From Byssothecium circinans (taxonomy: Eukaryota; Ascomycota; Dothideomycetes; Pleosporales; Massarinaceae), in NCBI GenBank assembly GCA_010015675.1, contig ML976983.1:453433-517432 (forward strand): 64,000 nucleotides of DNA. Reading direction: 5' to 3'. Made by a program: the position numbers and the translations under genes. Shown one piece after another: positions 1-64,000 of the stretch. Every line of letters starts with the position of its first letter. The stretch's first letter is position 1. The notes below the pieces were generated by a model that ran no database searches, was not told the DNA's origin, and saw only the letters and a program-made list of their open reading frames with translations.

Positions 1-1
1 A

Positions 2-112
2 GCTGTTGTGGAGCATGAGGATAGTAGGGAGGCTTCAGGTGCTGCAGCAGGCGCGACACCTATTCTATCACGACGCGGCCGCGCGATCAATACTCCAAAG
101 CGATTTCTATAG
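2..112 (+). CDS. C-terminal tail of an unknown ORF cut by the left edge
   Basis: An open frame enters from the left edge and stops at TAG 110-112. Its last residues are basic and proline-containing (SRRGRAINTPKRFL). This loosely resembles the short basic linkers seen in retrotransposon polyproteins, but it is far too short to assign. It may be chance. Confidence 0.15.
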   Translation, partial: AVVEHEDSREASGAAAGATPILSRRGRAINTPKRFL

Positions 113-568
113 CGCAATATACTATTTGGGCCCTCTATAACTCTCCGCTAGAATATCTTGTGATAATAGCTATTGTGTGAGGCTCTGCAGCCTCATTTCC
201 TATTGCTGTTTTGGTGTTCAGAGCGTGCGTCGCGCCGTCAACCTCGGTATTATTTCATAATTTTTCCTTCCTCCTTTTCTTTCCCCGCCAAATCGCCACA
301 GTGGAGACTATTTCTGCGTAAAAAAAGGCCGCCATCCATCGGTGACGTACCTTGGTGCAGCAAACTTTTTTTTCTACTACGCAAGAGCTCACCTTACTTT
401 TGTCGGAGTGCCTTACTGGGTCTCTACGTGATGGGGGTTCTCTCACGGTGAAGAAGTCTTTACATAAGGGCTTTTGATAGTGATGCCATGAACTATTTAT
501 ATCTAGAAAAAACGAACCGGTGTTTATAAAGTTAGTCCTAGATGCCATGCCGTCAACTGGTATAACTA

Positions 569-1834
569 CAAGGGGGGAGCATGAACGGACTGAACGCCCC
601 ACCTCATAGAAGCGCATCGAAGATTCCTTACTCCAATAGTAATTTGTATATATTTCATAAATCAGCAATAACAAAGGATAATCCTGCACGCAGCAATAAC
701 TCTCACAACTCCACAACGCCGACTCTCGCACGCAGAACGCGCTCGTGTTCACGCTCTACGCCACGACGCTGGCTGGAGCTATCGAAAGATCGCTAAAAGG
801 CTTAGTTTATCGTTAAGTACAGTCTACTCTTGTGCTTAAGGCTAAGTTACTCCTTCTTACAAGCCTCGTGGCAGGCCTCCTCTCTTAAATATACCTCTTC
901 GTCAGCGCCTCGTCGCCCACGCGACTGCCTCTTACGAGCAACGACTCAAGTCCTTTAAGGAGATTGCCCACGAGCTTAGCCTTAAGGATCTTGATTAACG
1001 TACGCTCTCAGCAGCCTTTAATAAGGAGGGCTATCATCGAAGAAAAGCTACGGAGAAGCCTTTGCTTACGGAGAAGCACATCAACAATCGTCTCTTTTGG
1101 ACAGAGCTGGCAGAACAATGGACGTGGGATATTTAGAAGAGAGTAATTTAGAGTAATAAAGCGACGTTTAAATGTGGTAGGAAGCAGGTGTACGTTACAA
1201 AAAAAGTAGAGGAGAAGTACCTTTAAGACTGCTGCGTCCTAAAGTTTAAGAACTTTGCCGTCGTCCACGTGTGGGCTTGTATAGGAGGAGATGGATTAAA
1301 GGGCCCTCTCCTTATGTAGGATACAAAGGCTTAGGGTAATCTCACCTTAGCTTCCTACACGGCAAGAGTTGCTCCTTTAATACAAGCCTTCGTGCAAGAG
1401 CACGAGACCTTCCGCGTGGGCATTAGCAACGCTCTCTTTATGCAGGATGGAGCCTCTTACCACACGGCAAATGCGACAAGAGCGTGCTTTCGTGAGAGAG
1501 CGATACGCCTCCTTTGGTGGCCAGCCAACTCTCCTAATCTTAACCCAATTAAAAACGTCTAGAGGCTACTGAAATATCGCGTAGAAAGAAGATTTCCAAA
1601 GACAAAGGAAGAGCTAATCGCGTATATACACGAAGAATAGGCAAGAATTAAGCTTAAGGATATCCAAAAATACTGCACGAACATGAAGGAACGCTGCTAA
1701 GCTGTGCAGAAGGCAAGAGGTGGCCACACGCCATATTGACTGTCCTGTTTTGTATATAAAATACACTGTATTTGTGACAGATTCGATGCGCTTCCATCAG
1801 CCCCACTGTTCAGTCCGTTCATGCTCCCCCCTTG
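569..1834 (+). mobile_element. Tc1/mariner-family DNA transposon, inactivated
   Basis: The element is 1266 bp long and is flanked by TA on both sides (567-568 and 1835-1836), the target-site duplication expected of Tc1/mariner elements. The terminal inverted repeats are about 53 bp (569-621 and 1782-1834). The outer 27 bases match perfectly, starting CAAGGGGGGAGCATGAACGG, and an inner block GAAGCGCATCGAA is also shared. Between them lies a decayed DDE transposase reading frame. Size, repeats, TA site and the DD34E spacing of the transposase all agree with the family. The copy cannot make an active transposase, but its termini look intact and could be mobilised in trans. Confidence 0.9.
790..1739 (+). 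pseudogene. Tc1/mariner DD34E transposase, RIP-like nonsense and catalytic mutations
   Basis: The frame beginning with positions divisible by three can be followed through the stops. It contains the family signatures FMQDGASYHTA (around 1437-1470) and WPANSPNLNPI (1518-1550). Thirty-four residues separate the Asp of QDG from the residue after NPI, which is DD34E spacing. In-frame TAG codons at 1149, 1560 and 1638 sit where relatives keep tryptophan, and further stops are at 1134, 1224, 1317, 1332 and 1698. The first catalytic Asp reads Asn (1155-1157) and the catalytic Glu reads Lys (1551-1553). These changes fit TpG to TpA, the signature of repeat-induced point mutation. The N-terminal end is poorly defined. 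The frame ends at TGA 1737-1739. Confidence 0.85.
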
Positions 1835-1836
1835 TA

Positions 1837-3455
1837 TTTCATTTAAGAAGTACAGTACACGTGACGAGAAATTCTCTGGGTTGCGTCATAACACTACGCA
1901 TAAGACGCCCTGCTAAACTACTCCCTCCATCGTTATATTTTAAAGATGAGTGCTTGGGCAGTGAGACAGTTCGATGGTCGTTTCATACATGGCGATGCAG
2001 AAGCGAAGCTTCAGCTTGAGGTTGTTGGTGGGTGTGAGATAGTCTAGCTGGCAGAAACCTAAGGAACACGAAAGCACTTAGTTTTAGTACTTTGCAAATA
2101 GGGTTGAGGATTATTTAACACAGTGTTTTTAATAGAGTTTACAGGATGGGCGTATTCATGTGGAAGTTGATTGTTGTTCTGGAGGTAGCGTGTGTGATGG
2201 TTTCAAGAGTATAGAGCTGATGTGTGTGTCCTTTATCATAGTGAAAAGGAAAATACCTTTAAAGGATAAGAGATTATCATTAATTCACTATACCTAGGCC
2301 TTAGTCCAATAAGAACTTCACTAACGACCCCGCATATAATTGAAAAACTGTACACCTCTGCTATGTAGCCTTCTTTTAGATCGCGAGCTATCAAAGTAAC
2401 ATTTTTCAAGCTGTTTAGTACCGATGAAGAACTTTAATTCCTCGCCTATACTCAAGAGCGATGTTTCTTTTTCCCCTTGTACAAGCTATTAGATAAACTA
2501 AAGGCAAGTCAAACCTCGTGTTAATCTATCTATGGGTGGTACATGAAAGCGGCGACGCCCGACAGTAAAAAATATATTCTATCCTTCACTCTCACCCTTT
2601 TCAACGATTCTTTCTCAGAGAATCTTGAACGTTAGTTTAGCATCCTGATTCGTTGGGTTCTCTCTCTAAACAAGAAGGTATCACTAAACTAAAAGGTAGC
2701 TTTTATAAATAAATGGTCTACATAACTCTACTAGAATTCCGACGGGGATTTCAACACAGGTGCTATTGCCGGCTTTTAAAGCCCCGCGAGAGCCCACCCC
2801 CGTTGAGCTCCCTCCTCTATTAGGCACATCGCTATACTCCGCTCGTTAGCGATGGGCAGGTAGCTGAACACTAAAATAAAGCAAATAACCATCCATACCC
2901 CACATCCTAAAAAAATAATTCCTTTACCTGCAACCCTCCCACAGCAAGACGTGAACTATACACGATTGGATAAACGCGCAGATACCAAGTCGAGATAGCG
3001 CACATGCTTAACGACAAGTCGATCGACATACATCATTGCTGACTGGGGTAAGTGAGGCGTGCGTGAAGGCTGCCACACCGAAAAGTCGGGAACAGGTCCT
3101 TAAGGAAGGTATTATTGTCAGTGTAGTTTGCTTGGGCGGTAATGGGGAGATGGGAGGGTCCGGTGCTTTCGACTTCATGGGACGTCCTTGAAGTTGAGTG
3201 TGGGTGACCAGGAACAGGAAGCGTTGTAGGTTTTCGCCGGACAAATGGCATGGTGTGAGGTAGAGATGAGGGTCGTGTTTTTGTTGGGGGTAGCATTGTG
3301 ATTGTAGATATGGTGGGTTACAGCGTTGAGGACATGCTGCGTGAGCGTGTCGCAGCGGCAAGATTGAAGTGTTGTGGTATAAAGAGGTCAGCGTACTTAT
3401 GCACTTGTTATACTGAAACTATACGATAGTAAAACGATCTTTGGAGGAAACAAAC
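1837..3455. other. gene-free AT-rich stretch
   Basis: All frames are closed by frequent stops, and nothing I recognise is encoded here. The base composition is AT-rich as far as about 2750, like the flanks of the transposon, and could be old RIP-affected repeat DNA. The final 100 bases are the promoter and leader of the next gene. Confidence 0.5.
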
Positions 3456-4353
3456 ATGGCACCTTTGACATTCGTACTTTATCTGGTTGCATCTCTATTG
3501 ACTCTTCCCACACTCATCCACGCTGCGAAGACCGCATGTAAGTAACCCAGTCCAATTCATCAATCCATTCACTAACCCACTCACAGTCTTCCCTAACTTC
3601 TCCGCCCTGGATGCCCAATCCCCCCGCAAACCCCCCTTCGCCTCCTCCCCCGCCATAGTAACCTTTTTGGGAGTAGGAAAATACCCCAGCTTCTGCTACA
3701 GCACATCCAACGCCGCCAAAGCCTCGGACGACCCCCGCAAGAACTGCGCAATCTCCAGCCTCCAAGTCTACACGGTAGCCTACAACGACTGCCCAAGCAT
3801 TCCCTGGACAGTTTGCCGGTGCGCCGATGCGCAGCTCAGTATGGAGCAGATGGTGATTGCATTTGGTCGTGTGCCGCCGGGCATCCGCAGCGGCGTGGTG
3901 CATGTTTTCGTCTTGGATGGGAGTAGACCAGATGGGAGCATTAGGAGTTCGGGTGGTTCGAATAATGATCGTTTTGTGATTCGCGGGCCTATTGCTGATG
4001 CTGCGTTCGCGCATGAGTCGTTCCATTCGACGGATAAGGGGTTCTCGTGTTCAGCTGCGTTTATGAATGCGTATAATGCGGATGCTTCGCCGGCTGAGGA
4101 CTTTGCGCAGTTGGGCGTCTTTGTTGATTATGATACGAATGGAACGCCGATCTCGAGCTATGTCAGTAAGGAACAGAGTTGTATGCGGAACCAGTTGGAC
4201 GCTGTGAGGATGTATGCAGGGGATAAGATTAATTTGGCGACGAGTAGGTGTTTTGCCAGGCGACCGAATGATGGGAATGTGACGGGGAGTGCTTTCGATG
4301 AGCCGCCGACGACGGCACCGATTGTTTGGGAGTTCGAAGACCATTGGAACTAG
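3456..4353 (+). CDS. secreted protein with HExxH zinc-metalloprotease-like motif
   Basis: There are two exons, 3456-3537 and 3587-4353, with a 49-nt GTAAGT...CAG intron and branch CTAAC. They encode 282 residues. ATG 3456 starts a hydrophobic stretch ending in HAA, a likely signal peptide cleaved near residue 24. The mature part has paired cysteines and the motif HESFH at about residues 170-174, which fits the HExxH zinc-binding and catalytic motif of metallopeptidases. It is followed by ASPAEDFAQ, where a third acidic ligand could lie. The length and the single-domain layout suit a small secreted fungal hydrolase or effector-like protein. No named family is recognised with certainty, and peptidase activity is inferred from the motif only. 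The next gene converges on it from the other strand, with only about 180 bases between the stops. Confidence 0.8.
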
Positions 4354-4534
4354 ATGCGTGGAGACGAGCTGTGGACGGCTGACTGGTGGGTTGAATGTTG
4401 CGGGTTGAATGTTGGAGGGCCATTTCTTTTTGTATATCGGCTTCGTGAAAGCTCTCCGTATTGTGAATACAACATCTTATAAATACAATGCCCTCCAATC
4501 CCATGGATCAGCATGCATCTCTCTGTGTGTAGCG

Positions 4535-6426
4535 TTATCCCGAAGAAGGGCGCCAGTTGTCCTCGCAGGAGAATGGCTTGCCTGCTGATCCTCGGGCTAA
4601 TCCATATCCAGATGACCACATCCCCAAACCACACTGTATCGATCGTTAGTAAGAGTCCTTCCTGAACAAACGAATATGAGAGGAGCAAAACTCACAATAG
4701 CACACGCTAAAACAACAATCCCGCAATTGACCACCGTTAAGATGGCCCTCTTCTTACTCTCGAAGTAGCATCCCTTGTATTGGTACAAGAAGAGGATTGC
4801 AGGTAGCCCATCTGCATGAGTGTAAGCTTGAATATCCCTTCCGTGGGTCATATCGAGCAAGGGGAGATACTCACAGCTGAACCATGAACAAAACAGAGCA
4901 GCGATCAACCCCAAGAGCAGATTGAAATTCGGCACCGCCTCAGCAACAGCCCAAGCGGCCACCCACACGGCGGCACAAATGCCCACCCAGCTCCCCAAAC
5001 TCTTGACACTGTTTTGATGCACCACATCTGTTCCTTTCCACACTCTCAAATAGATGTATTTACATGCGACGGAACCGTTCACAACCCCGGCGATGACGAT
5101 AGTGAGTAACGCGACACCAAAGGCAATTTTGGTGATCAGAGGGGAGGCGGAGCCAAGGGCGGGAGAAGTCACATGAGGTCCGGCAAAGTAGTAGATGACG
5201 ACGGCGATTATAACGTAGAAGCAGACAGCGAAGCATTGCATGAGTACGAGTGCCTTGGGGAAATCGCGGGGGTCTTTGAGTTCGGCTGTAAAGGAAAAGA
5301 ACGCCACGTGGCCGGCTATTCATTGGTTAGCGATGAAGAGAGATGGGAAGGGTACGATGGTGGAAGACGTACCGTATGCCAAGACGATGTTCATGGCTGG
5401 ACCCAGAGCCTTGACGAGAGGAACATCGGGTTGAACAGCGAGTACTTTGCCCATATCCGGCTTCGAAATGCCTATACCAATCATGGCAATAAGAACGGCT
5501 ACAACGATAGACACACAAGCTGGATTCCATTAGCTCTTCCCGTCCTATCCAACTGTCCGAGGCCACGCTCACAAGCAATAGAGAGATACGAAACATTCTT
5601 CAAGGTTCTCGGCAGACCCAGCACAAAACTAATAACCAAACTTGCGACCGAGAACACAACCGTACAGGTGGCATGGCCCGTAATGGCATTTAGCGCAATG
5701 GCGAAGCTGAGAACGTGTGCGGCCATGATGAAGATGAGTATCAGAACTTGTGCGAACGCCATGACTTCTCGGCCTATTGGACCAGCGATGCGCTGGCCGC
5801 AGTCGGCAAATGACTGTGTATCGGGGTCTGGAGGTTAGCGTACGAAGTCAGCGTATGTATTACATACTGTTCAATCAACGGCATTACTAACAGGCCAGCT
5901 TAAATTGTCCGATGAGATAGCCGGTATAGGTAGCTATTATTCCGAGGATGACAATGAGGAGAAGGCCGGGGACGAGGCCCAGGGAGGCGAGGGCTTGTGG
6001 GAGGGCGAGCACACCGAGTGATATCACTTCTGCTACCATCACTGTGAAAAATGTTAGCAGAAGTTGGTCGTCAGTTGGAATGTACTGTGCGTACGCATGC
6101 CTGCGTGCCTACAGCCACGCGGTGTCAGTGAAGCTCTACTAGCTGGAGAAAGGAAGAACAGGACTGACGCACCACCACTCGCACGTCCTGTACTGTATTT
6201 CCGCGCCTTCCTCGTTGCCGAAAGCGTCTCTAGGTTTGTCTCCTTGGTGTTGGGCTTGCGATTCTGAATCTTCGTGCAAGGGTCTTGTGCTTGCTTGGTC
6301 GACGAGGTTTTTTGGTAAAATGTCGTCGAGACCCTCTTCTTTCGCGGTAGTCACATCTTTGTGGTGGTTGACTGACCGTTCCTCAGTTGAAGACGCACTG
6401 CCTTCGCGAACTGTAACGACGGGCAT
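4535..6426 (-). CDS. AAAP-family (Aa_trans) amino-acid permease, Mtr-like
   Basis: Eight exons encode 491 residues: 6426-6173, 6108-6095, 6041-5892, 5827-5573, 5519-5373, 5315-4875, 4811-4696 and 4633-4535. All junctions keep frame. The N-terminal 75 residues are hydrophilic and cytosolic. The family signature follows (FGNEEGAEIQYRTCEWWHAG, then AEVISLGVLALPQALASLG), with about eleven membrane spans and a CGLGMWSSGYG tail. Proton-coupled amino-acid symporters of this family, such as Neurospora Mtr, sit in the plasma membrane or vacuole and import neutral or aromatic amino acids. The exact substrate is not readable from sequence. The second exon is only 14 nt and is required to restore WWHAGMLMVAE. 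The gene is divergent from the peroxidase gene, with a 1.2-kb shared upstream region. Confidence 0.92.
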
Positions 6427-7622
6427 GTTTGCGGCGACACGAAAAGTTAGCCGGTTGGCACTGGAAAGAAAAGTGGGATGAAAGGCAATTTTCCGAGAGT
6501 GTGAAGAACGAGGTACAGGGCGAGAATGGGAAGGGCTGAGTTATATCTCGACCATTAATCTTCATGACATAGCAAGCTTCCGCCATTTGCCAACAGAAAG
6601 AGCTGGACCACGTTCTAAGACCGTCTTTGGGCATCACAGCAGATATGGAACTCGCGGATTGACAAATGGGACGAGACCCATTGTAATTTTCGTCCTATCC
6701 TGCTGAATTGTGGGTGCCGTTGTTGAAGTTTGTGGGGTCGGACCGTGGTTGCCCCATTTCTAGGCCCGCTTTTGGCCATTGAAAGGCTTTTACACTTTGT
6801 AGGCTTGATAAGGATGAGTGAATGCGAATGGTGAAGATACAAATTTGGGGATAAGGAGAGAGGAGCGGAGTGAGTGGAGGTGAGGGGAGGGAAGGAGAGA
6901 CGAAGAGGTGTGAGAAGTGCAGAGGGATGGTGCAGGGCTAGGATGAGGAATCACCCCCAAAGCGCAAGATCTCTAAAAAAACCTCGAACAACGATGAGCG
7001 GCTTCAATCAATCAAACTCATCCCGAGTATCGTCAACCCATGCCCGCTGGGTTGCAGAGGGAAGAACAGGTAGGTGAGCAGCGGCCCCCATCTCGATCTG
7101 GCCTAGCTCGAAACCCTTCGCTTCAACTCGTGCAGTTCACAACTCCTCATCCTGGATGCTTCCAGCCTCCAATCAGCGCTGCGCCATGCCATCTCCTACT
7201 CCCGGTCGGTAGCTGAACGGGTGCCAAAAGCGGGCAAGCAAGCTGATCTGCTTAATATCGATACAGTATGGGAGCATGGGAGCTGCCAAGGAGAGGAGGT
7301 TGGGGTGCGCCGCTCCCAGTTGTGACTTCGTCGCCCTCATTCCCACCTTTCCTCCGCCATTGCTGTTTAGTTTGAGCATTTGTGTTCACATTAGACGTAG
7401 CACGACACGCACCATTTGGTCACGGTTTCAATTTGGGTCAGTACGAGTAAGCGCTGCATGTGCATCGTCGCTCGCAGTCCCCCGTCCGACCTCTGACCAA
7501 CCTCCCCAGCGTTCTGAGAGCTTGTTCCTCCCTCAACCCTTTCCCATCTGCATTCAATCGTCGCCGCGACTCTACTCTAATTGCGCTGAAGCTTTGCGAC
7601 AAGTCTCACGCACACAATCACC
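6427..7622. promoter_or_regulatory. divergent upstream region between transporter and peroxidase genes
   Basis: This is a 1.2-kb intergenic region with no convincing coding frame. It must hold the promoters of two divergent genes. The segment just before 7623 is pyrimidine-rich, as is common in fungal leaders, and the start context is CACCATGG. I can name no specific binding site. Confidence 0.5.
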
Positions 7623-8455
7623 ATGGTTGAGCTCAGGAAGCGCAAGACGCCCCCGCCGCAAGAGCCGCGCCCAGCGAAGAAGAAGGCCGCGCCCAAGGGC
7701 AAGGTCGCTCAGGCAAAGGCCGCCGTTGCTGAGAAGGTCGAAGCCGTCAAGGAGACTGTCACTGGTAAGGCCAACGGCGAGAAAGCTGCTCCCGCTTCCA
7801 CTGCGGCGGCTGCTGCCGGTCCGCCTAAGGCCGGTGATACAATTGACCTCGCGACATTCGGCGGCGAGGTCGAGACCCATGACGGCACCAAGACATCCCT
7901 CGCGAAGCTGGTCGAGGAGAGCAAGGCCGGTGTCGTGCTTTTCACCTATCCCAAGGCTTCTACGCCGGGCTGTAGGTCTTCCAAAGTCACTTTTTGTGCG
8001 ATCAGGTGCTGATAAGTGCGGCAGGCACCAAGCAAGCATGCCTCTTCCGCGACTCCTACGAGCCCCTGACCGTCGGCGGTCTCGCCATCTACGGTCTTTC
8101 CAACGACTCTCCCAAAGCCAACACCACCTTCAAGACTAAGCAGAACCTTCCCTACCCCCTCCTCTGCGACCCAGCGCAGACCCTCATCGCCGCGATCGGG
8201 CTCAAGAAGACCCCCAGGGGCACAACACGCGGAGTTTTCGTGGTTGACAAGGCAGGCAAGGTTCTAGCCGCTGAGCCGGGCAGTCCAGATGGAACAGTCG
8301 CGGTCGTGAAGAAGATTGTTGATGGAAGCCTGAGCGCCGACGGAGCCGCCCCGCCGATTAAGAGCGCGGCGGAGGAGAAGAAGGATGTTGACGCTGCAAA
8401 CACGGCTGCTGAAGTTGCGGATACCGCGGCCAAAGTGGATAGCAACGAGGCTTGA
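7623..8455 (+). CDS. DOT5: nuclear-type thiol peroxidase (BCP/PrxQ peroxiredoxin, Dot5-like)
   Basis: Two exons, 7623-7971 and 8025-8455, encode 259 residues. The first 65 residues are lysine- and alanine-rich with RKRK and AKKKAAPKGK clusters, a likely nuclear signal. The AhpC/TSA fold follows. The peroxidatic cysteine is C117 in the motif TPGCTKQAC, and its codon is split by the intron. The resolving cysteine is C122, giving the five-residue spacing typical of atypical 2-Cys BCP/PrxQ enzymes. FRD, PYPLLCD and TTRGVFVVD motifs are present. The protein reduces alkyl and hydrogen peroxides using thioredoxin, and yeast Dot5 is nuclear. An acidic and alanine-rich C-terminal tail of about 50 residues is low complexity. 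Start ATG 7623 has an excellent context. Confidence 0.93.
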
Positions 8456-11400
8456 GTGCTTCGCTGCTCAAAGCACGGTTTCCTTCTTCTTCCAGTCTGA
8501 TTATATATTCTTGCGTAGGATATCCCTTTTGTTAGCGTTGGGATAACTTGGATAGGAGATAAGGCGCAAGAGTGAATAGCGCTTCTTATTGATTCCTTCC
8601 TTAACAATGAATGAGTTTTGTTTTGAATCCCCGGTTTTGTCTTTGAATCTTCTCTTCCGTGTCTAACAGTCCTCGGGCACGAAGTAGTCTCTGTTGATAT
8701 AGCTTACGTACTACTCGTCCCGCGTACCACTGAGCCTCGCCAGGTATAGAACGGACAGAAGTTGTGGATCGGATTTCCCAACACTTCTTGATACCACAGG
8801 GTGGCTGGATGGAGTTCAATCACGTGCGCGCTAAATACGGCCTTAGAGGGATCCTACCTTCTCAGAACAATTCATTCACAGCTATTTCTTAATTCAAACC
8901 CATCTACAGCTTGTTGACTGCTTGTTTATAAGAGGTACACGTGGAGGAATTGAGCTTGAGGGAGGAACGACTCATTAACTGTGTGTTTTGAGAAGGCACG
9001 ATCCTCGTAAGGACCTCTATAATCGTTGCAAAAGCAAAGACATCTTTGAATAGCTAAAGAGATTAAGAGCTAACTATGTATTATACCTTGGAGTTATTCT
9101 AGCTTATCTTCGTATTGATATATTAGTACTACATAGCCTAGAGAAAGCTACACATGCATGTACATGCACTAGCCATAGTTTACAGGTGATGGAAGTTCAT
9201 ATAGGCCGACCTGTAGTACTCTACCAAATCATCCCAACCTCAACCAGCTACATCCATCACGTGGAGCCGCATCCTCACAGGGTCTATGTAAACCTCTCCC
9301 TTGCTCTTCTTTTCCCCGCTACACGCATCATTCAGGCAGCGCTCGCGCCTAAAACCAAAAACTAAAGCTTCCCATGAGCCATGAAATAAACAACCTTAAA
9401 TTTTGGGAACTCGTGTGGCTGTCTGCGCCATCAGTAGAGGTCTAAAATATGCAATCAATCCATACGATGTAAGTTTAGATTTTCAAAAGGTATGGTGAGA
9501 ACACGGTATAGCCCAGATTCCTCTTCATATCCATGGAGGAGGGAAGGCTGGAAAGAAGAGCGGGGAGCTTAGAATGCAGCTCTCCAGAACCCGGAAGGCG
9601 GTTATATGATGGTTTTCGTTGGTAACGACAAGATGAGATCACCGTTCAGAAAGAAACGTGGATGTCGAAATATGATGGGTGCGAGAAAGCCGGAAGTGGT
9701 AGCAATGTTTGAGGAGAACTAAAGGTGAGCATACGTTAAGCACATGGTGTTTAGAAAGCGTTGGCTAATGCTCTCATGGGTTTTATGCGCCGTGGAAGTG
9801 GAACTACAAAAGAAATGATTAAGAATCTGGCAATGGTAGCCTTCGAAAGTGCTGGACAGTCGATATATGTCTCGGATCTGGATCTGCTTCTCTGCTTACT
9901 TCACAAGTCTCTTCCTTGTTACTAGCTAGAAACGTGGTGTGTTCCCTCGAATGAATTCTTCCAGAAGATTCACAGGTCATACTCATGCGATATGTGGGGA
10001 TTCTAGACTTGACTCTGGACGCAGAATCAAAACAACCTCTGCGTCGAAAAGGAGAAAACTTCTCTCGCGCCCTCGAATTACCTGCCTTCGAGATCTTCCG
10101 ATAGCGACGAGTATGCTCTGTTTGGATTGAGCTGTAAAAAGTACTGTATGGATATGTAATGTGCCAACTTTCAGAATTTCGTCGACTACCCTTATATATG
10201 AAGGGAAAGGCCTGGACTCTTCACTCGAACTAAAATAGTGATGAGGGGCCTCAATGAGGGATTTCCTTATATCCAATATTTTTGCCAACGTTGTTAGTTC
10301 GACTTTAAAAGAATACGCAAAAGAAAATGATGTTTCTGGTTAAAAGATAGTGAGGACTAGGGTATGACTCTCGTGTCTCTATCCTTTTTCCAATTTAAAA
10401 AATAAAAAATAAATAAAAAGTTCACTACAGCGTGCGAATGGAGAAAGGCGGGGTGCGGAAAGAGCGATAATCGTCGTTGATATCTTTCGCTTCCTTCAGG
10501 AGAGCTCTCTTTTGAAGTTCATGGTTGAAGAGCTTCTGGAAACGGATTACCCGTAATGAGAAAAAGAGGAATGAAACGAACATGGTGGAATTATCTCGTG
10601 CAAAAGTAACTTGACCTCCATTGCTAGTATCTCTGTCTCTAAAATCATCATGGATTCGCTGTTGGAAGTGACTTCAAACAGCATCGAGTAAGCAAATGTC
10701 TTTTGAATGTACTAAAGCAATTTTTAAAACATGGTTATGGAGTGGATGCTGTTGAGAAATTATTCCAAAAGCTCCACATGTTGGAGTAATGGGGCCAGAG
10801 GGTTCGAAAAGTCGAGTGAGATATACCGTATGGAGTTTACGTCTCGTGGTTCTTGGATCAAAACCATTCGTACAATGCCTACATGGTCTGAGGAACGGAG
10901 AGACGTAAACAATCGGCATGATAGAAAGACGTTCCAAAGTCTAAAAGAATAAACTTTTCCACGGGATAAGGAACAACGCGTGCTGAAAGAAACCATACGA
11001 GACTGCATCCACATGTGCAATTTATCTCGCGGCGTCTTGTACACAGAATGAAAAGACATTCCTCTATTCATCATGGGAAGAAATTTGCACACTTTCTGAG
11101 CTGATACCGAAATTGAGAGAGGTCAGCTATATATTCTTCTCGACTCGATAGCGAAACCTTGGAGATAAGCTGCATGTTCTTTCGGAAGAGCAGTTTCCAA
11201 ATAAATGCTAGAGCCTCCCTATTGTACTTCAGCCTAAGAGATTAAAAACCCGATATTCGGTCACTTTTTCCTCTATCAAAGACTAGAGCAGGACCAGGAA
11301 TGTGGGAGAAGTTTGGAGTTCAACGCACTATATCTCAGGGTCTTTGCTGCCCTGATCATGGCCATTTGGAAAATTTTGCGTACGCAAAATCAGCCTACCC

Positions 11401-12303
11401 ACGACGCATGGTGCTATTATGTTAATACGGCCACATGGAGGTTCAAGTGCTGCTTTCCTTTGTGTCAGCGGTGTCAAACACCAGGACGAGGGATGCGATA
11501 TTGCTTTTTGCTTCCTCGAACCCAATTGGAGCTCAGAAAATTATATCCTGGCGACTGATGTGTGCCTTTAGATGATACGCTGAAACCTGGGTAAGTCTCA
11601 TTCGTCTGCGCAAGATCGAAGCCTTGAGGAATAGCAAACATACATGTATGTGTGTATCACAACCCTCCAAGGCAAAATTTATACAGCGACCATTGATGTC
11701 AGAAGTATTTGATTTAATTCACGCACTTATATAATGATCCTCAAAAGTGAGAGTTACTGGTGGGCATGGCTCGGCAGAATCCTAGTGTGTAAAACGAATA
11801 ACAAATATGATGTTGTCGCTGAGAGCCCTGAGATTGCGCATGTTTTCCGGACTCCTGAGCTTGACCAGGGAGAAACATACAAAGCTAGACTTGAACGGAT
11901 GATGGAGGCCAGGTTTCTTGGTTGTAAACTCACTGCAGGTAATTCTCGTTGCATTGTTAGTTTGTCGACCTCTGGAACTCTTTTTGTCCCTTCGTTGCAA
12001 ATTTGCTGGCGATAGCATGGTGTGACGTAAATTATACTGTACAATGCGGATTTGTTTTAGGATTGGATTAAAGTCAACATAGCGAAGAGAGTGAAGAGCA
12101 TAGTGTTGATGGATACGATTGGCCTCTGCACTCCTTGGGGAGAAAGGACAAATATTATAGATGGAGGGCGTACATAATGACCAACACACAACTGAAAAAG
12201 TGAATCCACAGTATCGAACCTCCCAAAATGAAACAATCACAGGCCGCACCAACCTCCTCCTTACAAAAACAGATGCTGAAAAAGAAGCCTCCTCATAGTC
12301 GGT
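8456..12303. other. long gene-poor interval
   Basis: This is 3.8 kb between the peroxidase stop and the stop of the F-box gene on the other strand. Only short, unrelated open frames occur, none with recognisable motifs or plausible splice structure. A frame at 11734-12015 is the best of them but is unsupported. Composition is AT-rich and uneven, with no obvious terminal repeats. Confidence 0.45.
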
Positions 12304-13742
12304 CTACTCCCTTTCCAACTGGGGCTGGCTCTCTATTCGTAGATGTCGTCCGGCACCGGAAAACGTCAAAACCCGCCCATCGGAAGAAGAATAGAAAGGC
12401 ACTTTCAGAGCTTCCGCATGTTCCGAGACCATGGTGATACCCTCATCAGTCATCTCATAGCCGACTACTGTGACGTATTGGATGAGCGGACACCAAGTCT
12501 CCTTCACCCGAATCAAATCATCAAGACGATCCCGGTCCAACTCTGCAAAGCGACAGTGTTCCAGTTTCAATAATTCCAAAGATGCGGGAAGATAGCTGAC
12601 TTTGAGAAGCTTTTCGAATTCGATGGTCAAGCGCGTCAAGTTCTCGAAGCCACCGAACGACGGATACACGTAATCGGAGGATTCTAAAGGCTCGTTCGAT
12701 TCCTCTATTGTTTCCTCCAATTCAATTTCGCGGAGATCGTAGTAATGATGGAAGTCCAAAAGTAGGACCGTTAATGTATGACGATGTGAAGAGGCGAGTA
12801 GCGCGGTGACGAGTTCTCCGGGTGTGACTAGGTTTAGACGACCTGTATCGGAAGCTCGTCGAAAGCGATCGTTATCCGGAATGACGAGAGAAAATGCTTC
12901 GAGGCCTGAACAGGCATCTATTAATCGTTCCATTGTTTCTAGAGGCCCTATGCACCAGTGGAGACCCACAATGGAGTGAGAGATACTGTTGTGAGGAGGG
13001 AATTCGTCTCGGCCTTGGACGGCGTGGATCTCGCTGGTGAATTCCTGGAACGAAGGGTACTGAAGCAAAGATATATATGGATCGATATTAACGGGACCGT
13101 CTTCGAACCGTTTGTGCCTAGCGTATGAAGTTAGCGTATGTGAATTGGGGAGTCGGTTGGTATCGTACGAGAAGGCAGGTGAGAAATTACGTACAGGCAA
13201 AACGTCTTTAACCTCGATAATATCAAAGCCTCGCTCTGCAAGCGATGAACACGTTGCATTAGATTATTCGGACGCCCAATGTTGTCAGTGAAGCGGATAT
13301 GCTGGAGGTTTTCCAGCCGGGCGAGGATTTCGACAGCGAGCGGATAGAAGCAAAGTGAGGGATTTTTCCCGGCATCGAAGCTTTCTCTTAGTGTCCCGAC
13401 TTCTATAGAACATTTATCCTCTAGTGGTAGGTTCCATCTATCGAGCGTGTGCGTCCTAACAAAGAGCGACTTGTCGTTTACAAGTGCTAGTTCTCGTGTC
13501 GTCTTGGCCAACGTGGGTCTTCCAAGTATAGTTCTGAAGAAAGGCTGTAAGACTCCTAATGGTGATTTTGATGTATCTGAAATCCAGACGCAGGTGTGAA
13601 GTGCCGGCTGCGCAATGTCGCGAAGTAATCGTGAGGTCCGGCATAGACTGAGTAGCGTCTTGACATCGACTTCATTGCCAGTTGCGAGGTAGGAAAAGGC
13701 ATCAAGAAGCAACTCGGAAGGGAGGTCGATAAGCTTTACCAT
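12304..13742 (-). CDS. F-box protein with leucine-rich C-terminal region
   Basis: Two exons, 13742-13195 and 13117-12304, encode 453 residues. Residues 1-45 carry an F-box-type start (LPSELLLDAFSYL, then LCRTSRLLRDIAQPALHT), which in this family binds Skp1 in an SCF ubiquitin ligase. The rest is irregular leucine-rich sequence (NLTRLTIEFEKL, ASLELLKLEHC), probably the substrate-binding part. The intron is GTACGT...TAG, and its 3' half carries a duplicated ACGCTA motif also seen in an intron of the amino-acid permease. It resembles the F-box gene at 29913 in its first 80 residues. Target unknown. Confidence 0.85.
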
Positions 13743-14365
13743 GATCTCAAATGTGCGGTGAGTGAAGAAAGGAGGATTGGCTATGTGGAGCTCAGTTCTT
13801 AAATATCATGGGCTTATCAAGACACTAAGCCTCATTTGTCAAATGAACTCAGTAGGCAACAACGCTGGAGGCATATCTTGGGATAGAAACCTCTTGTGGG
13901 AAGACGATCTTTGAAAATAAGCTGCTAAAACTTGCAGTCACATTGGAAGCTTAAGGACTAGGTGTCACGCGATTGAAACAATTCGCCGCACACCAAAAAA
14001 CTTTAGCTTATATTTACCCACACCCTTTTAACAACCTCTTCCTACTCCTATGTAAAAGAGCAGGCTTAGCTTTACAATTCTATATTTTGTTAAAGTTAAA
14101 GGAGAGTAATTAACGTGTTAGTTATAGTAGGTAGTCTTTAGTGAGAGAGTATTATGTGTGCGGGGAATTCTTTCAACCGCGTGGAGTGTATTAGGTAGTA
14201 TGGTTGTCAGCTTATCTCATGCGATAGATTTTACTGCCGAAAGAGAGAAATATGGGGAGAAGTAATGTTTTATAATGCGTCTATAATACCTGCTATGCCG
14301 GTGCTAAGCTTCAACAGTGTACATGCTATCCTTTCTAACGCCTGGGATGATTTCCACATCTTCAC
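13743..14365. other. intergenic, AT-rich
   Basis: These are 620 bases upstream of the F-box gene and downstream of the transporter gene. The part at 13980-14290 is strongly AT-rich with many TA steps and no coding frame, possibly a decayed repeat. Nothing specific is recognised. Confidence 0.4.
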
Positions 14366-16053
14366 TCACCGCAGCGTCCTTAATTGTATTTCACGTTCAT
14401 CGTAATCACCAGTCTCAGGACCCAAATAGGGAGATATTGAACCCTCCTCTTCCTCGCCATTCCCTCGCTCGGTGTCTTTCCTCGCGTCTTCTCTATGCAT
14501 CGCGACGTACATGGCAGAACCCAGGATCAGTGACGACCCAACAATCGACAACGCACTTGGAGTCGTCCCAAAGACGAGCTTGTCGAACGTGAGAGCAAAA
14601 AGCATTTGACAATATACCATATTGGTAGCGCGTGATGACTTTTCGTACTGCAGGCCAGCGGCAAGGAGGAATTGCTATACACTATCAGCCTGGAAGAGAA
14701 GCGAAGAGAGAAAAATACGTACCATCACGAACCCGCAAATACCTAGAAAGATGAGATACGTCCAATCTTTTAGATTCGTCGGTAGTAAGAATCCCACGCC
14801 AGGCAAAGCGAACATCATCACTGTGCTGACAAATGTGCACCATATCGCAAAATAGTTGACAGAAAGCAGTGGATGAGCCCTCTTTCCTATCCATCGAATA
14901 GTTGTGTACGCACCAGCAGCCCCAAACACGCCAAGCATCGCGATTCCCACAGCAGCCGCCCGTTGCGCTGGAGTTACCGAGTCGTAGTCAGCTGCAAACC
15001 GGTGAGGGACGTCGGCTGTTGTGTTCGCTGGGGTAGGGATAAAGTTCTCATCTCCACTGGCCGGGGGGACAGGATCGTTGTTATGTGTGAGAAAAGAAAA
15101 TAAGGATATCGGACGAGCGATGAGGACCACACCGAAGAGCGAGACGCATGCTGCGATCTGCTCCATTCGGGTGAATGGCTCGTTGATCAGGAATGAACAA
15201 GCCCAGCAGGCGAGCGATGGAGCTAAGAATGTGATGACTGTTGCGTCTGAGAGTGGCAGATAGAGGAGAGAGTCTAGCATACGTTAGTTTTGAGATAGTG
15301 ACGCTGGTATTGGCCCACAACTGTTTCGTATAACCGCATAAGAGTCGCCAAAACTCCGACACGAAAGACTACTAGAGCACTATCGCTTTGAATGGCATCT
15401 GAAGAACAGAGGGATGCTTGTAAGACTTACAGTACATTCCAAAGACACCAAAAAATCCAGTCAAACCGCGTGCGACCAACAGCCATCGAACCTCCTTTAA
15501 TCCGAACGGAAAGTGCTCTGTTTTCGCTCGCCACATGTAAAAAGTAGAGCAGATGGCAGTAATACTCATTCGAGCAAAAAGGATTTGAAAGGGATGGAAT
15601 CCACGCCCTGTCACCAAGATTAGCTCGGATCTCATAATTCAACTGTCACAACCTACCATTGTTACCCTCTACCTCCAACTTGCGGGTAGTGACATTCATC
15701 AAAGTGCCGAACAGCTGCGAGAAAAAGACTAAAGCCAATCCCTTATTGGAAATCCAGAATTGACTAATCCTCCCCTTCAAGCTGCGAGGTTGTGGCGCTG
15801 GGGAACGTGATCCGCATCTATGTCCTCCACCTGGCACTGGCAGATAGTCTCGGATACATCCCGAACGCGCATTGTTCGAGTCTTCAAGTGAGATCAACGA
15901 TGGGTCAGGCGAAGGCGCCCGAAGTGCCCCGCTGACATTCAGTGAATCCTCCGGCTTGCCGCCGGATTTAGCGGGAATAGCGCGAGCTTCGCTGAGTAGG
16001 TCGTCATTAATTTCATATTGCTCTGGGGCTTTTGGCGGTGATAGGAAGCTCAT
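14366..16053 (-). CDS. EamA/DMT-superfamily membrane transporter (SLC35G-like)
   Basis: Four exons, 16053-15657, 15607-15431, 15273-14723 and 14674-14366, encode 477 residues. About 100 hydrophilic N-terminal residues precede roughly ten membrane spans in two EamA halves. The first half contains RKLEVEGN, ILFARMSITA and YLPLSDATVITFLAP. The second half begins near RAAAVGIAMLGVFGAAGAY and ends with SIVGSSLILGSAMYVA. The acidic tail after residue 440 (EEEEG) is cytosolic. Members move small metabolites or nucleotide sugars, and the substrate cannot be read here. The second intron, 157 nt, is longer than the 42-50-nt introns around it but joins YYSLLYLPLSDA correctly. Confidence 0.9.
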
Positions 16054-16793
16054 GATCGTGATGCATTGAAAAGACCGCGAAGTGATCCGGAAGTAGGTGA
16101 GAATTTCGAGAAGTCATCGAGGACACCTAGCCTAGGCGCCGCTATGCAGCAACTGTGGGTAGCTGCGCCGTAGCGGACGAGTTAGAGGCACACGACACAC
16201 AATCTTTTTGGTGCGGCCCCTCCTTTTCCGGTGGCTTCTCCCCCAGCAGGAGGCGGGAATCGTTGTTGAGCGGAAAAGCCCAGTCGCAATCTTGGTGCGC
16301 TATGTCATCATGTCGATACACTCCCCAGCTGATTCGAAGGATATGTGTTGAGGCGATCCGTCTAGGGTAATGTTGAACATTATGATGCACTCACGTGGCA
16401 CTCTAACGTCCGCTGGTCTCGGCTTCCCTTTGAGGACTCGTCATCTAATTACGTAATCAGCAGACGAAAACTTCACAGTAGATGTGTGCATCTCTTATCA
16501 CACTTCAACCGAACGTTTCGTATTGGGAAAACTAGTTGTCGTCCCCTTTCCGATATGGGACGATCGGCGAAGAAGTTATGTCTGAGCAGAGCACTTCGTG
16601 AGCGAGATTGACGGTGGAAGAATGCAACCCATTTTGAATTTTGGCTTCACTTCAAGACATCAACCTGCATAACCTTTGCTGCTTGGCTTGCTTTGTACTT
16701 TTGCAGCAATAACACACTCCTAGAGTTATGTAAAGATGGAATATAATTGATAGGATTTATGGACGCGCAAAGAATGAGGCTATAAAATTCACA
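16054..16793. other. intergenic
   Basis: These are 740 bases upstream of the DMT transporter gene. Short frames near 16150-16390 exist on both strands but carry no motif and overlap each other. No gene is called. Confidence 0.4.
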
Positions 16794-17777
16794 CTACGAC
16801 ATAAAACTCCACCCTTTAACCTTCTGCACCCCAACGCTCATCGGCGGGATCCTTGAAATCGTTCCATACCGCATCGACAACTGAACCTTGTGGGTACCGT
16901 CAAAGTTCGCACGTACCCAGTCGTCGACTGGCTTACAAACCTGCTCAAGTGTGCGTCCATCAGGAAGAGAGAGCCATCTCTCAGGATCGGTAAAACATAG
17001 ATCCAAAGATTTCAACCTCGACAGAGCCATCCAAGGTTAGTGATACGAATCGCTTCATCCACATCTAACAACGCCCCCGAATGAGTCCACCGTTGCAGCA
17101 CTTTGTTGATCAGCTTGACAGACTCCATTTTCTCCTCTTTAATCGGGTGCACGCAAGAACTTTCAATGGTGACGTTTTCAAGCATTGGACAATTGCGTAT
17201 CAGCCTAGTTGCATCGTAGATTTTCCCGGCGCCTCGCTTGAAGGCGAAACCAGAGAAGGTGATAGAGCGGATGGAAGATCGAATCGATTCGTTGGCTTCT
17301 AAGAATCTCCTGAAGGTCTGGACGTCTTGGGATGCATTTGTTGATCTCCCTGTCCTTGAAAAGAAAGGGACGGCTTCAAGGTACACCTGCTTGTTGATGT
17401 AGCAGCATGCGGGTATGACCGCGGTGCTCTGTGTGGTGTCGGAGGATTGGCTGTTGTAGAGCATGGTTGACCTTGGCAGGTTCGATGCAGACAGTTTATA
17501 GTTTATGCGCCCATATGAGATCGCGGAGCTCTCTGGGAAGGCTTAGGATCTTCTTAAACAGCAATTGAAGGTTGATGGGGGGCTTGTTGATGGGCTGCAC
17601 TTTGGAGTTGGCTACATGCAGGGGAGAATCCTTAGGCGCCATGGTCATGGTATGAGATTCTTCCGACAGGCTCAAGATATTCTCGAGTAATGGTGGAGAT
17701 GCAGGGCTCTTGTTGGAGTACCGTATGCCCTGCACTTCGGAGCAGGCTACATGAGGGGGAGGTACCTCAGATTCCAT
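16794..17777 (-). pseudogene. fungal LPRELRDLIW-type (2EXR/F-box-like) gene, frameshifted
   Basis: Three frames on the minus strand join into one plausible protein. The first (17777-17496) ends with ILSLPRELRDLIWAH, the start of the 2EXR/F-box-like fungal domain. The second (17464-17012) has CCYINKQVYLEAVPFF and FRRFLEANESIRSSIRS, the usual continuation. The third (17030-16794) starts ALSRLKSLDLCF. The frame shifts between them have no usable GT-AG intron, and a TAA follows WAHKL. The N-terminal 90 residues also contain an internal duplication: a segment beginning PPPHVACSEVQ is repeated as SPLHVANSKVQ. Most likely a decayed lineage-specific gene, although sequencing errors could also cause the shifts. 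Confidence 0.55.
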
Positions 17778-18029
17778 GGTAGTGATGGGTTGAGATTACA
17801 GGCTTAAGGTTATCGATGGGCTAGGAAAGCGTATGAGGGTATAGCACCGTCGGCCTTGCATAATTTGGCCTTGCTCAATAATTGACTCGCTACCAATAAA
17901 ATGGTTTCGGGTCGCGCCGTGAGTGTGTGTTAAGAAATCGTTGCCTGAATTGAGGACCTCGGGAGTGAGACAGGATTTGATGTAGATTAGCGGGGCTTTC
18001 CAGGTCGTGCTTCGACCATTAAGTCGTAT

Positions 18030-18368
18030 TCACCAACAAAATGATTGTTGAATTTTTACAAGTACACAAGGTAGGTACAATGGCAGGAGGGTACTGTCTG
18101 AGGTAGCCGCAACTGTTAATGATGGTGATGGTACTGGGAAAGCCCAGTGCATCCCATTATACTTCCAGATGAAATCACAAAACTCTCTTGGGAGGTCCAC
18201 GAGCGATCGGAGATACGCGCACTTGGAGTTCATCTCTCGACAATTGGATATTGCGACATGATTGATTGACGGAGTGATTTGCCCCTGGGTATGTTTTGGG
18301 GGCCATTTCGAAACACACCTTGCCGCGGTTCGGGGTTTGAGGCCTTGCTGCTTTAGTTTTCTCTTCAC
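18030..18368 (-). pseudogene. fragment of a second LPREL-type gene copy
   Basis: This frame of 112 residues on the minus strand contains HVAISNCREMNSK and LVDLPREFCDFIW, matching the N-terminal module of the neighbouring 16794-17777 gene (HVANSKVQPINK, LSLPRELRDLIW). After that the similarity is lost and the frame ends in unrelated sequence. It is best read as a truncated tandem copy. Confidence 0.45.
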
Positions 18369-18643
18369 TGTGTCTCTTCAAGCAAGCCCGTGATCAAGCG
18401 CCTAGCATGAGGACTGACTTGCAGTAGCACACCCGCGGTGCCGTCCTTTGCGGGCTCTTGCGCTCGCACTCGCAGATAGACCCCTGCTATCGCTATTATT
18501 ACTGCAAATAGCAGGTGGAGTGAATAATGGTCAGCCACCATTGTGATATCCCCCTCGACGTCGGGGCGGTACCCGTCTTCCCCGCTCAAACGATTCTCTT
18601 CGCCCCAAAGATTCGACGTTTGCGTGCGTTCTCTCCAAGTCAT
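18369..18643 (-). CDS. small ORF with one predicted membrane segment, doubtful
   Basis: The open frame begins at 18643 and closes at 18365, inside the neighbouring LPREL-type fragment. It encodes 92 residues and includes a hydrophobic run (LHLLFAVIIAIAGVYL) after an internal Met. No family is recognised. A hydrophobic stretch of this length can arise by chance, so I do not trust it as a gene. Confidence 0.15.
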
Positions 18644-21600
18644 TGACGTGCAGGCGCCACTGAACTCTATGAACCATGCACACCGATCAACGATTAACGA
18701 CGCGAATGTGACGCGCCTTACGCAGTGTTAGCGACACTGCTACGGCTCGGTAGCAGGGTCATTGCTGGCCCATCGCTGTGGCTCACATGCATTTTCTAGG
18801 TGCAAGGCAGTCTGCGTCTGTATACTCGTCATCAAAAACACTTTGCCTCAAGTTCAGGGACTTAAGGCTAGGGAAAGCTTTATATCAAGCCATATAAGAG
18901 CAGAAGCAGAAGGTCAGTTGAGGTGGCTGGCGCGTCGCAGTCACTGACCAGAGTACGTATGGCACATTCTGTTGACCAGTTTTTCCGTCAGTGGGCAACA
19001 AGACGTCTGAAGAAGTTCATAGCAACTGAGAGTCATGATCTCTTGGATGACGAAGGGCGCATGCAGGTTGTTTTGCTTTTTTACGCGCAAACCAAAGGCA
19101 TGAAACTTGGATCGTGCAAGAAAGAGAAAGGGGAAAGGGAAATGCACAAGGATGAAAAAAGAGAAGGTCTGCCTCGTTTAAGGCTTTTCGTGATGATGGC
19201 TGAAACACAAACTCATACGGAGTACCGCATATCTACTGGAATAAAATGTTGTCATCCATTGCGGATACAACGGACGAGAACAGATCGCATGACACCGGCT
19301 TCCACCGAGGAACCATTTCGGTAACTCACTGGCCAAAACCTTCGCGCAGACCTCATCTCAGCCCAAGCTTCCAACCAAAGCTTAAACACCACCATAACGG
19401 TCGGCCGACCATCCAACAACATTCTTGGCAACATCTTCCGCAAAGACCCGCACCAAATGACAAGTGTCAAGAAGCCGTGAAACCTCCTTTCAAACATGGA
19501 TTCCTGATGCTGCCAAAGTTGTGTTCTCTTGGCCATCAACGATTTACTGTGTACACAGCATGAACTTGGCCTAACGATTCAGGACCATGTGTCAGTCTCC
19601 AGCACGGTGGGACTCGTTCAGGGCCCTTTTCCAGGTCCTCCCATTACATACATCGACCAGAGAACCTGACCTCGGGATTATTGGTGCCGATACCGATGAC
19701 GAGTCCACGAAGTTATTTTAATCGAGATCATTCATGGTGGAGACCAATTCTGATGGATTAATAATCCTGCTATTGGAAGAGTAGCCGGCCCCGGAAGTGA
19801 ACCAACGTCCCTAAAAAATCCCATCGAATATGTGTGATACCATCAAGCGGATGTCAACGAGTGAGGTGTACCGCCAGGTACCAAAGAGGGTTCTGGTCCT
19901 CGTGGTCAATGTCAATAACAATCATCATGTCGTTGACCGCGCACCCAGCATTGACCACAGTAGTCTGCAACACGCGTTGGTGGCATGGTAGCGGCATTAT
20001 TATTTGCCATGTGCAGTTTGCAGGAAGCAGGAAGGACCCAGGAGGCATGCTCGTAACAAGTGATGCGCATGATCGACCCGGAGTGCGGCACGAGTCATGA
20101 CGGATGTGCCGTCAAGGTCCCTTAACGCAGACCTGCATGCAAGCATGCAAGCACAGGGCCCGTGCTTGACTGGTTGCGTGGACGTTACAAGTAATAGATA
20201 AGGAAAGAAGGCAGAGGGACAGGAGGCTGTGTTCTCGGTCATAACCAGGTTCGCTTTTTACCTTGCATATAATAAGTGACAAGTTTCCATTAATGCTGTG
20301 CAAAGAGGCCCGATGCATGGGGCAAGTTACGAAAGACTTTCCTGATACGGCTCTTTGACAGCTCAGTGATGCAGCACTTCGTCAATGGAGCACAGTACCA
20401 AGAAGCGCATTCCCATGCCGTGTGCCGAAGTCACGGCGGTTTTTTGACAGTGCGGTTACCTTTGCGTTGCCTTCGTACACAGCAAGTATTCCGGTCAAGC
20501 CTGCTGTGCATCATGTCTAAGTTTTGATAGCTCGCTTCTCAAGTCCATGAGTTCCAAGGAAAGTTCTTTAATGAGCTGTCGTGGAACCTCAAGACCCCCA
20601 ATTGCCTTAGCCTAGTCGGTCCGAAATATGGTTTTACTTCTTTGGAACTCGTACAGTGTACTGTAGCATGGTACACAGTATTCGCTAGTGCAGAACTGAC
20701 AGCTCAGTAACACGGCGCCAACACTATTAGAAAGGTTCCGGTGAATGAAATCTTGATGTCTACTAATGCGGGGGTGGAGAGCCTTAACCAAGCTGTGTGA
20801 CTCTGAAATGTTGACCTCGGTCACACATCGATAGTAATACTGCCACAAAATGCAATTGACATTCAGTTAGTCATGAGAAGGCTCGAGCTCACGGAAGCAT
20901 AGGCATGGCGGAAGGGAGCTCCCGTTCCTTCCGCCCGCACTTGACTGATCCTCCAATATTGTGAGTCCCGGTGCTGGGATACACCGCCAATTCCCCTCTT
21001 CGCTGGCTCCACACATGAAGATGGCGGTTAGTGTTGTTGGTTGTACAGATAGGCCTTGGTATTCGAGAACCGAGTTACTTCTTTATGGGGCTCGTCAGCT
21101 AAGAGACTTGGGTGGATATCGGTTAGTACGGCACAAAAGGTATGAGTTGATGCGCAATTGCTGGTCTATGTCATGGCTGCTTGCTGCAAGTTAGTCTGCG
21201 TGGGGTAGGAGCAGCATTCACTTTCTTCCATGTGAAATCAGGGATCTACACTCTCCGACCTTCTCTCTCGTCCAAGGTAATGTTCCATGAATTGCTCTGA
21301 CTCGACTCACAGAGTGCCGCGGCCCCCGGATGGTGTTCTGTGTGACAGTGAGCAAGCACGAGCTGCTAAAGACTAACAACGTGCTGCCTCTCCTCGTATA
21401 TGCAAGACTTCAAATGTGAATAAGCGTCATGACCCCGAGAAGAAACTCGTGGGGGGCGAAGGGGTGTCGGCTGCTTTCCGAGGCTGATGACAGCGGGGAT
21501 GTTCGGAAGTCCACCCGTGGTGACAGCGGCCACCAAAACGCTAGCTGGCCGTACATATGGGCCCTGATCCAAATTTACCAATCACGAAGTGATGCGCGAC

Positions 21601-22779
21601 ATAGCAAGGAGGGGCCTAGTGCTCATGACTAGGCACTGCAAACACATACAGCCCCGCAGTGGGTCGAGCGATGCACAAGCTCATTCCTGGCTGGAAACAT
21701 AGTCATGACACCCTGTGATAGCGGTAAGGGGCGACACACAGGTCACACCTTTTCCAGACCGACATTTGCCGCCGTATTAGGCCTCGCTGCCCTTTCCTAT
21801 GCTTTCCAATAATGCTCGAAAAGACACGGGACTACTCAATGGGGCTCTTGCATGCTGACATGTCTTTGCCGGATCACTCTGGAAAACGAATTAGGAAGTC
21901 TTCAGTGACACATCACTGTACAGAACCTAGGTCCCAAGTCCGCGTACACAAAATACTTCAATGGGTGGTGTTATTACAGCCTTTCCCCTCATCTTAGTGA
22001 CGGTGATATAGAGTGGGGCTTGCTGGCCGAAAAACATGCTCGTGAGCGCATGACCTGAGCGTCACTCTAAGCGTCTCGAGATTCACAAAATGTGCGACGA
22101 AAAGTGCTCGAAACGCCTATGCGCCGCTTCCTCGAGCCATCTTGCCACCTTCAAGACTTCAGCCACGGTATCTACCCGAACACAGCAGTAACAGTTTCAA
22201 CAGGAGCCACTATCGAGTGCCACACCCTGCTAGCGTGCGTGCCACCAATAGCACTATTGGCGGGTAAGAGATTCTGCAGGACGTGCAAGTTTCTCTAATG
22301 ACTGGGACGTGTTATCAGAAACTACGTCGTGTAACCGTTAACCCCGAAATGACAGTAGAGGCATGGGTGCGGATCCATGCTCTCGGCGTCAACAGTTATA
22401 CAAACATGCAATAAGCTGAGGTCGCTGTGCTTGACGAGAGCTAAGCGAGAGGCCATGATGCCTGAGTGATTAAGGCGAGATAAGAGACAGGGATGATCAT
22501 GTAAAGAAGTCCGCATTCAGAATTGCGAGATATGCGTTGCGAGTTAGCGAGGTTTGCTAGAAACGTGCGGACCACTTGACAGGGGGGAACGTGAGGTAGG
22601 ACACAAATATGCGTGTGATAATGACCCGCTGTCGTGATTTGGAAGAGGCGGCAGTGTGGAGGGGAACGAACAAGGAAGTTTGCCTCGTTGATGAGAAATG
22701 TCCTGTATCCTGATTTTTTCAACCTGGGACTGTAGCTCCCTCTACCCCACGGGAAATAATGCCGTCTCTTGCGCTCCAC
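18644..22779. other. 4.1-kb gene-free interval
   Basis: No frame longer than about 130 codons and no splice-consistent model was found. GC content is near the genome average, so this is not the AT-rich type of spacer. A short palindromic, repetitive patch of GCATGCAAGCATGCAAGC lies near 20131-20150. It contains nothing else I can name. Confidence 0.4.
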
Positions 22780-24837
22780 TCAGAGCGGTCCACGTCCTAG
22801 CATTGCTCTGATCCCGACCCCGGCAAACGTCTGCTTCTCCCCAAATGCCGCTGGTGCAAATCCTCCTTGACTGACCTGCATGCTATCCCCGACGACTACC
22901 TGGTCGTACGTGACAGAGTCATTGACCGCTACGATGTGACGACGGTAAAGATCTGTCCCACTAGCGGCTGGACCAGAAATTCCTTTCAGTGAGTACAGTT
23001 GCTCAGTGGACCCAGACCCGAAGGATTTCTTTAGAGCAGGTGCTCCTAGGTAGTGGGCGGTTCCATTTTGCCAGTTGTTGATTTGCGTACCGGTGAATGA
23101 AGGTTTGTACGAACCGGGCACCGAGTAGTCGAAGGTCTCTGCCGCATTGGGAAAGGCGAGAGAGCCCACTTGGGTGACATACTTTCCGCGTCCCATTTTG
23201 GCGTCGATGGTGAAGTTGGTGTCTGGGAGGACGTTGTAGGATGAAATGACCCACAGAGGGTAATCGTACGACTTGGAATAAGCGTCACTCGTTGAAGTAT
23301 CTTTGCCGGTAGTCGACTGTGAAGTACTTTGGTCATTTCCGCCGTTGCTGAGCTGACCGTTGAGCCAGAAAGTTAGATCCTGTGACCATGAAACCGTCTT
23401 TGAGCCCTCAGACGTCTTAATAGTGGAGCTGAGTGAAAATTTTCTCGACGCCTTTACCGAATAGTCCAAAGCCTTCACCGATCCGTTGTCACCCTTGCTC
23501 ACCGATGAGGACACCTCCAAGGCAGGTTCTGGCGCCGATATCGTCGGGGCACTGCCTTTCGTCACGGAGCCCTCAGTATCCAACCAGACGAAAACCTTGC
23601 CACTGACTGGCCAATTCGAACCGATGGTGCTCGACAGCTGAGCAGTGCCGTTTCCGACGTTGTCGATCCCAACAATTCGAATTTCGAAAATGTGCTCTTT
23701 CCCGTCAGAGAGTAGCGGGAGGAAGGCTGTAATGTCGATCTCGTCCTCGCGCAAGTCGAATGCATCAATGCCCACAACGGGTCGCCAAAAGCCCGGAACA
23801 ATACCACCCGTGAAGATGACCGGAAAAGGCCATGCAACACCGGCGAGCGTGTTGTCGATGTGCAGTTGCAGCTCTCTGAAAGGTGAATATCCGTAGAGTG
23901 TTGTCTCGTTGCTAAAGGTGGCTGTGTCGGAAGAGAGAACGTTGGCCCACCAAAACTCTTCAGTGGCCTGCCCACAAGCAGCAATGCTAAAGACTGCTTT
24001 TTTCGTGTTCTGGGGTAGGGTCAGGGCCGAAGTGGCTTTGACGTCCGGTATGACAAACTGCGAAGGCTGGTCCGAGGTAGATTTACCAGCCGATACTGGA
24101 AGAATAATATCCGCTGGGCCCACATCTTCAGCGGTGAAGAAGTTGGCAGTCAACGTGGTGTTCCAACTCCCGGTATACGTGTCGTCGACTAGATTCCCAA
24201 GATCGAATATCAGCTTCTGAGGCTCTTTGAAGAGTGAAAGGAAGTTGCTCATATCCTTCGTGTATGTCCAGATGATGCCAGTCCGAGTAGGTTCGGCGGT
24301 TGATGTGCGAAAAATCTCCGTATCATTGAACCACGCATGACCAAGCCTGTCAAATTGGCGGCCCGCAGAGGAGACGGTAAAGTTGATGGTGACGCGATTG
24401 AAATTGCATTTGGGCGGGCTGTATTGGGCGACGAACGGAATGCCATAAGAATAGCCGAAAGTATGTACCATCAAGGTCTGCTGGCAGGAATCTGGGCTCA
24501 GGACGGGCGGCGAGACTTGGAGGCATTCGAGCAAGGGCGTAGAGTCATTCGGTGCACGGCGACTCAGCGTGTCTGTAAAGGCAGGCTGCTGTGGGGAGGA
24601 TGGGGAGGCCGCCGTAGGCTTCAAAAGAAAAATTAACATTAAGAAAAAACATATAACGGGCAGCGTCGCAACGCGTACTGCCATTCGACGAAACCATCGA
24701 TTCCCGCGTATTTGGGGCAAATTGCCAAACTGATCTTGACAATACATCGATTCGCTCGATACTTTTACGCTCCCACTCGAGCAGGGTTCGTGGCCTCTAG
24801 GAACTCCGTTGACGCCTTGCGAAGGTATCTTGTGCAT
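22780..24837 (-). CDS. PNGase A-like glycoamidase (peptide N-glycanase A), secreted
   Basis: A single exon of 685 codons. The body matches the peptide-N4-(N-acetyl-beta-glucosaminyl)asparagine amidase A family, with the hallmarks GYSYGIPFVAQYSPP, RLGHAWFNDTEIFRTSTAEP, FTGGIVPGFWRPVVGI and a late KVFVWLDTEG. These enzymes remove N-linked glycans from glycopeptides. A hydrophobic segment (LPVICFFLMLIFLL) at about residues 58-71 is a signal peptide or membrane anchor. If translation starts at the internal ATG 24684 (residue 52, MAVRVATL) it becomes a classic N-terminal signal. Many NxS/T sites fit passage through the secretory pathway. It lies 140 bases downstream of a small conserved gene on the same strand. 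Confidence 0.93.
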   Translation of the reverse strand: MHKIPSQGVNGVPRGHEPCSSGSVKVSSESMYCQDQFGNLPQIRGNRWFRRMAVRVATLPVICFFLMLIFLLKPTAASPSSPQQPAFTDTLSRRAPNDSTPLLECLQVSPPVLSPDSCQQTLMVHTFGYSYGIPFVAQYSPPKCNFNRVTINFTVSSAGRQFDRLGHAWFNDTEIFRTSTAEPTRTGIIWTYTKDMSNFLSLFKEPQKLIFDLGNLVDDTYTGSWNTTLTANFFTAEDVGPADIILPVSAGKSTSDQPSQFVIPDVKATSALTLPQNTKKAVFSIAACGQATEEFWWANVLSSDTATFSNETTLYGYSPFRELQLHIDNTLAGVAWPFPVIFTGGIVPGFWRPVVGIDAFDLREDEIDITAFLPLLSDGKEHIFEIRIVGIDNVGNGTAQLSSTIGSNWPVSGKVFVWLDTEGSVTKGSAPTISAPEPALEVSSSVSKGDNGSVKALDYSVKASRKFSLSSTIKTSEGSKTVSWSQDLTFWLNGQLSNGGNDQSTSQSTTGKDTSTSDAYSKSYDYPLWVISSYNVLPDTNFTIDAKMGRGKYVTQVGSLAFPNAAETFDYSVPGSYKPSFTGTQINNWQNGTAHYLGAPALKKSFGSGSTEQLYSLKGISGPAASGTDLYRRHIVAVNDSVTYDQVVVGDSMQVSQGGFAPAAFGEKQTFAGVGIRAMLGRGPL

Positions 24838-24977
24838 ATTGTATACTCCAATGATGTGAATGAAATAGGAAAAACGGTGCTGTTCAGGTATTAGTTCAGT
24901 ATCTTAACAAGGCAAGTTGAGCCTGTCTTTGATTTATACGAACCTGGTGGAAGACCGAATGTGATGATGGGAAGTGG

Positions 24978-25256
24978 TCAACGGGACCCTCGATGATTGT
25001 CCCAGAATCGTCTTGTCGCTCTCGCGACTATGTCCGAATTGCCGAATCGTGAGCGGTAGTAGTTGATGAGGGCGAACTCGTCCGGTGGTAAGATGTATGA
25101 ATTGGGTTGGGCTTGCAGTTTGGCCCAGACTTCGCCCAACTTGCGTTCGAGGTATTGAGCGAGGCGTGGGTCGACGCCAGATTCGCTGTTTTGAGCAATG
25201 CGGACAGCGTCTCCGAGGGCGACGGGACCATAGCCAGCTATATATTCTGCACCCAT
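24978..25256 (-). CDS. small conserved fungal protein, unknown function
   Basis: A single exon of 92 residues, starting at ATG 25256 (MGAEYIAGYG). The sequence is compact and coding-like throughout, with GDAVRIAQNSESGVDPRL, LERKLGEVWAKLQ, DEFALINYYRSRF and a C-terminal RFWDNHRG. I recall similar 90-residue proteins in other filamentous ascomycetes, but no function is known to me. There is no signal peptide, membrane span or metal motif. It is probably an alpha-helical soluble protein. It is on the same strand as, and upstream of, the PNGase A gene, with no evidence of a shared role. Confidence 0.7.
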   Translation of the reverse strand: MGAEYIAGYGPVALGDAVRIAQNSESGVDPRLAQYLERKLGEVWAKLQAQPNSYILPPDEFALINYYRSRFGNSDIVARATRRFWDNHRGSR

Positions 25257-27196
25257 GTTGGCTCAATGTAGGGTAGATTGAGATTTGCGGGGAAGGCTAA
25301 ACGAGTACGGAAGGAGGGAGGAGATAAGTTCAAGCACACCAGAAGGTGGATGATAAGCAGAGCAGTGGAGGGAAACGGCGATATGGTAGATGAGGTGGAA
25401 GGGGACCATATTCAAAGTATATAAATGAGCACTTACGACGATGAGCTCGAACGCACGTGTAGGCCAGGCAGGTCCCGAGCGGCGATTCATGCACGGCGTA
25501 AGGCGAGGTCCTAGCTGGAGTCTCAAACGCGGGAGCGCACCGTTTTGGGTGCTGTCAAAGGACCACACCGAACGCGTGATGAGCAGGAGGAGCAAGAGGA
25601 GCAGGAGGAGCAGCTGGCCCTGGCCCTGGCCCTGGCCCTGGCCCTGGTCGGTGCATGCGCGATGCTGGGTCGACGGTCGACGGGCCCTGGCGACGATGCT
25701 GTCTGTATGACAGTGTATGTATAACGCTGGAGCTGCTAAGGTACGCGACGAGACCAATCAAGGGCAAGACAGGAAATGAGCCATCTGCTCCAGTGCCTTT
25801 GGAAGCCCGATGCGGATAGCCCAGACTTTCAAAGTTTGCGACTGATGTTGTTCGAGCGGCAAACTTTGTTTGCAGAGTGGTACAACTAACTTCGCAGCGG
25901 TACCCCCGCCGAGCCGCACAGGGAGGAGGCCGACGGCGTCCTGGTATGCGTATGCGCGCGAAGACTAGCAGGACAGAGACGAGGCCAGCGTGCTTGGCTG
26001 CAGCGCGGTGCAAGACATACAGACGGAGCCGCGGGTGGTGTGGTGGTGAGTTGTAGTGACTCGGCGGAAAGGCCTGACGATCCCGTCGACCATCACTCAT
26101 CGTCAGGCTAAACCGCCGCAGGAGCCGTGGCACTCACGCACTCAAACGCTCATCATCCCACATGCGTCGAGGCTGCGGCACCTTACTCGCCGATGGCCAC
26201 AAACGAGTACATACGCGGTGATACTACAGTACAGTCCGTATTGGGAGCTGCGCACAGGCGTACAGGCGTCCCACAACGCTGTTCCACCATGCAATAATCA
26301 CGATATCGGTACCGACAGGACGTTGCCATACCAAATTACAGTTCGAGTACGTACTGTACGTAGCAGCCTCCGCAGTTTAACCTTCTGCACTCACGCGAGC
26401 ATTATTGCCGTCACATACTCACGCCATCATCCCTTCGAGACTGGCCTGAGACCGACCACTGTACACTCCGTTCCGTGGCCCAAGACGACGGTGTGCTGAC
26501 AAGTCGCAACAGTCTCTGGTCAACAAGTTTGATCGCGGCCAACAACAGAGCTTTTTGCACTTCGCACCTTTTAAGTTTAGATAATGCCCCTGCTTTCCCT
26601 CCTATCACTCCAAGTTCCAGGGGGAAGAATCTCTAAATGGCCACTTCTTGGGAGAGGGCCATCCGTCGGCAAGCTCGGTCGGGGTAAAATAATAATACCC
26701 ATAATATCAAGGCACCGCTTCGAGCCCTCTCAGTGTCCGTTTCAGTCTCGCGATTCATTGATTTGCTGAATCAGCCGCTTTCGACGTCGGTTCATTGCCG
26801 GCTGTTTCGCGCTCGCACTTCTAGAAGAGCGGGAGAAGGATGCGCGTGGGCCCGACGGTCAAAACACGCAGCATCATACTTCCAACGTGCAGCAGCAGAT
26901 GGGCATGCTCACAGGATGGCCAATTGAGGTACGGAACACTGACAAGAGGATGCACGAACTCCATCTGCAGATGCGGAATCCAGATGCAGCGTTCGAACCA
27001 ACATAAGCTCGGAGGATTTGCACGAGGTTCGGCCCGATGTAAGTCCGACCCTGCCTTTCCGCGATCCTGGATAGAAAAGTTCATCTCGTCATTACGTAAT
27101 ACAGCACTTGCAACCAGACCCTGCACGACAGTTGTTGCTTTGACTGCTTCTCCGCGCCTGGCGCTCACGCTTCCTTCCGGCTGGCTTCTGTATTCG
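25257..27196. other. intergenic with hexanucleotide repeat
   Basis: About 1.9 kb between divergent genes. A frame of 192 codons on the minus strand (26133-25555) owes its length to a CTGGCC repeat and GC-rich sequence, giving (GP)n residues, and is not considered a gene. The 3' part must contain the promoter of the DUF1279 gene. Confidence 0.45.
25614..25647. repeat. CTGGCC hexanucleotide microsatellite
   Basis: Between five and six perfect tandem units of CTGGCC follow a GAGCAGGAG-rich purine tract at 25579-25612. Confidence 0.9.
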
Positions 27197-27948
27197 ATGA
27201 ACACGCCTGCACGCAGCCTCGCGCCCCTCTTGCGGGGCACTCTCTTCCCCCTTCCTCGGAGCCCGACAGCTCGACAGACGGTCTCTTTCGCCCGCACCTT
27301 CACCTCCACACGGCAGCCTGTCGCTAGATCCAGACTCCAGGCCCTCCATGGGCGGCGAACAGCCCTCCTGCGCCCGTCGCTGCGTTTCAAGAGCGACAAG
27401 AAGCCCACGCAGAGCCCCGGCCCGACGCCGCACCTGGGCAGCCCCGAGCCAGCACCTTCGCTTTCCCAGCGACTGAAAAAGCTAGGCCGGCAGTATGGCT
27501 GGCTCGCGCTGGGGGTGTACATGGGCCTGACGGTGCTGGACTTTCCCTTCTGTTTCCTGACAGTTCGCATGCTCGGAACCGACCGAATAGGCCACTACGA
27601 GCATGTCATTATAGAAGGTGTCAAGAACGTTCTTCGGATCCCGTTTCCGAATCTGTGGAAGGATGCAGAGCCCGCCATAACGGAAGAGGTTGTGGAGGCA
27701 ACAGCAAAAGAAGGTTCTATGACGAACGCGGGCAAGGCTGAAGCATGTATGAGACTTGACAGTTGGAGACCGCGCGATCACTACTGACACAGTCTACAGC
27801 CATCTGGACTCAACTCGCCCTAGCCTATGCCGTTCACAAGTCTTTGATCTTCTTCCGGATCCCTCTCACGGCTGCCCTCCTCCCAAAAGTTGCTAAGACA
27901 TTACGAGGCTGGGGGTACAATGTCGGCAGAGCCAAGCCTACCAAATAA
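27197..27948 (+). CDS. FAM210/DUF1279 mitochondrial membrane protein
   Basis: Two exons, 27197-27746 and 27800-27948, encode 232 residues. The first 60 residues are rich in Arg, Ser, Ala and Leu without acids, a typical mitochondrial targeting sequence. The DUF1279 domain begins at QRLKKLGRQYGWLALGVYMG and continues through LTVLDFPFCFLTVRMLGTD. A second hydrophobic region comes after the intron (IWTQLALAYAVHKSLIFFRI, then LTAALLPKVAKTLRGWGY). In this family (human FAM210A/B, yeast Nat2) the domain spans the inner mitochondrial membrane. The splice site GTATGA...CTACAG restores EASIWTQL. Earlier in-frame codons exist back to 26840, but ATG 27197 gives the proper targeting peptide. Confidence 0.88.
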
Positions 27949-29912
27949 GCATTGCACCATTTGCGGGACTGCTCTTCGTCGTTGTAGAGAGCTCTTCAAA
28001 GTCAGCTCATTCATCAACGGACATCTTTGCTTATAGAGCTGTTGTACCCTAATGTACAATACAAGCGGTGTAGAAGTAATTGTAAGATATGTGTAAGCTT
28101 GTCGGCTTTTCCGTCTGGCCATAATTAGGTTCGCAGGCTACAACGCCTTCTACTCTGCGTCGATGGTCTCCCTTAGTCTTGTCATTTCCCATGATCTCTT
28201 CCCACGAGTGTCGCTTCCATCTATTTTCAAAAATAAAGTTAGTCCACCCTGCTCCCGACCCAGCAGTCTGGGTGGCTAAATTTTACTTCCAATCGGCCAC
28301 CCACAACTCCGGAACCTTGCTGAAATTGTTCGTCGTTCACCCTTCAGCTTTTTGTCCATGCCCCTGTATCATCTTCCTTTTCGCCGGACCCGTCACGTCT
28401 GCCGCTATCTACAATAAACTTTATCGCTTATCGCCCACTTATTTTAGTCTCACCGCAGCTGTCAGGAGCCGGGCAACTTGCCGCACCATTCAGTTCAGAA
28501 ACCGACATCGTGGACTGACACCATTCTTTTGGCATTCCAAAACCCCATCGAAGGGCGGCGCAGAAGGCTCCAAGCTTCGAGAATTTGTCCTGTTGATGGG
28601 ACCATGTGCGCAGTGCCACTTGAGACGCAGTCCTTTAATGTGACGCGCAGCACCAGTGTGAACCTTAAATGGACGGCGCTTGGGAAATCCCTTTCATGCG
28701 GCTGATTGAAAGGTTTAGAGCTGTGTCATTCTGCGGCTGGTGGCCTTCGGGCATTGGGTCGGCCTTGACGAAGGTTTCTCGGACAGGCTCCGTAATATCG
28801 CCCCATATCGTATGTTTCTGGCCTTGTATTTCAGGCGTCGAGGCTAGCTCCGCCGAGTGTATCATGGAGCGTATTGCTGGGTTTGTTATACGCGTGCAAG
28901 CAAAGCATGTCTCGGCGCTATATGAGACGGGCTGATGTGCACCTTTTGACGGAGATTCTGACGATACTTTCGCCTTTGGATGGGAACTTGTGTGAGGAAG
29001 CGAACTTGTGTGAGGAAGCACTGGGCGGTGAGATGGTCGGTGCCTTGGACTTCGATTAGCAGAAAGTGTGCCGTTTGGGTGGAGGTGGAGTGGTACGTTA
29101 AAGGTTTGGACTCTCTGTCCTGAGTTTTAAAGTTGATGATGTCGCCAAACTTTTGTTCCAGACCATTTTGTCTAATTGCAGTCTGTCCGAGTCCATTCTG
29201 TTCGAGCCCCTTCTGTTTGAGTCTTCATGTAAGGATGGTTTTGGCAAGAGATATGCTTAATTCAGGTTGGATTACGAGACTGTGATGACTTCCAAGTCTT
29301 GAGCATTACTGCATCGACCTTACTCAAAGCCATGCTTTTATACCTCACTATTGAAGTTACAAGCACCTCGTAGGAGGAAGGGTTTGGCGTTGAGATGGCT
29401 GGGGCTCATCATTCGATTAGCAGAAAGCAACTCGTTCAGACGGAGGTGAAGTGGTGTATCCAAAGTTTTGCGCCCAACGTTTGGATACTCTTGCCCCCGG
29501 TTTTCCAAGCCGTTGCCTTCCTCCTAACTGCGGATTGAACCTGGAGTGGGAGAAGGTCTTTGGTAAGGGGTATAATTGATGCGTACGTATCGAGGCATGG
29601 GCTACCGAATTTGATGACTCCCACATGCAAGTTAGTAGATTCATTCTGCGTCGAAGCCACTCAAAGCTATGCCCTCGTTCCTCACTATCGATATTACGGG
29701 TTCTGAACAGACAGATACCAGCATGCGCAACAACAGACTGCCACTTCGGGTTTAGCCTACCATGAGCACAGTTGAGGAAGGCACCACCAACCTCACCATC
29801 TCGCCTTACCCTACTCTTCTCTGCACATCTTCCACAACTTCCAGCAACCTCCATTTAGTCGTTTTTCACGCGTCCCTGACACTGGTGCGTCGGCGGCACT
29901 GGCATCGTCGTC
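27949..29912. other. intergenic with an imperfect tandem duplication
   Basis: Two kilobases without a convincing gene. A 154-codon frame at 28179-28643 lacks any motif. The 3' half contains two diverged copies of a roughly 300-base segment, described separately. The last 100 bases lead into the F-box gene. Confidence 0.45.
29020..29715. repeat. two diverged copies of a ~300-bp segment in direct orientation
   Basis: Copy A (about 29020-29360) and copy B (about 29380-29715) share blocks in the same order. CGATTAGCAGAAAG is at 29053 and 29414. GGAGGTGGAGTGGT lies against GGAGGTGAAGTGGT. ACTCAAAGC is at 29322 and 29659. CCTCACTATTGAAGTTAC lies against CCTCACTATCGATATTAC. The offset drifts from 361 to 337, so there are small indels. 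A shorter perfect duplication of GAACTTGTGTGAGGAAGC lies just upstream near 28983-29020. Confidence 0.75.
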
Positions 29913-31387
29913 ATGGCGAACGCCTGCCTCACCGCTTTACCGGCGGAGCTGCTCCTTCACATCATCGAACTCAACGGTGGTCGAGATGATCCGAAGACAC
30001 TGCACAATCTCTGCCTCATCTGCCACCATCTACGGGATATCGCTCAGCCCATACTGTTCACCCAGTACGACATGCCAGCACCTATCTGGCACCCCGACGA
30101 CAACTCGCCCGTTCACACTTTCCCTGCTGAGCGGCGACTGGTCGTGTTCTGTAGGACTGTTTTAGAGCGGCCGGACCTTGCTGCCGCTACGAAGCACTTG
30201 AACCTCGGCAGTGATACGAATTGGGATGATGTGGTACCTCATATCACCCCCGAAGACACGACTTTATTTTCTCAAGCCGTGGGTCTCACGACACTGAGCA
30301 GAATTAACTGGGAAGACACGCTAGCTATTTTTGAGCTCTCAGCTGTTGTGTTTCTTCTCTTAGCGCACCTGCCGAACACAGTGGTGTTTACATTCAACCC
30401 TGGTTACTCAAGCACTTCAATGTTCACTCACGATAACGGTCCCATCAAAAGAGTATTGCCAGTCGAGAGCTTCACTCAGTTGATGCCTGCTCTTCGGATG
30501 ATCAACCTCGGCGGTAAAAAGGGGTATGACTTTTGCGCAGAGCTTCATGATTTCGCTCGGTTCTTCTACCTCCCTACGGTTTACTCATTTCGCATCGATT
30601 ATGCCTGTACCTCCGAACGGGACCTTTTCAACGTACTACCAAAGTCATGGGGCACAACGCACCTACACTTGACGAATTGCTTTTCGGTGGACCACAAGTT
30701 TCTCGAAAGGTTCCTAAACTGCTTCAGCGCTCTGAAGGTTTTCCAGTACTCTCTCAAAGATCGCGAGAGTATGGAAGGCTTCGAATTATCAGACAACTTC
30801 ACGCCGGCCGAGTTCGTACAGGCTGGCCAGGCACACACCACCTCCCTACAGCACCTAGACATGGACCTGGGCAATTCCAAGCTTGAGAAGGACTTCGATG
30901 AGAACGGTGGATGGGGTGGTGTCCTATATCACTGGCAAACATATGGGTCGCTACATGCCTTCAAAAAGCTCAAGGCCTTAGCTATCGATTCCCATCGTTT
31001 GAAGTCAATGGAAGACTTGCCTGAGAACCTTGAAACGCTGATCATTCGTAATGTCTACGGCATCGATTCTCAAAGCTTTCGCAACCTGGTCTCTCTCGTT
31101 ACCGATCTGTCCGGGCTGGCTCAAAGCCTCCCCAAGCTTCAAAACGTCATCGTCCACGCAAAGGACAGTAAGTCGAAGCGCAGAACCCTTTGCGAGGATC
31201 GCAACGCCCAGGAATGCATTGATATGGAGGGACGCCAGTATCTGGACTTTCGAAGTCTGCAATACAGGCTCCGTGTTTGCTTTTCGGGGGATCAGGTATG
31301 TTCCTTGGAATAAGAGGTCAAGAGACAGCCAGTTGACCTCTTCAGATCGAAGACATTCTTTCCGAGCTGGAACCAATTGCTACTTGA
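29913..31387 (+). CDS. F-box protein with leucine-rich C-terminal region
   Basis: The model has exons 29913-31295 and 31346-31387, for 474 residues. Without splicing the frame would end at 31313 after 466 residues. The intron GTATGT...TTCAG is well formed and adds IEDILSELEPIAT. The F-box is at residues 3-45 (LTALPAELLLHIIEL, LCLICHHLRDIAQPILFTQY). The remainder has irregular leucine-rich strands such as LKALAIDSHRLKSM and ENLETLIIRNV, the presumed substrate-recognition part of an SCF ubiquitin ligase. It shares RDIAQP and a FCRTVLERPDLA block with the F-box gene at 12304-13742 (FFRTILGRPTLA), so both belong to one expanded family. Substrate unknown. Confidence 0.85.
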
Positions 31388-32137
31388 GATGCAACAGTCA
31401 TGACTTCGAAGCACTTTACCCGGGCCAAAAACTATGGGGAAACTGTCATGCATCAAGGAACTGCAACGCCTATGTCAAGCCCAGCGTCCCCAACGCTCTC
31501 GCCAGATATTGCATCATGATTTGGTGTTATCCGCTATACTGTTTGGTGTTATAATTTATACGGCTGCCTTTTCAGAGCTCTTGTCCATCATGATACGTAT
31601 GTCATGCGCGAAATTACTTCCATTCCGAGATACCCTGCCACGTACACATAGTTTCTCTAGGTCTTCCACAATACAAATTAAGAAAATTGCTTGACATGCT
31701 CAGCCTTCACATATGCGTGATATACTTCAGCGGTCAGGCAATCTCACGTGTTAACTCCCGGTTGAAGACAGTCATTGTACACTTCATTGCCGGTCTCAGG
31801 ATACGCTTTTGCCGTGCTTGTATACACAGGTTTGCAGCATTTTGATGTTATTGGTGGAGTGGAGTACGAAGTACACGAACGCTCAATGCTACGACGTACG
31901 AATTCAGACATGGCTGGACAAATCATGGTTGTCGGACACAACATGCACATGAACAACGGCATCAGCATGAAGTTTGAACCATGCATTTTCATTTAGAAGG
32001 TAATATTACATAACCCAGCAGCCACAAGCAAGGCCTATCATAATCCGCCCATCCCATCATGGACCGAGCAGCTCAGTCTATACCACCAAGAGGAAAACCT
32101 GAAACTCGTCCGTCATTGCACCGACCTTGCGAGACGC
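31388..32137. other. intergenic between convergent genes
   Basis: These are 750 bases between the stops of two convergent genes. Short opposing frames at 31744-31996 have no motif. Nothing else is seen. Confidence 0.4.
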
Positions 32138-32766
32138 TTAGTCGAAGGGGTTGGTGCGGGTTCCCCAGTAGGTGAGGAACAGAGACAGACCGACCGTCTC
32201 GAAGACGCGGGCGGTAGCGCCGATGAGGATGGTCTCAAGCGGGCGCTTCTCGGTGAGAACCTGGGAGACGATCTACACTTGTTAGCATTCATCCTCTACT
32301 ATAGCGAGGGAATATCGATGACGTACCGAAGGAGCAGACGAGGCGAAGAAGATCAGAGCACCGAGGTACGAAGCACCCTTGTAGGTCAAAGTTCCCGTAG
32401 CGTTGATCAGAGCACCGACACCATAGGCCTGGATGGCGGAGCCGACGAGCGAGCTACCCCACGACGTCGCAGCTGTGGCGGCCTCCTTTGAGTTGAAGTA
32501 TTCCTCCTTTGAGTTTGCGGCCTGGGCGCGGCGGTAGGCGTCGCCGAAGACGGGGCCAAGGACGGCAAGGGAGACGGCGTGGTTGAAGGCAGTGCCGAGC
32601 GCGATGGCGCTGGGCTTGACGGGAGGGAGGTCTGTGATGGAGCCGTTAGCATTGAAGCGTGAGAGATTGGGTGTCACTCTGCGTTGGTCGCCTTGGCGGG
32701 CGGGTTGTTTATGGTACTGGTATTGTTTACAGCGATGGGGGACTACGTACAATGGAGAGTAGCCAT
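32138..32766 (-). CDS. small integral membrane protein, DUF1761-like
   Basis: Three exons, 32766-32751, 32631-32327 and 32272-32138, encode 151 residues. The first exon gives only MATLH plus one base. The intron GTACGT...CACAG joins it to YLPPVKPSAIALGTAFNHAV. The protein has four probable membrane spans, including SLAVLGPVFGDAY, SAIQAYGVGALINATG and YLGALIFFASSAP, and ends ETVGLSLFLTYWGTRTNPFD. I associate this arrangement with fungal DUF1761 proteins, but that assignment is from memory and moderate. Function unknown. Confidence 0.75.
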
Positions 32767-33495
32767 TGTGATGGATTGCTCGTTGATGAAGGTGATGGAT
32801 TTGGCGGGAATTGAGATAGAGTCGATGGAGATTGAGAGAATTGGTGTGTGTGGTACGAAAGGTGGCAGGAAGAACAAGGAGCTTTAAAGAGTTTCCCAGC
32901 TGCAGGAGCGGGTAAGGTATGATGGCTTTCAGGTGACTTATTACGTCACAGCCTACCTAGGTATGGCGTCTGCCAAGCGAGCTCCAGCCCCATCGAATCA
33001 AAGCACGCCTTTGCGCCTCTGGTGCCAGAGCCAGGGCCGCTGGAGATCTATGCAGAGAAGCCGTCCGTCTGCCATGGTAAATGGGAGATGCAAGTTGGTT
33101 TTCGATGATTTCGCGATGGGTAACGTCATTTTTTGGTGGCTGTTGCGCGCATTCCGGCGCAGGGGAGTGCCGGACGTGCACGCTAGGATAGGCTTGGACT
33201 CATACCAGAGCTCGTCCTCATACTCATCTGAAAGAAGAAGCCAACATTGACCGTCAATTCTACTCGTAGCTATTGCTGCTGCTCTCCAAGGAGCTTTGAC
33301 ATGTCAGTGCAAAATTTGCCAAGCGTTCTCCGCTCTGGCTGTATGAAGTTAGTGGGGCGCGCGGCTCCCTTATGAACACACTTCACATCTTCCATCCCGA
33401 CTCTACAAACTCCATCGCAGCGCTCACGGCTCGCGCAAGCGGAAACAGATGCTCCCCGTGTCGTTGTCGTTCCCTTGCTGTTCTTCGCTGTTCGG
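32767..33495. other. divergent upstream region
   Basis: These are 730 bases between two divergently transcribed small genes. There is no coding frame of interest. It should contain both promoters. Confidence 0.4.
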
Positions 33496-34139
33496 ATGGC
33501 ATCGTGGCCCGAGTGGGTCGAGAGCGCTTACGAGCTAGCCACAAACATCGCTATGATCTTCCTCAGACGCTCCATTACCAGCTTCGTGCTCCTCTTTCTG
33601 CTCATTTTGATACCCATCTACTTTTTGTTTGGTTTGCAGACTGCGCCGGCGTCTGTCACGTGGCTGGCTGAAAAGGCGTCGCTGTCGAGGAAGCCACAGC
33701 CTGTGGTTCCGCCTACAGCGCATATTGTGCTCTTTGAGTTTAAAAAGGGCGCGACCTCTTTTCAGGTCAAAGATGTAAGAAATGGATGATGCTGTGGGGG
33801 GTTTAACTGACGCTTGGGTAGGTCACTTCGAGGATGCTCGCGTTGAAGAAGTCGTGTCTGCATCCGAGCACGAAGAGACCATATATCAAATCTATTACCG
33901 GCGGGAAGGATAACTCGCCCGAAGGTCTACAGGTACGGCTTACTTTTCTAATCTGGTTTGTGGGTATTGACGAAATATAGAATGGCGCGAGTCATGGATT
34001 CATCGTTCACTTCGCATCGAATGAAGACCGCAATTATTATGTCAATGATGACCCAAGTCATCAAGCTTTCAAAGAAGCTGCCGGTCCGTATCTCGAGAAA
34101 GCCATCGTCGTGGATTTTCAGGAAGGCGTCTTCACGTGA
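33496..34139 (+). CDS. stress-responsive A/B-barrel (Dabb) domain protein with N-terminal membrane anchor
   Basis: Three exons, 33496-33774, 33822-33932 and 33981-34139, encode 182 residues. All introns are phase 0 with GTAAGA or GTACGG donors and TAG acceptors. Residues 25-50 are a strong membrane span (SITSFVLLFLLILIPIYFLF). The C-terminal 100 residues form a Dabb ferredoxin-like barrel: HIVLFEFKKGATSFQVKDV, SITGGKDNSPEG, HGFIVHFASNEDRNYYVNDD and HQAFKEAAGPYL. Dabb domains usually dimerise, and a few are enzymes in small-molecule metabolism. A membrane-anchored version is less usual. The residues HGF and the final VVDFQEGVF are conserved in the family. Confidence 0.88.
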
Positions 34140-34392
34140 GGCTTAAACCAATACGACACGAGGAGAATGTAGGATGCGAGACTACGCCGTACCACAACCT
34201 TATGTAGAATACCGTCCAGTCGTCAACGCTCAGAACTACGACTTCTCCACAGTTCAATTTTCGTTCATTTTCTCTAAGTTCTCCTTTAGCCATGGATATC
34301 GAAGATGCAGCAAATGATGAACCATCAGCACATTTGATACCATTTCGGATCACCGTGAATAATACAAGCCATTACCAACCTCTACATCTGAC

Positions 34393-34856
34393 ATGATGAA
34401 ATTATGCTATATCATCGTCGAGTCCACTCCGGATAACGACCTGGCATATCCCTCAGTCTGTTCGTCGGGACAGCTATCGCTCGAGGACGAGGATAGAACG
34501 AAATACGAGCCAATTTCGTACTGCTGGGCATGTTCCAACAACACTGGCCCAGCCATACTTCGATTTCCCAACCGCACCGGGTTCTTCGGAAGTGCAGATC
34601 ATCACGAATGCTTGATTACGAGGGGCCTCGATATCACTCTACGCAACGCGCGATTTGCTAACCGTAGGGCGTTCTTTGGATAATTCACACGCGTATTTTT
34701 CAGCTTGACACAATTGAGAGGAGCCAGCAGGTCAGCTTTATGCAGGGGTTCTACGCTGAAGTTTATCAAGTGCTGATACGGCTCGGTGAGGAGGACGCTT
34801 TTACACCGGTCGTTCGAGACATATCATCAGAATTGTGCGAGAGCTCACAAAGATGA
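34393..34856 (+). pseudogene. heterokaryon-incompatibility (HET) domain fragment, broken
   Basis: Two frames in order resemble the HET domain. The first, 34393-34683, has KYEPISYCWA, matching the family's YEALSYxWG start, then LITRGLDITLRNARF. The second, 34701-34856, has DTIERSQQVSFMQGFYAEVY and VLIRLGEEDAF, the part that follows the DAICINQ core. The core block itself and the join are missing, and no intron can supply them. The reading stops soon after. HET proteins trigger cell death when incompatible fungal individuals fuse. This copy is too short and broken to function. Confidence 0.65.
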
Positions 34857-36602
34857 TGAAACCATACCGCAACACAAGACACCGAGACAGACGCCTACTC
34901 GCTCATCTCATGCTATAAACGGAGGCTTACTCAGGTAGTTCCGAAGCTTTGCGCAATGTGGCCAAGGGTTCGACAGCGTCTTCAACGGCGCCAGTTTTCT
35001 CCGCTATCTCTGCTTGCTGATGTAAAGCACCGGCAGTCGCATCAGATAACAAAAGATTACCTCCTTCACGCAAGACCATGTCAGGGTTCTGCCAGAAGTG
35101 TTCCGCTTTCGTCCGCATCCAAGGAATGGCGAGCACTATCAAGGTCACCACCATTCGCCGACTGCGAACATGGTGATGAGATATGCGACGGCATACTTCG
35201 GAAATACAGTAACAACTTTCTTCTTCAACCTATAAACACATGACAAGATTAGACTCAAGAACACTTAATCGTGTAGATGTATACGGTATTGAAGATACAT
35301 TTTGTTCATTGACAGGGGGTATTAATACTATATTATAACATGAGGGGACGATGAACACACATGTGCACTCCTTACAACAGAGAATAGCAACCTAGCTACG
35401 AGAATATAATATAGAATACCAGGTATATTAAAGTATCCACCAGAATATGAGATGCTAAGGTGTATCTCCTATTATCTTATTAATTGCGTACAAAATAGAC
35501 TAAGTAAAAGGATGGTTGTGTTGAGCATTCAGGTGGCCACTGTCGCGACTTCCTTACGAGTGTGATTAGACTGAACTAGCGCTCTAGCGGCATGAAAGAT
35601 GATACGAATTATACAGAACAAAATCGAATAGTTGACAGGGGGCGCCTTCACTACCTCGCTGAACTACAGACTGCACTTTTCATAGTTTTCGAGATCAAAT
35701 ATCGAGAGTATTTCTAGACTTTTATTCCCATTGCTGTACTTGTGTTCGTACATAAACACCTTTGTCATTAAATGGTCTTACTCTTGTGAGGCTTTGTGGA
35801 GGTCAAATGAGCTGGAGAAGTAGATTCATGTGATCGTATTGCTCTTCGTCTGAAGTTTGAAGAGAGCTGCGAGCTCTGGCTATATAGGCTTCTCAGGCTC
35901 GGAGGAGCTTGAGAGCGTATATCGTACGCGACAGGCTTTCATTTTGGCCCTGGTACATTGCACCTCGTCATTCTAAGAGTGAGCGAGCGGGCGAGCGATG
36001 GTGTGCTTGTTTTGTTGCTAAGAGTGTAACACTCAGTAGTATTAGTAGCGCGACATAAAATACGTTTATTGTTAAGTTACTGCGAGCTCCCTATAGTTGG
36101 ACGTGTTTAAGTAAGAAAGGTTAGAACTTATAGTGGATATTTATTTAATACTAACACTATGTAACTCATGTATGCTTTACTGTTTCCTCAGTGTACCGCG
36201 ACCATTCACCACACTGCTGGATCACTGGCTACGGAGCAGAATGTAAAGTAGCGCGAGTGGAAATAAGTACCTGCATACCCATACTCAAAATTTAAATCCT
36301 TAATTGAAGGCACCGCGTATTTCCAACTCCCTTCTCATTATAGGGAAGACTTGTTCGGGAACTAAGATCCCGGTTCCACAATATAGTGCATTGTTCGCTA
36401 CCGCTCCCAATCACTCCCTGGAAAAAGACGCCCAGCTCCCCACCTTTACCACACTGCCGCGCCTTACACGCACGACGCCGCATCACTTAATATTACCTTA
36501 ATACTCTCATAACTGGGCCTTTTTCTTAGTATATAACTGATTTAAGCTCAAAATTGTCCATTAAAATATGAGCACTGGCGCAATTTCAGCTTCAGCTTTA
36601 CA
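34857..36602. other. AT-rich intergenic stretch before the tRNA gene
   Basis: 1.7 kb of mostly AT-rich sequence without a gene. A 75-codon frame on the minus strand (35154-34927) begins with a hydrophobic run but has no recognisable domain. The part at 35260-36590 is rich in TA steps and could be decayed repeat DNA. Confidence 0.4.
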
Positions 36603-36609
36603 TCCTCCG

Positions 36610-36621
36610 TGGCGCAATTGG
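36610..36621 (+). promoter_or_regulatory. RNA polymerase III A box
   Basis: TGGCGCAATTGG at tRNA positions 8-19 matches the A-box consensus TRGYNNARNNG. Confidence 0.8.
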
Positions 36622-36640
36622 CTAGCGCGTCTGACTGTTA

Positions 36641-36647
36641 AGAAGCA
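36641..36647 (+). other. canonical 7-nt tRNA intron at position 37/38
   Basis: The seven bases AGAAGCA interrupt the anticodon loop directly 3' of A37. The G three bases from the intron end can pair with C32, the anticodon-intron pair that eukaryotic tRNA endonuclease needs. It is at the short end of known fungal tRNA introns. Confidence 0.75.
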
Positions 36648-36662
36648 ATCAGGAGGTTCGTG

Positions 36663-36714
36663 GTATGTAATTACACATCTTAATATTAAATTGTGTCGCT
36701 AACCCATCGGTTAG
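36663..36714 (+). other. 52-nt spliceosomal-type intron inside the tRNA T-stem
   Basis: The insertion begins GTATGT, contains GCTAAC 13 bases before its end and finishes GGTTAG. These are the donor, branch and acceptor signals used by mRNA introns in this window, and 52 nt is the normal local intron size. Removal joins TTCGTG to GTTCGAGCCC and restores a perfect T arm. The middle is AT-rich and can form a small ACACA/TGTGT hairpin. The last G of the insertion plus the following exon base recreate the GG of the B box. Confidence 0.65.
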
Positions 36715-36724
36715 GTTCGAGCCC
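36714..36724 (+). promoter_or_regulatory. RNA polymerase III B box spanning the intron-exon junction
   Basis: GGTTCGAGCCC matches the B-box consensus GGTTCRANYCC. Its first G is the last base of the 52-nt insertion, so the insertion did not destroy the internal promoter. It does increase the A-to-B box distance to about 92 bases between the facing edges of the two boxes. Confidence 0.75.
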
Positions 36725-36747
36725 ACGCGGGGGAGTTTATCCAATCC

Positions 36748-36753
36748 TTTTTT
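36748..36753 (+). terminator. RNA polymerase III terminator T6
   Basis: A run of six T residues begins 13 bases after the tRNA discriminator base, a normal Pol III stop. Confidence 0.7.
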
Positions 36754-37573
36754 GCTCCCCTATTCGGCCTTTCACAAGCTTAAGGTTTGCGGCGAAGGGT
36801 GAGAACGGCCCTTTATTTTACGTGGCACTGCTCTGCCGAGCTTTACTTTTGACCGTGCGCTGCAAGTGAGGGGCAGAAACATCACTCTTATGGTCATGGG
36901 TCCAGCATTTGGGATGGGTGCTGTGGCTTTGTGATGTGAGGGTGGTTTGGATGATTGTACTGGCGATTTGACGGATGTGCGACAATGGTACATTGCATCG
37001 ACAATGAATGGTAGGTCATCGACAAGGTCTATAACTATATCAATCATCACAACCCCTTTTGAATAATGATTTGGTCAGAGATGAGGGCCGCCGACAACGC
37101 GAGAGAAGAATCGCCATTACGCGACGTCCATACCACGAACAAAATTCCCTAAAAAACTGCAGTGCTTGCTACTCTCCATATCGATATAAAGAGCAGCTAT
37201 CTAGAATATTTATCAGGTGTTAAACTTGGCAAATAGCTATATGAAACGCAGATGAGAATTCAATCGAACTCTATGACCTGAAACTTTCAAAGCTTGTTCC
37301 GGAACCTATCATTAGATCTTATATATTCGTAGCGCAATAGGGGTATATCCGTTCAAAAGACAGTAAGTATACAGAAAAATACACAGAAAGGAAATGACCA
37401 TAATGGGGTGTCGATGTCATGGCCTGTGTCGGCATCCCTCTCAAGGACGCAATAAGCTCCTCAAGTGGGATCCAAACAGAAAAATCCCAGATAACGGCGA
37501 ACGCAGTAGGAAACAGTTGAGCCTCGCGGGCTCTTATCCCAAGCGTACTGCGCACAGCAAACAGTCCGGCTGC
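36754..37573. other. intergenic
   Basis: These are 820 bases between the tRNA and the 3' end of the receptor gene. A 92-codon frame on the minus strand (37050-36772) has no recognisable motif. No other feature is seen. Confidence 0.4.
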
Positions 37574-38780
37574 TTACACCAATGCACCGCCCCTCCCACC
37601 GAAACCCTCCTTCGGGGTGCTCCCCTCAACAGTTACCTCATACCCACTCTCGACCACAATCTCCAAAGGCTTGATCTCCAGGATCTGTCTTTGGCTCTCT
37701 CCATCATCCGTGACATCTCTGGGAGCCATGTCGCCTTTCCTTCGCTCAATCGTATATTGGTACGATGCAGCGATCCTCGAGACACTTGATCCGATCTCAC
37801 GCAATGAGTACTCTCTATTAACAGTGCTGGTCCTGTCAATAGTCCTAGAGCGACCATTAGAGGAGAAGCCGCGGATGCCGAGGTAGCGGAGCAGTGGTCG
37901 CATGGTGGCGAGCGAACCGGCGACGATGCCGATGCAGCACTCAACTTCAGACCAGATAGCGATGGGAGTTATGCCGTAGACGAAGTCGTCCGGATCTTGG
38001 TAGGCGAGGAGGTAGCGCATACGGACTATGGTTGCGATGGAGGCACTGGAGTCAAGTTAGTAAGTCCCCAGTATCATTATTGTACAGGGTACCTTACAGC
38101 ACACCCAACGCAAGTATTACACCGACGTAGATCTTTGCATTTCGAGAGAGTTGGATCCCCCATATCACAAAGACAGGTAAGATGGCGCATGTCCAGTCCG
38201 TGACGATGCAGACGGCGCTGAAGAAGTACGTCACATTCGTCAAAATCGACGGCGAGCCGCACTTCCCTTTGGCAGGATTCCAGGCCGCCGCAAGAGGTTT
38301 ACAGCGCGCTATGTACACCACGACACGTATGAAAGAGCCGAGTGTAGAGATGCCAATGACGTTGTATAGGATCCATCGAAATTTCCTTTGCGGCGTCACC
38401 CGCAATATGAGCACGCAAATGGAAGCTTTGACCGGCGCAGTGGCCGCGGCGTAGGCGAGACCAGCAATGAGGAACCACTTCTTCGCTTGTTCGATCTGCG
38501 ATTCGGTGAGGCGGTACGCGTGGGCGCCTACGCCGTAGGAGATGGAGATGTAGTCCGCGATGCAACAAAACAGCAACAGTGCCTTACTTATTAGCCATGA
38601 CTTGAACTTGATAAAGTGAATACGTACATATCCCAGCACCATTAACTAGTCATCTAAATTAAATCCGCGAATCTCCAGCCTCGCCCAAACTCGCAAGAGG
38701 ATAGCAACAGTGGAGATGCCAAGCAGCACACTGATGACGATCAACAACTCCAGGCCGGGCCCCTCGGGATGTACTATCAT
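37574..38780 (-). pseudogene. rhodopsin/PTH11-like seven-helix membrane protein with in-frame stop
   Basis: Three exons, 38780-38628, 38582-38098 and 38045-37574, would encode 369 residues. The protein has the fungal rhodopsin-domain pattern of seven membrane spans: LLIVISVLLGISTVAILLRV, the GVGAHAYRLT loop, a third span with APVKASICVLILRV, FIRVVVYIARC, WTCAILPVFVIWGIQL and a final span before ATMRPLLRYLG. A C-terminal cytosolic tail of about 100 residues follows. Codon 45 is TAG (38646-38648), exactly where the family has the conserved Trp of LDDWLM. A G-to-A change in TGG explains it. Introns and the rest of the frame are intact, so the damage looks recent, or the stop is a sequencing or assembly error. 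Such proteins sense surfaces or ligands in plant-associated fungi. Confidence 0.8.
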
Positions 38781-41700
38781 CGTCAGTAGGCTCGACGACG
38801 CGCTACATGAAATCGCATACGGAGGTAGTGATGAAAGAAGAGGCAAGGCCGACAGCTCGGTTTACGTGAGTGGGGCTTGAGTTAACAAACATCATGACCC
38901 CTCGTCAGTCTTTCCTCTATTGATACAGCCCTATCGCTATCTCAAATCACATAGAAGGCGGTGGACGGCCATGCAGTCATGCATGCCAACCTCTGTGCGC
39001 TCCCGCAAGAGCTGGGCTTCAGGCGATCACCCAGTCAGGATGGGAGCTTGGGTTGCGGAAGCGGAAGCCATTGCATGATGAGCGGGTCAGACGAATGCGG
39101 ATCAGCTTACAGGGATGTAATAACAAATTTTCCAGGGTCTCGGTGTCCTTCGATCCTACCAAAGATTGGTGGGTGAAAGGGTACGGGAATGAGTGAACGG
39201 TGTGTCTGAGTAAGGCTGAGGCTTCACCGGCTCTACCGCCAGCCTTGTGCTACATGAACAGGCTGCAGCTGTGGAATTGTGAGGGAATTTAGAAATGAGA
39301 TTTTACGTCAACACGTGAGCTGGGTTTGATGCGGTGGAAAGGGATGGAGAGGCCGGGAACCAAGAGTGTCTGAGCCCTAATTCGGCCCGTTGCATTCTGC
39401 TTCATCGTTCGCGACAGAACAACTATCTAGCAACAAACGAGCGATCATGCCCCTATCAAGTGCAAACGGTTGTGGCTGGGATTACTGTTTCTGTTGGCGA
39501 GAGGAAACCTTATCCTGACGTGGCGTTGTCGTCCAAGCTTTAAGACTGGCATCGTAGCTGGGCGCTTGCAGCGTATTGTGCTTTGGATACGCAGCCATTC
39601 GCTTGAGGACGGACGGTGACGGGTGATGTCAGATGAAGGCGCGGGGAAGAAGCGAAGAGGAGTGGAGAGGAGTCGTATCGACACTGCGGCGGACTACCGT
39701 CCACCTGGGACCGTCTGATTGGACTTCTAACCGAGGTAGGTGCAAGTGTTCCTCCACGATTCCCCCCACGTTCACAACCCATTCATCCGGTGTTCGTCAT
39801 CACTGAAGTCTTCATGTGACCTTTCTACCGACCACTCTGCTAGCCTCGTCTATTCTATTCTTTCTACAGAGATTTCTTCCAAGCCAAGGCATCGTCAACT
39901 CCCCTTGAAATTCCAAAGCATCTTGCAGTACCATTGTATGGGCAACTTGAAACAGAAGTGTAGCGAAATCATAGATACATCGTATTATTGAATAGAGGTA
40001 GGGATGTTTGAGTTTCTTACGCTGCATCTCTCGGCGAAGCTGCTCATCACCACGATGCAAAGATGATGAACTTTCCCCCTCGATTTCCAAAACACGGCGT
40101 TATTATCACAATGCCAAGCATCTCCACATGCAAAAGAGTGAGAGATAGCGTTGCAAGAGGAATAAAAGTGCACTAACACCGTCGCGAGACATTGCCATTC
40201 GCTATCGGTTTTTTTTATTGCCTCCAGAAGACACATGTAACGAAACTGGTTCAAGTTCATGCACGTTCCCTAACAACATCAAAGACTCGCGCATATTTCT
40301 CGAATAGTTCATAGAAACACGAGAACAGGGGAGGAGAAAAAACTATCGTGGCAGCTTTGTTGAGGCTTCTCGCTCTGCACAACAGCAGCAAACCCATGTA
40401 GGGACATGCTTGAGTTTCGACGTGCGATACAATAAATATCATTAGTCCTTCGACTTTAGGGGTTCAGTTTGGAACCCAGGGGGATTTCGTTAACATACTT
40501 CAAAAAGAACATTAGGCTAGAACGTAGAAGCAAAGTCACATACAGAGCCCTTGTAGAGCTCCGACACGCAGACAGACATGCTTCGACGTTAACCCGAATT
40601 TGGTGGTTAAAATTGGATTTCTTCAACATATATCCTAGATCTTATTAACCCTGATGTTCCTTTTCCAGCAGTGGAAAACATCTTTTCCTCGGAACGTAGG
40701 ACTGCGGATCGTTACTCCCGTTTTCTCTCCGATCTTCGCACTTATCACTTCTCCAGGTGAAATTCGGTATACTCTCGCAGACAAAAACATGCGTTTATCT
40801 TAACTCCACCACAGAAGAATCGCAGAGGACATTTTGATAAGGGTTTGAGAATATCCGGCATGCTCAATCATGTGTTTGGCTTTGGAACGAGCTTCCATCG
40901 TCGTGAATCGCTTGTACTTAGGAATACGATTTTGGTACAGCGAGGAAGTTCCACCCAAATAAATAAGACACTTGTCCATTCTTATCGAATGCATAAGTTT
41001 TAGGCTGAACTCCCTCCACCATTTTGCAGCGACCGAGTGTTTTCTGGCGGACAACTCTTTCCAACTGTCATAGTCATGTTGCGTCAACCCTTTTGATACA
41101 GAGCGGAGAGTATGCAATCCCTTCATCCATTCTTTCTCTGCTGGTTTTGGAAACCATTTTCGAACCCTCTGGAACATTTGAAAGAAGAAAATTGGTTCTG
41201 ATCTCTCGCGATTTCATTTAACACCAGTGATAAGGATTTTTCACAAGAACGAGTATACATATGATGCAGAACAGCACTTTCAGCAACCATTCGTTGTACA
41301 TAGTGCTGTGTCTAGAGCGAGGTCTCGAGCACCGCTTCTTATCAAACCGCCTCGTTAGCTTTTCGGAGGGCATGCCTCTACTGTTCCCAGAATTTGAAGG
41401 TTTGCAGCTCAAAAAACACACAGTACAACCATATCCCTACATCATTTGACTTTCCTGGTGCTCGCCATACCCGGAAGCAGTAAAGATTTGTACAGACGAA
41501 AGTCACAGAGCCATAACGCAGTCTACGTCGCCTTTCGAAACCACACTCATAGGAGCCGCCATAACAGCCTCATAATATTAAATATCATCCTCACATCTCA
41601 CAGGAGACTCATTCCTCTGACGTATCTCAATTTCTCGTTTCCCTCGCAGCACGGGAGACATGAATGATTGATGGTCAAGTTTGAACACTGGAAGATTTTC

Positions 41701-43467
41701 CACCTTCTCACAAGGGGAATATCTTGTGTGAGGGGTCTCAGTGGACGGAAGGATGAAGACATTGCTCGTGATGTTGCCTAGTCTTTCCCTTTCCTGCCAA
41801 AAATTCGAATCTCACAATCCCGAACTCAGAATATATTGATGTGATGCCTCTTGTTTTCATCGAGGACTCCTCACGGCGGCTTCCACATGACTTTGTTTCT
41901 GTTCGATTCCAGGGCCGATAACGAGCTCCAGGTGATCCACTCTACACCAACACTGGTTTGGAAACTAAGACTTTTCTCCTCTCTCTGGTCACAGGGCACA
42001 TATTCCATCTAGATTCTGACTTTAGCAGAGAGATGACTCTCACATTTTCTCAATATTCCGTCAGGAAATCTTAAGACCTCCGACAAAGAGAGCTCCAAAT
42101 CCCATTCAAATCTGGTACGACCTGTTTTAGCACACCCATAGCGCCATCCCAGAAATATCAGGCTGTTTGACTTCTTAGACAGCCGTCCAGCGTCTCGATC
42201 GATCCCAACTCATAATCAGGATCCTAGTTGTCTTTTTAACCACCCTCTCTCACAAACAGTTACACCCCCTCCTTTCCGCAACCCCAAACATTCCGTGCTC
42301 TGAGATAGACTTTTTGAACTCCCCCGGCGAAACGAATCGACAATACCATGGTAATTTCTAAAGCCACTCGCTCGCTCCAGGACCACTCCATGAGCCATTC
42401 AACAAAAATGCTTTAGGTCCAACGAACGGCCCCCCTCTTCCGCGGCATAGCCTCCAACGCAAGAGCTTTAGATTCCAACATATTCCCTCATCCAGCTCAA
42501 CCAGCGAATCCCCATACCTACGTCTGCCTCCGCATCGCAGGATGCCCTTCTCCATTCATCTTCCGCATCATTATTTTGGTCTCGGGATTTCCTGTCAGTG
42601 ATAAGAGAGGAGGGGCACAACATCGAAGAAATCCCATAGCCCTTGGCCTGGGTAGTTTTTGTACAGTTTCCTCGGGTCAAGAAGGGTTGTGCATCTCCCA
42701 CATGCCCACCCGTGCTGCTAACCTTTTGTTTTTGCCACATTTGTTCATATAGCAGTACATTTTGGCCTCCGACTACATTTGGAAGCGTGTTTGTGTGAAA
42801 GGAAGGAGGAAGGTTAGAGAAGCGGGCATGGTTTATATACATGGGTAGTACGCACCGTCTCAAGCATCGAGGGATTGAAAAAAGTATGTTGGGTGTGTGA
42901 CGACCGTAAAAGGTGGGATATTTACAAATTCACAGAGGCTCGACAAGCCTTTTGCATACTTTTCCACTACTTTTAACGTTAATGACTTTGGAGTTTCGTG
43001 CGCTGAGCGGGTCTCCACAATGAACGAAATCGCCCTCACTGAGCTTGGTATAGGAACGCGAGCGCACGACCTTATTCAAGCTCAAAGTATGAAAATGCTC
43101 ATCCATTCATCACCCGCACCGTCCTTCAACTAATGTATACTCATAACACCCCTCCTATCCCATACATATATATTCCCATCCTGACCACCCCAGCGGCCAA
43201 CCCCCATGTTCCGCTCCTAACCATACGAGAGTTTGGAAAAGAAGTGAACAAGTGATATAGTACGCGCCCTATCCAAACCCATTCAATCGGCCAATGCGGA
43301 TAGATAGACTCGACATGCCGATGCACCCAGATCAACGCCTTGCAAGAAATGCCAACCAAGGACACCGACCCAGAGAATGGAAATAGCAAATCGCAAGCGA
43401 ACAGCAAAAACACAAAAAAGAAAGAAAGAATACACACTTCGCCTCCTCAATACTGCCCGGTGAGGTG
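38781..43467. other. 4.7-kb gene-poor interval
   Basis: No recognised gene. Short frames occur near 39334-39543 (plus), 39812-40260 (minus) and 40800-41177 (minus). The last is listed separately. The stretch from 39950 to 42200 is AT-rich. The final part is the 3' flank of the TCP11-family gene. Confidence 0.4.
40800..41177 (-). CDS. orphan ORF, 125 codons, doubtful
   Basis: An uninterrupted ATG-to-stop frame in an AT-rich region where other frames are broken. The product is basic and tryptophan-containing (VRKWFPKPAEKEWMKG, AAKWWREFSLKLMHSIRM). No motif or family is recognised, and no signal peptide or clear membrane span is seen. It may be a lineage-specific gene, an exon of a larger one, or chance. 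Confidence 0.2.
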   Translation of the reverse strand: MFQRVRKWFPKPAEKEWMKGLHTLRSVSKGLTQHDYDSWKELSARKHSVAAKWWREFSLKLMHSIRMDKCLIYLGGTSSLYQNRIPKYKRFTTMEARSKAKHMIEHAGYSQTLIKMSSAILLWWS

Positions 43468-46398
43468 TTAATCGGAAGACGAGCTCCCCGCCGTCCCCGC
43501 TGCTGACTCTACACTCGATGTCCTTTCGAGCTCCTCACCCTCAGCACCCGCACCCAATCTTTCCATCTCCTCGGCGATCTCTTCATACCACCTGCCGTGC
43601 GCTCTACGATCAACCTCGCTAACCTTGGTGAGTTGGTCGCAGATATCACTGACCTGCGTGACAAATTCGGGGAGTCCGGCGGTGGAGAGGCCTTCAGTAG
43701 CTGTGCTGGCAGCCTTGACTCGTTCACCAGAACTACTAGCTGAGACGCGATTGAAGATGTGCGTCTTCAGGCGCTGGAAGAGGACTTTCATGACCGGGTC
43801 GTTGAGCTTCCCTGATTCCGCTTGCGTTAGGAGACGGGTAATGGTAGAGGAGAGCTGTGCGCGCGTGGTCGGCGGCATGGCGTGTGACGACTCGAGAAGA
43901 GATGAGATCTTGGATGGTGTGGCGGGGTCTTTCAAGTAGCCGTCCTTGAGCGTCTCCCACATGCGGTTAGCCTCGTTCTTCCATTGTGAGCGAACATCCC
44001 GCTTGAGTAAGTTCTTGGCCGTGAGAAGAATACCGCCAATGGTAGTGATGCGCAATGCTTCATCGCGGATTCGGCTAATGCGCGCACGGTCAAGCTCAAG
44101 CGTCTCAGGTAGCTCCGAGTCTCTAAGTGGAGGCGTAGCGATCGCAAGATCAACTAGGCCGCGGGCGTAGATCTTCTGAGGTGTAGGACGGTTCATCGGG
44201 GTCGGTTGACTCCAAGGATCGCGGCGATCAGCTTCGGTATGCATGTTGACGGCTGCACTGCGCCACCAACGTTGTGTTCTTTTGAGCGTGATCCTCCCCT
44301 CTTCCAAATCCTGAGCGAACAGGCGCTGTTCGTACCCTGATGCCTCTTTGAGGAGCGTGGGTGCGGCGTTCATCAGTAGGAAGTTGGAGTAATCCAGAGA
44401 AAGGAGGTCTATGGTATGTAAAAGCTTGAAAAGCTTTTCAGTCATCTGCGGTAAAGAGCCCTCTTCCTGCAGCTCATCCGCGAGTGCCTTGACTTCAGCA
44501 TCGCGGAAAGGTGCGCAAAGTTTGGGGAGGATGTTCGCGATGAAGTGAAAGAACTTCTCATAAGAGAACACTCCTTGGCTGCATTGCCGATTGATGAGTT
44601 CTGCATCCAGAGTCTCTGAGATCAGCGTATGCATCGAGTTGCCGGCTTTGAGCAACCGGAGGAGTTTAGACCGAATATTTTCAGCCATAGCCACCGTCCA
44701 CAGTGCACCTTCCCCATTTTCGAAGCCCTTGAGCATAGCGTCGCAGAGTTCGCGGTTTACTGCGTCTCGCAAATTGGCAGTCGGAGCTGCATCAATTCGG
44801 AACTCCTTGTCGATGGACAGCTCGTGCACTAGGACGCGATTGCCGGGCACAACAGTAAAAACCTGTGAAAGAGACTGGGCCTGGTGACCCTCGCTCGGCA
44901 ATCCTGCCGCTTGATCTAGCTGAGACGCAGCCTCTTTCTGTAAGGCCACATCATCTTCCACGATTGGTGATCCCGGCGTAGGCGAATCAATGGCAACACG
45001 AGGACGTGCCACTTCGCCAGCGGGCTTCTTCCTCGGGCGGGACTTTCGACTCTCACGAATGGCCTTCCTGATGAGTGTCAGGGCTCTGTCCGGACCGGCA
45101 AGCTTCTTGATCTTGCTGAGCAAAATGGCCTGGTTATCCCTGATGCCAGTCTTGTATTCGACCGCCACCTCGTTCACAGTGTCGTCCTTGACGGTCTGCC
45201 AAATAGCGTCCAAGCTAACAAAAGAGGCAACCATGGTCTCGATAAGTGTTGACGAGTCGCGTGCTTTCCAGTCGTTAAAAGCAGTTATAAATGCGCCGTG
45301 AGCGAGCGAGACCGTCTCGATCGCAGTCGGAGTGGGGGTGTAGTGGTTAAAGGTCGTGAGCTTGCCCAGGGCAGCCTCGAAAGATATGATGAGTTCTTTT
45401 GCCTTTTGAATCAGGTCCTGCTCGAGGTCGCCATCCCTACTGAGGACATCGGCCGGGTGGCCAAGAATAAGATAGGCAGAGAGGAACGAGCGCACGGCGC
45501 TGCTACGGGCTGCCGTGTCTGCATCTGAAAGCAGCCCGAACAGGGTCATGATCTTGGCCGTCACGGCCAGCACCTTCTCTTCAGCGAGCAGTGCTGTAAC
45601 GTCTTCAAAGTTGGTGTCGTGCACCTTGTCGATGGAGAGGCCAAGTACACCCCACACTAACACCACGTTCTTGCGGGTCCTAGCCCGCCAGGCGGCCTGG
45701 ACGCGCTTCGCTGCGTCTTCAGAGGACAAGGCCCGGCGCGGGGTTATCTTCTTCGCGTCGGCTGGAGGTGAGCTGGCGGTCCTCGGCCTGCGAGCGTTGC
45801 GCTTGTACTCCAGCCTCCTCTTCTCTGCCTCAGCCAGCTTCTCTTCCATCTCCTGGCGGTATCTGCGCTCTTCGGCGGCCTTTCGCTCCTTGTTCTCTTC
45901 TGCTACCTTCTTTGCGCGGCGCACCTCCTCGGCGCATGATGCAGCGACCTGGGCGAGATGTCGTTCGCGCGCCTGTTGGGCGGCCAGCGCGCGCTCTTCA
46001 CTATTCGAGCCACGCGGCGTTGCCTTTGCCAGCGCAGCCCGCAATCGTACCTGCTCAGCGTGGGCAGCGCGGTCTGCTAGACGCGCCTTTCGAGTCTCGA
46101 GTATAGATGCGCGACGCAGGTGCTGGGCAACATGGTGGCTCTGGCAGCTGGTGCGGAACGAGCGGTTCGACGTGTGCGAATGCGTCGACGAGAGGGAGTT
46201 TCGGCGTGACGAGGCCGCTGATGACTTACGCCGGTTGTTCGCAGCGCTGTAGAAGCGAGCAGCAATCCGAGGCGGCGGCGCAAAGACCTGCTCGCTGTTT
46301 TCAGCGTCGTCGGGCAGAAACATGTCGGGCTCCTCGGGTATGTCTTCGTTCGCGGGCAGCGCGAGCTCGAGCTCGGTGTCGGAAAGAGAGGCGGCCAT
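43468..46398 (-). CDS. SOK1: TCP11-family protein (Sok1-like)
   Basis: A single exon of 976 residues from ATG 46398 (MAASLSDTELELALP). The frame stays open a further 116 codons upstream to 46746, but that part is low-complexity and probably leader. Residues 45-100 are Ser/Arg/His-rich. Residues 100-205 form a charged coiled coil. An IQ-like helix (AAKRVQAAWRARTRKN) is at about 229-244. The TCP11 domain fills most of the remainder, for example TNFEDVTALLAEEKVLAV, AHGAFITAFNDWKARDSS and FEKFFHF-like YEKFFHFIANILPKL. Yeast Sok1 acts alongside the cAMP-dependent kinase pathway as a multicopy suppressor. A calmodulin link is possible from the IQ motif but unproven. Confidence 0.9.
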   Translation of the reverse strand: MAASLSDTELELALPANEDIPEEPDMFLPDDAENSEQVFAPPPRIAARFYSAANNRRKSSAASSRRNSLSSTHSHTSNRSFRTSCQSHHVAQHLRRASILETRKARLADRAAHAEQVRLRAALAKATPRGSNSEERALAAQQARERHLAQVAASCAEEVRRAKKVAEENKERKAAEERRYRQEMEEKLAEAEKRRLEYKRNARRPRTASSPPADAKKITPRRALSSEDAAKRVQAAWRARTRKNVVLVWGVLGLSIDKVHDTNFEDVTALLAEEKVLAVTAKIMTLFGLLSDADTAARSSAVRSFLSAYLILGHPADVLSRDGDLEQDLIQKAKELIISFEAALGKLTTFNHYTPTPTAIETVSLAHGAFITAFNDWKARDSSTLIETMVASFVSLDAIWQTVKDDTVNEVAVEYKTGIRDNQAILLSKIKKLAGPDRALTLIRKAIRESRKSRPRKKPAGEVARPRVAIDSPTPGSPIVEDDVALQKEAASQLDQAAGLPSEGHQAQSLSQVFTVVPGNRVLVHELSIDKEFRIDAAPTANLRDAVNRELCDAMLKGFENGEGALWTVAMAENIRSKLLRLLKAGNSMHTLISETLDAELINRQCSQGVFSYEKFFHFIANILPKLCAPFRDAEVKALADELQEEGSLPQMTEKLFKLLHTIDLLSLDYSNFLLMNAAPTLLKEASGYEQRLFAQDLEEGRITLKRTQRWWRSAAVNMHTEADRRDPWSQPTPMNRPTPQKIYARGLVDLAIATPPLRDSELPETLELDRARISRIRDEALRITTIGGILLTAKNLLKRDVRSQWKNEANRMWETLKDGYLKDPATPSKISSLLESSHAMPPTTRAQLSSTITRLLTQAESGKLNDPVMKVLFQRLKTHIFNRVSASSSGERVKAASTATEGLSTAGLPEFVTQVSDICDQLTKVSEVDRRAHGRWYEEIAEEMERLGAGAEGEELERTSSVESAAGTAGSSSSD

Positions 46399-48550
46399 TA
46401 TAAAGCTCTGCGGGCCTTTGCGGTGAATCGAGGGTCGCGCGAGTGTGTCGGGGGTGTCTGAGGGCGGCCGTGTTTGTGTTGAAACAAAGCACGAGCTTCG
46501 AGATGACGATGCCGCAAGCGGGTGGGACGTGAGACAAAAGACCCCCCCGGATAAGTAATACACAGAAGCGAAGGGTAGACAGAAGACGACGGTCGTGTCT
46601 TCATCTGCAAGAAGGGAGAAAGATGGACGTGGAGTAGTAGCTGGAGAGGCGGGTGTGGAGGCTGGGGGAGGGGCCCGACGCTTCGCTCGCTCTTCCGCGA
46701 TTGAGGATTGATGACATCGGCCACTAAAGAAGATTAAGAATCCCATCGAACGTGGGAGATCAGCGCCGCTCCATTTACCCGTCAGCCCTATGCATAGAAT
46801 CTAGAATATCACCTCAGCGGCACCGCCTTTTCACCTCTGCTTCTCAAACATTTTTCCAATTAATCCGTCTCGCAGTAAACACTAGGAAACAATGCGCCTT
46901 CTCCCGGAAGGTGCGGCATCCGAGTAAGCCTATTAAGCTTGTGACGACGACGCCGCCGCAGCTTCTTCCATGAGTCTACAAACAGCGGACATGATATACA
47001 GGTCGTTCGTATATATCAAGAGAGACGGCTGGCATATCGTCGTCGTCGAAGTCCTTGGGCCTTTACAGCAAACCAGACTCGAGACGTTGAGCATCCAAAC
47101 CCTTGCTATCAACCTCAGCTCACAAAGACAATCACGTACTCAAGTAATAGTAGAAGCAGACCCTAGTAGTCTAACAAGTCACCGAAATTGACGACGAATG
47201 CAAAAGACAAGTTGGGAGAAAGATGTGGGGGAAAGAAAAGACGGAAACTCCTACTACGCATTAACCCAGCCCACTGTCAAAGGTATCCCATCCCTTCAAG
47301 TCATCGCATCACGGCATGAAATACATAAGTCATGTATCAAAACAATACATGTATCAATACACATCCCCAGCTCCTATTCTTTACCTCATCACGCCATCTT
47401 CTTCCTCGACTTCCTCCGTCTCCCCATCCCTTCCCACATACGCATGCACACACTGCCTCAACCCAACATCCCATCCCTACCTTCCAGACCCCCCTCCTTC
47501 ATCCCCACTCTCCAAACTCATCCACTCACAACCAAACGCCCCCTCACTCGAAACATCCACCAATGCAGCCTCTTCTATTCCCATCCCTCGCACCCCCACA
47601 CCTCGCATCTCAACATCCGATATCGATAAAACTCCCCAGGAACACCCACAGCTCGTGCCCTGCCACATACCTATCAAACGCCTGACATCTGCCAGCCGTC
47701 AAACCTAGCACTGTATACCATCCTGCCCCCGACGACGGTCCGGTACGATCGGCACTGCAACTCAATCTGCGATGGTTTTCTAGCCACTTCCTTTCCCGCA
47801 TGACATTCAATGTTGTCCACTTCCCCGAGGCCCTATCCCTGTGCTCGTCAGTCATCTGTCACGGCGAACGTATACGGGCATGATGGGAAAGAAGAGATAT
47901 AAGCGACGTTTCAGCCACGCTACACAACAGCCATCTATCCCTCGCCTACACTCGCACCTCTTGCCAACCCTTTCGCCCGGCTACAGGTCGTGTGCTTTCT
48001 GGCTTATTATTTCATGTTACCGCAGATGGGGATCTGAGACACATGTGAGATGGTTATTCCACCACTGGGAGCTAGAGCTTTTGGGGCTATTTGAGACGAG
48101 GGAGGAGTGGAGTGACTGCGCTTGGATATGCTGTGTGAATCTCGGTTGATGAAGAGCTTGGGATGAGGAATGGTAGTTGGAGGGGAAAAAGAGGCTTTTC
48201 GGGAGAATGTTGACGCGCGTTCGATTAAGTGCAGCAGGCGTTGGCGAAGCCGGGAAAGAGTGAAGAGTGGCTTGATGGAACCCGGGTTTGAAAGTCCGCC
48301 AAAGCGTCTGTAGACGTACGATGACGAAAGTCCGGTAAGAGAAGGGATCTTAGTGTGAGAACACGGTGACGTCCGCAGCAAGAACCGGAGTATTTCATGC
48401 ATAGATTTCCATCGTCTAACAGCAAAGTGCCATGCCATCATGATCGGTCAAAACCCAAACCCAAAGCTCGAAAATAGACACTCCCCACATTGTTGCACAG
48501 TGTCACAAATTCACGAGGTTGACAGCGCCGATCTGAATGAACTGAGACCT

Positions 48551-48572
48551 ACATACACATACACATACACAT
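48551..48572. repeat. ACACAT microsatellite
   Basis: Three and a half tandem units of ACACAT-type repeat. Confidence 0.8.
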
Positions 48573-49940
48573 CGACACGCACATGCGCAGACTGCGCGTT
48601 GGTTTGAAGTCGATGTCGACGTGTTTGCATCTGCACCACACAATCCATCTACTGCGCCGCACACACGACTTCATCCCCAACCTAATGATTCCGCACGATC
48701 GCCACACAACCTCCCCCATCCGTCTTCATGCATACATACACACGCATATACGCATCTCACTCCCAACCGAACCTTCCATCTATCCCCCCATCTCATGATC
48801 TCAAATTCTCCATCATTCTCCACAATCCCTCCGCCCCGTTCGGTACCACCTGTGGCTTTTTTTTTGCCTGACATTCACCCTGCCACTCTTTCAGTTACAC
48901 AAACCCACATTTTGCAAATCCAGCCCAGTCTGTCGAAATGCCCTCCAGCCACCGCCCACACAGCCTCCACACGGCCTTTGCTCCTTGACTCCCAGAGCGA
49001 TGCGAAATAAAGCAACGTAAAGTGCAAAACGCCTCATTACTCACCTGGTCGGTTCTCGGTCAAAATGAGACATGATGGGCGTACGACGTCGTATGTCTCG
49101 CTATTTGTCCTGCATCTTCTCACCGCGGAAGGGGAGGGGGAAGGAGAAAGGGAAAGGATGAAGCGAGATGGCGCTGCTGTGCACATCATGCGTGCACAAG
49201 TCCATGACATTTGAGAAAGTTTATTCCAAGGCTCTTTCTGTGATAAGTGGCTTTCGTGCATGTGTCTAGAGAGCAATATGGTCGGTGTTTGATGTGGAAG
49301 TGGAAGGGGTGGGGAAGTTGGATTGCAAACGAATATGATATCGGCTAGATCTCGAGATTACTGATTACTGCCATTCGTTCGTCAATGAGAGAAAGAGGAG
49401 GGGGAGGAGGAAGAGACAAGGGAAAACGTTAAATAGGCATTCGATCTAGATGAAAAGTCCATGGTCATCACCGCCCGAACCGAAGCCAACTACATCCATC
49501 CATCCATTCAAACAAACAACCACGCCTTACGGAAAACAAGAGAAAAAGTAATTCCCAAGGTAAAGGCAGGCAAGGTCGATGTCTCTACCACGCCTATGCC
49601 TCATGACCCACCATATGACTGATGAGTACCATAACGCTACGCCACGATAATTCTCGAGCGTCATCGATACAGGGCAGGTGATAAAGTGACAAGCCCAACG
49701 CCAGCGCCTCAACAAGATCTTTTTCGTTAGGTACGGTAGTGGCAGTGGTATTGGTAGTTGAGGGGTGCAGCACGAACTAGACTTACCTACCTAGCTAGCC
49801 ACTTGGGCAGCAACATGCAGAGTCCAGACCAGCACCGATCTACGTTGAATATCGAAATCCGCACTCACGGAACAAGTCAAGGAGACCAAGCGAACATGAA
49901 CTAGCAGTTACGATAGGGGATTAAGGTTCTGTACATTGAT

Positions 49941-49960
49941 TGCATTGCATTGCATTGCAT
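49941..49960. repeat. TGCAT pentanucleotide repeat
   Basis: Four perfect units of TGCAT. Confidence 0.85.
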
Positions 49961-50845
49961 TGACTTTTGTCGGCTTGCGCCGTTTCTGCTCTACTAGTCA
50001 CCGTTCAATGGGTCTGCGTCTGGTCTATGTAGTAATACATTGGATTTTGGGTCACCTTTCTCTTCGTGATCGAGAGAAGAGAGGTTGTGTCTTTTCACTA
50101 TGCGTGACCCAGGCTGCGCTTGCTGCACATCTCCAACCCCCGTGCCCTCCTCCCAGACTGGACGTGGATAGGACGGGATGGGTGGAAGGAGATAATTGGT
50201 ATAGCCGCCGAAAAATGTGTCCCCTTCCTTCCTTCCTTTTCTTGGGTTTCCTTCCTTGCGAAGTACGAGTTCGCAGAATCGACAAAGGAGATTTAGAACT
50301 TAAACATCAGACAACACGTCGTAAGTAGGGCGATAAAACAAAGGAAACAGAGGAAAGGAAACCATGGCTGAAGAGCCGTGCTCACGACGCTGCTGCAAAA
50401 AATATGCAACCCCACAGATTTTTCCCCACACCAACGCCGTGGAACCCCCTCCCACCGATCATGTTGCCCACAACCCCCGCGAGAGGAATTTCGCTCCGCT
50501 CTGGAACAGAAACAGAACCATAGTGCCTCTACAAATCCGTTGACAAGAGATAAGAAAAAGAATCAATCAACAAAGGGAATTCGTGATAAGGAGCGTGTGC
50601 AATGCGCGTTCAATTCGTGGCTCGAATGAAAACGCGGGAATACATGTCATACAGGTCGTACCTCGTGATGGCTGTCTCGTCGTTCCATCCATAGATGGAG
50701 CGGATACAGGAGGGGGGTATTGTTACAAACAAGAATTGGTGGATACAGGAAGGAAAACGCACAAGTGCGCGCTTAATCGCACAAATTATTGACAGGGAAA
50801 AGTATCGGTTTTGGTGTCATGGGCGATAGCGCGGATATAGCATCA

Positions 50846-52453
50846 TCATGAGTAGGCCCCGCGCACACCCGTTGTCGTTGCCGTCGACGCCGACGAGGAC
50901 GAGCGGTTGAGGAACGAACCAGGGAACTTGAGGTCGGCGAGAAATTTGAAGAAAGCGCGTTTGCGTGGCGTAAGGGGATGAATGATCTTAGGTGCTGCTT
51001 GAACCATGGGACCGACAATGTCCTCATCCCCGAGCTGGGGGAACTTGCCCTCGCTCTTTGGGTCGCTCAAGGTCGGCCACACGGTGGACACAGGTACAGG
51101 TTCCACGGGCGAACTCGGTTCGGAAGGCTCAGAGGGCACGAGGAATTTGGCTAGATGGTGGTTCTGTCTCCATTCTGCGTCGATCTCCGCCCACTTTTGC
51201 TCACAGAGCAGGTAGATTTTCGACGTCGGGCCGTAGTGCTCGGCCATCCGTACTTGGTGCTTGGTGAAGTTGCCGCGCGCTTGCTGCCAATCGGAAAACA
51301 GCTCGTCGCGCGTCGTCGCAGTGCAAACTTCGGGCATGTAGGGTTCCGGGTGGATAGTAAAATTGTCGTGGCCTAGCGTTAGGGCCCATTTGTCGCTGGG
51401 ATCCGCAAGCATAATTGGTGGTATGTCGGTCGAAGCCACCAAAGGGCTGGCTCGCTTGAAGGATGCGATGGAGGCTTTGGTTGACAATGGCGGAGTTGTG
51501 TACGCGCGCGCTGGAGGTGAGCCAACGGGTGTCGTTGCCAGTGACGACGACATGGGGTCGGCAACGGCGACGGTGGGCGACTGCAACGGCGACTCAGTGG
51601 GAACATCGCCATGACGGGAGTTGGACAGCATTGGCGGCAGCAAGGGCGTGGTCGCAAAACGCTCAGATTCAATCTCAGCGGTGTCGATGTCATGTGCATT
51701 GGCCTTAGTGATGTCGATGGGTAGCGAGACAATGGAGTCATTGAGTTTCTCTCTGCTGCTGCGTGCTGTGATGGGCAACGATGCAGGGAACTTCTCCGTA
51801 ATGTCGTAGCCTTGGATCTGGTGAATAGAGCTGGTGATGGACGACGACCGGGTGGACGGCTGTCGGGAGGGAGTGGTGCTGCGCGACGATCTGCCGAACG
51901 TCGATGCCCTCTTGCGGTCGCGCACTTTGCGCGACAGCGAGGGAAAGCCGCGCTCCAACCTGTGCGAGACGCCATGCTCGACTGACCGCCTCCTCTTTGA
52001 CACGACGCCATAGTCAGAAAACTCGTAGGCCTGCGCGATCGAAGGGTCTTCGGACGCGTTGAATTCGGCTATAGGCAAGGTTAATATGCGCTCACGGCTT
52101 GGAACTATATGTTGAGACGTACCTGAACTGCGACACGGGCTGATACTGACGTAGTCGTCCTCTTGCTCGACATCCTCGGTGAGTTTGGGCAGCTTGCCAG
52201 AAGAATTGGGCCCCTCGATTGGGTCGTGGGTTGGAGGACTTGACGACAGCGAAGAGGTTGAGCTGGGGAACCTGAGGTGGCCGCGGTAGAAGCTGGGCGT
52301 GGGAGGTGTCGAGCATTCAGAGGCCGAGTAAAAACCAGAATCGGTATTCGAGTAAACAGACGAGGCAGGATCGGCGGACATGTCGAGCGAGCTTTTTGAG
52401 GACTTGCGCTGGGCAACAAGTTTGGGGAGCATCAGAGGTTTCATTTCGCGCAT
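50846..52453 (-). CDS. conserved serine/proline-rich fungal protein, unknown function
   Basis: Exons 52453-52123 and 52068-50846 encode 517 residues. The 54-nt intron (GTACGT, branch ATTAACC, CTATAG) is a multiple of three without a stop, so retention would add 18 residues. The first 330 residues are low-complexity Ser/Thr/Pro/Arg, probably disordered and phosphorylated. A conserved block begins near DKWALTLGHDNFTIHPEPYM and continues with DELFSDWQQARGNFTKHQVR and KIYLLCEQKWAEIDAEWR. It ends in a basic stretch (LTPRKRAFFKFLADLKFP). I recall this block as widespread in filamentous ascomycetes but know no function. No catalytic motif is visible. Confidence 0.82.
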   Translation of the reverse strand: MREMKPLMLPKLVAQRKSSKSSLDMSADPASSVYSNTDSGFYSASECSTPPTPSFYRGHLRFPSSTSSLSSSPPTHDPIEGPNSSGKLPKLTEDVEQEDDYVSISPCRSSGTSQHIVPSRERILTLPIAEFNASEDPSIAQAYEFSDYGVVSKRRRSVEHGVSHRLERGFPSLSRKVRDRKRASTFGRSSRSTTPSRQPSTRSSSITSSIHQIQGYDITEKFPASLPITARSSREKLNDSIVSLPIDITKANAHDIDTAEIESERFATTPLLPPMLSNSRHGDVPTESPLQSPTVAVADPMSSSLATTPVGSPPARAYTTPPLSTKASIASFKRASPLVASTDIPPIMLADPSDKWALTLGHDNFTIHPEPYMPEVCTATTRDELFSDWQQARGNFTKHQVRMAEHYGPTSKIYLLCEQKWAEIDAEWRQNHHLAKFLVPSEPSEPSSPVEPVPVSTVWPTLSDPKSEGKFPQLGDEDIVGPMVQAAPKIIHPLTPRKRAFFKFLADLKFPGSFLNRSSSSASTATTTGVRGAYS

Positions 52454-55400
52454 AGTTGTGGTGAAGTTTGCAGACGCGGCGAATGTGCTACCCCATCAAT
52501 GCTTAAGAAGACGAGTGGGCGAGCGCAGAGGGAGAGCAGGGCTTGAAGGCGTGTCACGGTATGAGCAAGTCCACGTTGGCTGTCTGTCTGCGCGTAAAAG
52601 TCAGGCGTCGGCAGTGTCCCGATTAGGGAGGGCACGTGAGGCGTGCGGTGGAGTGGCCGGTCTGGTGGTGGAGGCGGTGGATTGGGTGGACTGGACGAAA
52701 CTGGAGTTGCGGTCCAAGCGAAAGACAGTCGAAGAGAATGCAGAAGTCGGACTGGACGATCTGGACGAGTGTGGGCACTGGGCAATGAGCGACGGCAGCG
52801 TGGACAAGACAAGAGAGCGAGTGCTGGCTGGCTTTGGATTCTTTCGGGGAGCGCACGGTTATGTGTTGGCTACCGACGTCTGCGTCCGCCTCTGCAGCAG
52901 ACAGGGCTACCTCTGATAGCTTGGCAATTCACCTCCCGAGTGCCCGTCCCCAGCGCGCACGACGCCAGAACTCGACTTTTTCGCGCTAGCCGCATTCGAC
53001 TCAGCCTGGCCTGGGCTCGCCGACGGGCTCTCTTCCCCGTAAGCGTTTCAAGGCAGCGACTCATTCGGCACTGACTTAAGCGGCCCGCTGTGCGACGACT
53101 TGAACCACAACCTTTGCGCCGCCGTCTGAGCAGAATTCGCAGCAAGGTTCTGTACAAATTGCACTGCTGCTCAACTACCCTTACACTACTGTGCAGCAGG
53201 CTCGCGGACCGTTTTACTACGCTGCGGCACGGGAGCCAAGTGAGACGAGCAGCTCTTATTGCGCCTCTTGCATAGGTGGTGCATATACTGCTTTCTTCTA
53301 ATGGGTGCTCCACTGCTCACTGGTCCACGGGCGGCATTGAAAAGAACAGGCTGCGTAAGCCATGCAGGAACAGCAGAATCTGCAGGCCCATCGTGGGCCG
53401 GTATTGATACGCGGCGCGCAGCCCGATTTGGAGCTGCGATAGTAATACCGCCGTGAAGGATGATGGATGATGCCCTAGCATACTGATTGTACCGCACCGA
53501 CGACTCCGTGCTGAGAAGAGTGGGACAAGCAGCGAGCACAGTTTGGCCGCGATGTCATGTCTACCGCTGCTTGATACTCCCCTGCAACACTACTGCCACC
53601 CTGCCACGATATTGGCTGCGGCAGAACGGAGCCAGCCATAAATCGGTCAACACAAACAAAAACGAACAGCCGTTTCAAAACAAAACAACATTTACACACG
53701 CTTTTTCAAACTTCCAGCGCCGCCAGTGGCTAGTCGACATCGACGTTAGTGTCGCGTCGCAGGTCACAGAAAAGAAATGGCTGGCAGAACGTTTGGCGGA
53801 TGCGCACTTTCCAGCCGGCCGTCCAATCAGCGACGAGACGGATTAAAGCGCAGGTCAGGCCAAGCTGATTGGCTGATGCACTTCACTCACGCAGGCCTTG
53901 CTGTCAACACTCAGCCTGTCCAGCCCTGCCCCGCGACTTCCCCCTCCCTGTTGTGGTGCAGCTCGCGGCTTCCTCAATCAAAAAACCTTCACCATGCGAA
54001 ATCGTTCCGGTCATCCCATGAATCATCGCTCCTTCCCTAAAATCGTCCGCCTATCGCTCCTTCTTCCGACAGACCCCGCTGCTCGGATTGGATCGCCATG
54101 CCGCCGCTCGTTTCGTATCCCAGCCGCCCGTTAGCGAGCCCAAAGCCAAATTTCTACCTGCCGGGAACAGGGGTTGAAAGGCCATGGATACAGGAGCTGG
54201 ATAGATACCCAAGGAGAAAGAAAGTCGCGTTCTGGAACCCACGACTTCTCAAATCAACCCACCATGACGACAGCCTGCTGTTGGGTCCTCCGTGCCGTTT
54301 TTGAGCTCCCTGTCCGCCTGTCCGCCTGTCCGCCTTGGACGTGACGGTTCGGCACAGCTCTGCGTTTTTTTTCGCCGTCGTCGCCGCCGCCGTTTGCTAC
54401 CCACACCGTGCACGCTATCGCAGACTTGGGTGCTGCCAACACGCACCATGCATAAGCACTTTCAAAAAAGAGAAACCAACAGCAATTGCGTACGTAGCGA
54501 AACAATAATCAGCAGCCTTGACCGCTCGTTATTCGTTTCCAAACTCCCATTCCGGGTGCGGAGAGCTGCACGTCCATGTCAGGTACCGCGGTCCGCACCG
54601 CTCTGCTGCTCGTTTTGGGGAAGACACCACGTTGTGCCTCTTCTGTGGGCAGCCTTTCTTTCGGTGAGCCGGGTTGAGGCCATCCATCCATCCACTGGAC
54701 CACTGTCTGTCTGTCTGTCTGACGTCCACTCATCAGCAGCAATTCCACCCCAATCGCGTAAAATGCGAACAACGTGGTCTTCACCCACGGGTCTCGCTTC
54801 CAAGATCCTTCATCCATCCTATACCGCTTTATCCAGACAACGGCAGTGGTCACTCGCTCGCCATACATCCTATTTTCTGCAGGGCCAGTGCAAACCCCCC
54901 CCCCCCCCCCCCCCCAAAAAAAATAAAATAAAAATAAAAAAAATATCATCCATACGCAACTAAATCATGGCTCAGCCACTCAGCACGTGGAAATTACTTT
55001 CCTCTCCACTGTGTAATTGCTAAAGGCGAACTTCGGCATCACTAATCTAATCCGTCGCTTTTTCTCTCTAGCAAGTAGACTAAGCAACGTTTCGGTCCCA
55101 GAGTTTGTTCTTCGCCCTCAGCCCCTCGTCATGGCCCTGCGTGCGGTCTGTCCGCCACCACTGCTACTGCTCCCCGAGAAAACGTGGTTTGAACTTTCGA
55201 AGCCACGAGCCGGATTTCTCGATTAGGTAGCTTGCTCCCATCGTCGCGTTGCGTCGCGTGGATCTCTCGGAGCCTCGGGTTTTCTTCACGTGTGGTCTAT
55301 ACATGTGAACCACGTTTCGTAGGACGCCCATGTGAGCGCCCTGCGTAAAGGCGACATCTCTCCGTACAGCGGGTAGGAAGAAGTAAGGGTGAGAGTAAGA

Positions 55401-56034
55401 ATTACGCTGAGATGCATGCAAATGTAAATCAGCCTGATCAGCCTGAACGCTCATCATTGGTGTGCATATTCCTAGGCCTCGCTGCAAGGTACACTTTTAT
55501 CTATAACGTTATCTTAATTTTACCATGACCACATCGATGATGCTGCGCTTACTACAGCGGGAAATGCCGACCTACACAACACAGACAGAGTAGGGAAGGG
55601 AAATTCCCTCTACACACAGCACACGCGACATTTCATTTCAATTCAATCCACATATAGTAACTGAAAGCAATGGATCGCCATCGCGATTCATACATAGTAA
55701 ACCTACAAATCGCGTGAGTGGAGAACTCCGCGATTCCTGCCCTACCAGTCAGTGCCTGCTCCTCGGGACGACGGAAGACGGAGGACCGCTATCCTCACCT
55801 CGCCTCGCCTCACTACCTCACGAAATGAATTTTCCCATCCACTTCCATCCAGGGTCTTCCCCGTCGCCTCTCCCCCAACTAGTACACAACGAACCCTTCT
55901 CCGCGCCTGTCCCTTTCCCATGTTATTACGCAGAACAAGACGCAATCGCCGTTCATGCATTGCCCAGCGACCGGATGCGCCCGGGTGTGAAAACTAGAAA
56001 GTACAAGCGCGAAAAGAGTCGGAGGGACTAATTC
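52454..56034. other. 3.6-kb spacer with simple repeats
   Basis: Upstream region of the Ser-rich gene and 3' flank of the kinase-phosphatase gene. Longer frames at 52380-52916 and 54292-54963 carry no motif and overlap low-complexity DNA. A TGTC microsatellite lies at about 54704-54722. No gene is supported. Confidence 0.45.
54895..54944. repeat. poly-C run followed by A-rich tract
   Basis: Twenty-one consecutive C (54895-54915) run directly into an A-rich stretch with occasional T. Homopolymers of this length are often unstable or miscounted. Confidence 0.85.
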
Positions 56035-58426
56035 TCATAGCCAGAACTGGGTCCATAGTTTCTTGGTTGCTTCGGTGCCGTCGAACTGCGGATTGCTGGT
56101 AAGCGAAGGTGTGCGTTTTGGCAAATAAACAGTGAGGCACGGACGGGATGGGAAGGGAAGGGCTGGAGAGGCGATGGTGTAGGTGTAAAATGTGCAGGAG
56201 ACTATCCATTGTCATCTGCAGCGGCACGGCAATTGAAGCCATCGAATGGTGAAAACGACTGCGACCGCGCAGCCAAACAGGTAAGGCTAGGGGAAATACA
56301 ACATGTACTGTACGTACCTCAAAGTTTACCTTGACGACATCCTGGAACCCCTCCGATACGTCAGGTTCGCTGTATCTTTTCGCAAAGCCGAGGAATGCTG
56401 TCTTGGGGAGGAGCAGCCGGTGTTCAGGATTCGTCTGTTTAGGTACCGTGAGAGTTAGCATAGTTCTCTTCGTCCCGTTTCTCGGCAAGAACTCGGTCCC
56501 AACCACTGCAAACCGTCGGCAATGGGCATTTGTACATTGACCGGTGGAGGATGCAGAGGTACATGCGAGAGATTTGTTGGGAGTCACATGTACCTAGCCG
56601 GTAGTCGTCACTTGGTTGGTTCCTGTCAATGCCCGCACAGTAGGGCAAAAAAGATATATCTGCAAGACGAAAAGGAACGAAATGAAGGCACCTTTGTTGG
56701 CTTTTCTTATGATGACTTTGCCCATTGTAGCGGATATGCTTTTCTTTCGGAGACGTGCGCAGTTCATGCAGCTCCAAGGAAGAAAAATCCAGCGAATAGA
56801 AACAATATTAGAAGGTTGGGAAAGTCAAACTTACGTCTTCGCCTATATTCAACGCTCGGACAATGTCGTTGTGCTCGCAGAGTTTTGCCGGTGCTGTGAA
56901 GAGTATGCAGCGAACGGGGACGTTCATCTTCTTTGCTAAGGCGGTCCAATCTGCTCGTGTCGCTTCGTCGGCATTCGTGTTGTCTGGATCTAATCAGCAT
57001 ATGCGCACTTAAATGAATGATGTAGTAGCCGTGCGTCCATGGAGGCAGCATCGGAGGGGCCGATGGAGGAGTATCCATGGGGTGTTGTTCAGGCTCCTGG
57101 TAGTGCAGGTAGACTTACCGACGACTACGCTCGTCTTCTCCTCTAGCAACGTGGCCGCGGCTTTCAGACATTTGTCTCGCTGCGCAGTTGTCAGTAAACG
57201 AGCTTTTGCCCCCATCTCTATCATATCAAACGTGGCTCTGGGCTCTTGAAGACCACCTATAGTTGCCACGGACTGCATTTGACTCACTGATTTCAAGATA
57301 TCCTGATTAACGCGCCCATAGCCCAACGGCTGTAGATGTCTTCGGTAGAACGACGATTTCCCCGCGCCTGGACTACCGACGAATAGGACAATTTCGAGCG
57401 GATTGTTCTTCGTATACCTAGGCCCTTCAGAGGGTGGCGGTAGCTCTTTAAGAAAGGCAGCTGGGTCGAACGATCGGATGAACGGTCGAGGAGCTTCCTG
57501 TAGGAAATATTCTTCTGGCGTATGAAAAGATATACCTATATTGGCAGCGAAGTCCCTGTACAACTGAGTATACTCCAGCGAACCGAAAGCGTCGTAAATA
57601 CATACCTATCACCACACGAAAAATCCTTTGGCGACTTTCCCACAGCTTCTCTACCCGCAGCATCGCCCACAAATAAACTCCCCGCCAAATCAACCATACC
57701 CTCCCCTTCCAAATCGTAGTCCTCAAGCAGCTCCCTCCACATACCCATCCTCGGCTTCCGATACACGTCATGGGCCGTAGCAGCATAGATCGATAGCCCC
57801 GGTATATCAAGGTGCTTAAGCACAGCAGACACCTTACTCTTGAAATCCGCAAGCCGCTTCTGGTCCGATTTGATCTTCTTCGGATCCGGGGTCAACGTGA
57901 TGCCGGCTTGGTTGCTAACGACCGCGACGAGGTAACCATCACCGTGGAGCTTTCTCAGCACCTTGGGTACACTGTGGTCCCACCACTTCCAATCCGCCGC
58001 ATCTTTTGCAAACTTCCTGTCAGATGCCGGTCGGATGAGCGTGGAATCGAAGTCAAAGGCCGCGATCTTTCTCTTCCCTTTTGCTACACCTATTTGCTTG
58101 TTCATGGCGGCGGCACCATATCGTCCAATCAGCAGCGTGTCGTGAATTATACGCCATGACATCTGCTCAACCTCTTTCTCTTTCTTGGATGCCGGGGTGA
58201 AGAAATTCGCTACCGCTTTGCCTGTGCTTTACATTAGCCTCAACCTCATCTCGTCAACCTTTCCCTCTTCCAAGTCAAAGACCAAGGCCAGAGTATCATC
58301 CTTGCTTAGTCAGGAAAATACAAACTCACTCGTAGTAGTCGACGTCTGCTTCCGTTTCGCAGGTGGCGGCGAGACGTTGCGATCGTTTGAGCTTGGACGT
58401 TTCCCCAAACCCGGTCGGTCAGGCAT
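56035..58426 (-). CDS. pnk1: bifunctional polynucleotide kinase 3'-phosphatase (PNKP/Pnk1)
   Basis: Six exons, 58426-58330, 58221-57606, 57555-57119, 56989-56835, 56434-56318 and 56085-56035, encode 490 residues with all phases consistent. The N-terminus (KRPSSNDR, PPPAKRKQ) looks like a nuclear signal. The HAD phosphatase has the DxDxT motif FDFDST at about residues 88-93 and VSNQAGI. The kinase domain has Walker A GSPGAGKSS at about 298-306, then NQDILKSVSQM and DNTNADEATR. The last exon encodes FDGTEATKKLWTQFWL and a stop. The enzyme converts damaged DNA ends (3'-phosphate, 5'-OH) to ligatable ends in single- and double-strand break repair. The fourth intron, 400 nt, is exceptional for this window. 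Confidence 0.94.
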
Positions 58427-59403
58427 CTTCAGTCCGCGTAGTGATTATAAGGCTAGCATTCCGAGAAACCTTGTGTAGGAAGATGCTACGGGTGGCAATG
58501 AAATGGATTGGTGGCGTCCGAATAGGTCGCTGTTTCGGATGTCAATGTTTCGTGTTGTCGCGCCGGAGGAAGCGCGAAACACGGTCTCGCGGACACACGT
58601 GCCCTTGCTCTTTCCCGTCAACTTTTTTTTAAGGCTGACCAATCGCTTCTTTTCAGGGGGGTCGTGGCAATTGAGTTTGGCTACTTGTCACAAACTTTTA
58701 CTTTAGTTTTCTGCTCGCTCACTATTGCCACGATTTCTTGGGAGGTGACATAGTGGAAAGCCCGTTTCACCGTGTTTGTGTAGACGTGTTTGTTTGTACA
58801 AGCAATTGGACCGAGATGAAAAGCTTCAACAAATATCTCTGTGCATAGTCAAACACAAGGATAAGGCACCCTGCCGTATAATTTTATCACTTTGGGACAA
58901 CCTCATGTGGTAAGTGCGATCTATAGTTGGTTTATTCCAATTGTCTTGCGCTGCCATTGAAGCTTATTCTTGGTTGTCAGCCAGATTTATGCGCGCACAT
59001 TGAAGCGAGGAATATGTGGACGCTGCACGTTCTCGTTTTCTCATGACCAGGCAGAACTGTAAATATATCTTGATTAATGCAGCCCTGCATCTCAGCTCAG
59101 CTGAGTGGGCCGAAACGTTGTGTGCCTTCCAGATTCTATCAATTGCGAAAGGGGCGCATTTGGGATTTGACGCCCAAATTACGATCCAATGATGCGAATT
59201 CATGGTTGATAGAACGTACCGGAAAGAGAGGACTGCTCGCCTCGAAGAGTCATCATGAAGGGATCGGCTCCCCACAAGGCTGCCTGGGTTGTGCTCACTA
59301 AACCGCCGTGTGCATGGCTCACGTTATGCATTGCCTTGTTCAAAGCTTGGGTAAGCTTCCCAAAGCAAGAATTCAAAACTCTCCACCTGTGGTGCGAGGT
59401 GTC
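58427..59403. other. intergenic
   Basis: About 980 bases between two genes on the minus strand. It contains the promoter of the kinase-phosphatase and the 3' flank of MED18. Frames present are short and without motif. Confidence 0.4.
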
Positions 59404-60265
59404 TCATCGAAGTGCCCTCGTCGGCGGTGGAGGCGGAGGCTTCCACTTCACCCGTGGATCCAGTGAAAGTCTATCCGGTAAAGCCAACTCTACACATCCC
59501 TTCATCTGTTCTTGGAAGCCGAGCAGCTCCCTCACACCGCCATCTAGAACGACCGTGTTGTTGAATTCTTGAACGCGCACCTTAGCCTCGAGTATATATG
59601 CGCCACTGGGATCCAGAGGCTGGAGAGCGGTGAAAGCGGGGAGCTCGACCTTCGGTGCGGTTTCAAGGGATCGGACGCCCGGCTCGTGCAAGATGCGGTG
59701 GAGGAAGACGATGACATTGCCGTGGACGAAGCGGTGGCCCTCGATGTAGTACTCGGAGACGAATCTGCGTAGCACTGTCAGCTTATAAGCTGTCAGATGG
59801 GTCAAGGAAGGCTTACTGGTGCGGGCCTGATGCTACCATCCAGGCATGCGGGTCGCCAGACACAAGATGGGTTGAGTTCGTCTGTCGTATAGACACGCCT
59901 CGGTCCCCCGTGTCCGGTAGGTCCTGGAACTCGAGCGACCACTTGGGCTCTTCTCCAGGTTGCACCTCTGCTGACAACGTTTGCCCATTCTGTTGTCCAA
60001 AGTCCTCGTTTGACAGCTTCTGGATAAGCTGCTGGTAGAACAGATCTTTCGCCCCAGTCTGCTTTTGAGACTTTGCCGCCACATTCTGCGTCCCGCCTCT
60101 CCTACTCAGGTGTGCGCCAGGCTCCTCGGGTTCGCGCGTAGGTCTGTAGATTATGTGACGCTCGAGGATGTGGCGGGGCTGCGTGCCCGCAACACCTGCG
60201 AGGATCTTCAGCACCTGCTCATGTCGGGGTGCAGGCACTTGGCCATAGAGCAGGAGCTCGTGCAT
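59404..60265 (-). CDS. MED18: Mediator complex subunit 18 (Srb5)
   Basis: Two exons, 60265-59817 and 59764-59404, encode 269 residues. The start MHELLLYGQVPAPRHEQVLK is the typical MED18 N-terminus, continuing ILAGVAGTQPRHILERHIIY. After the intron come FVSEYYIEGHRFVHGNVIVF, RILHEP and the final barrel strands (GAYILEAKVRVQ, LLGFQEQMKGCVELALPDRL). MED18 is a beta-barrel protein of the Mediator head module that works with MED20 and helps RNA polymerase II initiation. The donor/acceptor pair restores GPHQFVSEYY. It is divergent from the KGD4 gene. Confidence 0.94.
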
Positions 60266-60848
60266 GTGGGAGGAGGAGTTGAGCGAAGTCGCAACAATCT
60301 TCTTGGTGCAGTCAATAACTCGTCAAGGATTGATGGGCGTCGATGTGTGGGGTATGTAAGGCCGAGCGCCGAGCGAGCGTGGGGAGCTCTAGGAGTCCGG
60401 GTGAAAGAATGCAATTCCCGGGCCAGCATTGGCACCGAGCGACGAAGACGGTGAGGGAAACTGGGCATAATGCAGGCTGGCATGATAGCGAATTACAAAG
60501 GTACTGGAGAAACACAACTGTTCGTGTGCAAGCTTTGGGGCGCAAGCGCTCGCGAGATGATCAGGTCATTATCAGTACCAAGAAGCTGGCGTTGCGCGGA
60601 TCGGCGGTAGCTCCGGTAGCTCGTGAATTTATTATCTTGCTGTCTCGGTCATAGCATCTACGGCTCCGCTCTCCATCACTCCTCCCCACCACTTCCGCTT
60701 ACTGCTTCCCTCCATTCACCTTGCGACCTCGTGCATCTTATTAAACTCTTTCTTCTTCTACTCGCGACCTCTTCACTTCGTACATTACAAACCAGCCCCC
60801 GATTTCCGGCGCCCACACCTCGTCACTCTCAACGCTCACGCCTCCAAA
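60266..60848. promoter_or_regulatory. divergent promoter region, MED18 and KGD4
   Basis: These are 580 bases between divergent start codons. The half next to KGD4 is C/T-rich (60660-60800), as is usual for fungal leaders. No specific site is named. Confidence 0.5.
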
Positions 60849-61259
60849 ATGAATGCGACCAAGATCCTCCACCAGGGCCGCCAGCCCATGATCCGCTTCC
60901 TAGGCAAGCGCTCGACGCCTAGCAGTACGTCACGTTCTCTTCATCCCTCAATGGCACCTATCTCTAACACATAGTCTACAGAGATTGACCACGCTCCGCA
61001 AGCCCACCCAGCATCCCCCACCCACAGCCTGCCCGAATCCTTCGCATCCTACCGCCAAAAGGCCCAACAACATGGCCCTCTGAACCAGACGAACAATGCC
61101 GGCATAGGCTCCTCGTCCGGAAGCTCTCTCGGCCCCGTCGAGGCGGGCAAGGGCAACTTTTTCGATCGCTCTGAGCTGCCGCAGCGCTTCCAACGGCTGT
61201 CATGGACACAGGCGGAGATTGAGGCTGTCGAGTCGGGCGGCGCCAGTCTCTTCGCTTGA
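60849..61259 (+). CDS. KGD4: KGD4/YMR31 (MRPS36-like) 2-oxoglutarate dehydrogenase adaptor
   Basis: Two exons, 60849-60924 and 60982-61259, encode 117 residues. The N-terminus is basic and acid-free (MNATKILHQGRQPMIRFLGK), a mitochondrial targeting peptide. The conserved core follows after the intron: KIDHAPQAHPASPTHSLPE, then SFASYRQKAQQHGPL, and the C-terminal RSELPQRFQRLSWTQAEIEA. This small protein, once named ribosomal protein YMR31, links the E3 subunit to the E1-E2 core of mitochondrial 2-oxoglutarate dehydrogenase. The intron GTACGT...CTACAG splits the Lys codon before IDH. Length is usual for the family. Confidence 0.93.
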
Positions 61260-62611
61260 AGGATGACCTGACGAAGTTCTGCTGCGCCGGAACGTAGTGG
61301 ATGAGTTACAATTTGGACTTTTGTGTATAGTCGATGGCAGGCATCACGGTTCTGGGGATGAGCTTTAATGAAAAGCCAAGCAGGCTGTGGTCGCTGTGTC
61401 TGTACAGCACGGGTAATGGGCATTGCATCGTCGTATGTTTGGAGAGACGGGGCATCAGGTCGATACCGGCCAAGACAGGATTCATGGAACCGGCTTTTAG
61501 GGGGAGGGGTTAGACGGGATCATTCGGAGGGTGATTGACGATTGCACTTAATTATACTACTTAGAGGGGATACGATTACACTGGATTCAACTCCCAATTC
61601 ATATTCACAACGATACCTACCAACGTACATCTTCGTGCTGCTCACCACCACTGATTTTGGAAACACCCGATATCGCACCCAAAAGCATGAGATCGTACGC
61701 TTCCAACAAGCGCCCACAAAAGCAAATTTCGCATCACTCATCACGCCATTCACACATCCCACATTCGTTGGGTCTGAAATCCCCACCCCCAAAAACGCTA
61801 TTGCGTTCTCAACGACCCACCCCCACGTTGTAACTTTCTAGACCTTCCGATCCTCCAAATCCCCTCGGATATTTCTCGGAGAGTGCATAAACATATTATC
61901 AATCACGTTTACGGTTTCCCGCTCCAGGTATCTCGTTTTGCAAGTCGGCATGTTGTTGCACCGTCTCTTGCTTATTTTTTCTTTTTAGCGCTTTCACTTG
62001 TGAATTGCGACATTTCTCCACTCGGAATTTCTAGATTGTATGGTGGTGGAGACTAGAGGATGATCGTACATACTAAGGTGAATCTTCTGGTACTTTGAGC
62101 GGAGATATGCGGAGAAACTGGTTCTGGTAAAATAATGCGCAGAGGCTGGGTTGTTCTGCGTTCTCTCTCGTCGACGATTCCACATTCAAACGCTGGATAC
62201 GCTGGAGTGGCCGGCTTGCTCCGCTGTCTGGGTCGCTGTCGGATGTAGCCGCTTGCCGACGGAATAATGTTGGAGACGGACAACTTGTTTCCGGTCCAGA
62301 AACGACATTGCAGCAAAGGTACACACTTTCGAAAATGTAGGACATAGAGTGCAACTTATAGCAAAGCAAGCACTTCGCGACTTTAGGGAGGTGCCGACGA
62401 CAAAGTGACATGGTCGTTGTTTGCGACACCCAGAATCATCACACGCAGTACTCGGCGAAGAGATTCGATCCCAAAAACATGTTATAGATAGAGAGTAGCC
62501 AACCTTCGCATATCGGATTCAAACGCTCGCTCAAGCAAAAATGTGCGTTCCTCTCCAACGGTCACCCCCGTAGGAGCCGTTTTGACAAAGGAACAGTATA
62601 CAACGGGCGAC
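61260..62611. other. intergenic
   Basis: 1.35 kb between two genes on the plus strand. Frames of about 100 codons at 61542-61841 and 62073-62429 overlap nothing conserved. The last part should hold the promoter of the GH43 gene. Confidence 0.4.
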
Positions 62612-64000
62612 ATGGACGCATACGAGAACCCCATCGTACCTGGCTTCGCGCCCGATCCCTCCGTAGTATTCGCAGACGGAATCTTCTACCTCACAACGTC
62701 TTCCTTCCACGTCTTCCCCGGTCTTCCCCTCTACGCCTCAGATGACCTGAAGAGCTGGAAACTCATCGGTAAGCTCTCCGCAACCACCATCCCAAACGAT
62801 ACATTCACTTAATGCGATATCGTATCCTCCTCCGTAGGCCACGCCCTCAACCGCCTAAACCAACTCCCGCTCGAAAACGCCACAACCACCCATGTAACCC
62901 TGGACACCGGCCACGCCATGGCCGGAACAAGCGGCCTCTACGCGCCTACGATCCGTCACCACAACGGCAGGTTCTACATCGTGTGTACGAACATCATCGC
63001 GTACCCGGATGGGAAGCGTAAGTCAGACAACTTTGTCATAAGCACAAGGGACATCTGGGCTGGGGACTGGAGCGATCCCGTTTACTTCCCGTTCAAAGGC
63101 ATCGATCCCGATTTATTCTTCGACGACGACGACGACGGTGGGAGGGCGTATGTGCAGGGTTCGTGGCGTCTGGACCGCGTGAAGCAGCCACGATGCACGA
63201 TCATGCAGTATGAGATTGACATCGCGACTGGCACGCCGCTGGAAGAGCCGCGCGTGATATGGGGAGGTGTTGCGAAATACGACACCGAGGCTCCGCATAT
63301 ATATAAGAAGGATGGGTGGTATTATCTGCTTGTTGCCGAGGGGGGTACTTTCGAACACCATATGCTGTCGATGGCGCGGTCGAGGTCTGTTCGTGGTCCG
63401 TATGAAGCTGCGCCTGTTAACCCGGTGTTGACGGCAGATGGAAAGGACGAGTATGTGCAGAATGTAGGGCATGGGGATTTGTTTACAGATGAGGGTGGAA
63501 GGTGGTGGGCGGTGGTGCTGGGTGTGAGGAATGTGCCTGGGTGGCCGTTGGGGCGGGAGAGCTTTTTGACGAAGGTGGAGTGGGGGGAGGGCGGGTGGCC
63601 GCGTTTTGAACAGGTGAGGATGAAGTTTGAGAGGGTGAAGGGGTTGGGTTTGTCGACTGCTGAGGCTGGTCATGGTAAGAGTGCATCACTCGCAAATCGG
63701 GTGTCCAAATCAGCCACTACGCTCCCCGGCGTATCTGCAGACAAAACAACCACTTCTCCCACCACGGATCCTCGGACCTTAGAATTCATATACATCCGCA
63801 ACGCTAACCTCGACAAATACCGCTTCAACCCCTCCGAACCGAGCACTGTATGGCTGTACCCCACAGCGAGCGGACTCTCCTCTCCAAGAGGGTCAATGAC
63901 CTTCATAGGCATGCGCCAGCGCTCTCTATCCTGCACTGCAAAGGCTACTTTCGATCTCGCAGACCTCGAGTCAACGAAATCAGATATCAGTATCGGCTTC
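62612..64000 (+). CDS. GH43-family glycosidase (beta-xylosidase/arabinofuranosidase type), 3' end outside window
   Basis: Exon 1 is 62612-62768. Exon 2 runs from 62838 past the right edge, giving 440 residues so far. The GH43 five-bladed propeller starts NPIVPGFAPDPSVVFADGIF, with the catalytic base Asp at about residue 15. GIDPDLFFDDDDDGG (Asp near 142) and TEAPHIYKKDGWYYL (general acid Glu near 203) supply the other family residues. A second, beta-sandwich region begins after about residue 340. The enzymes remove xylose or arabinose from plant hemicellulose. No signal peptide follows ATG 62612, so it is either intracellular or has an unseen upstream exon. A 39-nt in-frame stretch at 63675-63713 has GTAAGA/CAG ends and could be a short intron. 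Confidence 0.9.

Follow-up and report, generated by a model that had tools for sequence, protein, structure and literature searches.

The introns of nuclear tRNA genes are taught as a single kind, situated at position 37/38 and cut out by the SEN endonuclease. The nearest described cases of tRNA introns at other, ectopic sites are those of Cyanidioschyzon merolae and of the Guillardia theta nucleomorph; for these, and for archaea, the accessible text of two papers (PMC9602550; PMC3978253) describes introns in the D, anticodon and T arms, several to a gene, and documents all three arms interrupted in one tRNA of C. merolae. They are discussed there as bulge-helix-bulge introns, those of the nucleomorph often being without a defined motif, whereas the inserts that we describe below, which resemble them in their placement, carry mRNA-type signals and show that motif in none of 18 cases.

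Precedents for spliceosomal introns outside mRNA genes are known, from U6 and from the rRNA genes of ascomycetes. The rRNA genes are transcribed by Pol I and are present in many copies, whereas here we are dealing with few-copy tRNA genes, among which no intact copy was found for Asn or Lys. The two cases are alike in that spliceosomal introns lie in structural RNA genes of related fungi, as given in the accessible text of PMC11889510 (citing Cubero 2000; Bhattacharya 2000). Similarly, the U6 snRNA gene of Schizosaccharomyces pombe, according to the accessible text of PMC10484740 (citing Tani and Ohshima 1989, 1991), has an mRNA-type intron, thought to stem from reverse splicing near the catalytic nucleotides; it is a spliceosomal-type intron in a short non-coding Pol III RNA, as are the tRNA inserts, but it concerns one gene in that yeast and 17 tRNA genes here. 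The present genome offers no local precedent, because U6 here has an uninterrupted full-length copy, which gives a 100-base match over model positions 1-105. This copy lies in G000:C14:277621-278945, together with two shorter U6-like matches within 1.4 kb.

The locus described here lies in a window, by which we mean the whole stretch of 64,000 nucleotides of Byssothecium circinans DNA that was analysed. It joins a kind of intron and a kind of gene that are each known, in a combination that is new as far as a search of the open-access literature reaches. An earlier reading made from the letters alone (the sequence-only reading) knew of no described nuclear tRNA gene of this kind, and we likewise found no description of spliceosomal introns in tRNA genes in the accessible text of the open-access literature, a scope on which we base no claim of priority. 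Two proteins encoded in the window have their best named relatives in Pyrenophora (65%), and in Alternaria (72%) and Paraphaeosphaeria (72%); the further named relatives are other Dothideomycetes and some lichen-associated ascomycetes. Most of the nearest named proteins are thus from Pleosporales, as befits an ascomycete close to that order.

The tRNA-Asn(GTT) gene of the window

The sequence-only reading had placed in the window a nuclear tRNA-Asn gene interrupted in its T stem by a spliceosomal-type intron, and the letters and coordinates that it gave proved correct (Table 1). The insert runs GTATGT...CGCTAACCCATCGGTTAG and has TTAG as its final letters, and the GTATGT, branch motif and TAG reported between positions 52 and 53 were all found. 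When both introns are taken out, the acceptor (7/7), D (4/4), anticodon (5/5) and T (5/5) stems are fully paired, the T loop reads TTCGAGC and the discriminator is G, in agreement with the claim that removal of the insert gives a perfect T arm. Cloverleaf, GTT anticodon, discriminator, A and B boxes and T run are all present. The rest of the tRNA had been called canonical, and here the seven letters at the 37/38 site had been overlooked. It is this separate short intron that occupies the position of SEN-cut introns, whereas the insert, at 52/53, does not.

Table 1. Features of the interrupted tRNA-Asn(GTT) gene, in positions of the 64,000-nucleotide window.
Feature	Position	Strand	Basis
tRNA-Asn(GTT) gene, two introns, 133 nt, mature tRNA 74 nt	36603..36735	+	Cloverleaf with both introns out
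tRNA exon 1 (positions 1-37, anticodon GTT)	36603..36640	+	Cloverleaf reading
A box TGGCGCAATTGG, uninterrupted	36610..36621	+	Read from letters
Canonical 37/38 intron, 7 nt, AGAAGCA	36641..36647	+	tRNA reading; 17-nt intron at the equal place in the C63 paralogue
tRNA exon 2 (position 38 to 52)	36648..36662	+	Cloverleaf reading
U2-type spliceosomal-looking intron, 52 nt, between tRNA positions 52 and 53	36663..36714	+	GTATGT / CTAAC / TAG
Branch-point-like CTAAC, branch A 36702, 12 nt before intron end	36699..36703	+	Motif reading
B box GGTTCGAGCCC, whole in DNA	36714..36724	+	Read from letters
tRNA exon 3 (positions 53-73)	36715..36735	+	Cloverleaf reading
T6 run, likely Pol III terminator, 13 nt past gene	36748..36753	+	Read from letters

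ARAGORN (bacterial setting) reported no gene at all in the window, and a search of 36400-36950 with Rfam gave no match. What the letters spell is exactly a nuclear tRNA-Asn gene with a spliceosomal-type intron in its T stem, which the spliceosome would remove; the earlier observation is confirmed as real, and it was understated.

Interrupted tRNA genes in the genome

In the whole genome (48.4 Mb, 109 contigs) we catalogued 53 tRNA genes. Of these, 17 are interrupted at sites outside 37/38, and the other 36 have either no intron or one at 37/38 alone. The share is rough; one B-box pattern used in the search (37 matches) was chosen to favour 52/53 inserts. The 17 genes, which carry 18 off-site inserts, are two for Asn, three for Lys-CTT and one each for Lys-TTT, His, Thr-TGT, Thr-AGT, Thr-CGT, Arg-CCG, Arg-CCT, Arg-ACG, Arg-TCT, Pro-CGG, Ser-GCT and Val-CAC. 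Inserts in the acceptor stem lie at 3/4 (Pro, Thr-CGT) and 4/5 (Arg-ACG), and in three interrupted genes only 3-4 nt of tRNA precede the intron; those in the D arm lie at 17/18 (Arg-CCT), 18/19 (Arg-CCG, Thr-AGT, Arg-TCT) and 21/22 (Val). One insert is found at 26/27 (Arg-TCT) and one in the variable arm (Ser), while the T stem is interrupted at 50/51 (Thr-TGT) and 52/53 (both Asn genes, two Lys genes and His) and the T loop at 57/58 (Lys-CTT, Lys-TTT). The Arg-TCT gene (L184, G000:C18:86804-87034, minus strand) has a GC-AG insert in the D loop, a GT-AG insert at 26/27 and a 19-nt intron at 37/38.

The genes were gathered from a genome search with RF00005, in which 63 of 1497 candidates were scored, 44 were listed at E up to 0.001 and all 44 were read, and from three B-box patterns giving 37, 100 and 50 matches, the letters of every new match being read. 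Genes longer than the stretch examined, or with a different B box, would be missed by the pattern route. The RF00005 listing supplied 28 of the 36 genes without an off-site insert, and other loci supplied eight (L195 cut one base early). For the long-arm loci L022, L023 and L028, where automatic placement of the anticodon was wrong, the gene names are readings by eye; L014 is a Cys gene by eye and by ARAGORN, and the automatic call of a 37/38 intron in it is probably wrong. Loci L031, L040, L041, L044, L045, L047, L048, L049, L052, L077, L095, L124 and L156 were left out, by eye, as repeat-like or ambiguous. The catalogue contains no Met, Phe, Tyr or Trp gene and is therefore incomplete, so that further genes, interrupted or not, remain. 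Eight tRNA sequences, concatenated as one query, gave no match, and neither did one pattern scan of viral contigs.

Three further sets of loci deserve mention. L040, L041, L045, L047, L052, L077 and L156 make up one family, whose members are tRNA-like, resemble one another (GGTGGGATGGCTCAGTAGTAGAGTGCTGCAGCC...) and probably represent a repeat derived from a tRNA. L095 (G000:C4:183841-184061) and L124 (G000:C18:252101-252321) are similar tRNA-like loci with complete acceptor stems and an ambiguous anticodon arm. Finally, at L114/L164 (C13:281819, minus strand; G000:C13:281790-282250) a T-arm-like stretch comes after an intron-like end, TACTAAC...CAG; this is perhaps an interrupted tRNA gene, but no acceptor partner was found and it was excluded from the counts.

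Standard searches recover few of the interrupted genes. ARAGORN, in its bacterial setting, reported one of the 17, Thr-AGT, with its start misplaced, compared with 12 of 17 control loci without off-site inserts (17 of the 36 were given to it). With the Rfam tRNA model (63 of 1497 candidates scored) and a threshold of E up to 0.001, seven of the interrupted genes were listed, five of them as such (Lys C4, His, Thr-TGT, Ser and Thr-CGT) and two in part (Arg-ACG and Arg-CCT); four more appeared at E up to 10.

Promoter boxes, T runs and the probable polymerase

Spliceosomal splicing is generally coupled to Pol II, and this speaks for a reading in which Pol II, too, transcribes the interrupted loci, giving long non-coding RNAs, and the tRNA stems from the spliced Pol II transcript. 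The way in which the inserts lie with respect to the Pol III promoter argues against it. In the window gene the B box GGTTCGAGCCC is whole in the DNA because the last G of the intron replaces G52, and the same substitution, leaving the B box whole, is seen for all five inserts at 52/53. At 18/19 (three inserts) it is the first G of the intron that keeps the A box whole, as in TGGCTAAGTGG. The two inserts at 57/58 (Lys-TTT, L157, G000:C2:1118760-1118980; Lys-CTT, L158, G000:C24:209200-209430) do split the B box, but each contains a GTTCGAATC of its own, which is likely to be a replacement B box for Pol III; a similar stretch occurs in one of the other 16 inserts (Thr-TGT). These two introns do not count as independent cases, because they are possibly of common descent (37 of 55 aligned positions equal, just above the shuffle maximum).

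The 3' flanks also point to Pol III. In 13 of the 17 genes a run of at least four T starts no more than 16 nt after the gene; among the remaining four, the run begins at +41 in His and at +35 in Thr-TGT, and Lys-TTT and Thr-AGT have none in the short stretch examined. Promoter boxes that are kept or supplied, together with close T runs, fit transcription of the interrupted genes by Pol III. That a Pol III transcript can undergo such splicing is indicated by the fission yeast U6, whose mRNA-type intron is spliced according to the accessible text of PMC10484740. On these grounds we regard a Pol II origin of the tRNA as very unlikely.

Intron signals and the endonuclease alternative

The inserts are of one kind. 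Their lengths fall between 48 and 64 nt, their 5' sites read G[T/C]NNG[T/C] and their 3' ends YAG in 18 of 18, and 16 are GT-AG and two GC-AG. In 17 of the 18 a CTRAY is present whose A lies 9-12 nt from the 3' end of the insert. Several of the inserts were picked out by eye with the motifs in mind. The exception, Arg-ACG on C12, has only a CTAAA five nt before the end, a weak branch site. By comparison, among the 2,173,620 possible stretches of 48-64 nt on the two strands of the window, 38 combine all three motifs (1.7e-5), against 17 of 18 inserts, for which sliding of the junctions with the mature tRNA unchanged allows up to five placements per insert (13 of the 18 examined).

The same signals are seen in the mRNA introns of an EamA-type transporter gene in the window, namely GTAGGT..GCTAAT..CAG (49 nt), GTAAGT..ACTAAC..TAG (157 nt) and GTACGT..GCTGAT..TAG (48 nt). 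These three introns, a small sample from one gene, were picked by eye; the protein encoded by the joined exons aligns to one from Alternaria (76% over 342 aa), which supports the choice. Two of the three are of a size similar to that of the inserts, and the likeness in size to local mRNA introns claimed in the sequence-only reading holds to that extent.

With inserts and 37/38 introns removed, acceptor stem (7/7) and T stem (5/5) are complete in all 17 genes. The anticodon stem has all five pairs in 15 genes and one mispair (4/5) in each of the other two, His and Val; D stems are 4/4 in 11 genes and 3/4 in six. Canonical 37/38 introns are present in many of the interrupted genes, including that of the window, and several genes thus carry both an off-site insert and a 37/38 intron. 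The two are distinct kinds, since none of the 30 stretches at 37/38 starts with GT or GC and ends with AG (one of them, a single base in the repeat-like L031, is spurious).

The tRNA-splicing endonuclease might nevertheless remove inserts at unusual sites, as it does the ectopic bulge-helix-bulge introns of C. merolae and archaea. A relaxed bulge-helix-bulge (4-bp central helix, short bulges) was found in none of the 18 inserts, compared with nine of 28 testable 37/38 introns. Taken alone this difference is weak, supportive rather than decisive, because shuffled inserts, with a mean of 1.6 in 18, also give zero in 16% of trials; nor is lack of the motif an absolute objection, since many ectopic introns of the G. 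theta nucleomorph are without a defined motif in the accessible text of PMC3978253. The motif result carries the argument: the endonuclease model leaves unexplained why GT/GC...CTRAY...YAG recurs in 17 of 18 inserts. Removal of the inserts by the endonuclease appears to us still less probable than a Pol II source. The class of intron is clear from the letters, the inserts being of one kind, U2-type spliceosomal.

Paralogous genes, intact copies and the history of the introns

The sequence-only reading had also raised the option that a freshly inserted intron had killed one copy of the gene, and had proposed looking for the insert in other tRNA-Asn copies and counting the uninterrupted tRNA-Asn(GTT) genes. 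A search of the genome with the window locus gave one more tRNA-Asn gene, at C63:95118-95263 (L002). It is interrupted at the identical site by a 53-nt insert, GTACGT...GACTAAC...TTAG, and has a 17-nt intron at 37/38. Its mature tRNA equals that of the window gene in 74 of 74 letters, whereas the two inserts agree at 36 of 53 aligned positions, which is as high as shuffles reach (maximum 0.68, with a mean of 0.57). The flanks of 60 nt are no more similar than shuffles. Identity of the 74-nt tRNAs while inserts and flanks have drifted indicates that the tRNA-Asn is held by selection. No uninterrupted tRNA-Asn gene was found in the whole assembly with an exact anticodon-arm pattern, a 5'-half pattern allowing up to three mismatches, or BLAST of the joined tRNA; a third match of the anticodon-arm pattern lies, judging from its surroundings, within a protein-coding gene. 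All four Lys genes found carry inserts, uninterrupted ones having been sought through the catalogue searches only.

Other families include both filled and empty sites. The filled Thr-AGT gene on C63 and the empty one on C4 agree in 71 of 72 mature letters, the sole difference being the discriminator, and the filled Arg-ACG gene on C12 and the empty one on C11 agree in 72 of 72. The Lys-CTT genes on C4 and C11 share their site, the first 12 intron letters and 38 of 52 aligned intron positions. This likeness and the filled and empty pairs suggest that some introns are probably older than the duplication of their gene and that some loci have gained or lost theirs. In the interrupted Thr-AGT gene (L152, G000:C63:61631-61851) the discriminator is C, compared with A in the intact paralogue, and this gene may be drifting or dead.

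A general reading of this last sort, in which the interrupted copies are pseudogenes left by recent intron insertion and intact genes elsewhere do the work, draws on the uninterrupted copies that exist for His, Thr-AGT and Arg-ACG, and on the fact that assembly or catalogue may miss genes, as is evident from the absence of Met, Phe, Tyr and Trp with 63 of 1497 candidates scored. It is, however, hard to reconcile with acceptor and T stems that are complete in 17 of 17 genes, with diverged paralogues that keep identical tRNAs, and with Asn and Lys, for which no uninterrupted gene was found and four of four genes found are interrupted, respectively. We judge it the least probable of the alternatives considered so far. 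A killed copy is likewise the least likely of the three options of the sequence-only reading, since both tRNA-Asn genes are interrupted at one site with identical tRNA letters and differing inserts, 37/38 introns and flanks, no uninterrupted tRNA-Asn was found, and 15 further genes have like inserts.

Group I and group II introns, which are far longer than 48-64 nt, were rejected on length, and an assembly error was rejected because two tRNA-Asn loci on different contigs and 15 further genes are interrupted.

A proposed route from gene to tRNA

Very probably the nuclear tRNA-Asn gene of the window works and its insert, like the others among the at least 18 counted in 17 tRNA genes, is a spliceosomal intron of the U2 type that the spliceosome removes from a Pol III pre-tRNA. 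Transcription, splicing, the order of steps and the use of the tRNA are what we infer from the DNA. Pol III would transcribe the gene by way of its intact A and B boxes up to the T run; GTATGT, CTAAC and TAG would then be recognised by the major spliceosome, which would link position 52 of the pre-tRNA to position 53, upon which the T arm could fold and RNase P, RNase Z and CCA addition would follow. In a separate reaction the tRNA-splicing endonuclease and ligase would take out the 7-nt intron at 37/38. Where an intron lies in the acceptor stem, spliceosomal splicing would have to precede maturation of the 5' end, because the stem exists only once it has been joined.

We think it likely, with somewhat less assurance, that the supply of entire families of tRNA, those for Asn and Lys together with several isoacceptors for Arg, Thr, Pro, Ser and Val, depends on the spliceosome, that two unrelated splicing systems serve these genes, and that an intron splitting the B box brings a box of its own. 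A need for the spliceosome in supplying the tRNAs for Asn and Lys is as strong a reading as the data allow.

Because interrupted genes of this kind are easily missed by ARAGORN and Rfam, more fungi may have the trait than has been recognised. A second kind of intron in nuclear tRNA genes would make the spliceosome act on short, uncapped, structured Pol III transcripts. The genome would also provide many test cases: for the spread of introns into new genes, in its paired empty and filled sites and its diverged introns at one site, for the need of the spliceosome for Pol II, and for the survival of a Pol III promoter after insertion. The cell probably needs its mRNA splicing machinery for part of its tRNA and, if this is true, protein synthesis would be coupled to the activity of the spliceosome through tRNA.
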